Below, piece after piece: positions 1-64,000 of a stretch of 64,000 bases of DNA. Origin of the DNA: Gaeumannomyces sp. JS-464 (Eukaryota; Ascomycota; Sordariomycetes; Magnaporthales; Magnaporthaceae). Where the stretch lies: the NCBI GenBank assembly GCA_002197995.1, contig NGZR01000002.1, positions 1,364,001 through 1,428,000 of the forward strand, written 5' to 3'. Position 1 is the first letter of the stretch. Each line of letters opens with the position of its first letter. A program made the translations under genes and the position numbers. The notes beneath the pieces are model-generated. The model was not told where the DNA came from. It ran no database searches and saw only the letters and a program-made list of their open reading frames with translations.

Positions 1-1070
1 CAAAAAAAGGCCAAAGTTTAAAATGCTTTTTACAATTTAAACTACCGAGGATAACTAGCAGCCGCCGCACCGCTGGGAAGCTTTTAAAACACGCATCGAA
101 AAAGGAAACCATAAAAGCTTTATTAAAGAAAGTCGTATTTTAATTGGTAACAAAACACTTTGTTAACCGGATTAACGAGGCCAGTTAAAAGCCACGACTA
201 CCAGGGTGGCACTTCGAACTCGGGCCGGAACTAACGTGGCTTAAAAGGCGAAAGTGCAATTTATTTTTACGGTGTTACTGGCTGCTCCCCCATTTGGCCC
301 CGATATCCCACGGTTCCAACCAATAAGCACCTTTTGCAAGTCGCTTTGCTTCCCCGGAACAAATTGCTAAGGATACCTCGACCTTCCAAACGAAAACCGG
401 CGGTACTATGTGTACTCGGTTGCCCAGCACGCCAAAATCCCGCCGTTCGTAACTTTGAAGCAAATCCTTAATAAGAATGTAAAACCGTCGCCTACTCGCA
501 AAGAGAGCTACGTAATTGCCTTTATCATCGCCTTTTTTTTTTTGCAACTGCTCGATTTTCCATGGTTTCCAAGCACAGGCGGCGGGACCTATCCGTTTAC
601 TAAATCCTTTTTTGTTTTCCTAGCGGATCCGTTTAGCTTAAACATATTTTTGCTTTATTAGCCGCACATTAAAAGGGATTTCGCCGTTATAGCCGCCGAC
701 GAAAAAACCAGCTTGCCGACTAACACCAGCCCGTAAACAAGTGGCATCGGGCTTGCTTTAATACGGCTAGGTATTACGCTTTTCGAGCTTTGCTTCCGCG
801 CGCCACTGGAATAGCAACCGTATAAAACCTTATGGCCACCTGGCGAGAACGACCGAGAGCGAGAGGAATTCGACTTCCTAGCTGCGAGGAACTGGTTTAG
901 GGAAGTAAATGATAAAGCTGGTTTAAAATATGCAGCAGCGGTAAAGCTGGTGCTTTTAAGGGAACGCGTTGCACCGGCGGATAAATAGCGGAGCGAAATG
1001 CTAAATGAGGTGGTAAGACCGTTATAAAGGTGTTTTAACTGTTTTAAGCTAGTTAATAGCGCTTAGGTTT
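1..1070 (+). pseudogene. DUF7580-domain protein, 3' part, degraded and cut by the window edge
   Basis: A coding frame with several TAA/TAG stops runs along the + strand. An open part at 410-661 is followed by more of the same domain to about 1070. The stretch encoding SYVIAFIIAFFFLQLLDFPW matches the DUF7580 helix usually written as a run of Ala/Ser/Leu ending in LQLxxTPW. From about 770 the C-terminal signature follows: LGITLFELCF, QPYKTLWPPGEND, then an acidic and aromatic helix and SEMLNEVVRPL. DUF7580 is a fungus-specific domain of unknown biochemistry, often joined to peptidase S8 or NLR-type domains; a subtilisin with the same domain lies at 39.7-43.0 kb. The start lies outside the window. 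Stops sit where Gln is expected (for example before QPYK). The family call is from memory of the consensus. Confidence 0.62.
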
Positions 1071-1560
1071 TGGGGTTGCAAGTTCGAAAGATGAAATATA
1101 CAAAATGGTATCTTCGCAAAAAATACCCCTAATATAAGTTATAGGGTTATAAAACAATAAAAACAAAACAACGAGCAAATGATAAGTATAAGGAAATACA
1201 TTAGGATAAGCCCCCAGCACAGTTTGGAAAATCCATAAGTGGAAATTAAAGTACATAAAGGTAACGAGATGTATTATCGTTAATTTAAGCACTTACCGTT
1301 ATAACGCGTCCCTTATTTAACGCGACCGGATTAAGGTGTTAAAACTACCTTGTTTAAAGATAACAAACGTTTAAAAACGGGCTCGGGATTTGCGATTACC
1401 CTTTTTCGATATTTTACCATTACTAAAATGGCTTTAGGATATTTTCGGCTGTCCAATTCTAAAAGTTTTAGGATTTAAAAACCCCGTTTTCGATAACAAT
1501 TGGCTTCGGATATAGTGGATTCCAACCGGAACACTTAGCTAGCTACCACCCCATACAGCG
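1071..1560. other. AT-rich stretch, no gene seen
   Basis: This lies between the DUF7580 remnant and the CHAT frame. Short ORFs on both strands carry no recognisable domain. It could be linker sequence of the CHAT gene, which usually has TPR-like repeats before its protease domain, but I could not trace such repeats. Confidence 0.3.
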
Positions 1561-2260
1561 GGACACTATACGCGAGGGTTATTTAAGATAGTTCTCGACA
1601 GGGTTATATCGTTATACACCTCGTCGGTTAAAACATTGCTATTTGGGCGCCGTTATTATATTCCCGAACCGGCAGGACCTTGGTTTAACTAAGCTTTCCT
1701 CGTTGCTATGCGCGAAACGCTAAGCTTTTCCACCCTTCCATTTGCTGCTACCGAAATGGACATATTGGACGGTTTTTGCCCGTCGCTCCAGTTAACGCCG
1801 ATTAGGCCGACATTGCACAAAAACGACGTTTTTAACAACTTGCGGGCGTTTAAAATATTCCACTTTGCCGGCTACGGGCGGTCGGATCCAACGGAGCCCT
1901 CGCGAAAATATTTGCTTTTCGAGGACTGGAAAACCAACCCGCTAACCGTGGGGGACCTCCGCGACCAAACTCCAAAAGAACGCGCTATTTTTTGGATATT
2001 TCTCGGCTTGTTCGACCGGAGCTAACGAGGTGGTACAGCTCGCCGACGAGGGAATCCATCTTGTTAGCGCCTTTTAGCTCGCAGGATTCCGGCACGTTAT
2101 TGGGACATTTTGGGAAGTATCGGACAAGCATTGCGTCGATGTCGCGAAAGTGCTTTATAAAACATTGCGGGACGAAGGGATAACGGACATTGCGGTGTGT
2201 TAAGGATTCCACCGGGCCATTAGGGTTATGCGCGATAGCGATATGGGAAAAGAGAAGCGA
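1561..2260 (+). pseudogene. CHAT-domain caspase-like protease, active site mutated and frameshifted
   Basis: The frame opens near 1561 with the LDRVIS...SSVKTLLFGRR linker typical of fungal CHAT proteins. It passes NDVFNNLRAFKIFHFAGYG at 1820-1878 and LLFEDWKTNPLTVGDLRD, then shifts frame at a T-run near 1987 and resumes with GYFSACSTGANEVVQLADEG and FRHVIGTFWEVSDKHCVDVA. CHAT peptidases use a His in FAGHG and a Cys in SACST. Here the His codon is TAC (Tyr, 1873-1875) while the Cys (2009-2011) is intact. Two internal stops replace Gln codons (QLAG and QGFHRA contexts). In fungi CHAT proteins are caspase relatives found near gasdermin or NLR genes and are candidate cell-death proteases. Upstream TPR-type repeats are not visible. 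Confidence 0.85.
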
Positions 2261-2940
2261 GAGGAGAATGCGGTTCGGGGAGCGGCGTATCGTCCCTGGA
2301 TGCGAACGATGCTAATACCCCTTTTAAAAAGGGCATAAAGGTGGAAAATGTGTGCTGCTTAACTGCGTACTAAGACCTAGCTAAAAGATACACTTTATTA
2401 ACACCTTGCCAGGATGCTTTTAACAGTGGCGGAGCTAGTGTCACCCGGGCCTAATTATTTGCTACAGTACCGCCCGCTGCGAAGCCACTTTTAAAAGTTT
2501 AAGCCGGCCGGGACTGGTTTTAATGCTAATACAATATCGAAACCCCATGCTAATGGGCTACGCGTATATTTCCTAAAACCAATACGCCACATACAATGCC
2601 GAAGCGCGCGATTCGCATGGTTATATGGATTTACACCCCGCTTTCCATAGTGGAAGGTAGCGACGTGGTTTCCGGGTGGCTGCTTTTATCCGCGAGCAGC
2701 TTGCGAATTACAACTCCTTTTATCGGTACGCCACCCGCTAAAACCTCCCAAACGCGTTTGCGACCAAACGCGTTTAAGCTCCTCTTTTTGGGGTGCTCCT
2801 TTTATGCATTTAGCCACCGCAAAAGGTGCGGTTTTAGCAACTCCTATCGATGTCCTTATTTTTGCTTTTTTGTTTACGTGAAAAAGCGGTTGCATAATAG
2901 CAACAAAAGGAGCCCCCGGCCGCCCCCGTAATGCCGGTTA
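2261..2940 (+). other. Mostly noncoding; open frame 2596-2931 may be the 5' part of the next gene
   Basis: From 2261 to about 2330 the end of the CHAT frame may continue. An open stretch at 2596-2931 is in the same frame as the DUF3295-like region that follows and is separated from it only by one TAA at 2929. It has no recognisable motif. Nothing else is seen between 2330 and 2596. Confidence 0.3.
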
Positions 2941-3640
2941 TTATTTCCAGCTTTTAAAGCAAAGGAGAAAAAAACAAAAACATTTGCCATCCTACCTCCC
3001 TTTATAATAAGTAACCCGGACGCCGGCAAGGCATTTCCGAGTAAAGCCGGCCGTGACGTCGTTTTTAGCTTTTCCACCACGCGTATCCCAATATTTCGAA
3101 CCCCCCAGCTTACGCCGGCCCCTATCGATTCGATCCCGGAGCCGACATCGTCCCTTCCAGCAAAAGCCGTGCAGTTAAAAAAGCAGCCGGACTTTTTAAG
3201 CGAAAATAACAACTCGCTTAAAAGCGCGATACACTCGGCCAAGGCCGGGATGTTCCCAACACAGGAAAAGGAAACGTTGTTTAGCAACCAGCTTATAACC
3301 AGGACAATTCCGCCGGAAACTAAAGCCGGCGACGTTAACGAGTGCGCGATTAACGACGACGACCCATTTAAATGGGAAGACTCGATCGAGGAAAGTGAGG
3401 AGCTCGACTTCCAGCGGGTCGACTTTAAGGTAAATTTAATCTTTCGGCGATCGCTTCTTACGCTCGCCCTGGAGGGTAAGAACCGATAAGCAAGGCTGGG
3501 CAGGGGCGCTTCGCAATCGACGCTAGCAATCCGCTAGGGCCGGCCGCCGCGCCAGGATCCGTCCTTTGTTTCGCCGCGCCAGGGCTTATCCTTCGTCTCG
3601 TTATAGCGGCTCGGACGACGACCCGCTGTAATGAAAAAGG
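2941..3640 (+). pseudogene. DUF3295 / areA-GATA-like domain protein (nitrogen-regulatory family), C-terminal half
   Basis: One frame is open from 2941 to the TAA at 3487 and then continues with stops. The diagnostic part is at 3331-3489: an acidic run CAINDDDPFKWEDSIEESEE, then FQRVDFKVNLIFRRSLLTLAL. In the family this is the D-rich WEDS motif followed by FQRVdSrpNLtSRRSLLT, the conserved patch of fungal DUF3295 and areA-GATA-like proteins. Ser-to-Phe and Ser-to-Ile changes in the patch fit C-to-T and G-to-A transitions. After 3490 the expected ANAASRSxPAxRRSRT segment can be followed only in part. The family is tied to nutrient-responsive transcription, but this copy lacks a zinc finger here and is probably dead. 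Confidence 0.62.
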
Positions 3641-4430
3641 GCACCTGATAAAGGTGCGCGACGACAAGCACCCAAAGTGATTGTTAATTGTTCCTGGGCT
3701 ACTCTACTCGATCGCGGGCTAGGGCACGCGAGGGCCAAAATACCAGGGCCAGTGCATAGGTTTAAAGCTGTGGGGTAACAGTTGCCACCCACGTAACTCC
3801 AGGCCACCTTTTACAGCACCCGAACCGCTCCCTTAAAATCCATTAACGAGATCCCAAGGTTGGCAGCCTAACCGATCCTAACACCCGTAACTAACGCCCC
3901 CTAGGCAGCACTATCGCCCAGGACTACCAAACGCAACATACTATCCACGGAGCTAACCGAATCCCTCCGCCGACACCTGCTTTGGGAAAGGTTATAAAAG
4001 TCCTCCGTCACTTTTAAAAACGCGGCCAACCCGAAATAAAACCCCGATAAGGTGGTGATGGAAAAGGACAATAATATCGGTACTTTTAGCTACGATTAGT
4101 ACATTTTGGCCGCGACCCCGGTTACCACTTTAAGGGTTGGTAATTATAGTTGCTTTTAAACCTCCTACCGCCGGCAGCACTTTAACTAATAGTTCGGCAG
4201 GTTGTGCCGAAGGCAAGCATAATTGGAATGCAAAATACCCAGTTGTAAATAGTTTATTTTAAGTATTTGCATTTACATCGCCGGCCATTAAAGCTTACCA
4301 TGGCTCCCAAAAGTCCTCCAAGCTGTTTATTTAACACTTGCCCTTTACCACCTGCCCTTTACCACCACCAAAAAATGGCGGGCATGCTATTTTAATCCGA
4401 TAGCTGTTGTATTAAGTAGGAATATAAAGT
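3641..4430. other. No gene recognised
   Basis: The + strand up to 3700 may hold the end of the DUF3295-like frame. The - strand from 4430 down may hold the C-terminal tail of the zinc-finger gene. I see no open frame with recognisable features. The C-rich direct repeat GCCCTTTACCACC occurs twice near 4340. Confidence 0.25.
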
Positions 4431-4960
4431 CGTTATCGTCGTTATTAAACATATTTCCAGCGCCGTCGAAAGGGCGGACGACGCCGTTCGGGCCCACGTT
4501 GCCCACGCCGTTAACGTGGCTAAGCTTATCCTTATTACCTATAGCCATTTGCGCTGCCTAACTTTTAAAGTACGTATAAGGATGCGACAAATGGTTAACG
4601 CTAGTGGGGTTGCCACGATAAATCGAGCACTTTTGGAAATAGCGCTTTAAAATGCACGAAAACGTGTCGCGGTAAAGGACGCACATGTAAGGGCGGTTTC
4701 CCGTGTTTGTAAAAAATTATATAATAGTTAAAATATGCCCGAATGAAAGGGAACAAAATTTAGGGCTCGCGCGCCACTTGCGTCAAAGGTGCCTTTTAAA
4801 ATGCTTAGCATGGAAATACGTCTTGTTGCAGTGCGGGCACGGGAATTTGCCGTCGGCGTCCTTTTAGGGGTGTGGTTCTTAGCGCGACGCTACCAGCGAC
4901 CGGAGCTTAAGGCCGTCCAGGCGCACTCGGCAAAATACCGCGACGACGTTGCGAGCTAAC
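4430..4960 (-). pseudogene. C2H2 zinc-finger transcription factor, degraded
   Basis: Read on the minus strand, about 4860-4785 encodes KFPCPHCNKTYFHAKHFKRH, a canonical C-x2-C-x12-H-x3-H finger. After an intervening stretch of about 90 bp, possibly an intron, a second finger follows at about 4690-4600: YMCVLYRDTF then LKRYFQKCSIYRGNPT and VNHLSHP. The pair with the CSIRRGNPTG...HLSHPQAH tail matches a conserved ascomycete two-finger factor family. In finger two the second zinc Cys is Tyr (TGC to TAC) and the first His is Tyr (CAC to TAC), and an Arg in the tail is changed, so it could not bind zinc normally. The 5' end may extend into 5000-5570. The call is from motif recognition only. Confidence 0.75.
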
Positions 4961-6280
4961 AACGCGCGTCGGGAGGTCGGCCTCTTGCTAAAGGGTTTGC
5001 GGCTGGGGCATTAAAAGGCTTTGGGCGTAAGGAGATAAGACCTTAGCTCGCGGATAACCTCGTCGGCTGGTATAAGGATAAGCATTGGAAAAGCACGATG
5101 TTTAGGAGCAAATGCGGGAGTAATGCGCCGGAACGAGCCATAAAGGTCGAGGTTTGCGGGAGCATTAAAGCTGTGGTTAGGCAGCTTTGGTGGTACTGCT
5201 AGTACTGCGCCGGGAGAGATAGGTACTTGCTTATAGCGCTATTCGAGCCCGGAAGGGTAGGGTTTCGCGGAATGGGCTGGTAGCTTTATAAGGAGACACA
5301 AACTGTTGTGGTTTTACGGCGGTGCTGCGATATCGTCGTAACTGGAAATCAAAACGGCCGGGGGTAAGTTCGGTGCCGGAACACGGCGGCGGCCGTTACG
5401 GGCCAGCCTGGGCGCGGAATCACACGAAAACGCGCTTCGCGAACGCGTTAAACCAATTTGGCTTGGGCGATATCCGTAACAAACCTTTTTGGGCGCAGCG
5501 TCGGTCGCCACTATGCGAAATGGCGCGTCCACATAGTTGTTATAGTTAATTTCCATCCCTGCTTCCAAAATTATGCGATGCCGATAAGCCTTTCGTTCGG
5601 TGGCGTTTAAAACTGGATGCTAATGTTTGGATATAACGTGCGTGCTTGCCAATTAAACCCGCAGGCCTTTTTAAGGTCGAGGTGGATGCAACCACCATGC
5701 GCTAAGCACAATTACAACAAAAAAAGGCCGTATACCCGCTTATACCAGCTATTAAGCCGATAAGGAGGAGCGGTTTAACGGTCCATTACTGTTAAGGCGA
5801 ATGCGAGGTGGACATTTTACAGCTAACTTTTAAACGCAGCCTTATTACCATATGAAATGGCGCGTTTAAAAGGAGCAAACCGGCCGTGGCGCCGTCGATT
5901 AAAAATGGCTGGTGGAGTGGTTGTTTATGCAAATGGCGCCGAGGAGGCGCCGCCGCGTGGTTTATTATCCGTGCTAGTTTCCGTGGACCTTTGCGCTTAA
6001 GGATATAACATGTTAACCAAAGTTTTTAACAGGAACCGGTACTTCGGGATATGCTACGAAAGTTGGGTGGTTAGGGAACGCTGTTAGCAGTTCCTTTCGG
6101 GGAAGGTTTAAAAGGATTCCTAATGCATAAAGGTGCGGCACCTTTTCAGCTGCACGAAAGTACCGGCCAGGAAACGGCAACCATGTTACGCTTACCCCTT
6201 TAGGTAGCTAAAGCCAAATGCAACCCGTTAGCTAAAAAATAAAGTGCTTCCAACGTATGGAACCGTTTCGATCATTTAAG
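4961..6280. other. No confirmed gene; possible 5' end of the C2H2 gene
   Basis: Open stretches on both strands at 5314-5568 overlap each other and have no domain I recognise. The minus-strand one lies in the position expected for the N-terminal region of the zinc-finger gene. The remainder is rich in TTAA-type words with no readable frame. Confidence 0.25.
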
Positions 6281-6289
6281 TCCGAATTT

Positions 6290-6700
6290 TCACCCTGCTC
6301 GACGACCAGGATAAATACTTGGCCGATAAAATCGCCACTATCACTAGCTAATTCGGCACTTAACTTGCAACAGCCGGTCGAACTCGAAAACTAACCTTTC
6401 ATATTGCCGTATCGTTTCGACTTAGTTACCATCCTACTTTAACAGTATAAACCCGCTAATAAACCCGAGAAATAAAAGCCGCAGCGCCGTAATGGCCGGA
6501 TTGCAATCCGAATCCGACGGGCCGCAAAGGTGGTAAGGGCGGCCTTTCGCAACGGCGCCCGCGGCTGCAAAAAAACACCAAAACCCAAACGTCGCTGCCG
6601 CCAAATATGCTAGCACATTTTAAACAAGCCACAAGGTAATTTGCTGGAAAGGGAAGCCTGCATACACCGGGATTAACGGCATCGCCTCGGACGCGCCTCC
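6290..6700 (-). pseudogene. Unrecognised membrane protein remnant
   Basis: On the minus strand a frame can be followed from about 6690 to 6290. It reads EAMPLIPVYAGFPFQQITLW, a hydrophobic helix rich in Ala and Phe (AYLAAATFGFWCFFAAAGAV), a loop with two cysteines (HLCGPSDSDC), a second hydrophobic helix (ALRLLFLGFISGFILLK), then a hydrophilic tail ETIRQYERLVFEFDRLLQV. Stops interrupt at positions where Gln fits. There are thus at least two membrane helices joined by a Cys-containing loop. I do not recognise the family. Confidence 0.45.
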
Positions 6701-7250
6701 GCTTTTTCGGGGCAGCCCGCAGGGGCCGCGGAATTTCGAGTTTTACTGCCGGCTATACTGTCGTTTTCGCCGGCCGCTGCCGTAACAGCGCAGCAAAGCT
6801 AACCGGCTTTTAGGCTAGGCGAAACCGTTAATAACGCGTTTCGGGAGGAGGTGCAGCGGCGACTTATGCCCGAAAAACCGCGAAGGATACAAACTATCCG
6901 CCACTTATTTTACGGCTTGTTTTAATTACAAATAGTTTACATTTTGGGAAGGGGTGTTTAAAAGGCTGTTCCCGCCTTTTTCGTACCATATACATTTAAC
7001 AGTGCGAAATTATTTAGGGGTTACTCCTTACCACTATAAAAATACAGTTTTACAGTTTTACAGTTTTAATACTATGTAAGCACTTAATCCCTTCCTCCAT
7101 TTAATCCATTATTTTTCCATTTTATTTACAAGCATGGGATTTCGCCCCCGATACTATCCGGCTCCGCAGTTATTTCGCCGGCGCGGTAATAAGGTTACCG
7201 ACATGTTACGGTGTAATAAAGCTTAACCGCGTTTTTCGATGCTGTGGAGG
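6701..7250. other. No gene recognised
   Basis: The minus strand from about 6850 to 6700 may be the N-terminal part of the membrane protein, but the frame is uncertain. A tandem of the word TACAGTTTTACAGTTT sits near 7047. No other feature is seen. Confidence 0.25.
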
Positions 7251-7251
7251 A

Positions 7252-7575
7252 TTAAAAAATGGCATGTAAATAAGTGCGAAGTTTTAGGGGGTGACTTTTT
7301 ACATTAAACCGTAATGCGTTAACTTTATTTACCGACGAACCCCAAGTCGGACAGCACTTCCTTAACGAAGTCGCGCGGCAACGCTGGCCGTGTGTCGTTA
7401 AATTCCCCGGGTCCCACCGTATGCGTCGATATACCAAACTTTACCTGCGTGTCGCGCCGTTAGTCGCTGGCTGCAACGGATGTGTTAAAAGCGGTGTCCT
7501 TCGAATCTGCCCGTCCATAAGCCAAATGGTTTGCGGCGAAGATGTATTATAGCCTTGTGTTACAGGAATAACCAG
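7252..7575 (-). pseudogene. Unrecognised coding remnant
   Basis: The minus strand gives a readable frame from about 7555 to 7320: YIFAANHLAYGRADSKDTAF, a stop, then KFGISTHTVGPGEFNDTRPA and LPRDFVKEVLSDLGFVGK. Amino-acid composition and the few stops, at Gln-like positions, suggest real former coding sequence. It lies downstream of the RelA/SpoT-NB-ARC frame on the same strand and could be part of that gene's C-terminus, but no repeat type is identifiable. Confidence 0.35.
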
Positions 7576-8559
7576 CCCAGTTAAATTTAACTGCTTGTCC
7601 CCCACGTTTTGGCAGCCGCCGGGAGGAAAACCCGCTAAAGGAGGCGCCCCGCCTTGCTAATCGCTGGTTGTGTAGCTAGGAGAATGTCGGTTTAGCACCC
7701 TTGCTATTTTAACCGCGTTTTGGTCGAAGGGAGTTAAATTTTTACGTCATTTCGAAGCTGGGCATTTGCTGCTTTTGCGTGCGTTTAAATGGCCATGGGG
7801 GTGGCTCGTTTAAAAAAGCAATCGGCATTGCTTAAGCCGTAAAAATGCCGATTTCGGTGTTAAGGTCGGCCGCTACCGCTGGTAGCCATTGCTATCCCAT
7901 CCTCCCCATTTAAAAAAAGTGGACGTAACAGGCTAAAACCAACCTTGTAATGGAGGCCCGTGTCGGTAATTGCGGGGTATTTGGGGGAGTATTTACTCGC
8001 GGGTTATGCTCCTGGGCATGTGCCGGTTCGGAATCCAACCCGTTAGCGTTTAACATATCCTAACCACCCGGCACACCAACCTTATGTGCCTTGCCCACTT
8101 AAAAAGTTCCCATGTCGAATGCTTCCCCGGGGCCGATTTCGCTGGCCGCTTTTCGGTGTTAGCCGAATTTCTTTTAAAAGCGGATATTAGGGGCCGATAT
8201 CCGACAAAGGTTAACGGCTGCAGGATTTTCTTTGGTTGGAACCCGAATGTTAGCTCGAACAAGTTTTAATCGTTTAGTTATAACCTACCTGTGGATTTAC
8301 GCATTCCCGACCACCTCGTTCGCAGCGTCGATAAAACGAGTCCGATATCTTCTCGCAGCGAACCTTGCGAGGGTAGCAGGAATTGCGCTATTTTAAATTA
8401 ATCGAGTTATTAAAAGCACATTTGCGATCGGAGCTGCCTCCTTTTTCGCATGCCTGCTTTTGCGATATTTGGTAGGGGTAATCAGTTATAGCTAGCTGCG
8501 AAAAATAACAAATAAGTAAACGCAGCGAACTTTCACTTTTTAAGGGCCTTGGTCGGAAA
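7576..8559 (-). other. Probable degraded downstream part of the NB-ARC gene, no domain readable
   Basis: Following the NB-ARC P-loop region downwards on the minus strand, fragments of frame continue (open stretches at 8388-8582 and 8050-8262), but none shows TPR, ankyrin or WD repeats clearly. Given the normal layout of NB-ARC proteins this is where ARC2 and repeats would be. The assignment is inference. Confidence 0.3.
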
Positions 8560-10160
8560 GGGCCGACGTGCCGCCTTACCAATCCGTTGGTCCTGTTAAA
8601 CGAAGGGATGATTTCGCGTTTTAAGGTTAGCTTAAAATATTATGGCTTAAGCGTTGCCTTAGCAGCTTTTCGCTTTGCAAGTTCGCCAGCAAGCGCAATT
8701 TTTTTGCAATCGATTAGTAGTCCTGCGCGAACGTCGCCTCGTTATCGGCATGTACTTAAAAAACCGAGCAGGGTGCGCTGTTATACCACCGGCGGTACGC
8801 ATACTCGAGCGCCATTTGCGTTTTGCTGCTTGCCTCGTTAGTTTGTTATTTTAACGCAGTCGGTAAACCTTACCCGGACCCGCCCAAACCCTATAACGCC
8901 GCGGACTGCGACTTGGTCCACGATTGGAGCAGCTTTTCGAGCTTTAAGAAAATGTCGCCAAGCTTTACAAGGGCTTCGTTGCGCGGAAACGGTATGTTAT
9001 GGTACCGCTTAGCGTCGTTAACGGCAATTTGGATTTGGCTTTTAAAGCGTTAGCAATGAGGGCATATGCTACGAGCGGGATGGTAAAATCACCTACCTAA
9101 ACAGTTCGCTTAACTGCTTTGCAGGGCCTTTTTAATCGCCGGTTTTAATTGGCATCCCGCCACTTTTAACACCTTTTATAATGTGGTTAACGACGGTGTC
9201 GAACTTTTGTATAACCCTGGATAAAAAGTGTGGGTTATAACTATTACGGCATTTCCGTTTCCTTATTGGATACCTTGCATTTAAAAAGGCGGCCTTAGCT
9301 TATCCTTTACAAGTTGCCGAATGGAAAGCGTAAAGCCTTTTGCGTAACCGTGCAGCTGGTTTAAAACCATTTCGTCGGTTTCGGTAAGGGGCCCATAAGC
9401 GCGTTTATATAAAAAGGGATGGTTAACTATGTTAAACAGGTGTTCGGCCAGGCCCGTAAGTTGCAATTTAAAGGTTACGTCGCGATATCGCCCGGTTCGG
9501 TGGCTAAGGCTATAATTAAGGGTTTCGTAGGCGCTAAACTCGAACTTCGTCCATTTTTAGCCGACCTCGCGATCGGGCGAAAAGTAGGTGGGCTCGCCCT
9601 GCTGTAAAAAGGTCCGTTCGATAAACACCTTTACTTTGGTAAGCTGGTTTCGAAATAGCACGACGATCCTCAGCCCGATTAGGTCGTGTATGTGGCGCAG
9701 CACGTCGTTTAAGCTTTCGAATCGCTGTTTTTTATCCTTAGCGAAATAATCGTCACGTCGCCGAAAAGACTTGTCGATAAACTCGACCTTTTTAACTCGC
9801 GCGGAAAGCTCAGCATAAATGTTTTCATTTAAAAACCTTCGTTTAACAGCTCCTTAAGCCCCTCCATTATCCTCTTGTAATCACCTTGCACGGCGGGCTA
9901 AATCTCGCGGACAAAAGCCCTTTTTAGGAGCTTACTCCTTACTTTGGGGTCGTTTATGTTTGGCATTTGCCAGCGTTTAATTAAGCTGTCGACTTTGGCC
10001 CGGAGTTGCCTTGCCGTTGCCGGGGGATGAGATGAGGTACACGCGGTTTCGTCGGCGCGTGAGTTTTAGGACGAAGTCGCTCATCTTTTTAAGCAGCGGC
10101 TTAAAAGGAGTTGCCCTTAGTTGGCAGAGGAAGTTCCGCCTAAGGTGACTTCTCCGGGCG
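8560..10160 (-). pseudogene. RelA/SpoT-type nucleotidyltransferase fused to NB-ARC NTPase (NLR-like), degraded
   Basis: Minus strand. From about 10010 the frame reads VDSLIKRWQMPNINDPKVRS, then ELSARVKKVEFIDKSFRRRD, LNDVLRHIHDLIGLRIVVLF, a region around WTKFEFSAYETLNYSLSHRT, RYRDVTFKLQLTGLAEHLFN, and IVNHPFLYKR. This is the order of the RelA_SpoT domain (ARVKs, DLiGlRIvv, EH..nivnH..YK). Only two stops interrupt this half, both at Gln-like positions. After a linker, FPRNEALVKLGDIFLKLEKL leads to the P-loop GLGGSGKTQMALEYAYRR, formed across a 48-bp intron, then VHADNEATFAQDYxSIAKKL, a standard fungal NB-ARC start. The architecture suggests a nucleotide-signalling effector controlled by an NLR-type switch; (p)ppGpp-like synthesis is inferred, not shown. 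Confidence 0.8.
8826..8873 (-). other. 48-bp GT-AG intron inside the NB-ARC P-loop
   Basis: On the minus strand the stretch begins GTAAGG and ends CAAGCAG, with a consensus branch site ACTAAC 11 bases before the end. Removing it joins GGSG to KTQMALEYAYRR without a break, restoring a textbook Walker A (GLGGSGKT). The sites are fully preserved despite heavy mutation nearby. Confidence 0.85.
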
Positions 10161-10249
10161 CCAGTCCTCATTTGCCCGAGCTGGCACTTGAGATTCGGAT
10201 TTCATTGTGATTTTGCCTTGCGTCCGGTGGTCGAAACGACGTTTAAAGG

Positions 10250-11350
10250 ATTAAGTTGGTAATAGTATCGGGCCTAGGCTGCCTTGCATGCAACGGCACC
10301 AACAATTGAAATGCTATAGCGGTGGGAAGAGGTATTTTAACAAGCGAAGTTAAGGACAGGTTGGAAAAAGCGGGGTTATCCTTTCCGTCTCTTTTTTGGC
10401 CCAAACGAGGGCCTTTTGCCCAAGCTGAATTTGCACTTTCCAAGGTGGCTATATGTGCAGAATTTATTAGTTTAACGTGGCGCTATAACTTGATAATGTG
10501 GCCATGCCCAGCTAATATTTATTAATGCTCGTTCCTGCCGTGCTTTGAAAGGCAGCAAGCATAACCGAAGCCGATTGGGAAAAAAAGGGCAAAGAATTAG
10601 AAAGATAGCCACCCCATAACGGTTTTACAAGGATTTTATCGTGGTTCGAAGCCGAATAAATCCCTGCATTAAAAGCATAGCTCGATACGTTAAACCGCTC
10701 GTCGGTGATAGCAAATTTGTCCTTATCGATACCCCGCAAACGGCAGGAAACCTCCAACCCCGCACGAAGTTGCAAAACACGAGCTTTCTTAACTGCTGGC
10801 TAGCTTAAACTCCTTAACAGTCGGACCGCGACTTTATATGCGTGTTATCCTCGTCGAACAAATCCAGCCTTAGGCGCTAATCCTCCTTCGCGAAATCCTC
10901 GACGTGGACCCGGTGTTTTTCGCAGGCCATGTAAACGCCGACTTTTAAAACATCGAAAAAACGCCGCCTCCTCCTCCCTTTGCTTTATTTCCATCGCAAC
11001 TTGCCGAAAAGGGGTTTTTATATATTCATTATTAGCACATAATATATTTGGGGAACTCGTCCACGTTCGATGCCCCGCCGTACGCTTTTAAAACGGACTC
11101 GAACCCCCACGCAACGTCCGCCAACTGCCTCCCCTATCGGGAAGACAACTTGCTTTTGCGCGGGATGTTGCTTCACGTTACTGCGAAGGATGGCCGACGG
11201 CTCGTGGATTTGTAGGTTTCCCCAAAGCTCGGCCCTAACCCACATAGGTCCTAACCAATCTATTTTAGGCCTCGTTTTTGTTAATACCCCAGTTAATAGG
11301 GTCGTTGCCACTGTAAATGCGGGAAATATAATAAAGCATTCGAGCAAACC
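10250..11350 (-). pseudogene. DUF7580-domain protein, degraded
   Basis: Minus strand. Near 11110-11050 the frame gives VLKAYGGASNVDEFPKYIM. At about 10955-10800 it gives FFDVLKVGVYMACEKHRVHV and RLRLDLFDEDN, and at 10745-10512 IDKDKFAITDERFNVSSY, GIYSASNHDKILVKPLWGGY and LPFFSQSASVMLAAFQST. The last block corresponds to the DUF7580 segment of the form SLLxxxxLSRRKRLxLAxxLASSVLQLxxTxW, and the His-rich block to its HxVHLxLE segment. Stops occur at Gln positions and several frames must be joined, so the extent is approximate. It lies upstream of, and on the same strand as, the RelA/SpoT-NB-ARC gene. Function unknown. Confidence 0.5.
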
Positions 11351-11369
11351 TTTACATGGTGGCTTTTAG

Positions 11370-11530
11370 TGTTACAGCGGTTGGGGTGGCTGCAAAGGAG
11401 TGGTTAAAAAAGAGATGTATTAAGAAGAAATTAAAGCCGGAGGCCGATGCGTGCGTTGCACTTTATCTATTGCCTAAGGGGATGACGTAATGCGGGCCCG
11501 TGCGCCCTAAACCCCCCAATCGCCGTAACA
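11370..11530 (+). mobile_element. Solo LTR, family C (161 bp), with perfect 5-bp target duplication
   Basis: The element starts TGTTACAGCGG and ends CGCCGTAACA, the TG..CA ends of an LTR with extended inverted termini. It is flanked by TTTAG on both sides (11365-11369 and 11531-11535). An inverted, diverged copy is at 19683-19843. No internal retroelement region is present, so it is a solo LTR or a small terminal-repeat element. Confidence 0.8.
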
Positions 11531-11589
11531 TTTAGGACTTCGTACAGCCGGCACCCTTCCCATCCTTTTCGGCCACCGGAAACGCCGAT

Positions 11590-12360
11590 TGTGGCTTGCA
11601 AAATCCTCCTTACCAAAGGCCCATATTCGGCAGCCTCGTCCACTACTTCGTTAATTACTGCCGGCTACAGGGGTTTTCGGCCAATGCCATGCAACCATCG
11701 GACATCCTCACCCTGGGCTACTACCCGATCCGCATCACGCTGGCCGAATGGGTTCTTTACACTCACCTAGCCAGCCGATACGTTAAGTTTTATAAATATA
11801 CCTTACGGGACGTCCACAATCGGCTGCACGACAGCGACATTATCGATTTCCAGCGCTGGCGGCGACGTGCAAGCAAAGCTAACACAAGCTGGCCCTTTTC
11901 GCCGAGTTCGTCTACCACTGGCTTCCTCGCAAGCAGCAAAAGTAGCGGCCAGCGGACGACAATGGTGTCGACAAATAGCAGCAACCTTGGGACCTGGTTT
12001 TTAAAGATATCGGCTTTTTGCAATCGCAGCTTAGGGACCACAGCCACTCGCTGGAGCAAATAATCCCTATAGCGACGGCTATGGTACAACTGCTCGACTC
12101 GCGGCAGTCGATCGCCCAGTCGGGCAAAATCACGCGGCTAACATATATCGCCCTCGTCTTCGTACCGCTGTCCTGGGTCGCCGGCTTGTTTAGCATATCC
12201 GAAAGTTACTTGCCGGGGGGAGCGGCGAATTCCGGGTGTACTGGCCACGGCGCTGCCGCTGCTCCTGGTAATCCTGCTTGGTCCGCTTTCGCGGACGCAA
12301 AGGCCGCTGGAAGGCCTAAAAGGCTTGTGGGACTGCGCTTTCGAGACATTTAAAGGCGAG
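11590..12360 (+). pseudogene. CorA-like membrane protein (fungal Mg/Zn transporter superfamily), degraded
   Basis: The + frame is open from about 11590, with LGYYPIRITLAEWVLYTHLA and YKYTLRDVHNRLHDSDIIDF. It then shifts frame near 11868 and resumes as KLALFAEFVYHWLPRKQQK. After 12000 comes KDIGFLQSQLRDHSHSLEQI, IATAMVQLLDSRQSIAQSGK, then LTYIALVFVPLSWVAGLFSI and a second hydrophobic helix ATALPLLLVILLGPLSR after another one-base shift. The pattern of a long helix, SR.s, LTxlALVFVPLSFvaSLFsM and a second TM helix is that of fungal CorA-like proteins. Three Gln codons are now stops. No GMN selectivity motif is seen, as in many fungal relatives, so ion transport is not assured. It begins 60 bp after the solo LTR. 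Members often accompany HET and NLR-type genes. Confidence 0.75.
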
Positions 12361-15275
12361 CTGGGGATAAATTGGATTTGGAAAACTTGTAATGCATCGA
12401 AACATGTGGTTGTTATAATGCATTCCGCTCGAACAATTTTAATAACGTAATACAAAATTGAATTGGTTTTAACCGTTTTTAACACTACTTACTGTCCCGA
12501 CCACTCCCCGGATAGTAATAACCCAACCGGAGTGCTTTTACAAGCTTGCGCGCTATTACAAGGCAAATCGAAATCCCACCGCGGGGTTAACCATTACATA
12601 ATTGTTTCGGAACCCCGCTATAGGGTTTGTAGGTCGCGCCTTTCGAGCAGGGCGCAACGCACTTTTGTTTGCTTTTGTAGGCATGGATCGCTAATCCAAC
12701 TTTAGGATAAATTGCAGCATCGCCTTTTAATCCCTTTAAATATACCGTAACATTTAAAAGCAAATTATCGCAAACAGCTTGCTTAGCGTTATCCCGAAAG
12801 TCGCACGAAACAAAACTGAAAAAATAAATCCGTCGGTCCGTTTTTGCCAATTCCGAGGAGGAATAGGGCGTACAAAACCTAACACCGGCGTCACATCGCT
12901 AGCGATAGCTAAAGCGAAGGTAGGGAGTTCGGGCGCGATGGAACCTGGAAACGACTGGGCGCGATAACCGGGGCGCGACAGCCGGAGCGCGGCTTTTTTA
13001 AGCTGCCGCGACGGCGCTCGAAAGCAGTAACACCCACCGGCTTCCTCGGAGCCTCGGTCCGCTCGGCGCTTAGTAAGTGGAGGGTTAAAGTGTTTTAAAA
13101 CCGCACTTTTACTCGGAAAGTTTCCGGCAACCGTCGCAAAAATGGGAAATCGGCGCTTTTGGTTTGCTTAAGGAAATTAATAGGCGGGTTAAATTAGCTT
13201 AACTTCGGTTATGTGGAGTTTTGGGAACAGGGGCCGCTAAAATAATTAGCTAGGTTTAAGCTAAACCCATATATCGATATTACGGCCGCGGTTTGCAACC
13301 ATCGCAGCCAATCGCGCTGTGTTAAATGTTAGTCGTCGGCAACCCTTTTTTTTCGGTTGCGGAAGCCGCCGTAGTTTTTTAAGTGTGTGGACGGTATGCA
13401 CGGTTCCTTTTGTTCCATAAAAGGAGGTGGTAAAGGTTCGGGCGAAACAGGTATAAACGGTAAGCCGAATGGAAATTTCGATTAAAAACCTTTCACTTTT
13501 TGTTACATTTACGGCGTGGCTTAAAACGCGCTTCCAAACGCGGCTAGTGCCGGGTATGGGGAACGCGGTCGTGCTAACATTAAAAGGGGCGTGTAATCGG
13601 CAAAATGTCGCGATAAAGCCTTAATGGAACCAAAGCCTTTAGTAATAACGAGGGGAAACGCTGGAGTTAGTCGAGATCGGGTGGTAAAGGACGAGTGATT
13701 TGCACCTGCGTAAGTACACGGTTTGCGTCGAGCCCGGCTCGCCACCTTACAGCCCCGAACGCCACGCGTCCGTGGAAGGCGCGGGCGGAACGCCGTTTAT
13801 TTCGCTTAAGCGTATAAGGGACTAAGCGGGTTCACGTCGCGCCGCAGCTACCTGCTTTAAAGTCGTTTTTAGGTATTCGGTAACACTTCGCCAATCTAAT
13901 TATCCCAATTCTATTTAATCCTAGTTTGGCTTTGCATAATTTTTTGGGGGATGACCGCTACGATACGGCCGCGCCGCACCAGCAGTATTTAACGAAAGAG
14001 CCGGGGGGACGAAAGCTTCACCATGTCGTCCGACGGCAAGGGATTAGCTCCGGTCCGCACTAATGCTGTCGGAGCTAAAGCAAAGTCGGCTTTAAGCTCC
14101 AGCATGCGTAATCGCTTGGAAGGGGTAAAGGCTGCTAAAAACATTATAATGCCGGGGGGGTTTTATATAAACGGCCAAGGCACAGTTGAAATCTCGACCA
14201 ATAAGTTCCTGTGTTGGTAGGAGTGGTACTCCTGTAAGCACGGAGATTTCCAAAAGGAATAAACAAAGATTTATAAATTTTAAACTGGTGTTTGTAATAA
14301 TGCATGATTCTTTAAGGAATTTAGTTACAGGAAGGGTGTTATGGCACGGCAGGCCCTTTTGGGCTGGCCGGTTTTTAAGCCCTTCCAGGAAGGGCGGTCA
14401 CGTGGCGGCCGTTGGCCCGTGCTTTAATTAACCGCACAAAAAACCCTGCCAATCAATCCCGGTGCGGAGCACCGCGATTCCTTCCTGTTCCTTAGCTTTA
14501 AATAGCCAAATCAACCTTCGGGCACATCGCAACCTCGTCTTTTTGCCCGATACGAAAACCGTAACAAAGGGGATTTGTTAAAGGTGTAAGGCGGCCGCAA
14601 GGCCGCTTGCAAAAAAGGGAAATAGCTTTGTATTGTTTGTGTTCTTAAAAAGAGGTGATAATCCGGTGGGTAACGCTCTCGTGGGTAAAGTAAGGCACCG
14701 GCGCACGGGCTAACTCCTTACAGGATCGCAAAATCCCCTTTTATAAGCTTGTGGGAGCGCACGGTCCTTAGGCCTGCTGCTTTACGAGGGTAGGCCCTTT
14801 TTGGATGCACGCGCTAAATTACATGGATTAACATCCTGTTTATATCCCAAGCAAGGTGCAAAGTTACGTTGCTAAACCCAGGTTATCGTCGTGCCCGCAG
14901 TAGGTCCTCGCGCAGCACTATTACCGATTTAAAACTTTACGATACGGAAGCAGCAGCCGGGCCCAACCCTTTTTAAATAACGTTTCCTGGCATGCAAACT
15001 GGTTTAGGTTTGTGGCTGGTAATAGCTGGTAACGTAAGCTCGGCTCCGACTTCAAAGCCGCCCGGCGCCCCGCGTTTAACATTAGGGGCGGCTTATTTCG
15101 CGATTAAAGGCGCCTTTCGTGTGGCGGAGGTCCTCGAGGCATTAACCGAAAGCAAATCGAATCCTACGGCGTTTATTAAGCAATTTCCACCCAGGCATAC
15201 CACTGCCCCTTAATCGTGCGCACGTAAAGTCGACGTGATAATGAGTATTAACAAGCCGAGCTGGTTGGCCGGGTA
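12361..15275. other. Gene-poor stretch with unrecognised coding-like fragments
   Basis: The - strand 12400-12850 is the longest readable piece (AVCDNLLLNVTVYLKGLKGD, with several cysteines), and the + strand 14992-15213 is open with Ala/Leu-rich content. Neither shows a family I know. The GC palindrome GCGGCCGCAAGGCCGC lies near 14591. High TpA throughout suggests the same mutational decay as in neighbouring genes. Confidence 0.3.
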
Positions 15276-17113
15276 AGTCCGTGCACCCCCTGTTGGCCAC
15301 CTTGCACAGGCCCGATCACGACTAAACCTAGTGCATTCGACTGCATATTTCTACCTTTATTTAACTAACCTCGATATAACTGTATATAAATTCCTAATTA
15401 AAACTTTCCGCGCTTTTTGATGCTTATCATTTGCTTCCTTAAGTTGCCCCCCTGCCTTTGCAACGCGCCGGATATCCACGAAGGTCTCGTTGGGATCCGG
15501 CACCACCCTCCTCCTTTTGCGAGGCCGCCGTGCCTCCAATTCGGCCTCCAGCCGCCTAATTTTTTGCAGGGCCTTAGCTAATTCGAATTCACGCGCCTTA
15601 TAACCTTTTTGGAGCTTCCGGAAAAAAGTCGGGCCGTAGGGCTTGCTGGAAGTCGGGGCCTTAAGGCGCTGATTTGGGAGGCCAACTTTCGGGATCGTTT
15701 GGGAGTTTCCAAAGGCACCCGGAACTGCAAGGAAAGGACCTTTAAACGTTGTTTGGCCCTAATATCCTTTGCAAATTGTTAAATTCTGGCTCGTTAACTG
15801 TTTTGGTTGGAGTTTTCGAGTAAAAGTCGGCTTAATAGGGGTTTTCGGATATTCCGGGGCCAAAGGCCCGATGCCCGCCACCTCGACTTAATTATATAAG
15901 GGGTAAGGGCTTGTGATTTTGCGGAGGCATAAGCCTGTAGGAAGCGCCTTTTTCCGGCCACAGTTAAGCAGGTAAATAAAGCCCGGGAGCCGATTATTTT
16001 GCGGTAGGCGTGTTTAAGAGGGCTAAACACGGATAGGTTTAAAGGCTGCCAAACGTGCGAGGAATAAAGGGGTAAATAAAGGAGATAAACGCTATTTTGG
16101 AGGCAAAAATACATAAACTCTTTGGTTATATGGGATCCGTGGCCATTTAAAATTAAAAGCCGGGGTTTAGGGGTAGGGGGTCGCGTGCGAGGGAGAAAGA
16201 CCTTTTGCAGCCATTTTACTGCAGTACGGTTAGAAGTCCAGCCGTTTTTCGTTGCGGTGAATTGCCAGCCTCGGAATTGGCTTTGATTTTCCGGAAACCA
16301 CTGCTCCTGCACGTATTTTCCCTTGAAAATAATAAGGGGAGGAAGCGAAACTCCAGTGGCCGAAATGCACTCGAGAAAGCTCGTCCAAGTGCGAAATCCG
16401 GGCTTTTTTCTTTGCAAAAGCCGGGCCTCCGCGAGGCCTAGGACGAGCCCGTTACCCGTTTTGCCCTCCTGTAGGCCGCCCTCGTCCAGATTATACGTAT
16501 ATTCCGGCTTGATTCGGGCCACCTCCGGGACCTCCAGGCGCTGCCACCACCGCTCTATTACTTCCGTAGTAGCCCTTTTGAAACGGGCCGACTTTATGCG
16601 CCGGCCTTTGCCGACCCGGATCTCCGATATCTTCGCAGAAAACGCCTAATCCAGCGCTTCCCGAGGGCCGGTTCGGTGCCCTTCCGGCGTAGGATCTCCT
16701 TTACAAAAAATCGAACTTCTTCATGCGTTAAAGGGAGGCCTAGGGAGGCCTAAACAAGAACCCAATTTGCTAAGGGCCTCTCCTGCTCAGGTCCTAACCG
16801 TTGGTACGGTTCTTGTGCCTGTCGGATGGGTAGAGAGCCTTTAAGACGGTGCCGTAAGGTTAACCTCGGTATACCCCAAAGTCGGGCGGCCTTCGCGATT
16901 GGGACCTTCGCTTGCACGGCGGCGACGGCCTGTTCGACCTCCTTTTCTATATACGCTTTCTCCGGCATTTCAGCGTTCGAATGCAGCAAAAAGTAAGGAA
17001 AACGGATTAAAATTGATGAAATCCCGTAAAATTGAAGTACGCGCGACGATTCGAGGCCGTGGGGCTGACGAGGTGGCCAACAGGGGGTTAGGCTAACAAG
17101 GGGTGCACGAACT
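15276..17113 (-). mobile_element. Fot1/pogo-type DNA transposon, full length (1838 bp) with TIRs and TA duplication
   Basis: The left end is AGTCCGTGCACCCCCTGTTG after TA at 15274-15275. The right end, read inward on the minus strand, is AGTTCGTGCACCCCTTGTTA, with TA at 17114-17115. The ends match apart from transitions and show the TA duplication expected of Tc1/mariner-pogo elements. Fot1 of Fusarium is of similar length. The element carries a single transposase frame on the minus strand (next entry). Nearly all differences between the two ends are C/T or G/A. Confidence 0.93.
15357..16989 (-). pseudogene. Pogo/Fot1 transposase, catalytic Asp residues changed to Asn
   Basis: The N-terminal helix-turn-helix region is at 16989-16750: IEKEVEQAVAAVQAKVPIAK, then LWGIPRLTLRHRLKG, the HTH_Psq/CENP-B type DNA-binding domain. 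The DDE_1 catalytic core is open at 16522-15794. It has NLDEGG (first Asp intact), then ILNGHGSHITKEFM where the family has LVDGHGSH, and WQPLNLSVFSPLKHAYR where it has QPLDvgvFxPLK. The second and third catalytic Asp are thus both Asn. A basic C-terminal tail (KRRRVVPDPNETF) lies at 15539-15357 after stops. The element therefore cannot move by itself. TIR and TA context confirm identity. Confidence 0.92.
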
Positions 17114-17871
17114 TACGAACCAGCACCGCACGCCTATGCATAACCAGCTAGCCTGCTAATTATAAATAGGGATGCAAACCTTGCTTAAAAATGTTGCGTG
17201 CATATCCATCGCTCGTTACAGTGGTAAAAAAAAAAAAAAGGCGTGCACGTTAGGGAAGCAAATTATATGCAGGTAAAAAAGCTAAAGGCAGGTTGTTCGA
17301 AAAGACCTTATGGGAGTTGGATGGGAACATTTTCGCCACGTCAATATAGGCACGCCGATTAAAAAAAATGGGGAATTTAAAAGGACTAATAAAAGCTTAC
17401 ATTTCCCCTTATATTTAGCTAAAAAAAAATTTTATAACTTGTTCGGTACGCCACTAATTAACTTTTACTCATTCCAGCTTTTTTCCAATTTTTTTAAAGT
17501 ACTCGTCGAGGTTCCAATGGCAGGCAATACAGGACGGAACAGTTTCGTATTCCTTTTTTTTTTTTGGTTGGGGTGGTAAGGCACCCAAGCCGATTCGAAA
17601 GTCCTTTAAGCAAGTGGGTACTATAGGAAGCCATCGCAAAATGCTTAAGGAAAAGTGCGTTAAAGTTAGTAATACCGCAAAGGGCGAAATCGTGCCATGC
17701 CAAATCCAAAAAGCACCTTGTGTAATTCGCCAAATCCCAGCTAAGGTCCCAGCTAACGCGAGGCATGGTAAACAACTGGCGGAGGCGATTTCGAAAAACG
17801 CAAACTTTTACAGTCGGAAAGACGTTCTTCCAAAATCTTAAGCTTAGCTTGCTCGTAGTAGCTATTAAGGC
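17114..17871. other. No gene recognised
   Basis: An A-run of 13 lies at 17226 and T-runs near 17550. Open fragments on both strands (17310-17579, 17614-17841) look like shadows of low-complexity sequence. Nothing is assignable. Confidence 0.25.
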
Positions 17872-18087
17872 TGTTAAGCAGGCAAAGTAAACGTTAGCAG
17901 TAAAGTAGATTTTTTTTTTTGCAGAAAAAAGGGAGGCCCGGAGGGCCCGGCCTGCACAAAATTGGGATATCCCCAATTTTGTAAGGGGGGCCCGCTGGTA
18001 GGGCTCGTTCTTATTTAAGATAAGGGCTGCGGGTCCCTAAAAGCCCCGCACCTCCAGCTATTTACAAAGGCCCTGCTGGCCGTAACA
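17872..18087 (+). mobile_element. Solo-LTR-like repeat, family B, copy 1
   Basis: The repeat starts TGTTAAGCAGGC and ends GCCGTAACA and is about 90% identical by eye to 58706-58916. Shared landmarks are GGGAGGCCCGGAGGGCCC, the palindrome ATTGGGATATCCCCAAT, and CTATTTACAAAGGCCCTGCT near the end. TG..CA ends suggest an LTR. A clear target duplication is not seen (left AAGGC, right GTGGC). Confidence 0.65.
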
Positions 18088-19682
18088 GTGGCATACGGTG
18101 ATGGGACTGGTGGGGCGAGGAGTTACAGTACCTTATGCGAAATCGAAACGCAATAGTGGAGCCTTAAGTTAATAATGTTAACGCATGCATAACACAAGTG
18201 ACGCAAGCCCATGCGTTTGGCTGCTCCAAACGGGGCGGCCCAATTGGGAAGCCGCTTTGGGCTAGGTGTGTTACAGGAGGCAAGGTAGCGACGCGAGTAA
18301 CGGGAAGTAACATAACGGTCCCAGGTTAACATACTAACAGCCAAAAGTGGCTTAAGTGGCGAAGGTGAAAATATAATTAAAAGTTCCACCTGTTAATTTT
18401 TGGTATTTAAATGTTTCCAAAAGTACCCAAAAGTATAAAGGAGCACCCTATTAAAAAGGCTGTCGTTTATGCAATAAATTAAGCGACGTCGCAGCAGTAA
18501 CTTAGGAGCTGGAAACGGTTATCCAAAGCTAGAAAACTATTTCGCTAAGCCAAACCTGTAAGCAGGATTTAAAAACGGCCATCGCGTGGTACGATTGGCT
18601 ACTTTGGGAATTAGAAAAAAAGATCGAAAAACCTGGAAACAGCTATTCGGAGCTGGAAACAGCTACGTTATAAACCAAAAATAAAGGTTTATAAAAAATG
18701 CCGCATCGAAGCTTTTAAAAGTACCGACTATAAAAAGGCAGTTGAAAACAAACCAGTAACCACCGGGAGCTAAAGGATAAATTAACTATTAAAATCGCGT
18801 ACTACGGGCGATGGGGTTAATTATTCCTTATTACTAAAAACCCTATTTTCCAGCGACTACTGTAAATGACCCCGCTTTAAACGGCAATTATTTACAAAAT
18901 TATGGAAACATTTCCCCACGCGGTAAACAACTAGTTATTCATACCACAAAGTCCATTTAAGCAAATAAACACGACAAATTAAAGTGCTTAAACCAGTTTT
19001 GTACCTTTAGCTAAGCGACCAAAAAAAAGAGATAAAAGGGGTGAAAATTTCCGAAAGAGATGGAAAACCTTGGTTAAAACTGGACGCCAAATCCATTAGG
19101 ACTACGGCGTTAATATTTATTTCTCGATTTTAATGCCCGTAAAACGCATGAACTTTGTTTTTCGTTCCAGCAAAAACGTCGCGCCTGTGCTTCCTGGTGA
19201 TTTTGTATAAACTCCCCCTTTCTTATAGCGCAATGCCTGCTAACAATAAGAAGGAAATACTTTACCCCCCGCCGGTCGTAATTACGGGAGTAGATAGCAT
19301 TAGGTTGGAGGATAGGAACCGAAGTTTGGAAAGTACAGCTTTAATAGGTAATCCGGGATCGGTTATATAGGACCATTAGTAACTTTGGTAAAGCCGTAAT
19401 ATTAAACCATGTCCAGTCGTAATTGGTGCAGGAAACATTTAATAAAGGGTGCAAAAGCCTCCATCTTTTCCAATGTTTATTTAAGCATAAACTTGTTTGT
19501 GGCCGCGGCGTGTCCGCCCGGGGAGCCGCACCTTCGAGCGAAAGCAGCACAGGACGACGATCTGGTTAGGAGCAGACTTAAGGTGCGAATGGAAACGAAA
19601 CCGAGTTTTCGATAAACTTTAATGGAATAGTGAAAAGTTTCCCAAGCATTAAGGCACTGTCGATAAGCGCTTAAATTTCGAC
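18088..19682. other. Strongly TpA-rich, no gene recognised
   Basis: I counted by eye 59 TpA steps in 18421-19020 (600 bp), about four times the density of the intact ORF at 59.8 kb. Fragments such as 19155-19370 (+) have no recognisable domain. The stretch is consistent with heavily mutated old repeat or gene sequence. Confidence 0.3.
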
Positions 19683-19843
19683 TGTTACGGCGATTAGGGG
19701 GTTTAAAGCGCACGGGCCCGCATTACGTCATCCCTTTAGGCAATAAATAAAATGCAACGTACGCATCGGCTTCCGGCTTTAATTTTTTCTTAATACATTT
19801 TTTTTTTAACCACTCCTTTGCAGCCACCCCAACCGCAGTAACA
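19683..19843 (-). mobile_element. Solo-LTR-like repeat, family C, inverted copy
   Basis: This is the reverse complement of 11370-11530. On the + strand it reads TGTTACGGCGATTAGGGGG at the start and CCAACCGCAGTAACA at the end, sharing the CATTACGTCATCCC core. Differences are mainly C/T and G/A. Flanks (TCGAC and ATTGG) show no target duplication, so this copy is older or rearranged. Confidence 0.7.
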
Positions 19844-22578
19844 ATTGGTATACACCGACCGCGTTTTACATGTAGCCAAAAACAACGGACGACGGCATGC
19901 CTTTAAGCTAGCCGCTGTTTAAAGTAGGCCCGTAAACAAAGCTTACCCGGCCGTCTTACAAGTGCCACGTTTCGGCTTCGGCTTTACCCGTCCGTCGGTC
20001 GGAGGTGGCATTAAATTTGCAAGCTTTACACCCATGTAAAGCCTTGTAACCTGCGGACACTTACGGGGCTCGACCATTTCGAAATTGTCGGCAACTATAT
20101 CCGCCACCTAACCCAACCCGTAAAAAGCTTTCCTTTACTTAACCTAATCGCAAAAACCCTAACCCCACTTCCACAAAAAATATGGCAGGGGTGCTTACCC
20201 ATTGCCTTATCCGGAAATCCGCTTTTCGCCCCACCCCGACGCTTTACGTAAAAAGTTCGTTATTAAGGGTTACGTTGCCTATAACCCCGCTGCCGCCCCC
20301 GGGCGATAGCTTATGGTATTACCACGCTTAAAGCGCATAACGGCGCGCGGCGCGACTACGAGTGTCGTATAAGTGCCGGCGCTCGTGCGCAGCTACCAAG
20401 CTATAGGTGCGCAAGTTTAACTTTTGAAAGCGTTGCCTTGCTCGGCGGCAGCTGGGACGACGCGCTGGGCTCGCATGTGGGGCTTTCTTTACTAGGGAAT
20501 TCACGATCTTTTTAAAAATTAAAAGCGGAATGCAAGGTCGTATATGTTAGCATTTACTTGCTTATATTCGACGGTAATTTCCAAGTCCATTTTTGGAAAC
20601 CCGCTAATTCGACTAGCATTTTTTTTTTTTTTTTAAGTTTATGGGCGGTGCATAAGGAAAAGGGTTTACAGTCGTAAAGGTGGGAAAATCGTCCTACACT
20701 TAAGCCGTGTAAAGTGGAAAATCTATCCTAAAACGCTCGGGCTAGGCTTTTGCACCTTACGTTATGCTTGCACGCCCGACAAGGTTTGTTTTTTGTAACC
20801 CTTACTGCGGGTGTTATGGGCGGGCACAATTGCCGCATGTAAGCTGCTAAACAAACTTTAAAATTAAAAATGGAAAAAAAACGAGGGAATTTACAAAGTG
20901 TGCGTGCTCGTGCCCTCGCCTAAATGCCGGGTGGTGGGCACGTGCATGGCTAAGTTAGCCGGACCTTACGCCACGCCATAACAGCGGGGTAGCGTTAGCT
21001 TGCGTAGTTTTCGTACTAAGTACTTGTAGGAACAAAGGAAACCAGGAAGTAACGAGTGGGATGCATATTTAATATGGTAACAGCCATAAATTGCTATTAG
21101 TAAAGCAGTAAACGAGGTGGCTAAAAGTTATTTTACGAACATTATGTACTAAGTGGTTTTAAAAGTATCGAAAGTAGGGCTTTTTTTTTATTACCCTGCC
21201 TAATTAAAACAGAAACTGCTTAGGAGAAAACCGCCACCTGGAGCGAAAAGCGGCCAGTAACAGCCCTAACGGCTTTGTAGTTACGCACTAACCTGTAACC
21301 TATCTTAGTATCCGTTTTTAGTTCCCTTATAGTTTTGCTTTACTACGAAAAAAACCGATTTAGCTTGCTTTTTTATATTTTTAACGAGTTGTAAAAGCCA
21401 GTCCGGAATGCAACTTTTGGATTACTACTTGTCCTATGTAACGCCAAATCTCCTGCCTTTAAAGTTCGCTTCGTTTAGGACAACCTCCTCGGAAATGCCC
21501 TCCGTTGCCATAACAACGCAGGCCCCATACCGCCTTGTCGCGCAGCTTCGAGTCCTCCCGCCTACCGGCGATAAGGTCTTCCTCCCCGTTTTAATCATGT
21601 ATGGCGGGTAACTTTCCAATCTTAACGTTATTAAGGAGTTTAGGGGAATCGCCGGGCTTTTGGAACGCCCTACCAGCGCCGTAACCGGTTGCCTATTGCG
21701 ATGACGTAATCGGGAGTAGCTTGTTTTTTAGGGTAGGGTACTTAAGTCGGAAGCAGTTAACCGAGTGACTTTGGGCGTTTGGATAATGAGGTTAATTAAT
21801 GTAATCGCCTAGTGGCTAAACTAAAGTGCAAAAAAAAAATATTAACTAATGGCAATCCCTTAATTAACGTTTTGTTTACATTGGAAGGGAAACGCTTGTT
21901 TTGTACTTGGGTTTTCCAGCTTAGGAGCGTTAGCGGCTGGGGCCGCTATCGCTCCCTTTCGCGCCAAAATGGCATTATATGCTTTCCTTTCTAATTTTTA
22001 AAGATTACTTTCGTCCGTGCGTTCTTATCTTATCTTACATTCACGTAATCCTGGTGTTAGTTGGGGATTCGGGCCTTTTTTTGTTCCGATTCCGTTAGCG
22101 GCCCACCCAGTGTAGTTATAAATTCCCGCAGATAAAGCCGCGTTGTTAGGCGCCAGGGCAACGAAACGGCCGGTAAAAAAGGCCGCTGGCTTCCACCAAA
22201 CCCGCAAAAGCACCCGAACTCCCGAGCTACAATTTCACAATCCTTTATAACGACTTACGAACTTACTTTCACCATCTTTTAGGCCATTCGAAGCAACCCA
22301 CCTAAGAAACCGCCAAGCAATTCCCCCCCACCCCCAAAACACATACCATAAAAAAAAAAAATCTTTTCCGGCTCGAAGTGCGGGCGGGCAAAGCAACGTT
22401 CGACATTAAACATCGGTATGCATAGGCAATTAGGCGAAATAGCCTCCGAGCCTACCTTTACACAATCGAGTGCGGTTGTAAGCCACAGGCCGTACGGCAC
22501 ACCTCTTAACATCCCGGGATTGGCAAACGCGCGACACCAAGTGCGGGCAGGTAAGCAGCCGTATGTGGACATCCGGCG
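19844..22578. other. No gene recognised
   Basis: Open fragments on both strands at 21408-21619 mirror each other and neither has a known motif. A T-run lies at 20619-20634. The interval 20160-20520 is GC-richer with many CpG but is not readable as a known domain. Confidence 0.25.
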
Positions 22579-22839
22579 TATTGCAAAGTAAAGGTTGCAT
22601 GCAGTTGACCGATTGGCTTGATTTCTACCTTTAAGGAACTAGTAGGAGAGGCTGTTAAGGGTGGGAAACCCTCGGGCTTTATATACACGGGTGCGCGGTA
22701 AGGATATCGAGCTTTCGTCGGCCTCGGCCGGTGCGCGTCACGCACCGGCCGAGGGCGACGAGGGTTTTTAACGGGGACCGGGGTCCTGTAACGCGGCTTT
22801 GCCGGTAGATCCCCCGTAAAAACCCGCTCCTTTGCGACA
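22579..22839 (+). mobile_element. Solo-LTR-like repeat, family A, copy 1
   Basis: The 261-bp element begins TATTGCAAAGTAAAGG (a transition from TGTTGC) and ends CTCCTTTGCGACA. CGGCG stands on both sides (22574-22578 and 22840-22844). It contains TATATACACGGG and a long inverted repeat around GGTGCGCGTCACGCACC. Other copies are at 27726 and 61314, all in one orientation. TG..CA ends plus a 5-bp duplication point to an LTR; the 10-bp inverted ends would also allow a MITE-like element. Confidence 0.8.
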
Positions 22840-23790
22840 CGGCGCATACTTGGTAGCTCGACCAGCAGGCATGATGAGACATTTTTAGCAACTCGGGGCC
22901 GTGCGGTTTACAGCACTTTAAAATACGTAGCATCGACGAGATATTAGTAATAAAGCTCCGGAGTTGGTTAAACGCTTGGAGCGCCTCGACCAGGATGTAC
23001 TGTCCCGAGAAGCACTTGGGATCTCGGGTCGCTTAAATTCTTTTTATTTAGGGGGCGAGGGGTAAACATGGCACACGTGCGGGGGCGGAAAATGCCATAT
23101 ATACGGAGTATGATTTAAAAAGCTAATACCAGTCCCTTAAGCTCGGCTACGTACACGGCGGGCGTCGTGGATAAGCCCATGTATTGTATCGTTTCGTGCT
23201 TATTCCCGCCGTGGGTGCTGGTGTAATGGCGGTCGCGCCGACATAGCCGTTAACGGAGTTCCCGTCGGTGTAAGCCTGCATCGTTTTTAGCTTTCTAGCG
23301 TTGTTTTCCTGGATGGTACCCTCGGCGAATGGGTTGCCAGGGCAAATGTATTCTTGGGACAAAATTAGTCCTAGGACAAAATTGGTCCTGGGATAAAAGT
23401 GGTTTTCGGGGCGTAAATAAAAACAGGCTTAACTAGCGAAAGTGGTTTTAAAATTCCGGGCAGTCCCGTTTACAATGCTTTAATACACCTAGCGTTAAGC
23501 GATAATTAGTAAACAAAAGCAAAGGAGGGCCAGGAAAGGCCTAACAAGCGCATAAACACAAAACAACTACTAGAGCTATAAATACGGGGCTCCAGCTTAA
23601 AGCAAAAAGGGGAGCAGGTTTGGCAGGAACGGCTTGTGGCAGCAGGACATTTTTTAAAGGAGCCGTTTTACCCGGAAGCGAAAAGCGGGGGCACCTGTAT
23701 TTATAGCTGTACGCTGCATAGCTACCAGTAGGGTGGCTGGGACAGCCGATAACATAATCAATTAATTAATCAAGTGGTTTTAAAACGCTT
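22840..23790. other. No gene recognised
   Basis: Only short unassignable ORFs occur. Several near-identical words of the form AGGACAAAATTxGTCCT near 23360-23395 announce the low-complexity array that follows. Confidence 0.25.
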
Positions 23791-23799
23791 GTAATCCTA

Positions 23800-25510
23800 A
23801 AATAGAAATATGCATTTTAGGAAACATGCTGAAAATAAATGTGGTTTTAGGATAAAAGCCGTTTAAAATAGTAACAGTTTTAGGATAAAAGTAGTTTTAG
23901 TACAAATGTAGGATTGCCGCTTTTGTTTTAGGACCATTTTTGTGATAATTACTTATGTCCGGAAACTGCTACAGTTTGTTTTAGGACTATTTTATCTTAG
24001 CTTAGGACTATTTTATATTTTTGTTTTAGGACTTTTTTGTTTTAGGACTATTTTTATTTTAAGTTTTAGGACTATTTTTGTTTTAGGACTACTTTGTCCT
24101 AAAATTGCTACTGTCCTAAAACCATTTTGTCCCAAAACTATTTTGTCCTAAGATTATTTTTGTCCTAAGATTATTTTGTTTTAAAACTTAGTGGTTAAAA
24201 CCAAACAGGTTTTAAAATAAAGCCAGTTTTGGGACAATTTTTAAAACAAAGTTAGTTTTGGGACAAATAGGTTTTAAAACAAAGCCAGTTTTGGAACAAA
24301 CAGGTTTTAAAACAAAGCCAGCTTTAAGGCAGGTTTTAGGACAGATAGGTTTTTAAAACAAAGCCAGTTTTGGGACAGTTTTAAAATAAAGCCAGTTTTA
24401 AAACTGTTTGTCCCAAAACCTGCCCTAAAACTGGCTTTGTTTTAAAACTGGCTTTGTTTTAAAACCTGTCCCAAGATTAGCTCCGCCCTAAAACTGATTG
24501 TTTTAAAACTAATTTCGTTTTAAAACTAGTTTTAAAACTAGCTTGTTTTTCGCGCAACTATTTGTTTTAAAACTAGTCCTAAAACTAATTTATTTTCGCG
24601 TAACGTTTGTTTTAAAACTACATTTATTTTAAAACCGCGCTTGTATTAAGTGCTAGTTTTAGGACATGTCCCAAAACTGGCTTTGTTTTAAAACCCGCTT
24701 TAAAATTGGCTTTTATCCCGAAACCTGTCCGCAAATTGCTATCCCAAAACTGGCTTTGTTTTAAAACTTGTCCGCAAACTGCTATCCTAAAACTAGCTTT
24801 GTTTTAAAACCTATTCGTAAACTGCTATCCTAAAACTGGCTTTGTTTTAAAACCTATCCTAAAACTGGCTGTTTTAAAACTAGCTTTATTTTAAAACTTG
24901 TCCTAAGATTGGCTTTGTTTTAAAACTAATTATCCCAAAAGTAATTTCGTTTTAAAACCAGTTTTAAAACTAGCTTGTTTTTCGCGCAACTATTTGTTTT
25001 AAAACTGTTATTTTAAAACTAATTTTGTTTTAAAACTAGTTTTAAAACTAATTTATTTTTACGCAACTGTTTGTTTTAGCTAAATAGGCTAGGTATATAG
25101 TTTTAGGATAATGGTTTTAAAACAGTGGTTTTAAAATATAAAAGCCAAAGGAAACCTAAAAAAACATATTTGTGTTTGTCGTTTTAAAAGTGGTTTTAAA
25201 ACATAATAGTCGCAAAAGCGTGGTTTTAAAGCAAAGGTATTTTTGGCTTACGTTAGTTTTAAAATAATAGTCCCAAAGTTAAAAATACCATTTTTTTTTG
25301 TTTTAAAACTACCGTCCTATTACTTATGCCAGTTTTAAAACAACAGTTTTAAAATAAAAGTATTTTTTAAATAAAAGGCTTAAAACAAAGAAAAATGGTA
25401 TTTTTTTGGCGTGCTAGTAGTTTTAAAACAAAAACAGCTTTAAAGTTTTGTTAGCTAAAAAAACAGTAGTTTTAAAGCAACGATTTTTGGAAACAAAAGT
25501 ATTTTTTGCT
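23800..25510. repeat. Large AT-rich tandem and inverted array of GTTTTAAAAC-type units
   Basis: About 1.7 kb is built of variants of TTTTAGGACTATTTTGT and CTGGCTTTGTTTTAAAAC, each centred on the palindrome GTTTTAAAAC. Between about 24200 and 24390 the units read AAAGCCAGTTTTGGGACA. From about 24400 to 24900 they read as the reverse complement (TGTCCCAAAACTGGCTTT). The block therefore folds back on itself around 24390. No ORF is meaningful here. Confidence 0.9.
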
Positions 25511-26280
25511 AGTTTAATCGGCGATGGGTATGTGGGGTAATGAAAAGGTTATCGCCTGGTCCAAAAATGGGACCTATGCACGGCACTGGGCCGCAAGCTT
25601 CCATTTAACTCCCGGCGGTGGGACCTGGGCCGCAGCCCAGCTGGCTAACACCATTGGATTTTAATGCAAGCCACCCCTGGATTTCCGGCTTTGCAAGGAT
25701 ACTTTAAAAAGGGACCTGTAACACTAGCCAGTTCAATCTCCGTATCGCATCCGGTTTGCACTCCTTACGATTTTGCCCGTCGGGGTTTTTAGCTTTAAGC
25801 CGTCCTTTTTAGCTACCAAAAAGCCACTTTCGGCTTTTAGTTTGCCACTTATCCTGTTCGTGGGTCCTTGGGTTACCCGCTTTCGTGCGCTTATAATTAA
25901 TAGTGGGGTGCGAAAGGCGAATTTTGGCTGCTAAAAAGTGGGGTACTAATGCTTCCGCAACCTTCGAAACCTTTCGGTACCTATTGTTAACGGAAAGACT
26001 TCTTTCTTTTTTTTTAGCCTCCATTTTAGTAATTATTTTAACCAAATTTGGCTTTTTGTTACGTTACATTCGGCGTTTTTATGTCACTTACTATTACCCG
26101 GTTAGCAACGGTAGCATGGACAGCCCAAATCCAAAGTAGGGCTGGCGGCGCGCGACATTGCCGGGCGCAGTGAAAAAGGGGCAACGACGGCTGGGCGCGA
26201 TCGAAGTGGCCGGGAAGGCGTATCGCGAGGAAGGGGCCCGTGTTTGTGTAATATTCTCGTCGTAATTGTTAAAAGCATCC
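25511..26280. other. No gene recognised
   Basis: Antiparallel open fragments at 25809-26139 and the stretch 26102-26280 have ordinary composition but no known domain. Confidence 0.25.
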
Positions 26281-26470
26281 TTACTTTTTTTTTTTTTCCT
26301 TTTTTTTCGTTTTCCCCACTTTTTCCTTGTTTTTCCTTGTTTTTCCTTGTTTTTCTTTGTTTTTCTTTATTTTTCCTTGTTTTTTTTGTTTTTCCTTGTT
26401 TTTCCTTGTTTTTCCTTGTTTTTCCTTGTTTTTCCTTGTTTTTCCTTGTTTTCCTTATTTTTTCTGTTAC
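26281..26470 (+). repeat. Pyrimidine decamer array (TTTTTCCTTG)n
   Basis: About 14 near-perfect 10-bp units TTTTTCCTTG follow a T-rich lead-in; a smaller echo is at 26602-26650. Its purine complement makes an open frame of Lys/Glu/Gln/Thr repeats on the minus strand, which I treat as an artefact of the repeat. Confidence 0.9.
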
Positions 26471-26479
26471 GGGATAACC

Positions 26480-27200
26480 CCAACCCCTTAAAAAGAACAT
26501 AGTATATAGCTGGCACTTTGCTAACCACCTTTGCGATAATTGCAACCTATTTCTTCACGTAATAAACTTACTACCTTGGACCTACCATTGGCATCGTGAC
26601 ATTTTCCTTGTTTTTCCCTGTTTTCCCTTTTTTTTTTTTTTTTTTACCTTTTTCCTCCGCCTTACCTTGTTACCACCCCCCGTGTTTTTTGCGGCTTGCT
26701 TTCCAAAAACAAATAATTTAAAGCAGCTTTAAAGGAAGCCAGGTATGCATTTGCTGTTGTATGGCAATCGGGCTGCGCAAATATCAGTTTATTAATTTAG
26801 TTAAACTCGTAAACGTTTAGCCAGTTCCGCACATTATAGCTGCATTAATCATTGCATAAAAGCATCGCTTTTTAAAACGCTATCCATATTGTTATTTATA
26901 TATGTATCCTATTATTTGTTCCCAAGTACCAACGGGGTTTGCGCCAAACGAAACGCGCTAAGGTACGCGATAACACGCGGCATTGGAGCGGATAAATCCA
27001 TCCTCCAATCGCGTTACCCATTTGCGCCAAGCCACTCCAGCCACAAATTGGGCGCGTTGGTTGGTGCGACTTGAAGTGGCGCGGGCAAATGTCTAAGTTT
27101 GGCCTAATAACCGCCGCCTCCCAATAAAAGTGCCCGCGGTCCCGCCGGCCCTTTTTAATCCACCAAGCTTTAATCGCTTAATTAAAACGGTCGCGACGCA
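26480..27200. other. Intergenic, nothing recognised
   Basis: This is sequence upstream of the JmjC gene. No promoter element can be singled out beyond AT-rich words. Confidence 0.3.
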
Positions 27201-30200
27201 ATGTTAACTAAGAAGAAAAAGTACTTCCTCGCCTTCGACGACGAAGATTTGGAGGACGCTCCCGAATCGGTTCGGAAGTATTTGCGCGAAAAGGGTGCTC
27301 CCTAACCGACAAACGATAACTCCTTTCCCTTTAGGCCACCGCGGGTTAAGGAGGACTCGTTTCGGGGGCATACAGCTCGACGTGGGGCGCAGCCTTTTAA
27401 GCAAATTAAAACGCAAGTTAAACGTTATTTAAAGGATTAGGGAAACTAAGAAATTCGCACTTTTCTTAAAGATTTTGGATTGCTAAATGGCCTTCCCAGC
27501 GAGGGGCCGTTTAAAAGGTCCGAGGTTAACGTTATCTCGAGGTTGCGAGCCGAGAACGACCAGCGGGAAGCCGAAATTGCGGAACTGCGCGCCGAGGAAG
27601 ATCGGGCCAGGAAGTTAAAGGCCGAGATTTAAAGGCTTAAGCGATAAAAACGCACATTTAGGACCGGTGGACGAGGAAAGCAGCAGCAAATCGAGGAGCA
27701 AGCGAATTAAAACCAGGTGTTCGAATGTGGCAAAGTAAAAGTGCATGCAGTAAACCGTTTGGATTGATTTTTACCTTTAAGGAGCTAATAGGAAAGGCTT
27801 AAAAGTGGGAAACCCTCGGGCTTTATATACACGGTTGCGCGGTAAGGATATCGAGCCCTCGTCGGCCTCGCCCGGTGCGTAACACGCACCGGCCGAGGGC
27901 GACGAGGGTTTTTAACGGGCACCGGGGTTTTATAACGCGACTTTGCCGGTAAATCCCCCGTAAAAACCCGCTCCTTTGCGACACCGAACTGCTAACGAAA
28001 CTTGGAAAATAAGCCGCCGAAATTGCAAAGTTTAAACGACAACGCACAGCTGGTAAGCAACCACCCTAAGTAACCGACGAATAAGGACCTAACGATCGAT
28101 GTAAATGTGGTCCCTTTGCTCCGTTCGGTGCCGGTAAGCCGAGCTCGCCCCGACGACATTAACGATAGTGGAGATAAGGACTTGTTAAGCGCGGATCCCC
28201 GGCCGCCTGCCACAACATCGCCAGCAGCATCGACGACGGCCGCCGCCGCCTTGTCGCCGGCCACCCCGGGCAGCAATGGCGACAGTGACGATAAGATGTT
28301 AAATGCTGCCCCCTGCCGCGTGCTTCGACCGAGGCGCAGCCATATCCAAACCCCGTGCCGGCATCGCGACCTTACACGGGCGACTCCAGCCCCTTGCAAT
28401 CCAGCCCTGCGCCGCTTGCAGTGGCAAACTTATTATCGGCGGGGAGCAGTTCCAGCAATTCTGGCAATGGCGACGGCGCTTCCAGCAACCGCAGCACTGC
28501 CAGCAGCCCCCCCAGCGACAGCCAGTTCCCGTTTGACCAATCCGCGGAATCGGCTACGGTTTCTAGTTTCCTCGCAATCAATCGCGCAAAGCCACCGGCT
28601 GGACAATCGACGGCTAGCAGTCCCGAGGCGTAGGCAGCGGCTGGATTGCCGACGGCTAATAGTCCTTTAAGCCCTCCCCTTAAGATTTTCGATGCCGTTA
28701 TGCGCGATAACGAAGCGCTGGAGCTTAACGACGGCCATTCCCGGCCCCTTCCCGTTACAGCATTACAGCCACAAAGTTACATTCCTGTTATCGATCTTAA
28801 CAAAATACCTTCGGCGAAGCCCCAGAAGTTTAAGCTGCTAAAACTAACTAGGCTATATCGCATACGGCTGGAAAGGCTGGTTATAAAAGCCTAAAAGAAG
28901 TTCCCGGAAAGAAATTTTGGCCAATTCGGTAAAAACCAGTTCGTGGACCGCCGCTTAATGGAAAACCTCCTTAAAAATGATTTGCCAAACGGATACTACT
29001 TAAGCGCCCGCCTTTTAAATTTAAACAAAACACCGCCGCCGTTTGGTTTCGTTTTGCCCTACCATATTAACTGCTTCGACCAGCTTTTGGAACAGGGCCA
29101 AAATCATTTCGTAATTGCGGTCGTTAAATTGGACCAGTCCAAATTTATTAGCTGGGGAATAACAAAGGAAAAGCGCGAGCAGGAGGCGACCGCATTTGCA
29201 GGTATGCTCGGTCGTAATAATGCTTTTAAGCAAAAACCACACGATGTAAAAGCCCCTTGTTTTAAACGATCGGCTAAAAATCGCGCTAATTTTTGCAGCT
29301 CGACTTTAAGGATAACTGCTGTGCTTTTTAATGCGTAAAGGCCGTAAGCATCCATTTTGGGATAAACAAAAAGCGAAAGCGGGATAATACCGCCCTTTTG
29401 CTAGCCTCCCTAAAAAGATGGATTAAATCCAAAAATAAAGCGGTTAAGGCGCTAAGGTTCGGTAATCCCCGAAAAGATGGAGATTAAACACTTGCAAACG
29501 CCGGGATTAGTAACTTCGCTACCGCGGTTTCGACCCCGGTTAATCCAAAAGTTAAGGAAGTGCTCCTTAACGAAATTTCTGCAATCGAGGGTGCCGACAC
29601 CACACCGGATGCTTTAGCGTCGGATGCGTTAAGCCAGCAGCAAACTTCGACGGCTAAAGCTGCGCCAGGTCGTCCATTCGAACCGCTTAGCTAGCGAAAC
29701 GATAGCGCGGCTCCATAAACAGTGGCGGCCCCGGTTGCACCGGATCCGCTTAGCCAGCGCAAAGATGGCACTGCCGCGTTAAACTCGGACGCCTCCTTCA
29801 CCGCAGCTAAATTTATGGTGGCCCCCGAGCGGGGAAAAAGGCCGCTTCCCGACAGCCGACCCTAGCCAGCTGTTCCACCACCCGAGCTCGGACATTCCCA
29901 GGCTTCCCCGCCCCACTTTAGCAACAGTGGCAACACCACCCCTTCTTCCAGTAACGTTTACAACGGCGTAAAATACAAATGGATGCCCGACACCATTAGT
30001 GGCTCCGTTTTATTGCTCGAGCTAACACCGGACCAATACCGGGACCTAAAAAAAGGCCCCGAAAATGACATCCCTTCGCTTATTCGCTGTGGCAAGGAAC
30101 TCGCGGGAAAGGCTAGCATATTTGTAATTATCGTGCCAGTAAGCTATTAACCAAACCGTCCCAAACAACCTTCGTTTCGCCGAGGAAAGTCGATAACGTA

Positions 30201-31900
30201 CGAACGAAAACCATTAAAATATGGGTTTTCCCAACTTTTTACCTAACATTAAACTATAAGCATTTACTTTTTCGATAACGACAAGCTTAACGTCGACTCC
30301 AGCATTACCGACGACGTTGAAAAGTTTGCAACAGTAATTTTAAATTTAACGGAACTAAGCAACGTGGCCTATTAAACCGACATCCCAGCCCATATAAAAG
30401 GAGAGCGCAAGGGAGCATTTCTACCTTTAAAAAGTCCGGTTTGGCCGTTTCGAGGCAACAAGTTTCCTGCGGATGGTTTTGTGCCCGGATTACACAATCC
30501 TTCCGCGTATTAATCGCGGCCGTGGGGACCGTTTGCATAGCATCGTGAAAATTTACGAGCGTGGGCAGTTAATTATCTTTACTGCGGAGAAAAGGCTTAG
30601 CGCGTTATCGAGCCAGGATTAGAAAAACAAGCGGATAAAATGTTTGCCGACATTTTGGGAGTGACGCTAACTTACAACTAATATTTCCGGCACTAAGCTT
30701 TGCATGGCGGCGTTAATCGCTTACGGGAAGAGGGCGTCGTGGTAAAAGAGTTTAAGTAAAAAGCGGGGCAATTGGTTATTACCTTCCCAAGCGCTTACCA
30801 CTTTGGATTTAGCGTTACTCCCACTTAGGCCGAAGCGGTTAACTGGACGGATTCCAAAAATCGGTCCGAGAAATATATCCCTTGCAACGCGGAATGCAAT
30901 AATTACAACCCGATTACGTATAAGGTAGCGTTTTTAAGCGATTAGCCAAACGACCAGCCCCAAAACTTAACTTCCTTTAAAAAGGATGCAAGCGAAAAGC
31001 AGTACGCAGGTTAGGAGCAGCACGCCGAAAAGCAGCACATTGGCGACGAGGAGCACACGAACGAGCAAAACATAAGCGATAACCAGCAAACCAAAGTCGC
31101 AGGACCCCGGAAATTAGGAAGGAGGAAGTTCGAAGGTACCTCCTATCCCGCAAAATTTATTATTGGGAATAATGCGCAGCGAGCCGCTACCTTGCGCAAT
31201 GCATAGCAAAAAGCACTAAGGGTGGTAAAAGATATAAGCGGAAAGCAGCACGAATGCGGCGAGCAATAGGGCGAAACCGTCGAATTACTAAGGTTACGGA
31301 AAAACAAACGCGCTATTGCCCCAAATGAACCATTATTAAACGAGCCACAATCCAAGCGAAAGCTTCGTCCCGTAGCTATTATAGCCGAACATTTACGTAA
31401 CGCAAACGCTATCGCACGGTTAAGGGGTTACATTAAAGCTTTAAAGGGAAATGGACGGCTTCCAAAGTTTAAGGTTAAGGAAGAAGATACAATTCGCGCA
31501 GCAGTTGCATATTGCAAGATTGCGATTTAGGTTAAGCAGTTAGCTAGCTATTATGGTTTAAGGTTATGGATAGTTTGGGCTTTAGCTAATAAGCTTATTA
31601 ACCTTAAAAAGGAAAAGGCGAATAAAAAGCGCAATTTTAAAAATGTGCTTAAAAAAGCGCATGCAAAAGTCGCTACCTTAACATATGGTGCGTTTAAAAA
31701 TCGCCTTTTAAAAGCAGGAAAATTGGAAAATTTGGGAGCATTTATGGCCATGCTTCCCTTCGATAAACAACTGGACGACGGTATAGCATTTCGGGATTAC
31801 CAAAGGGTTAGGCAAAACGAGATGGAATAGTTAAAGGAGCAGTTAACGAGGGGTATTGGTTTACAATTGGCAAAGGTGGCGGACGAATTTCTAACAGCTT
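27201..31900 (+). pseudogene. JmjC-domain protein with N-terminal coiled coil, interrupted by a solo LTR
   Basis: The frame starts at ATG 27201 with a Lys-rich and acidic segment (KKKKYFLAFDDEDLED). A coiled coil follows at 27530-27650 (LRAENDQREAEIAELRAEED). A family A LTR is inserted at 27726-27983; taking it out with one copy of the duplication rejoins NQVFE to LLTKLGK in frame. A Pro/Ala/Ser-rich middle (28100-28650) and a conserved-looking block at 28940-29330 follow. The JmjC domain lies at about 30530-30930: HRENLRAWAVNYLYCGEKA (H-x-E metal site, 30541-30549), VIEPGLEKQADKMFA, REEGVVVKEF, and LVITFPSAYHFGFS with the distal His at 30799-30801. A Lys-rich tail continues to about 31830. 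JmjC proteins are Fe(II)/2-oxoglutarate oxygenases, many acting on histones. More than ten stops at Gln-like codons make this copy dead. The whole-protein family is unknown to me. Confidence 0.75.
27726..27983 (+). mobile_element. Solo-LTR-like repeat, family A, copy 2, inside the JmjC gene
   Basis: This 258-bp copy (TGTGGCAAAG ... CCTTTGCGACA) is flanked by TCGAA (27721-27725) and CCGAA (27984-27988), a 5-bp duplication differing by one C-to-T change. It disrupts the coiled-coil part of the surrounding frame, which resumes exactly in phase after it. Confidence 0.85.
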
Positions 31901-32429
31901 TGCGGGAAGGCAAGGCGTACCCTAAAAGGGCTTGGGAAGATATCGCTAAAACAAAACTGGTGAAATTAACCCTGCAGCACTAAGTGGAGCTGCTTTAGCG
32001 CGCGTAAAGCTTAAAGTGGCAGCCGCACGAACAGTAGCGTTAGGATAAAAAAAGGAAAAAGATTGCAACAATTTGGTTACTTTTTTCCCGAAAGCGTTAA
32101 AGCTAGCGCAAAATGACAATTTAATCTCATTCCAATTGGTTATGTAATTAGTCAGCACGTCAGCCTGGGCTAACGTGCTAATTAACCGATGCTTGGTGGC
32201 ATTTATCGATCGATGCTTTGCTCGCCTCGAGGTCGAACTTAGCCGATATTGGAGGCTTAACGACCCGTGTTCCGGCAGGCGGTACCTAGCACCCCGGCCG
32301 GCCTGGCACCCCGCTAGGAGACACACCTCGGTTAAAGCGGCTTATGACGGCGGTTAACCCCTGGAGCGACGCACGCTACGGCGTACGCGGAGGGACGCGC
32401 GACATGGAAAATTCCGGACGGCGTGGCCA
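31901..32429. other. Tail of the JmjC gene or intergenic, nothing recognised
   Basis: Antiparallel open fragments at 31946-32357 lack motifs. The JmjC frame may continue to about 31975 (LVKLTLQH before a stop). Confidence 0.3.
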
Positions 32430-32800
32430 TCGTGCTGCATGTCGAGTTACTCGATTTGCCGTTTGTTGCTGTCGGTGTTAACGCCACTTGCTGCCTTTTT
32501 TCGATCGGGGTGCGGCAGATAAGGCACGTGTTATGCTCCTTAAGCTATAAGATAACGCACTCGTCGTGGAACCAGTGTTTGCACGGTAAAACCGTTACTT
32601 CGTTACCCTTTTGTAGCTCGTCGATGCAAATGGTGCATTTGTCGCCGTCGATGCCCATTATGTCCGCGTCCAGCTTTTTGCGCTTTAGCCGATCCAAAGC
32701 AGTTTGCGAGGCTGGTGGGGCCGCGTTAAACTGCGGGTTAGCCTCCATTAAGTTCGAAATGATCCGAGATTTTGGTACAAACGTAAAACGCGCTCGAAAA
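32430..32800 (-). pseudogene. RING-H2 finger protein (E3 ubiquitin ligase type), C-terminal part
   Basis: Minus strand. IISNLMEANPQFNAAPPASQ is the standard lead of fungal RING-H2 proteins. Then come the zinc ligands CTICIDELQKGNEVTVLPCK, HWFHDEC, a stop at 32543-32545 where the family has Trp (WLKEHNTCPIC), LKEHNTCLICRTPIEK, and a Thr/Ser-rich tail. All eight ligands C-C-C-H-H-C-C-C can be counted. The Trp-to-TAG change and a Pro-to-Leu change in CPIC are both transitions. The N-terminal part upstream of 32800 is not recognisable, so the start is unknown. RING-H2 proteins recruit E2 enzymes; the substrate cannot be inferred. Confidence 0.82.
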
Positions 32801-32825
32801 CGCTAATGCCGAAAATAAAAAACAG

Positions 32826-34425
32826 GCGGAAAAGCTGAAAAGCTTGCGCGAAGGGAAGGACGAGCCCTAAGCAACTAACTTGCTCCTTAAGGGCGACCTT
32901 AAGGAGGCGATGGAAAGCGTTAAAAGGTCCGCCGAGGACCTGGACGAGGATTTCGACCGTGCCGTCGACGTTGCGACCAAAGTAGTGGACGCCACACCCT
33001 AAAACCACCCTTATCGCGCTGCTATTAAGGATACTGCTAAGCCCTTTAATAAGGGGGCAATATTAATTAGCATCGAAAAGTATTTCTATAAGGACTCGGT
33101 AAAAAAGAGAAAAAAATGTACGACGAAAAGGGTCGAAATAAAAGCCCCTAAAAACTTAAGGGGTTGCGTTAATAACGTGAACTATCTAATTAAAACCATA
33201 AAACTGGACGTCGACAACATAAAAATGCTTTTAACGCCGGTCGAAAACATAACGCACCGGTTCGAGCTGCCGCTTAAAAGCTAATACGAAAAGCCCACGT
33301 ACGAGAACATAGTTCGCGTCCTAGCCGACGTCCCGAATTACGCTAAGGAGAACGACCTAATGTACATCCACTATTTCGGCCACGGCGGCCAGGCGTTAAC
33401 GGTGTTCGCTAAGCTTAAAAAAAAATAACGACGATATCAACCACTTTTTGCTGCCGCTAAATATCGCCTTTATCGGGAAGCACCTCCGCGACGTCGAGCC
33501 GGCGCCTTATTACAAGATATTGTTAAGGTCGCGTCGTGCTTACGGTGGTACTAAACTGCTGCCACTTAAGCGGTGCTATCCGCAGCGAAAATGACGACGA
33601 CGACATTTTAAAAGGGGTGCGCGGTAACGACCAGGTGTACTAGTCCAACCCCGGCGAGGACCTCCTTTTAAGCAAGGCGAGCATCGAACATTGGGGTAAT
33701 AAGGCGCATTAAATGGAGGTGCCTAATGGCTTCGTGGTGCTAGTTGCTGGATACGGTGCGTACTAGCCCACTAAACTTTAGCTCGGCCGCCATTTACGAC
33801 CGCGTTTGCGCCTGTTATAGCGCGGCGCGCCCTTACGGGCTGACCGCTTTAAAACCCACCGGTAGCGCGACCACGTGACGGGCTTAGGCATTTAACCCCT
33901 TGTAAAGGGCTGGTGCTCCGCACCGATTGTTTACTTTTCCACCACCTTTATATCGTATTTTCGAATTAAAGGTTTATTGCAGCCTTTGCCTTTTTGCCCT
34001 CGACTCCCGTAACAGCGCCAAGATTTAAAACGCCGTCCCGAACTAAACCCCTTACCTCGTTAACGACCACGACCGCTTCTTTTTCGGCCCCAAGCACCGG
34101 TCCTAGGTTTATGCCGTGCCGGTAAAAACCGTTTTTATTAATAAGAGGCAAATCGGCCTGGCCGGCGGCCTTTGGCGTTAAGGAAAAAGCCGAGTATGCG
34201 ATTCTCCCGCTAACGTTCGACCTCGGCAAGCGTATAACGGAGTTAAACGTGCTAGCGCGCGTTAAAGTTAAGCGGGTGCGGGCAAAAACGTCGGACGCGA
34301 CGTTCGCCGACAGCCCGGGAGTTAACCCTTTTTCGTGGCAGGAGTAAATCAGGGAGGGCTGTTTTGCGGTGCTGCAAATCCTGCCCTTAAAAGCGCAAAC
34401 CACCGTTTGCTTCCTTGCTACTAAC
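32826..34425 (+). pseudogene. Caspase-like protease (peptidase C14 family) with upstream TPR-like segment
   Basis: The + strand begins with LKEAMESVKRSAEDLDEDFD and RAVDVATKVVDATPxNHPYR, a TPR-type lead. A caspase fold follows: LRGCVNNVNYLIKTIKLDVD, ENDLMYIHYFGHGGQALTVF (catalytic His 33381-33383), and VLTVVLNCCHLSGAIRS (Cys at 33557-33562), where the family reads LDCCHSGGAxRS. Asp-to-Asn, Ser-to-Leu and Gly-to-Ser next to the Cys are all transitions. From 33990 the fungal C-terminal extension TPYLVNDHDRFFFGPKHRS and VYAVPVKTVFINKRQIGLAG is followed by EYAILPLTFDLGKRITELNV. Internal stops are mostly at Gln codons and at least one frameshift is needed near 33110. It would have been a metacaspase-like death protease. 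Confidence 0.85.
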
Positions 34426-35137
34426 TAAAAGCAGTAGCGGCCGTTCGAGCAGGGCTGGGCGCAACATACTAGCGGCCGCTCCCAGCTGCGACGCATGCGC
34501 ATAAATGGGTGCGTCCCATTCGCAACGCTCGAAAAAACGATGCGGCGGGGAGTTTTAAATAAACGTATGTGCAATATATCCGTGCTTATTATAAGCCGTC
34601 GCCACCTTTTTATGCACAGCGGATTTATAAAATCCGCCAGTTAGGTTTCGAAAAAACGGGATGGAATATGCGATGAAGGGGAAATGCACGTTATTTTAAA
34701 CTGGGCGTATTTTTTCCGTTTTTCACTCGTTAGCGTTCGAATTCCCGTTTTCGGCTGGCATTTGTTTAAAAGTTTGTAGGCAGTATTGTATTATAGGGAA
34801 TTATAGCGACGGTCGTTTTACAGTAAATAGTACCCCCAGTATTTCCCAGTTCGTTAGTAATGTATTTACTCCTGTATTTTCCTCCCTAATTCCTATTCCA
34901 TTTCTTTTTCCTAAAACTTCGATTTATTAAAGGAGGTCGCTTTTTAGGCATTGTTAGCATGTCCCTTATATAAAAGGGGATACCCCGCCGCCGCGAGATT
35001 AAAACATACCCGTTTTTTTTTTTAAGGCACTTTTTCGGACATGTTACTTTAATCCCTGTCCTTATCCCGATACTTTTTTAATACGACCCACACGGCGTTT
35101 TTTGTATTACAAGCAAGCGGTTGCCGTAAATCCCCAT
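34426..35137. other. Intergenic, nothing recognised
   Basis: AT-rich, with no open frame of note, between the caspase-like gene and the 3' end of the TPR gene. Confidence 0.3.
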
Positions 35138-38100
35138 TTACGAATTCGAAATAAGACCCGAAACGGTGCCAGTGCTAAACCATCGGTTAAGGAGGTGTTT
35201 AAGCCTTAGCGGGTGGTAGTGTGGCGGCGTCGTCGGCTGGTACTTAATCTTCTTGTTGTCGGCTTTTTTAAGCTCGAGCTCGTTCGCTTTACTAATTAGG
35301 TACTTGGTCCGTTTTACGGCGGCAGTTTCGGCTTTTAACCACACCTTCCAATCCAGGACGGGCTGCAGCACCTTTTTAACCTGGATAAACTTAAAGCGCT
35401 TTAGCATAATAAAAGCGTAGCAGTCGCCCGCCGATACGAGCCCCGAAAGCTGCGACGATGTTAGCCCCGAGGTAAAAATGGCCATGGTCGACAGGTTTAG
35501 GTGCACGTCCTCCCACACCTCGCACAGCACGCCCTTAGCCGCCGCCAGGTCCTTAGGCATGTTGGACTCGGATAAAATGTCGCCGTACAAGTGGCCGACG
35601 CGCAGCACCGCTAGCAGGGTGCCCCGCGGGTATCGCTTTTTTGCCTCCCAAGCGTCCCTAACGAGCACCATGGCGTTTTCGCCGTAATCCGAGCGCCGCA
35701 GCACCTCGGCGAGCACTTGGGTGTACTGCAGCGTGTTCGGGTCGTTTTTGCCAAACACCTCCTGCCGCTTGCGCAGCGCCCGCCGCAAATTGTTCTCGGC
35801 TACCGCGTTCTTTCTTAGCACTACCTGGACGCACCCCAGGCGGTACCGCGCCCACAGCCGGTCCGCCTCTCCTTAATACGCAATCGCGTTCTGGGTAATC
35901 CAGTGGTATAGCGATTCGAGTCGAAAAGTGTTGTCCATTTTAACCGAAACGTTAATAAGGCAAAGCGCCGTTTCCATCGAAGCGCTTTTGTAAGTTTCAC
36001 CGAGCGCTTTTTTGCGCTTTTACACGGTCGATAAGACCGTCGTTGCGTCCTCGTCCTTGTCGTTATTAAGCAGCCGTACACCGTGCTTATGCCCGCACTT
36101 TAACACCGCACGTTTTTCGGTACCCTGTTATTTCGAAACCTATATGCTTTTTAAGTGCTTGCCGATAATGTTATCCGTAATAGCAAATAAGTCGTTTTGC
36201 ATCCGCTGCGAACCGAGGCATTTAATAGCATATTCGGCCGCCAAATCCACATTTAAAAGCAGTAACTTTATAACCTTTTCCAGCGCATCCTTATGTAACC
36301 GGGCCGCGTCCACGTACCGTTTTTATTTCATTTTAATATTACTAAGTCGGAAGTAAATAAAAAAGCGGTCCTTTTCGTCCTCGCGGTTTATAGTTACGTG
36401 CTGCTCGGTTTATAAAAAAAGTTGGTATAGCGTTTCGAGCTGCGCTAGGTTTTTAGTTTTAATCGAAACGTTAACGAAGCAAAGCGCGGTTTCCATCGCA
36501 GCCGCCCGGTGTTCGTTACCCAATGCCTTTTTACGCTCCCATACCGCCAGTAAAACCGTAACCGCGTTTTTATCCTTATCGTTATTAAGTAGCCGTATAC
36601 CGTACTTGTGCCCACAAGCCAGCACGGACGGCTTTTCGAATCCCTGCCTTTTCGCGCCCTAAATAATTTCCAAATGTTTACTAATAGTGTTATCCGTAAT
36701 GATAAATAAGTCGTTTTGCATTTGTTGCGAGCCGAGGCATTTAACGGCACATTCGGTTGCTTGGTTTACGTTTAGCGGCAATAGCTTTATAACTTTTTCC
36801 AGCGCAGCTTTATGTAATCGTGCGGCATTTACGTATTTTTTTTGCTTTATTTTAATGTCGCCGAAACGGGAATAAATTACAAAGCGCTTTTTCTCGTTTT
36901 CGCGGTTTGTCGTCCTTAGTCCCAATTCCGTCCATAAAACGAGCTGGTATTGTTATTCCGCAATATTAAACTTGCCGTTTTTAATAAGGATATCGCAGTA
37001 ATTTTTAAGCAAGCTTCGCACGATAGCTTTTAAAGTCCCGGCTTTAAAAACTGCCTTATTTTTATAAACCTTTCGGCACATAGCTTCGGCCTTTTAATTG
37101 CGACCAAGCCTTATAAAAGCCACTAATTGCTTATGCTTATATCGCATTACCTCGACTTTTAAACCCCGGCGCTAGGTTTTAATTTTTAAAATGGCCGGTT
37201 CGGAACACAGCTGGCGAAGCTGCTTAAGGATTTAAAAAGTGCCCTATTCGAAAAGCAATTCGTTTTCGTTAAGCTCGGGCATATCCTGTTGCTTTACCAG
37301 TCGGAAGATTTCATCCCAGTTAAAATATTACTTTAGCGAGGGTTTACCTCTGTAACCTTTAAACGGGACACCCGTGCCGTTTTTAACAGCAGGCGGCAGG
37401 TCGTGGTCCAATCCCAATCCGTTTTCGGGACGATAGTCGCAGCTTTCCCGGCCGCAAATTAAAGCAGGCAGGACTTCGGAATCACCCAACCCTTTTTCGC
37501 TCCTTACCTAATTTCCGGTTCCTAAGTTTACGGCTTTGCCGTTATTTTTGCTGTTTTCGTCGTTAAGTAGGTCGTTGCGGTTCGGCGGGAAAAACAGTGC
37601 GATGTTATGCAAATGCTTCTTAATGTGCTTGCGCAGTTGCTCCTGTGCGCCCGGCATACTCGGGTCCGGGAATTTATTTTCGATAACGTCCGGATAGCCG
37701 CCACAAAAAGCGCAGCTATCGAAGAACAGCGCGCCTTTGCGCCGGGCGAACTCCATTATGGTGGGCAGTAGCGATTTGGGTATGTCCTTTTAATCCCGGA
37801 TAAAGTGCTTAAAGTCTTGCTCGCTGTTAAATTCTTTGTGCCCTCCGGGTATTTTAATGTGCTATTGCTCGGGTATGTGGGCGTGCATGTGGCGGAGCAG
37901 GCCCTCGAACGTGTTCGGCACGTTAAACGGCGCGTCGCACTTTTCGAAAATGCAAAAGTAAAGCTCGAAGTTTTGGATAATATGGTAGCTGTTTTTTTTT
38001 CCCGTAGTTAGTAACCGCTTTTTTTTTCGCTTAATGGAGTCGTTTTTTCTTTTTGGGGCTTAGTTTATAAACACACTTTTAGCGATCCATCCCCGCTTTT

Positions 38101-38915
38101 CGGGCGGGGAAATACAAGCGGTAATACGGGCACACGAAGCCGTCCTTGCCAGTGATATCGGGCGGTTTGGGAAAGCCATAATAACGCAAAGTAGCCGACA
38201 CCACGCTTTCCGGCCGCTCGGGCTGGCGCATTTCGGGCGTGTTTCGGAGTTTGGTGTTTTAGGTTTTAATGTAAGTCGTGCCCTTGTTTGCTGGAAGCGT
38301 TACGTGAACTTAAAGCAAAGCGGCTAAACCGCTAACCGTGTGCTGGGGTGCCGGCGTTGGGCTTGTTTGCCCGCGCCCGTGGCCCGGTGGACACATTGCA
38401 GCCGGTTTTGGAAACGGATCGGCCGGCGGACCGATGGCTTTTTTCGCTTTATGTGATTTTAAATAAGCAAACTTTATCCGCCGTTAAGCGAAAAATTCTG
38501 TTATTTTTTCCTTAACGACTTTTATAGCTCGTTTTAAATCGTCGCCCCGCTCGAGCTTTTCCGCCGCTATTTTAAAAAACAGGTCGTACACCTGGTTAGG
38601 CCCCGGTTTTTTACGGTAGCGATTAATACGCTCTTGGCGATTTTTGGCCCCGGCGTTTTAAACCCGTTTCGCAAATCCGTAAAGCCGGTCGATCGTGTTT
38701 TCGATATGCCTTTATAGTGCTGCGGTACCGAATGTCGGGCCCGCCGATGTTTCCTCCTCGTCCGCCGAGCTTTCGGGCGAGGATAAGCTAGTAAAAAACA
38801 GTGATAACGTATTACTGCCTCTATCGCTAGCGTAATTACCTTCGCTTTCGCCCAATCCGGTAAAAGTTCGCTCCGCTGCGGCAAAGTGGTCGTGGCTTGG
38901 CGATTTTCCGGGCAT
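35138..38915 (-). pseudogene. C2H2 zinc finger-TPR protein (NLR-like, no NTPase seen), about 1.2 kb codons, lightly to moderately damaged
   Basis: Minus strand. The first readable Met is at 38915, with a Ser/Glu-rich opening and then RHIENTIDRLYGFAN-type sequence, the helical start common to fungal NLR and zinc-finger proteins. Near 37985-37850 a C2H2 finger reads YFCIFEKCDAPFNVPNTFEG then LLRHMHAHIPEQ. At 37700-37590 a second, acuF-like finger reads DSCAFCGGYPDVI and EQLRKHIKKHLHNIALFFPP. From 37400 to 35138 come repeated TPR/kinesin-light-chain-like units (CGHKYGIRLLNNDKDKNAVT twice, and AVAENNLRRALRKRQEVFGK). The last 227 codons are open. TPR arrays in such proteins act as sensors; the executor domain is unclear. 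Stops are mainly TAA/TAG at Gln-like sites. Confidence 0.78.
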
Positions 38916-39689
38916 TACGACGGGCGTGGCTGCCGTCGCTAATGCTGCAGGAAGGCGGCCGAGATTAAGTTTTAGCGATTATAGCAGTAGCCCGATGGCG
39001 TCGCATATTTGTGGAACGTTTTTAAGCCGAAAATCGATCGACCTGTGGCCGTGTTCGTTTACGCCAAGCTTAGCGCACCAAATATTAAACTCGGCCATTT
39101 AACGACCGGCCCGTTCGTTAAAGTCGTGTTCGTTTTTTTCATTTTCCTTTTTAAGCTTCCGCATTAATATTTGGCAATCGGCTGCTTAAAAAGTAAAACT
39201 GCCCGAAAGTTTAAATAATTTCGCGGTAGCCATTTTCTTTTAATTTTAAAATTGCAAGCTTTCCGCGGCGTTATTTTCCAAATTTTGGACCTGGAAATGC
39301 CGCAGTCGATTTTTGTGGAAATTTAACCTAGCCGGGGATGCGGCGCATGTTTTGTATTAAGTATTAATTTACCCGCAAATGCAATACGCCGAGCGTATCC
39401 GTGCCGCGGCAAACGCGGTTAAATACGAGTAGCAGCAAATATAAGTGGCTAACAACCATAAAGGGTTACGCACATGCAAAGGGGGGAGCTAAAAGGCAGC
39501 CCAACTGTCCTAGCTGCCTAATAAAAACAAGCAAAGCTGGGCATTCCTAAAGTGAAATATTGCGCAAAAAGCAAAACGAAGTTTAAAATAAACACGTTTT
39601 ATTTAAAGCGCTCCCTTTAAAAATCACCTTAGTTTAATACACCCATATGGCAGCTTCGGTTATTTCGCGATGTCGTTTTAATATTCCAT
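38916..39689. other. Divergent intergenic region
   Basis: This separates the minus-strand TPR gene from the plus-strand subtilisin gene and so should have held both promoters. No specific element is recognised. Confidence 0.3.
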
Positions 39690-42600
39690 ATGCTAGCGTT
39701 CCAACTGCGGCGCGAGCGGGATAAGGACGGGGAAAACGACGACAACGCATAGCTAGTGCCGAAGCAATGCTTAAACGATTGCTACGTCGATATTATAAAT
39801 ATTAAAGCGGCTGTGTTAGCATTTCGCGGCGAATGGAGGCCCGGGCTGGATAAGGCCGTCGTAACCCAGTTATTAAAGGCATTGGAAAGCCGCATCCCGA
39901 AAAGATTTAGGTTATTTAAATAAAAGGTACGAGCGCGATCCGCCACAATTATTATGCCGGGATGTAACGATGTAACGGCTTGCTAACCAGTAAAGGATGC
40001 CCGCTTATTAAGCCCCCGTTTTTTTAGCCGTTTACGACTGGCGGCGCCACGGCCGATAACCCGACGAAGCAGTTCCTAAAATTGCATGCGCTCCAAGCCC
40101 GAACCTGGGAAATCGCGCGTAAAGTAAATCTCGAGCAAAATAAAGCAAGCGGGATGGAAAGTAACGACGACGAAAACGGCACCGGAGGTTGGACGACGGA
40201 AACAGCGGACGAAAAGAAGGTGCAACGTTACTTGGCCGAAATGGCTAGCGCCATTCGCTTTTTCCGCCGCGAGGAGATTTTAAAAAAGACGCACGAGCGG
40301 GAAAAGTTTGTAAAAATCATCCAAAAAGCGAGCCGCCACTTGTTAAAACTATACTTCGAACCACCTTAGGCAGGAAACACGCTCCCGAACCTGGCAAAAC
40401 ACCCGAGTAACGGCGTTAAAAAGCTGGCCGACAGCGTGTATAGCCTTTTAAGTTAGCACTGGAATTGCAAATGCCGTTAGCGGCGGCCTTCGAGTGCTTA
40501 GGAGGCCCGCTTTAGCTTAACCCGTTACCGCTAATTCCTGCTAAAAGCCGTTGCGGCGCCACAGCCGGGGCGTGCTTTACATAACATCGACGCTAAATTC
40601 GAAATCCTTTTCCCCGTTTATAAAAATTACGTTATTTGGAAGGTGACCGACGTCCGTGTTATAGCTTACATGTAAGCAATTTCTTTTTGTTTCCCTTTGT
40701 CGCGCTAAGCTGCTGTAAACAAATAACTTACCAAACCGCGTAAACATAAACTAGCAGCGAAAATCCCGAAATCCCTAATTAACAACAATTTTTGCCCCTT
40801 AATGCTAAATGCCGACGCAATAAAGGTTAATTTGTGGGCTAAGCACGAAAAACAAATGCTTTGGGCCTTTCATCCACCGGCGCCGGGAAAGGCCTGTAAA
40901 CACTTTGTTATAAAGTCGCTCCACGAGCTTTTAAAGGATAACCTTGCCGCACTATCCACGGCACGCATTTCGAGGCACAACTATAGGGACAAATTAACGT
41001 TAGCCTATATTTTAACCACGTTCGTTTTGTATTTGTACCCGGGCATTTAGCTTTAAACGGAATGCTGTTAAAGCAGCGATAAAATCTTGTTTACGCGGTG
41101 CGCCGGCGCTAAAAACCGGCTGTTTGCAATAAAGCAACCATACTTTTCGGCCGACCTATTACGCCGGTAAAAAAAACCTAAGGCCGACCCCGTAATAATG
41201 TTTCGGTATTACCTCCATTTAGCAGTGTTAACTTTCGGTATTATGCTTTTAAAAATTACCACCCGTACTAAGTTCGATGCGCTGTGCGGAAAGAACCGGC
41301 GCGATAGGGGTTGGTTAAACGAAGCATGTCGGATGGCGATGATGCCCAGCAATGTGGATGGCGCCCTGGCATTAAACGCGCTTAAACAGCTTAAGAAGCA
41401 CTCGTCGCGGGATGTCCCTTCCTCCTTTTGCGAAGCGATCCGCGCTTGCCTGGTTTTCCGCCCGCCGAGCGCCTTGTTAAACTAGTTGCTGTTCGAAAAG
41501 GGGCCTTTACGCTTTTACGTGCTTACATGCGTGGTGGCTCCGTTAGCGACCGCTTTGGAAAAAGGATATGGTATATAACTGGCTAACCTAATGGACGAAA
41601 AAGACATTCGTCCGCAAAAAGTCTTAAATCCGCTCCCACTTCGAGCTAAACCTCCTAATGCCTTTAATGGAATGGCAAAAAATTAGGGTAAGTATACATC
41701 CTTTTGGAAAACTGCTTCGCAAAACCTTTAATAGCTATTAACGTCCATAGCGCCGAAACGGGACGACACGCAATATTAACGTTAGGCTTATTTTTGCGGC
41801 GGCAAAAAGGATTTTATAAATGGCGCCAAATATAAATATGCCACAATGCCTTCGCTATTTTTCTCTTTTTCCAACCCATAATTTTGCAGTTTTGTGCTAA
41901 TAACGAAACCAGGATAAAATAAACTAAATAATGGTTTGGGTTTTATAACGATATGTTAAACCGGGTTTATCGTAATAAGCGAAGTATTTATCGCCGCAAT
42001 TAAAAAAAAGTGGCTATTGCAATACTGGACAGCGGCATCGAGCTGTCCGAAATACAAAAGGATTAGTATCTCCCTAAACGTAAAGTCGTATATCGGAACT
42101 GGGTCGACGGCGAGGCTTTGGGAAATAACCCGTCCCAAAACTGGAAGGATAACGTCGGTTACGGCACGCATTTTTCCACTTTCCTGGCTAAAGTCGCGCT
42201 TATGGCCGATATTTATATTGCCCGAGTGTTTAAGCGGTCGCGACCAGATTTGCGCACAAAAACAAAAAATGTTGCCCAGGTAAACCGGCCCCCGCACTTC
42301 CCTTATAGTATTAATCGTGTTATGCCAGTTATACCATTTCCATTACATTCGATAGGGACATTAACAAAGCTAACATTATTTAGGCGATTTGGCACGCTGT
42401 CGATAAGTGGAAGGTTAACATTATTATTATGTCGTTTGGCTTCGCCGCAGCTTAAAATGCCGCAAACCCCAAAAATTCCATGCTTTAAGCGATTAAGCAC
42501 GCCGCGGCCCAAGGCGTGAGCCTGTTCGCAGCCGCATCCAACGATGGCAAAAACCGGCAGGACGAAGTGGCGTGGCCGGCCCGGGCGCCCGAGGTAATAT

Positions 42601-43004
42601 GCGTTCACTCGTTTAACGGCGCTGGCAACCCGTTAAACTTCACGCCCGGCGCCGATAAGGACCAAACCCTCGCCGTGGTAGGCGAGGCCGTCCTGTCTGC
42701 ATGGCCCGAAAGGTTAAGGCGCGGCCAACACTACTACATAAGCGGCACGTCGTGTGCAGCCCCCATCGCGGCCGGCATGGCCGCCGTCGTTTTCGACTAC
42801 GCCCGTGCCTTTTTCACGAACGACGAATGGCTGGAGCTGCGCAAAGTCGGGGGCCTTCGCCGCATGTTCGACAAGTTAACTCACTCCAGGACCCGTAACT
42901 ACTTTTATATCCGGCCGTGGCAAACATTTAGCGGGCAGCGGACGGATGGATGGATCCAAGGTGAAATTAGGATGGCTTTCGGGCCGTTAATAAGGTTAAC
43001 CTAA
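39690..43004 (+). pseudogene. DUF7580-subtilisin (peptidase S8) protein, catalytic His changed to Tyr
   Basis: The + strand opens near 39690 (LAFQLRRERDKDGENDD). DUF7580 segments follow at 40800-41480: AIKVNLWAKHEKQMLWAFH, HNYRDKLTLAYILTTFVLYL, and MFRYYLHLAVLTFGIMLLKI. The S8 domain begins at 42010 with VAIAILDSGIELS (Asp 42028-42030), then KDNVGYGTHFSTFLAKVALM, in which the catalytic His is Tyr (42160-42162). Next come WKVNIIIMSFGFAAA and the oxyanion Asn region GVSLFAAASNDGKN, then YYISGTSCAAPIAAGMAAVV (Ser 42750-42752). A possible intron lies at about 42280-42331. From 42516 to the stop at 43002-43004 the frame is open and little mutated. It ends 153 bp from the gasdermin-like gene, convergently. 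In Podospora a subtilisin (HET-Q2) activates the gasdermin HET-Q1; the same role is inferred here. Confidence 0.87.
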
Positions 43005-43157
43005 TGTAAAGCGCTTAAAGTTGTTTACACAAAGCTTTTGGTCGCGCGGAAAAGGATATATAGTAAACTTAGCATCGCGAGGTTGTTTAAATCACACGAT
43101 TATAAATGAGGCAATTGGTTTAGGAGGCGCCCTCCGGCCTACTATTTAAACCTGGTG

Positions 43158-43898
43158 CTAAATTTCCACAATCTCTGCGTCCGGAAACTCCTCAAGTATA
43201 TCTTCCTCTCCCAGCGGTTTCATGTCCTAAAACGGGGGCTCCCCCTCCCCGCCGTCGTCGCTAATGCCGTACTGGCCGCCACTAAGGTCCTTGTACCTAA
43301 CCTGGCCGTCCCCTTTAGGCGAGATCTTAATGGCGCGGTAAGCGAATACGATGTTAGACGAGGCCGGGCCGTGCAAAACGTCGCGCGAGGCGCCAAAGCT
43401 CAGGTCGACCTTAAACCGGGGCCCGTGCTCCGCGCTGCTGTTACTGGATACGGCGAAGCCGGTGGCGATCTTAAAGCCCGTAATTATGTACACGCGCCTG
43501 CCGCTAAAAAAGGAGATTGTGTCCCGGAGGAAGTCCTAAACGCGGGGCGACGCGGTAATGCTGTCCTTAACAAACTGCTCGTCCGGCTCGAACTCGACCG
43601 TCTCGAGCACCTCGCACCGGTACGTGTCGTGCTTGTCGCTAGCGAACGCGTAGATTAGGCTGCCGCTGCTGGCGAGCCCCTGGCCCAAACTCCCCATAAC
43701 GCTCTTCACGGCCTTGTTTTGGAAGTCGACGGTGCCGGTCTGGTTAACGAGGCCCGTCGGGACCGAAAGTGCCTCATCTTGATTTAGCGGCGCCGTTAAA
43801 CGCCTAAGGCTTGAGAAGATGCTGCCCAGCCTCGGTGCCGTGGGGCTTTCGGGCGAGATATCGAAGCGTAGGGCACGAAAATACAGCAATGTCGGCAT
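43158..43898 (-). pseudogene. Gasdermin-like protein (RCD-1/HET-Q1 family), two premature stops
   Basis: One minus-strand frame of 246 codons runs from ATG 43898 to TAG 43158, with only two internal TAG codons (at PRV-DFL and PPF-DMK, Gln expected). It has YFRALRFDI near the start, then DTYRCEVLETVEFEPDEQFV, FFSGRRVYIITGFKIATGFA, FKVDLSFGAS, SSNIVFAYRAIKISPKG and a very acidic tail (EEDILEEFPDAEIVEI). Fungal gasdermins are 250-280 residues, and the VYIITGxKIAxGF ... NIVFAYR pattern is what I recall of RCD-1/HET-Q1. They form membrane pores after proteolytic removal of a short C-terminal piece. The tail after about residue 205 is the candidate inhibitory piece. A subtilisin gene ends 153 bp away. 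Homology is by eye and needs a profile or structure check. Confidence 0.68.
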
Positions 43899-44559
43899 TG
43901 CTTATGCTGCTTTAGGGCGAGGGCGTGTTGGTGACGGCCTAGCGAGGCATGCCGTTGTGTACAATGTGCCCCGAGGCAAAAGCCCATGCGACCGAACGAA
44001 ACTTAGCGCCGAAAACCCCTCGTTTGCCCGAATGCCATCGCACAAACCGGGCGACAGTGCGCTACAGGCAACTGGGCTAATCAGGATAAGGGTGTTAAGG
44101 GCTTTGCGTAAAACCGACCGGTGGCTAAGGCTGGCGTGCCCGAAACGTTTAAATATGCCGAAATGGAGGGAAAACGGGTGCAAACACCGGACTTGTGGCC
44201 CGTGGCGCAAGTTACGTAAATTCGGCATTGATAGGGCAAAGAAGATTAAGCAAAGTTTATTAATATCACATCGCGGTGAAGATAACACGAGCCTCGTTTG
44301 GGGTTTGCGATAAGAGCTAACCTGGTTCGAACACTTGCAAAAATTGTCGAAACCATTAAAATCTAGTAATAAGCAAAAGGAAATTTCACAAAGGGCGCCA
44401 GGCCTCGAAGCCACCGACTTAAGGGATTTGAATTAATTTGGGGCTAATTAACAGGTTTAGGAACCCATTATAAGGATATAGCTAAAAGCTTGTAGCAAAG
44501 TAATCGGCGTGGCGAGGTTACTTTTAGCGCTTTTACACAAGGCAACACCTTTTTCTCGG
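43899..44559. other. No gene recognised
   Basis: Overlapping open frames on both strands (43819-44313 + and 43902-44414 -) are long but mutually exclusive and lack motifs. The region separates the gasdermin-like gene from the zinc-finger NLR-type gene on the same strand. Confidence 0.3.
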
Positions 44560-46240
44560 TTCCATTACCGACTTAAACTCGCTCTTTTCCGTCACCTCCT
44601 GTAACACTGTGGCCGCCGAGTGGCTTAAGCGGATTTTAAAAAAAGGGAGGTTAATTCGATATCGAAAGGGCGGCTCGACTGGGCAGCGCCACCCCGGTCG
44701 CCTTGTCGCCTTAAGGTTTTATCCTCGAGCTTGTCGTCGAAATAGTTACTGCCGTCGAAGGAATTAAGTATACCCCCTAAATTAGCTAACTTCGATTTAT
44801 TGTAATCGGCGTTATCGTAGTCGCACAGCTGCAGCTCGGTCTTTTCCGCCCCCTTAACATCCGTCTTTTCGATCTAACAGCTAAAGGGGGTTTCGGGATC
44901 TCTTTTTTGGAAGTTTCCATGCATCGGGCTTTTCCGTTAAATCGTGTAATTCAGTTTTGGGCCACGGAAAAGCGCGGAAAGCAAAGCCGTAGGCCTTTTC
45001 CAAAACGTGGTCGATAAGGTCCGGTGCATCCATCTTTTGGCCTTTGGATGGGCAAAATGGGCAATCCGTAATTCCCATCTTTTAAATCGCAAACCGGGAA
45101 AAAAAGGCAAACATGTGATTTTTTCGTAAGCTCGCCTTTGTGGTTGGTTGGTTTTAAGGTAAGCCCACATGGTTTTTATCGAAGGTTGCCCCGTGGCGTC
45201 GCCCCCACAAAACGGACGCCGCCACCACGGTAAGTGGCTTTTTTTCACATACGCTTCCCCCTCCCTTTTTAAGCTGAAAAGGAAAGGGTAATAAGGCATT
45301 ATTTGGCGATGATGTATAAGGGTAAAAATCCTCGATAAGGTGCTGCTTAAATGGATTTAATGTTACTTACTTAACGTGGTGTTATAACGAGATAGTAAAG
45401 GATAAGTGCTTTACGTACTCCCGTAGCTTAGGGTTTTTAAATGTTTTTACCTATAATGGCTAACGGTATTAGGAATATCGAAGGGTTTCGCGACTTACGG
45501 GTGTGTTTAGGGGTTCGGGTAACTCGGTGGCGAAGGCGATTTACATTAGCTATAACCGGGCGACTCCGGGTGTATACCGCTTGGCTGCAGCGCAACTTAG
45601 TATTCCCTTTTTTGTAAATGCTCGAGCGAAGTTTAAGATCGCAAGCGCTACGTTCGACACTTTGGGACTTGGTGCATCGGCAGGTAATGGCCTTTAGCGA
45701 GGCGAACCCCGGCGGGCGCATCGGGGACAAGTGTTTAGTACGGGGCTCGTGCTTTTTAATTGCTCCCCGAAAGTTTTTACGCGGGCGGGAGCTGGTATCG
45801 TCGCCTAAGATTCGCATCGATAAGGTGCTTTTGGATATTAAACAGCCTCGATAGGTTTAGCTCGTTAAGGGAGCGCTTATGCTTTGTCGGCCGGTAAAGG
45901 AACAGGCACTTAATGTGCCTTTTTAGTTCCTGGTGTATGTTGGGGGCGAATGTTTTGTCGGCTTTACGGCTTCGCGATGCTTATCCGGTGCGGTAAATCG
46001 CTTCGCACGCCGAAGCTAAGCGCTTAATATTTAATTTAACGTTTTTAACGGTGTAAATAAGATTTTCCTCTGCCCGCGAAAGTTTAACGTAGCAATCCAA
46101 GCACATGAGAAAATTTAAGAGGATATTTCTTACCATTTCCAAATGTAAATGAAATATGCTGCCATAATTTCCCCCGATAACCATAAAGTTCCTAAAGCTA
46201 TCTTTTATACCTTCGCTTAACCGAAAAGCCATAGCTTAAG
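44560..46240 (-). pseudogene. N-terminal region of a zinc-finger NLR-type protein
   Basis: Minus strand, from 46232. It has MAFRLSEGIKDSFRNFMVIG, then KRLASACEAIYRTG and NLSRLFNIQKHLIDANLRRR, a block I know as the leader of fungal NLR and zinc-finger proteins (SxLxxIQxxLIxANLRRRxRF). A Ser/Arg/Lys-rich linker follows (45817-45437). At about 45200-44950 the frame gives WAYLKTNQPQRRAYEKITCL, a CPFCPSKGQKMDAPDLIDHV finger, and YGFAFRAFPWP, again the standard domain that precedes NTPase or TPR parts. It ends with a Glu/Asp-rich segment near 44750. No NACHT or repeat domain follows before the gasdermin-like gene, so the protein was cut short or always short. Several frames need joining. Confidence 0.6.
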
Positions 46241-47159
46241 AGAATTTGTTAAAGCAGTCCCCGAGATAATCCTGCACTAAAGGTTCCATATTGCTTAAAC
46301 TCCAGTAGGCTTTGTCGTCCTCGCAATAGTGTGGTGACGAGGGGAAAGGGGGTGGTTTGGGTGGTTTAGGTGGTTTCGTGTAGTAGCTGCTAAAATGAAA
46401 AGGCGGGTGAAAGTTAGTGGCAAAAAGCTGGGTTTAAATACTTACGGACAAAAGTGGAACAAAGCCAAGGATAAGGGAAAAGGCAAAAAGAGAGGAAAGA
46501 AAATAACAAAGGGGAAAAAAAAGCAAAAGGAGAATGAAACAGCAAAAGGAAAATGGAATAGCAAAAAAAAACGGACAAGCAAAAGGAAAATGAAGCACAA
46601 AGGGAAATGGCATAGCAAATGGAAAATGGAACGAGGAAACGAAATATGCAAAAAAAGCGTAAGGCTTTCGCGCCGGTTCGGTTCATTTTACCACAATCGA
46701 GGAATCCTCGTCCCCGCCCTTTAGCTTTTCAGCTTTATCGGACGTATCGAACTTCGCGTCCAAATCCTATCGAGTAACCGTGGTGTTAACGGCTACCAGC
46801 TCCATCTCTTCCTCTTTCTCCTCGTTATCCCCTGGCTTTCCCATTAGGAAGGCCGTCCGGTCCGAAAACAGTTCGCCTTTCACCACAGCTATTAAAAGCC
46901 TAATAAAGCAGCAATCGCAAACCCAAAAGTCCTTTTAATCCCCTCGCTTTTAAAGAGCCGCACAGCTGCAGTAATAAACACTGTAATAAAAAATAGTACC
47001 CATTCGAACTCGCCATTTCGCAAATACTGTGCTGCTACTTCGGTAGCGGCCACTTCGAAACGGTGCCAAGAGCCGGTGGCACCGACTTTGGCAGTTTCGA
47101 CGGAAAGCAAGTCCCGATGCAGGAGGACCCGTACCCGTTAATGTATTTAAACAAGCAAA
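46241..47159. other. Purine-rich low-complexity stretch and a possible small membrane protein
   Basis: From 46440 to 46650 the + strand is an imperfect tandem of AGCAAAAGGAAAATGGAA-type words, giving Lys-rich or Phe-rich spurious ORFs. On the minus strand 47110-46892 an open frame encodes AATEVAAQYLRNGEFEW and a hydrophobic helix (VLFFITVFITAAVRLF). It could be a real small protein but is not recognised. Confidence 0.35.
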
Positions 47160-47700
47160 GCGACACGGTTACCGCGGTTGCCCCGAGCAACTTTAACTAG
47201 CATAAGCAATATACCATGTCGCCATTCGCGGACCTAAGCGCGGGTATTACTGCGGCGGACTGCATGCGGACACGGTCGTCCGCAAGCTCCAAAATGCCAT
47301 CCTTAAAAACGGCGAGCTCGGTTGGAACGGCAAACAGTGCCAAATTAATGCCACGCTTAATAAGGAAATCCGCTAGGTTTAAATTTGGATTAGTTTCGGA
47401 CGATGCTACCGAGGGGGGCGGCTAATAAGCCGGCTAAAAAGAGGAAGCCGCGGATTAAAAGCAAAGCGGGCGAATATGTCGAAAAAGCCGATTTGAAACG
47501 GATCGCGGTGCTAGCGAGGAACCGGGTTGCAGCGCTTAAATGCCACAAAAAGAAAAAAAAGTTCATATCGAACCTTAAGGAGCAGCGTGTTAATCTGGAG
47601 AAAAAGCACTACAAGCTCCAAACCGAGTATAACATATTGCTAAACGAAGTAACGAGTAATTAAAAGAAATAGTTATTAGTTATAAAACGGTTAATTTACC
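47160..47700 (+). pseudogene. bZIP transcription factor, ATF/CRE type
   Basis: An open frame at 47403-47663 encodes NKPAKKRKPRIKSKAGEYVE, then the basic region KRIAVLARNRVAALKCHKKK and the zipper start ISNLKEQRVNLEKKHYKLQT, NILLNEV. The family has ERNRVAASKCRxKKKEWI, so the invariant Asn and most of the basic region are kept, while the final Arg is His (a G-to-A change). A preceding frame at 47216-47425 (MSPFADLSAGITAA) may be the N-terminal part in another phase. Fungal AtfA-like factors govern stress responses; damage and uncertain ends make function doubtful. Confidence 0.8.
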
Positions 47701-48039
47701 GCCGGATAACCTTTTAAACTTGCCCTTAAGGAAAATAAACGTTTCCTAAAAACTGGAGGAATAACACCCGTTTTGATTTACAGCTTAATGCGACTGTTAA
47801 TCCGGCTATAACTAACGTGCTCGGCCGGTACTTAAGCGGCAGCCATAACACATTTTGTCCGTTTTAAATAATTTATATCCCATTAGAACTAATTCCTACC
47901 TTTTGGAAACGAGGCGGCTAAAAAAAAGCTCGGAAAGTTGCGTGGGCAATTAGTAGCTTATTAATAAAGATCGTACTTATATCCGTATAAAGACGCGAAC
48001 TTGCTGCATTAAATGAAAAATTATATATAATTGTACCAA
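47701..48039. other. Intergenic, nothing recognised
   Basis: AT-rich sequence between the bZIP frame and the 3' end of the WD40 array. Confidence 0.3.
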
Positions 48040-48700
48040 CGTTAACGGTTTGGAGGCAGGTGCCCGTCGCCGCGTCCTAAAGCTTAACAGTATTGTGGCC
48101 CGACGCCGACGCGAGCTGCCGGCCATCGCGCGAAAAGGCCACGGACATAACCTTACCGTTATGCCCTTCGAACGTCGCGACGCATGCGCCCGTTGCCGTG
48201 TCCTAAAGCTTGACGGTTTCGTCGGCCGACGCTAATGCGAGCTGCCGGCCGTCGCGCGAAAAGGCCACTAAGTTAACCGGATAGCTATGCCCTTCGAACG
48301 TCGCGACGCAGGCCCCCATCGCCGCGTCCCAAAGCTTAACGGTTTCGTCCGACGCCGACGCAACCTGCCGGCCGTCGCGCGAAAAAGCCACTAAGTTAAC
48401 CGAATAGCTATGCCCTTCGAGCGTTGCGACACATATGCCGGTTGCCGCGTCCTAAAATTTAACGGTTTTGTCGTCCGACGCCGACGCGAGCTGCCGGCCG
48501 TCGTGCGAAAAGGTTATTAAATTAACCGGATCGTAATGCCTTTTAAATGTCGCGACGCATTTGCCCGTTGCCGCGTCCCAAAGCTTAACAGTTCCGTCGT
48601 GCGACTCCGACGCGAGCTGGTGGTCGTCGGGTAAGAATACGACCGAGTTAACCGAATAAAAATGGCCTTTAAACGTCGCGAGATAAGCGCTCCAGTTTTC
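48040..48700 (-). repeat. WD40 repeat array, five near-identical 126-bp units
   Basis: Units of 42 codons repeat with period 126 bp (starts near 48554, 48428, 48302, 48176 and 48050 on the + coordinate). Each contains VAFSRDGRQLASAS, VKLWDAATGxCVATFEGH and VNLVAFS-like words. In at least three units the Trp of KLWD is a stop or mutated (CCTAAAGCTT on the + strand). High identity among units is typical of HET-E/HNWD receptors, in which repeats are exchanged to change specificity. Confidence 0.88.
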
Positions 48701-50489
48701 CTCCATTATCGGCTTATTAACCAGCCATATTAACTTTTCCTTTTTAAATAATTATCGTGTTAGGCTTTATGTAGGGTTAAATACAAGTGCAAAAGCGTAA
48801 ATCTGTAAAGGCGCATTTTTAATGGCAAAGCGATGTGATAAAACGAATCGCTGCATATCCTAAACTAAATAGCTTAAATAAAAGCCTTTTGTTATAGCTT
48901 AGGCCATTATTAGTATTATTTCTGCAAAATAATAACCTAAACGATAAAAACGGACCTGGAGTAGGCTTTGCAGCTTTTCCACCGCAAGGACTCCCTTCGG
49001 AATAGCTCGAGCAAAGCTTAGCGCCTTAAGCCAGTTAAAATACTTTTTGCGGAGGAAACCATCGACGTAACCGCCGTTTTGTAGCTTATTTGTGCTTTTT
49101 GCTTGCGCTTCGAAAGGTGATTAACCCAGTATATGCACGAGTACCGTGCTGGACTTAAGGGGTTTGGACTGGGCGGTATCGCATCGTTAACGGGGGTTCC
49201 GGGGTGTAACAGGCGATAAATATCACGTTGGAGTGTTCGAAATAGCAGCTGTAGCGATTTTAAAAAAAGGGCGTGGTGAACTCCTTCGATTGTGCAAGGA
49301 AAACCTTATGGAAGTCGGCGTTAAGCGAAGGGTTGCACAGGAAGTCCTTAGCTAACTGGTGGACGAAGTGTATGATACGGTTTTTAATAGCCAGAAAGGA
49401 CCCGCAAAACCCGACATAGTATTCCAGGGCATTGTTATCCAAAGGCTCGTCGAAAGGATTGTCGATAAAAAACCTTAGCTCCTTTAGCGTAAGAGGCTGG
49501 TATACCGTCGATGCGGTAAACAAAATCTGCAAACATAGGGTTACGTCGTCGGGATCTTCCAAGCCGCAAATGGTTTGCATCATCCGACCGCACAAAGCGT
49601 TTAGGCCAGGCGGGAAGCCGTGTAACGTTTTAGCGGCTTTAAAACTGGGGACGCCTTCCAGGCGGCGACAAACGAAAGCCACCCACAGGAACGTGTTTTT
49701 AGCATTAAATAGGAGGTATTTTGTAACTTGGGCGGTTGTTTGCGTGTTGTAATGCTTTCGCTTTGCTAACGCCTATACCTTGTTTTATACGTATAGCTAA
49801 ACGGCGGTGGATACGGAGGAGGCGTTCAGCTCGAGGCTGAGTGGGACTTTCTATTCGGCTTGTGCAAGCTTCTCCTCGATTTCGGGCCAGTTCCTGCTGG
49901 AAACGACCCACTTAGCACGGGACACGGCTAAGGCAAAAGCAATAAGGGCCAAAAGCTCGGAGCGACCAGCTTGGCACTCGTCGAGGGCGTTAACCAGCAA
50001 ATACGGGGATTGCAAAACGGGGTCGCCCAGGATGTCCAGAAAAATCTCGCGGACAGCGACCCAGGCATTAACGTCGTCGAAAAACCCCCTGCCTGCGTCG
50101 GTGTACCTCTTTTAAACGTGCGAAAGGAGAAACGGCTCCCGGTGGACGAGCATGTAGATTAAGCCGCGTAAAACTGCCGCAACGCTGTTAATACGCGTGT
50201 CGGTCGCTTAACAAAAGAAATAGGACAAAAGGCGGCCTTCGTTCTCTAACTCGTCGATAATGCCGCACAGCAGCATAGTTTTGCCTTTGCCGGGGTCCCC
50301 CTTAACCCATAGCAGCCTGTTTTGGTTGTCCTGCCGCCACTGGAGGAATTCGTCGTTGCCGAGGACCCACTAGTACACATCGTCCAACAGGCTTCCGTTA
50401 TCCCCTTTAATCCGTTCCTTGTCGTGTTTTGGGTTTATGGTCCGCAAAGCTGCGAGGCAGGCTGGGCGTTCGCCGGTTTAATGGGTTGT

Positions 50490-50549
50490 AACATTTCCCT
50501 ATTGCAAGGTGGCACCAGCACTTAATGTGATTTAACCGCTAAAGTAAGA
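50490..50549 (-). other. Amyloid-like signalling motif (R0-type) of the NLR
   Basis: Just before the NACHT-specific sequence the frame encodes SYFSG-ITLSAGATLQ-GNV, with stops at two positions that read Gln by C-to-T reversal. Spacing F-x-G-x-I, then A-x-L-x-x-G-N resembles HET-s-related amyloid motifs and matches both repeats in the neighbouring effector. The assignment is inference from pattern and position. Confidence 0.6.
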
Positions 50550-50739
50550 TCCTTGCTAAATAATTTGCGGGCTTTGTTCCCCTCGAAAAACAGTGCTTTC
50601 TAGTTTGTTAGCTTTTAAGCGCGTTTTTAAGTTGTCCTCGCCATTTTCGGCAAGGCGGCGCCGTTTTTCTTCTCCCGGTGGCCCAGCCTCCTGCTCCTCG
50701 GCTTTGCGCCGATTTCCAAATGTGGACATATCTTCCACG

Positions 50740-51616
50740 GCTTGTTAAATTGGTCGGTCGGGGTCGTATCGGGACGCGGAACGCCTTGATTGGAAATTGA
50801 AAAAATCGCTTGTAAGGATTTAACATGTGTTACGGCACGCGTGGGGTCACCCCACGCACGGGCCTCCAGGCACCACTAGATAAAGATTTCCTCCCAGGCG
50901 GGGCCTCCGGCCCCAACCTGCTTTGAATACCAATCTCCTTTGCCGCCATTTTCTTTAGCCCCTACCCGCTGTGACAATTAGCCACTTGCTAGGGAATAAA
51001 GGCTGCTGTAATTAACGCAGGTTGCTAGGAGACATACGCGCGTATTTTAAGGTATAAAGACGATAACTCTGTTAGTTGGCCGGTGTAAAAGGTTTTAGGC
51101 GTTGTTTGAACTTAGAAAAAGGCGAGGAAGGATAAGGAGCAACGTCCGGAAAGGGCAGCTGCGGGGCGCGGTGCTTTATCGGGCGAAAAGTTGGCCAAGC
51201 TGCGCTTAGCCCCTTTTTAGCGCCGTACAAATCTCAGCCCATTCGAAGCAGCGAAAAGTATGCTTAACACGCCCGGCAAACGCTAACCTGCCCAAAAAGC
51301 AAAACTGTGTGCACCTTAAATATGTACATCACAACGCGTAATTAAAAGGTATTTTGGATTGGGCTATTTTCTAGTACTGTACGCGTTCACACAGCCGACG
51401 TTGCGACTCCGAGCAAGGGCACCGTAACGTCGAGTTCCACACCGCGCTGCACGGGCCGCTGCCACTTTTGCATAAAAGTTTAACCGTGCTGCTTAACCCG
51501 GCTGCACTCGGCGTCGAGATGTGGTTAAGCAGGCAGAGAAATTAATAAGCACTGTTTCGGACGCTGTACAAAACCCGATTAAAGTTAACCCTTTAAAGGC
51601 CTCGCACGAACTACTA
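50740..51616. other. Intergenic between the effector and NLR genes
   Basis: About 880 bp without a recognised gene, including GC-rich words near 50850-50910. It would hold the NLR promoter. No element is singled out. Confidence 0.35.
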
Positions 51617-51673
51617 CTACTTAAGCTTATTTTCTTTTGCTCCGGCCTTATTTTTAACTCCCAATCCATCGAT

Positions 51674-51733
51674 TTTATTACCTTGCGCCAGTTTTGCGTC
51701 CGCGGTCCTTTCGATTTCTCCCTTAAACGTCGA
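51674..51733 (-). repeat. Amyloid-like repeat R2 of the effector
   Basis: Twenty codons with F3, G5, I7, A13, L15, Q17, G18 and N19 identical to the NLR motif at 50490-50549 when that motif's stops are read as Gln. Confidence 0.65.
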
Positions 51734-51772
51734 CCCTCCCTGCTCGGTATCCCCGTTAAGGATACCTTTAAT

Positions 51773-51832
51773 CTTATTACCCTGGTTTGCTAAAGCTTTG
51801 CCCCCGAGTTTAATTTTGCTACGAAATGTGAA
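51773..51832 (-). repeat. Amyloid-like repeat R1 of the effector
   Basis: Twenty codons sharing F3, I7, A13, Q17, G18 and N19 with R2 and with the NLR motif. Position 5 is Ser (AGC), one G-to-A step from Gly. No stop falls inside the repeat. Confidence 0.65.
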
Positions 51833-52472
51833 CCCCGTTTGCTTAACCCGAAAACGTGGGGACGGCGAACAGCTTCCGAGCTGGGTCCTTAGCGCGTGTT
51901 CGGCCCTGTAACGGCCGTTAGCAAAGTTTTTACACAATTTACACGGCCATACCTTAATTCGTCACCTGATTTCGTGCTGGTAACGTTTAGGCTTAAACTG
52001 GTGGTAGTGGCTTTGGCGACGGCAAAAGTGACGATTTTTTCCATGTCGATTCGGAGCGCTTGTTAATCCTCGGCATTTCCAAAAACGGCCATAAAAGTAA
52101 GGTGCTTCGTCGATTTTTGCGCGTTTACAAAGGGGACGTCCAGCTTGCGCGTTAAACAACCGCTTATTATAACCCACTGCTATAGCGCTCGATGCGACCG
52201 TTGGAATTTCGTTAGGATTTTTTAGCCTTGTTAATGTTGTTTAATATGGCGGCAAGGCAGGTTTTAATTTCGACGGCTTGTAATGCCCCGTTTTAATCGA
52301 TGTGCGCCGTAACGATTTCGAGTTCCTTTATTTGGCGCTCGTACTGCTGGAGTTTGTCCGGCCCGCCCCGGATTCGGGCACGAATGTTACTAAAACCCGA
52401 CGAGATCGTAATAGCGTAGGCCAGCAGTTGGGCCATTGCCGCGAAGGCGCCGAGCGCTTCCAGTCCCGACAT

Positions 52473-54439
52473 TCTCGTATCGGTGTAGCAAAAGGCTAAA
52501 TTCTAATGTTGCCCACCCTTAATGTTGGGTAAGCGCTTTAAAAAAGCTTCAACGTTGCCAAAGCGCATGAAAAGGTATTAGGTAGGTTAGGCCGATGTTG
52601 TCGTTAACGCCCGCAAACCATCTTAAGCGACGACGTGGCGTCGCGATAATGCCTTAAGCGGCTGTGCATACCGCTTCCAAGCGAGGCTGTACAACGAGTG
52701 TACTAATAGTTAAAATTGGGCAGCTTTGCTTCGGTAAAGGTAACGAGGAAAAGGAAATGGGAAAGTTGGTAAAATCCAACGTGGAGGATGCGACGTGTAC
52801 GAAAGGTTCGGCAAATAACACTGCCTCCTAGCTGTGCCGGCGAAAGTGCTTACACGAAAAGGCTGTGGAAGAGGAATTGGATCGCACGATGGCTTATTAA
52901 AAACGGGAACTCGGCACCTAACAAAGCTGCACTTTTCCACGGCGCTGGAATTATAGCCTTTACCTTCGTCGGCTCGAACCTGGAAGGTGCTTGTAAGGCG
53001 GCACGGCGGGGTGGGGTAAACTCGCATAGCCCGAAAGTGCCCGAGCAATGCGCAGCCCGCCCTAAGGTATCCGACCGATAGCGTATAATATCGCCAAAGT
53101 TCCTCCAAGCCTTACTGCAAATCTTGCGGATAAAGCGCCGGTTAAAGGCGTGTGTGCGCTTTTAGCTTTTAACGTTATTAGCTATTGCCTTCCAAAGTTT
53201 GTCCGGCAGTGGGATGGACGAAACATTGCAGGAAAGTCAAATAGCCGTAACGGGCTAGGGTGGTTCGCGGTGCGCGGGGGTGGTAGGCTTCCCCTTGTTT
53301 TGCTTGCCACAATGCGTCGGACGAGAAGCACTAGCGCTGCGCCAGTACTGCCGAGCCGGCAGCGCTAGGCATGGAAACCTTGTGGGCCCACTCGCGCGGA
53401 GCCGACGCGGCTAGCGTTTGCCGGTACAGCTGCCTTTTAGCACGACGAAACTAAAAGGCGCCGCCTAGGACGCTACGGCTGGCAATTCGAAACCCGAAAG
53501 AACCAGGCTAACCCAGGGGACGTTAACGTAGGACATAATTCGACGTTAGCGATGCTCCTAATGTTTAGCGAACCGGTAATAAGGGCCATGCTCGATAATG
53601 CCTTAAGGTATTCGAAATTGCACGTAAAGGAGTTAAGTACGTTAGTTTTAAGCTTCGGGATACCGTTAAGGCATCGCGAGAAAACTTGTATCCTTTTAAG
53701 GCCGGAACGCATAATAAAGCGTCGCCGAAAGCAAGCGCACGGACTGCATGCGGAACAATAAATGTTGTCGCTTTATCCCCGGAAAAAGGAGCGCGACATA
53801 ACGTAGCGACACGTGGCGGCACAGTATCCCAAGTGTTTCTTTTCACATCCTGCTGCATGGCCACTATCGTAACGTTTAAATAATGCTTAAAAACGTGTTA
53901 GCGATGTACCAGGACGGTTCGAATATAACCGTTACGAACGCGACGCGGGCCCGAAGCCTTACGCGTTGCCCGCGAAATAAGTGGGACGCGCTCCGCCGCA
54001 GCGTCGCGTTTCGCGGCGCGTGCAAGTTCCACGGAAAGGCGCCAAAGTAGCGACAAGCTACTTTGTCGCAAATTACGCATCCTAACCATTCGATTTTAAC
54101 CGGCTCCGCTTTCGGGCGATATGACGTACGGCTGTCTTGTCGGTTTAGAAATTTTTAATTCGATTTCGCGCCCCGGAAAAAACGGTATAACAGTAAGGGA
54201 TAAATCACCTTGCAGTTAATAACTGCAATGTTCCACGTGCATACGGGGTGGCAGGACTCGGACAAGGTTAAGCTGCACATGTTCCGAAATGCGAATTAAT
54301 GGGGGTGCCTGCCTTTTAAAACACCAAACGCTACTTCTCCTCCACTGCGCCGCTCCCCAGCGTCGAAACGCTCCTCGCCGTTACGCGTGCCACGCCGAAA
54401 AGACGGACGGAGACTACGAGGCCTCGACCCGTCCCTTAA
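52473..54439. other. No gene recognised
   Basis: Long antiparallel open frames at 52710-53108 and 53473-53883 have no family I know. The region is GC-richer than average with moderate TpA. Confidence 0.3.
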
Positions 54440-55150
54440 CCGCCGCCGCCAGCCACAGCCAGTTAGCAGTACTGCATCCTTTTCCAATTACACCAACCCG
54501 CGAGGCTACCTTTCCGCCGACACCTTTGGATCCTTACGGGCTTCCCTAATGATTTCCCTTATCCGAGCATACAATCCTGTCTCCTTTTTTTCCCATTTCC
54601 CGCCATTAGGAAATACCGCTTTACGCAGTTTGTTAACCCAAGGTATTAATGGCTGGTAATATGGCGTAAAGTTCTCCTTTATGGTTTTAATAAAGTTGCC
54701 TTTATGGGATGCCCTTTTTTCAACTTTGCTAGCTCCACTGTATTAACGTAGGTCCACTTCTTAAACCGCTAAACGACTTTATCCTCATTTAGCCCTTTGT
54801 AATAAATGCATATCCAGAACAGCACCCAAAAGAACGACTCGGGGTCGTGCATAAAGGAATGCTGCTCGCTTTAAAGCGCCCCAATTGCCATAAACGCCCG
54901 CGTACCGGTTTTGCCCTTTGCTTCGGACGCGCCTTTTGGTGGCTATCTTACGGCGAGGTTAAAATCGATCGAGAAAGAAGGCCAGGAGTTGTCACTTTCG
55001 TTAATTAAATTGTTAACCGAGATGTCCCGATAAAGGGATCCAGCGTTAAGCAAGGACTCGTGTCCCCAATTTAATCCGTTATGCTAACGTTTTATTATGG
55101 CCCCCTTTCCTTCCCGGCGGTTAAACATATATTAGTACTTAGTCTCGTCG
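54440..55150 (-). pseudogene. FunK1 fungal protein kinase, C-terminal lobe, catalytic residues mutated
   Basis: Minus strand. NWGHESLLNAGSLYRDISVN is the catalytic loop, with HRD changed to YRD (Tyr codon 55030-55032). SWPSFSIDFNLAV is the metal-binding loop, with DLDLA changed to DFNLA (54958-54960). GKTGTRAFMAIGAL and QHSFMHDPESFFWVLFWICI follow, then EDKVVxRFKKWTYVNTVELA and YQPLIPWVNKLRKAVFPNGG with LYARIREIIREARKDPKVSA. This is the FunK1 order (NxLInE, DLDLA, GTRaFMAIgaL, H.DLESFFyVLlW). All killing changes are transitions. FunK1 genes often surround allorecognition clusters. The N-terminal lobe upstream of 55150 is not readable. Confidence 0.9.
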
Positions 55151-56150
55151 AAAGCCTGTAACCAGTCCCAGCAATAGGAGGCTGGTGGCTATTGCTCGCT
55201 ATAAGCAATGCGGGGTCGTTAGCGCTGTTAGTGTTCCCTTATAATCACACCCTTTTACCAGCCGGCCGGGACTGGATGCAGTAAGAGATTGTACAGCCCA
55301 CTGCGCGACGCGACCTTCACTCCCAAAATGACGGGCTTCGTGCTTGGGCCCAGTGCATTCGCCTGTCCTAAAGAAAGAGGCTATATCCCCACACTCCCCC
55401 TTTTTGCTAATGGCACTCACCTGCCCCACTTTTGGCCTGTGCACCGCCTGTGTTTTCCGATGTCGCAACCCCGCAATTTGGCAGTGAATTTCCATTTTTC
55501 GCCATTTTTAGTTTATTGGCAATCGGTTTCCGCGCACAACAAAACGAGCACTAATAAAAGCGCTATGAACGAGGTTATTATCCTTTTAAGCGACGGCGAC
55601 TCGTCGGATCTCTTTGCAGGCGAGGGCCCGGCCCTTTTTGCAGGCCTTTCCGCACGCCACCCTCCCGATCCCTCCGTAAGCGACCCTCCCAATCCCTTTG
55701 CAAGCGAGGCACCCGATCCCTTTGCAAACGAGGCTATAGGCCCGGCGCCTTGGGACGGCCTTCCTTGGACCTTGGAGCCTACCTTAGTACTTTTGGCCCT
55801 TTACCCTACCCAACAGGAGGTTAAAGTAACGCGGAAAATCCTTTCCTTCGGGCCTTGGATCCAATAGGCACGAAAAAAGGGCGTCCCTTAAGGCAGGGAC
55901 CCTTTAACGAAACCCCAAAACGGCCGGCAACAGGGCCTCGTTGCAGCACCCGCACCGGTATCCGTGCAAATGCCAAACGGGATTACTTTTAATATGAACA
56001 GGGCCTTTCTTTGCAAGAAAGGGACTCGGCCGACGAGGTTTAAGTGGTAAAGTTAGGCACTCCCTTGCCTTTAACGCCGGCCAGGGAGGTTTTTGCTGCG
56101 CCGTTTCCAAGGGGGTTTATTAATCCTTTTGCGAGTCCCTAGGCCACTTT
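55151..56150 (+). other. Possible unrecognised gene with a 24-bp tandem repeat
   Basis: A + frame is open at 55289-55867 and from 55562 reads MNEVIILLSDGDSSDLFAGE. A short tandem giving PNPFASEA and PDPFANEA follows (24-bp units at about 55650-55735). It continues with few stops to about 56110 (GLSLQERDSADEV). The words at 55381-55424 recur inverted at 56376-56419, so at least part of it belongs to a repeat. No family recognised. Confidence 0.35.
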
Positions 56151-56419
56151 GTAGCCCTAAATAGGCGGCCTTAACGCCGTGCCTTTGCACTTTTCCTATG
56201 CAATTTGGCGGTTTAACACCGGGTTTTTAATAATTTACTGCTTTTTTGCACTTGGCGATAACTTTAATTTAATGCCTCCCTTTTATTTGCTTTTATCGGT
56301 GCATTAAAGCCCGTGTTCGTTTGTATGGGTGCGCCATAAAAAAAAACATGCCGGCCGATATCGGGGTGGGGGTGAGTGCTATTAGCAAAAAGGGGGAGTG
56401 CGGGGATATAGCTTTTAAA
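55381..56419. repeat. Inverted repeat pair, about 44 bp
   Basis: GCTATATCCCCACACTCCCC and the following CCTTTTTGCTAATGGCACTC at 55383-55422 reappear as reverse complement at 56378-56419 with G/A differences only. Possibly the ends of a diverged element or two copies of a dispersed repeat. Confidence 0.6.
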
Positions 56420-58705
56420 AAAAGGGGTTACAAATAAAAGGTGGGGCAACACCCCGCTTATTTCCCGAGTCGCTTTCACAGCGCTTTCAAGGGTTTTGCA
56501 GCGGGTTTGCAGCGCTGTAAGGTTTTTGGAATGCACTTGGAACGCCATCCTGCCATTGCTTCCCCAATGGTACTAAATGTGGTAAAGGCAAAGGAAGAGA
56601 GGATTAAAAATATGCCTAAAAAAATTGCCGCACGAGATTTCACTACATCCTCGAGGAAAGCATTTTTACATATCGGGAAGTATATCCTACGGATGCCTGC
56701 ACATACGATATGGAATTTTGCAAAAAGCACCGGATGTTTGCCGATAATATCAGCACGCATTGGTTGGTAACCCAATGAAAACGCTAAAAGGATTACGTTG
56801 GCGGAGATAAGCCGGGAACCGACGCGCAGCCAGCCCGTCCCCAAGGACGTTAAGTGGCCAAACTTAGCCACCGGATTAGGGCAACCCACTACCTGGCATC
56901 GGAAACTAATGCTATAGCGTGGCCGAGAATCGGACCAGTCGGCGACGCTTATAAGTAACTTTAAAAGGGCTTTGTGCTCCTACCACGGCGCGTTTTATTG
57001 CCCGCACGCGTTCGCGAGCGTGAGGCAGTATTTACGCCGTTAAATAGCTTTTTGGCTTATTAAGCCTATGTGGCTGGGGTTTTACATTTTCACAGGTACC
57101 GAAAATAGTTAGCTGGAAAAATTCTTTTAACGCATTTAATTTGCAGCTTTACTTATATTAGCGCGCTTGTAGCTAAACCACCACAATTTATAACAAGCGT
57201 AAAATTTTCACGTCCATTTAAACCACGGCGTTAAAGCCCTTACAAACAGTGTATAAGTCGGATTGTGCAACAGGGAAGGATAAATAAAAATAGCGGAATA
57301 GGTGAGAAGGAAGCTAAATCGTTTTAGTTTAAAAGAGAAAATCCAATAATAAAAAGTTACTTTTAGTTTAATGTTATTAAAAGCTTTTTACGCAGCCTTA
57401 TCTCACGTACAACCATAGGGCCCAGCCACGCGGTAACAGGTTAATTGCAAATTTGGATAGTAACTTTTTAGCAACCATTTCCAGTTAGATTTTCTTGCTG
57501 GCCCCCATTGCAAACGGTGCAACACGGAGAGGTTAACGTAGCCTCGGCAACTCCCAGTTGGAGTTTCTCATTGGTTTGCTGCTGTAGCGATAGTGCAGTT
57601 AAAGGCGTCCCGGTGATTTAACTTCAGTGTTACGAACGCGGGGGACTAACGTTACGGCCATTACGTTATAGCAGTCGGGTTCCTTAGCTATTTTAGCTAG
57701 CCCTGCCTTACGGGCTTTTAATTTTTGCAATCGAACATTACATTTGCACCATTTTTAAATAACCTCCCGTTAGCTCTAACAAATGGGGTTAATATAAGAA
57801 ACAAATGCTTTAGTTACGGCTATGTTTTTCGCGGGGAGCTATTTCCGCTTTAATGCTGTGTTATGCCTGCTAAAGGGATATCACGTCATATGCTGCACCG
57901 GTTTTTGGCCAATCGGCTTGCAAAGCTAATCGCTTGCCGGCAACTGCTTAAGTTTTTTTTGCTATAATAGATGTTTTTCCGCCCACCTTCGAAATGAAAT
58001 TGGCTTTAATAATGGTTTGGCAAAAAATTGGCTTATAAAAAGACGTATAGGAGCTGAAGGCAAATGGAAAGTAAGGGCAGGTGGGGAATAAAGGCTTATG
58101 GGGAATGAACGCAGTGGGGAATGTAAGCAGGTAAAAGGGAAGCGAAGATAGCAGGGGAGTGCAAGCACCCGTAGTGCCTTAAAAGCCCGCCTGCAGCGTT
58201 TTTAAAAGCCAGTTGGCGCTTTAAAAGCAGGTTTTAGTGCAGTTGATTTAGGTAAACGTGCCCCGCACCCGTCCTTTCGGGCTTTAGGAAAAAGGGACCG
58301 TTATTAGCTTGCGGGCAAGTTCCCAGGATCCAAAGTTTCTTTTAGGTTAATTTAGGTAAAAAAACAAAAAAACAAATCTTGTGGACAGCGCCGTGCCTCC
58401 CCACCCACCCGTATTGGCTGCTGGTTACCCCAACGATGCAAACGGCTGTGCTTCCTCCAAAATCTGCGCTTTACAGCTTAACCAGATTGCGCCCTGGCGT
58501 TGCAGATTTAAATGCCTGCCTTTTTATTCGGCCACTTTCCTTTCCACTCCTTTATTTTTCTTTTTCCTTTAGTCGCTTTTCCCCTTTTCTTTTCCTTTGT
58601 TATTTTTCCTTTTTTTTTTTTTTTGTTTCGTATCGCATTTAAAATTTGTCACGCCATTGCTCGCTCGCTGTTTTACCTGTTTTAAATCCAGGGCTTTATT
58701 AGGGC
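56420..58705. other. No gene recognised
   Basis: A minus-strand open frame at 56889-56476 has two hydrophobic segments (NVILLAFSLGY, IFLGIFLILSSFAF) but no known family. From 57000 to 58350 sequence is AT-rich. T-rich low complexity lies at 58560-58625. Confidence 0.3.
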
Positions 58706-58916
58706 TGTTAGGCAGGCAAGTAAACGTTAGCAGTAAAGTAAATTCTTGTTGCAAAAGAAAGGGAGGCCCGGAGGGCCCGGCCTGCACAAAATTGGGATAT
58801 CCCCAATTCTGTAAGGGCCCGCTGGTGGGGCTCGTCCTTATTTAAAATAAGGGCTGCGGGTTTTTAAAAGCCCCGCACCTCTAGCTATTTACAAGGGCCC
58901 TGCTAGCCGTAACAGG
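58706..58916 (+). mobile_element. Solo-LTR-like repeat, family B, copy 2
   Basis: TGTTAGGCAGGC ... GCCGTAACA, about 211 bp, in the same orientation as 17872-18087 and about 90% identical by eye, with C/T and G/A differences dominating. No convincing target duplication (AGGGC and GGCTC). Confidence 0.65.
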
Positions 58917-59669
58917 CTCGCTTTACCCGTTTTTAATTAAGGCCTTGGCCCATTTTTTTCGACTGCATCGTATTCGGTCTCGCTCCTCGCTTCCCTAATG
59001 CCACGTCCTTCCAAGCTATAATGTTTAGCTTTGCTCCATATGTTACAATTAGGGTTTTGTTCCTAAGGTAAGGCACTTAAGGAAAGGCTGGTAAACAGTG
59101 CACTTGTCGACAACTTTAGGTAATTTGGGTAGCTGGAAGGCAGTAGTTTAATTGCTTGCTTTAAAGGTTATTTGGAAGCTAACTTAGGTTAACTAATGCC
59201 GAGCACCTGTTAAAGCTACCTAACATTGGGAAGCCCGTAATTCTTATACCCGTGTCCTTTTTGCCAGTGGAGGGTGATCACCTCGCTCACTTGGTGATTA
59301 AAGTGATCCGAGGACCAATTTGCCGCCACAACTGCGCTTAAGGATACATCGGGCAGTTTATGTTACCCCAGAAATTTAGCCGGTCCATTAAGGGTTATGC
59401 CGAAACCGGCCCGCCACTTCGGGGAAAGGTCGAGCAAACTGCTACTCGCTAAGCCTCGAAAGCCCTACACCTAAGCTGATACCCGGGGACTACACTTTGC
59501 TTTGGGTCTTATGTTGCAGTTTTTTAGCGGCTGTGCATAGCCGGCAGCTGCCTTATGTCACCGCGGAGCGAGGATTGGGGCGAACGTTAGGCAGCAAGTT
59601 GGGCAGCACTTAAAATGACCTTAGTTACAGGTATTTTAAGCCACCCAGCTTTTGCCATTTCTAACATAT
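58917..59669. other. No gene recognised
   Basis: TpA-rich sequence without readable frames, up to the direct repeat preceding the intact ORF. Confidence 0.3.
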
Positions 59670-59670
59670 C

Positions 59671-59729
59671 TTCTCCGCATTAACTTTTCATAAGCGACAT
59701 TTTCTCCGCATTAACTTTCCATAAACGAC
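59671..59729 (+). repeat. Two-copy 28-bp direct repeat upstream of the intact ORF
   Basis: TTCTCCGCATTAACTTTTCA at 59671 and TTCTCCGCATTAACTTTCCA at 59702 repeat with a 31-bp offset and continue as TAAGCGAC and TAAACGAC. They lie 65-120 bp before the ATG and could be promoter elements, but that is a guess. Confidence 0.6.
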
Positions 59730-59793
59730 GGTATTTGGCAACAAATAGCTTAAAAAGTTCATCCCCACTGTGTTCTTCTCGAAAAAGTACGCC

Positions 59794-60339
59794 ATGGTTG
59801 CTATCACTGCCACCGGTGGTGGTGCAGCGGCAGCCCTGCCCTGGCTCCCGTACTCTGCCAGTGTGCAAGTTGCTGTCGCCACCGCCGCCACGGAGACCGC
59901 CCTGGCCGGTGCTTATGGTCTTGCACTGGCCGGCGCCGCCGCCGCTTCCGAGGCCGCCTTGGGAGCAGCCATTGCCTGCGAGAGCGCCGCCATTGCCGCG
60001 TTAGGGGTCGCTGCTGCCAATGTTTGGAATCCTGCTGGATGGATCCTCGGAGCCGTGATCATTGGAGCCACTACAGCAGAGACCTCCCAAGCCGTAACCT
60101 GGAGCTGCTACAAGCCCATGATCGGCGAGGCCCACAACGAGGATGCGCCGGCCCGGCTTTTCACATTCGCCGATCTAGCAGCGCATCCAAAAGTTCGGCA
60201 GATCCTTATCCACCCAGGCGCTGCCTCGGCAAACCTCCCAAAGGTGGAGGTCCAAAACAAAGCCGGGCAGCGCTTCTTGCTCCGTGGCGTTGCTCTTCCA
60301 TGGGGAACAGCTGCATATCATGCGGAGCGAGTGGATTAA
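59794..60339 (+). CDS. Intact Ala-rich protein, unknown, possible membrane-active N-terminus
   Basis: A single uninterrupted frame of 181 residues begins at ATG 59794 in an excellent start context (GCCATGG) and ends at TAA 60337-60339. Residues 1-110 are almost entirely Ala/Gly/Val/Leu with small-residue heptads (ALAGAYGLALAGAAAASEAA, WNPAGWILGAVIIGATTAET), suggesting two or three helices or a glycine-zipper membrane region. Residues 115-181 are a compact soluble part (LFTFADLAAHPKVRQILIHP, VEVQNKAGQRFLLRGVALPW). Unlike its neighbours it has no C-to-T scars: I counted 13 TpA in 59761-60360 against 59 in 18421-19020. It is therefore recent, single-copy or selected. No family recognised; a HeLo-like or pore-forming role is speculation. 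Confidence 0.78.
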   Translation: MVAITATGGGAAAALPWLPYSASVQVAVATAATETALAGAYGLALAGAAAASEAALGAAIACESAAIAALGVAAANVWNPAGWILGAVIIGATTAETSQAVTWSCYKPMIGEAHNEDAPARLFTFADLAAHPKVRQILIHPGAASANLPKVEVQNKAGQRFLLRGVALPWGTAAYHAERVD

Positions 60340-61313
60340 CGAGTTTCGGTACGTCAAGCCAAAAGAAACATTTCATTTAACTAATAACAACATTTTCATA
60401 AGCCATTAGATCGAGAGTTACAATGCTCGGGCTCGGATACTGATTTAAAGCAGAGTGCTTGTTAAGCTGTTGTCGGGGCGAGTACGATGCGTCTTTGTTG
60501 CCTTCACGGACCGTTTGTCACGGATATTATGGCTCGTAATATGGAAAAAGATTGGGGCTCCATCATTCTAGTTTACCATTTTTTCGTCCGGACGATGGGG
60601 CGACGGAGCCGCCCATTATATAAACGAAAAAAGATCGCCCTACCCAGGGTTTAACATGCAGAAATGCCTTTTTATGCCAGTATTCACCTCCCCTGCAGTT
60701 AGCAACAAGCGAGGTTTAAATGCTGACAAGGCCCCAGTCGGGCCCGGGAGGCTCGACTTGATGGCCGACAACGTTCCATTAACAAGAATAAAAAGCGGCC
60801 CCTAAGCGCTGGCGATTGGGATTGGGGGATTGGCGGGTTGGCAGATAATCTGGGGTGGTGCGGATAGGCGAGATCGGCGGGAAGGATATGGATGGGTGTG
60901 GCAAGCCCTGTGGATGGGAAGCTTTTAAGGGCTTCCAGCGGCCAAGCTAACGTGCGGCCCGCATCCTGCAAGCGGAAGGAGGCGCTGGAAGGGGAGGGAT
61001 GTGGTCGCGAGTATGATTGGGGTGGCTGTTCCCATTTAGCCTTTTTGTCCCCCATTAATGATGATAGGCGTGCAAATGATTAAAGTGCAAGTCGAGCGAG
61101 AATCCTTCGACTTGGCAGCTTTATCCGGCCCCGAACCTTTTCCACCCTCCACTGGCCCTGGTTCCAATTTTCGCGGGTGGTGGTAAATATCAACCCCTAA
61201 GCCTTTGCGTTATAGGCATCGGCGCAGGTAGGTTGTTCATGGGCTGCAAGATGCGCGTGTCGTGGGCACGCCTGTCGACAATTTTAAAGTCGAACACGCT
61301 TGCTAGCTTATCG
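60340..61313. other. Noncoding flank with low mutation signature
   Basis: Composition resembles the intact ORF rather than the decayed regions (few TTAA words, frequent CA). Purine-rich GGGATTGGGGGATTGG words lie near 60830. A minus open frame at 61055-60699 is Pro/Ser/Arg-rich and probably spurious. Confidence 0.4.
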
Positions 61314-61574
61314 TGTTGCAAAGTAAAGGTGCATGTAGTAAACCTGTTTGGATTGGTTTCTACCTTTAAGGAACTAGTAGGAGAGGCTGTTAAGGGTGGG
61401 AGACCCTCGGGCTTTATATACACGGGTGCGCGGTAAGGATATCGAGCCCTCGTCGGCCTTTCCCGGTGCGTGTCACGCACCGGCCGAGGGCGACGAGGGT
61501 TTTTAACGGGCACCGGGGTCCTGTAACGCGGCTTTGCCGGTAGATCCCCCGTAAAGACCCGCTCCTTTGCGACA
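61314..61574 (+). mobile_element. Solo-LTR-like repeat, family A, copy 3
   Basis: TGTTGCAAAGTAAAGG ... CTCCTTTGCGACA, 261 bp, the best preserved copy. Flanks TATCG and TATTA could be a 5-bp duplication altered by one C-to-T and one G-to-A change. It contains the TATATACACGGG word and the long GGTGCGTGTCACGCACC palindrome. Confidence 0.8.
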
Positions 61575-62395
61575 TATTAGCAGGTGAGACGAGCTTGGAT
61601 GCGTATTGTCCGAGTTATTACCTAGCTACATGTGCCATATTGAACTTCGATAAACTAGATTTAACAATTTCATTTGTTTTATAAACCGTGTTTCCTGCTC
61701 CCAGCTATCCGATCCGAGATTTTGTGGGCCTTTTACTAAACAGCAGTTCGGGCCAAGGTGAAAGGACGGATTTATTCCCCACTATAGCACGACCGGCTGG
61801 ATTAAGGGAAAGCTTAAATAAGGCGACGGAAATCCTACGGGTGTGGGGGGTATAAATATGTTAGCTAGGTTTATAAAAAAACATGTTTTTTGTTAATGCC
61901 CTACTTACCTCCAGGCTGCTAAGGCCGTCGTATGTGCTAGCCTCGGCTTGCGGCGTTATTAAAAGCCCCTCGAGTTTCTTTTTCGACTGCTAAAGTTTTA
62001 GCACCTGCCGTTTTCGCCATAATATTTTCCGTAAGCGTGCTGGCCACGCCATGGTGTTGCGGTTGTTTATGGCATTTAAAAGGGCATAAGGGGCTAACTA
62101 ACCTCTTCGAATGTGTTTTTTACGAAGAATCGCACTGTAATAACTTCACTTTTTTGGCCAAGCCGGTGGATTTTAACCAGGGCTTGTTTTTCAACGGTAG
62201 GGTTCCTGGACATAACGTGTTATCCCACCCGAACTAAGAGTACGATGGGGGTCCCATCCGAGGGGCCGGGAACATTACCAGTAAAGCTCCATTAAAAACG
62301 CTTAAAATGCTTCGGTAAGTGTAAGCCTGGGGGATAAGCGGAGTTAGCACTAAAACAAACACTTGCTAACCATTACTTTTGCGTCCAAGGGAAAA
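61575..62395. other. No gene recognised
   Basis: The minus frame near 62020-61890 (KKKLEGLLITPQAEAS) and the + open stretch 62037-62295 have no known domain. Confidence 0.25.
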
Positions 62396-62396
62396 G

Positions 62397-62421
62397 AGGG
62401 GGGGGGGGGGGGGGGGGGGGA
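62397..62421 (+). repeat. Poly-G run of about 25
   Basis: An uninterrupted G homopolymer follows AAAGAG. It is striking because G-to-A decay is general in the window; it may be young, or its length may be a sequencing approximation. Confidence 0.85.
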
Positions 62422-63020
62422 GAATCGCCAAGGCGTACCCAACCGCGCCGCACGACAGCGTTAAAAAAAGCACCTTTACTCCTGGGTCTTTCCTAAACCG
62501 TTTAATAACGGCGTGTCGCTAGCGCTAAGGCACTTTGCCGTCGAACCGCTCGTAGCGGATACCGGCCTCGTCCAGTCCAACCTAAATAAGATCCAAGGTT
62601 ATCGTCCAGCTCGAAAAAACAACACTAAGCCCTAAGTTAGTAAACAAAGCAATATAAAAGTGGGCACATTATAGCATTTAGTAACACATTTGTACACACC
62701 TTTTTTTGTCGGCGGGTAAGCTGAGTAGCTTCGATATTAGGGCGGTAACCTTGCTCGAAAGCTGACAGCTAGCTAAGGACCGATCCGAACTCCCTAACCC
62801 ATAACCTGCCGGACCGAACCCGTCCTCCAAGGTCCCCCAGCCCAAAAACACGGGCGTTATGTCGTGTTCGGGGCTGTGCTTGCAGGTGACAGGTTGGAGC
62901 GGCAAATTAAAAAGGCTTGTTAAAGGGGCTGGCGGGCTGGAAACGCAAACTGGCTGGAGACGCAGGCTGTGCAGGCAGACTTAAAGGGCGGCAGGCCGGG
63001 TGGCAAACTTATGCTAAGGC
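62422..63020. other. No gene recognised
   Basis: A minus open frame at 62905-62678 lacks motifs. G-rich short repeats (GGCTGGCGGGCTGG) lie at 62928-63000. Confidence 0.25.
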
Positions 63021-63025
63021 TAATA

Positions 63026-63198
63026 TCCCCCCGGGGGCGGGCTGCTAGGAGGCGTAATTCCTGGTGGCGCCCCGCCCCCAGGGGGAAAAAAGAAGTTGAA
63101 AAGAGGGTAAAGGCTTAAATTAAGGTCCTCCCGGGGGCGGGTTTTTATTCGGGTCGCCGTTGGGCCCCGCCCCCAAGAGGAAAAAAAAGAAGTTGTGT
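63026..63198 (+). repeat. Two tandem GC hairpin units
   Basis: Two units have the form CCCGGGGGCGGG, a loop of 25-30 bp, then CCCCGCCCCCA, each followed by GGAAAAAAGAAGTTG or a close variant (63028-63094 and 63126-63196). Arms within a unit are complementary, giving strong stem-loops; loops differ between the units. Confidence 0.75.
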
Positions 63199-64000
63199 TA
63201 TGGAAAAGAGAAAGTTGTTAAAAAAGATATTAAATAAGCATACTTAATAAAATGTAAAGGTGCCCGATAATGGGAGAAAGTTCAAATTTGGAAATAATGG
63301 ACGGGGGAGTGGGTGGGTTTAAATATGCCAACAGGACAGCTAAAGGGCTAGAAAGAGCACTCCAGGCGGGGGACGGCCACGTTAGCAACCACCCGCAGGC
63401 AATAATAAAGCGCCGAGAACTAAAAGCAGCAAAGGAAAGGATTTGGAAGCAAAATGAGGAGCGGAAATAAGCAAAGGAACAGGCATAACGGATAGCACCG
63501 GTTCCTGTTTAAACCTAAACACCTCCCGCGACAGCAGGCACGCAACAGCGCTTCCGTGTGGGTCGGTACCCCGAAGGTACTGGCTTGCGCCAAAAAAAGT
63601 GGAAAAGTACATCTTGTGGCTTAAGTAACCTTTACCTGGCGCTTTAAAAGCGTGGGCGCTGGGGCGAGAAAGCCTCCTACCCGATCTGGAGCAGCACACG
63701 CCATAACGGTGGCCACGGAGCAAATCTCCCGAAAGAAGGCCGCGGTAAATGGACAGGGACGGCCGAGAAATGCTTAATAACGAGTTTTGCTTCCTGTGCT
63801 TTGCATAAACCTTCCTTTGCCCACATTTGTAGGGCCGATAAACGCACGCCTTAATCGCGGGCAGCCACCCGTGCTTTAAAGCACAGTCCATGGCCCGTTA
63901 AACCACTCCGGAAACAGCGGCACCTCGGCTGCCTAACACCCAAAGGAAAAACGCATGGTTTTAAAATGCAACCACTTCCCGCCTTTTATATTAACGCCTG
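63199..64000. other. Possible small gene at 63270-63470, otherwise nothing recognised
   Basis: A + frame encodes MGESSNLEIMDGGVGGFKYA and a Lys/Arg-rich helix ending KERIWKQNEERK, with reasonable composition but no known family. The minus open frame at 63891-63382 overlaps it and looks accidental. Confidence 0.3.

Follow-up and report, generated by a model that had tools for sequence, protein, structure and literature searches.

Two broken genes in the window, i.e. the whole 64,000-nucleotide stretch that was analysed (C12:1364001-1428000, from a genome of 53 Mb in 34 contigs; the gene content suggests a filamentous fungus), are likely relics of a pair of amyloid signalling genes resembling HET-S/NWD2, a system with a HET-s-related amyloid motif (HRAM) found in Podospora and other filamentous fungi. 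What was seen directly comprises the two-plus-one arrangement of the motifs, their HRAM register, NACHT and WD40 domains, the order of the two genes and their decay (stops, frame changes and RIP-like DNA). Mutations have broken both genes while the matching HET-s-type motifs remain, so that the locus looks like the fossil of a system of known type. As in HET-S/NWD2, two motifs occur at the effector C-terminus and one before the NACHT domain of an adjacent WD40 receptor; the motif register (established via a HET-S homologue of this genome) and a helical effector N-terminus (in a structural model) are likewise common to both. The window pair differs by being missed by profile PF11558, by an N-terminus that is not HeLo and by the broken state of both genes. 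Of the initial annotation, the decayed effector/NLR pair with its two motifs and one was retained, while the proposal of a new motif class was not (see below).

The effector gene ended in two 20-residue HRAM-like motifs on the minus strand, R1 (51770..51829) and R2 (51671..51730, beginning 33 codons after R1), both in the same stop-free frame of 114 codons. This repetition, already reported in the initial annotation, was clear: the best internal pair of 21-mers in the 114-residue tail scored 39, which none of 500 shuffles reached (mean 17.7, maximum 34). The third HRAM-like motif, R0 (50487..50546, minus strand), is located in the receptor frame and ends 38 codons ahead of the NPHP3_N match, in agreement with the single copy originally placed before NACHT on the same strand. 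It contains one TAA and one TAG. The three motifs aligned without gaps and had residues F, I, A, G and N in common. A shared Gln had been claimed as well; it is genuine in R1 and R2, but R0 carries a TAG codon at that place, and in all scores stops were counted as neutral, not as Gln. Effector and receptor genes are adjacent on the same (minus) strand, as first described, with an interval of about 890 bp (effector end at 51618 to receptor ATG at 50729) instead of the 880 bp then given.

Within the 120 codons counted as the receptor N-terminus, R0 scored 51 against R1 and R2 together, a value reached by 2 of 2000 shuffles. It was also the top non-self match to R1 and R2 among the 125,490 six-frame 21-mers of the window, the runner-up scoring 44. 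Because the motif segments had originally been chosen by eye in the earlier annotation, and because of this runner-up, the location of R0 weighs more than its score. A rival explanation is that two unrelated decayed genes happen to be neighbours, R0 resembles the repeats by chance and the effector repeat serves some other function. The modest lead of R0 over the next segment of the window, its two stops and the fact that it is left uncovered by the other receptor matches listed all speak for this reading. Yet the best non-self segment of all 125,490 falls in the approximately 120 codons preceding NACHT, in frame and on the same strand, and R0 responded to motifs of HET-S type as well: with these as query it ranked 19th of 118,659 window segments, and its own alignment to them was equalled by 121 of 200,000 column permutations. 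We consider chance neighbourhood improbable.

Pfam's two HET-s motif profiles, PF11558 and PF17108, did not match the window, be it in hmmscan against Pfam-A (where filtering discards most matches above E 0.1) or in genome searches, that with PF17108 being weak (best of 4 matches at E 1.5, with matches in 4 of 14 control genomes as well). The genome search with PF11558 yielded one match above cut-off (60.9 bits, C1:6325158-6325334) and one sub-threshold match (19.6 bits, C31:1380851). The former sits in a HET-S homologue (locus L031 of C1) with HeLo at 140.1 bits and HET-s_218-289 at 60.2 bits. Like the window effector, this homologue displays two C-terminal HRAM repeats, and these align without gaps to the window motifs; it differs by the two Pfam domains just mentioned and by its neighbour, an NB-ARC/TPR-like gene (by eye) on the other strand. 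Among the six best segments of L031, no convincing HRAM-like one was located near that neighbour.

Three comparison motifs from two loci were available, namely the two L031 repeats and one motif from the 19.6-bit sub-threshold match, the register of which was set on its G-N. Ungapped alignment of the window motifs to these three gave a score of 111, reached by 3 of 200,000 column permutations (mean -129); with single comparison motifs the corresponding counts were 31, 1689 and 50 of 200,000. Every other shift of register between -9 and +11, 20 in all, gave a negative score. When the three comparison motifs served as query, R1 and R2 ranked 5th and 15th of the 118,659 window segments; since four other segments stood above R1, single ranks are not proof of class. 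In the reverse search, the window motifs placed the first HET-S repeat 1st of 18,500 segments, the weak match 2nd of 17,932 and the second HET-S repeat 17th of 18,500, and their score against the HET-S tail was reached by 17 of 1000 shuffles. Repeat spacing was 33 residues in the window vs 37 in L031. One further match to the HET-S-type motifs, at window position 1360 (score 59), was discarded as chance-like, no HET-S-like gene being seen in the three frames read there by eye.

Another view would place the motif outside HRAM, in the sigma or PP class or in one that is truly new, its likeness to HRAM being confined to the G-N end. It is consistent with the failure of both Pfam profiles and with the SesA-like effector N-terminus described below, as SesA is usually tied to the sigma motif; moreover, when the G-N columns were omitted, the permutation result became weaker, with 568 of 200,000 reaching the score. 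Yet the 18 remaining positions still agreed in register better than most permutations, and the tails of three SesA effectors of this genome, the expected sigma bearers, did not match the window motifs (411, 682 and 914 of 1000 shuffles reached their scores). We regard a different class as unlikely. The window motif is most likely a divergent HRAM, a label based on the register shared with HET-S motifs and on the silence of Pfam's two HET-s motif profiles. The new motif class suggested in the initial annotation found no support, since register and key positions are common to the HET-S homologue and to the sub-threshold HET-s match of the same genome. One consequence is that Pfam's HET-s motif profiles can overlook divergent HRAM-like pairs.

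The effector, initially described as a gene of 285 codons, indeed spans 52472-51618 but does not form a single open frame. It passes through three frames interrupted by TAA stops, all on the minus strand: a hydrophobic, helical and SesA-like N-terminal part in frame 0 (52209..52472, 2 TAA in 88 codons), a middle part in frame 2 (51976..52158, from about 52158, with one TAA) whose DNA aligns with a paralogous locus on C1 (L003), and the C-terminal part in frame 1 that contains R1 and R2 (51620..51961). The N-terminal part displayed 83% protein identity over 87 residues with the L003 paralogue, which is stop-free in this region. Over 85 compared codons, substitutions between window and L003 fell mostly on third positions (24, against 10 first and 2 second positions), and 16 of the 29 differing codons were synonymous. 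From this codon-position bias and synonymous share, it follows that the effector N-terminal part very likely derives from a protein-coding gene formerly under constraint, a point in favour of the pair reading.

No Pfam match was obtained for this N-terminal part up to E 10. Modelled from an alignment that included the window row, the L003 protein consisted of three long helices (pLDDT 65.4); Foldseek comparison of this model with the PDB returned nothing at E <= 0.001, and two PDB sequence searches returned no match at E <= 10. The AlphaFold2 model of the R1-R2 tail was uninformative on its fold (pLDDT 46.7). As to domain affiliation, hmmscan of the effector gave no SesA match, and the 14 matches of PF17107 (SesA) in the genome did not include it. 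The L003 protein, however, could be aligned with two of three SesA proteins of the genome, starting at its own first residue, reached E 3e-4 in BLASTP with one of them (locus L026) and, when compared by hhalign with a profile built from these three proteins, gave a probability of 40 and an E-value of 3e-4; its scores against the three proteins were reached by 8, 41 and 0 of 1000 shuffles. These values hint at an N-terminus that is SesA-like, not SesA. HeLo was not matched by Pfam in the effector, and with the HeLo domain of L031 the L003 paralogue gave a score that 610 of 1000 shuffles reached. The HeLo N-terminus of HET-S in the strict sense was not recovered in the effector.

The receptor gene begins with an N-terminus, a NACHT domain and the start of a winged helix (49263..50729, minus strand, frame 0), with 11 stops in 489 codons (6 TAG and 5 TAA). 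Over this region, Pfam reported NPHP3_N at 109.4 bits, NACHT at 29.7 bits and GPIID_WHD at 18.3 bits, the last below its cut-off. WD40 repeats follow at 48021..48706 (minus strand) in a frame other than that of the NACHT part, with 168.6 bits in five stretches matched by Pfam WD40. A genome search with the first 144 receptor residues scored seven candidates, of which six matches were listed: the window itself, a weak match on C23 (residues 6-52) and four matches at three loci beginning at residue 88 or later, past R0 (residues 62-81). None of the non-window matches listed spans R0.

In the intact ancestor, the WD40 repeats would have sensed a ligand and the receptor would have oligomerised through NACHT. 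The single R0 of each receptor subunit would then have stacked into a beta-solenoid template, and this template would have imposed its fold on the R1-R2 tail of the effector encoded alongside; by analogy with HET-S/NWD2, the converted effector would free its membrane-active helical N-terminal domain, leading to cell death. At present, the two genes lie in RIP-like DNA and are interrupted by stop codons and changes of frame, neither retains a working open reading frame and, as read, the locus cannot be functional. The matched motifs nevertheless allow recognition of such a pair even when it is broken.

Elevated TpA/ApT ratios are a signature of RIP, and the ratio exceeded 1.0 in 31 of the 32 blocks of 2 kb in the window. 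The six-frame stops of the whole window (5895 in total, made up of 4088 TAA, 1480 TAG and 327 TGA) fit this signature; as TGA is rare window-wide, its absence among the stops of the two genes is uninformative. In L003, ratios were 0.29-0.91 in the first seven blocks of 1 kb, where the paralogous effector and receptor piece are located, and 1.65 or more in the last three. Over the 85 codons compared, seven differences of RIP type ran from L003 to the window and three the opposite way.

L003, the one close paralogue encountered, lacks both motif segments. Its effector homology covers window positions 52640-51837 and stops 7 bases short of R1, while its receptor homology (50473-50272) starts 13 bases beyond R0. 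The locus is itself broken and frameshifted (by eye) and its order is reversed compared to the window, the receptor piece being upstream of the effector. A replacement motif pair was not found in L003, the best pair scoring 29 against 23-31 for eight codon shuffles. Genome searches with the motif regions revealed no copy outside the window, which was also the sole candidate for the repeat region at E up to 10. These absences, like the lack of HeLo and of any match to PF11558 or PF17108, count against the HET-S/NWD2 reading.

One may tentatively propose, though we rather doubt it, that a death domain of SesA-like rather than HeLo type made use of a divergent subfamily of HRAM that the current Pfam HET-s profiles overlook, and that effector and receptor motif segments were lost or exchanged together as modules, given that the homology of L003 to either gene breaks off no more than 15 bases from the motifs. 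The absence of motifs from L003 would be compatible with deletion, rearrangement or module exchange alike. If the modular reading were true, effector and receptor motifs would change together, and coevolution in prion-type signalling would become testable in related genomes.

A related arrangement, which favours the pair reading, was encountered at L026 (C31:108000-117500): the frame of a SesA effector (Pfam SesA 95 bits) is open there, and a related receptor (NACHT-WD40 by eye) follows downstream on the same strand. It resembles the window pair by this organization and by an effector N-terminus similar to that of the window (through L003, with the BLASTP value given above), and differs by its Pfam SesA score and by a tail without match to the window motif. 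A decayed-looking SesA effector (PF17107 match) upstream of a NACHT-type receptor (by eye and by the receptor search) was also recorded at C31:1800000-1809000.

Further observations concerned the remaining loci and the DNA between the two genes. In L031, HeLo and HET-s_218-289 occupy two frames (positions 4650-5578 of this C1 locus), owing to an intron or a frameshift, and the HET-S homologue is divergent from the NB-ARC/TPR-like gene, not from a NACHT-WD40 receptor. The sub-threshold HET-s motif match of 19.6 bits belongs to what looks by eye like a HET-S-like remnant (positions 4000-4460 of locus L032, on C31). Within the window, neither Rfam (0 matches) nor ARAGORN (0 genes) reported anything. 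The interval between the effector and receptor genes contains a dispersed element of about 150 bases (50828-50977), which accounted for 17 of 20 genome matches, whole or partial, at 79-91% identity; a check of 50780-51060 for inverted repeats was negative. Window positions 51155-51451 displayed 77% identity to C23:5831162-5831443.
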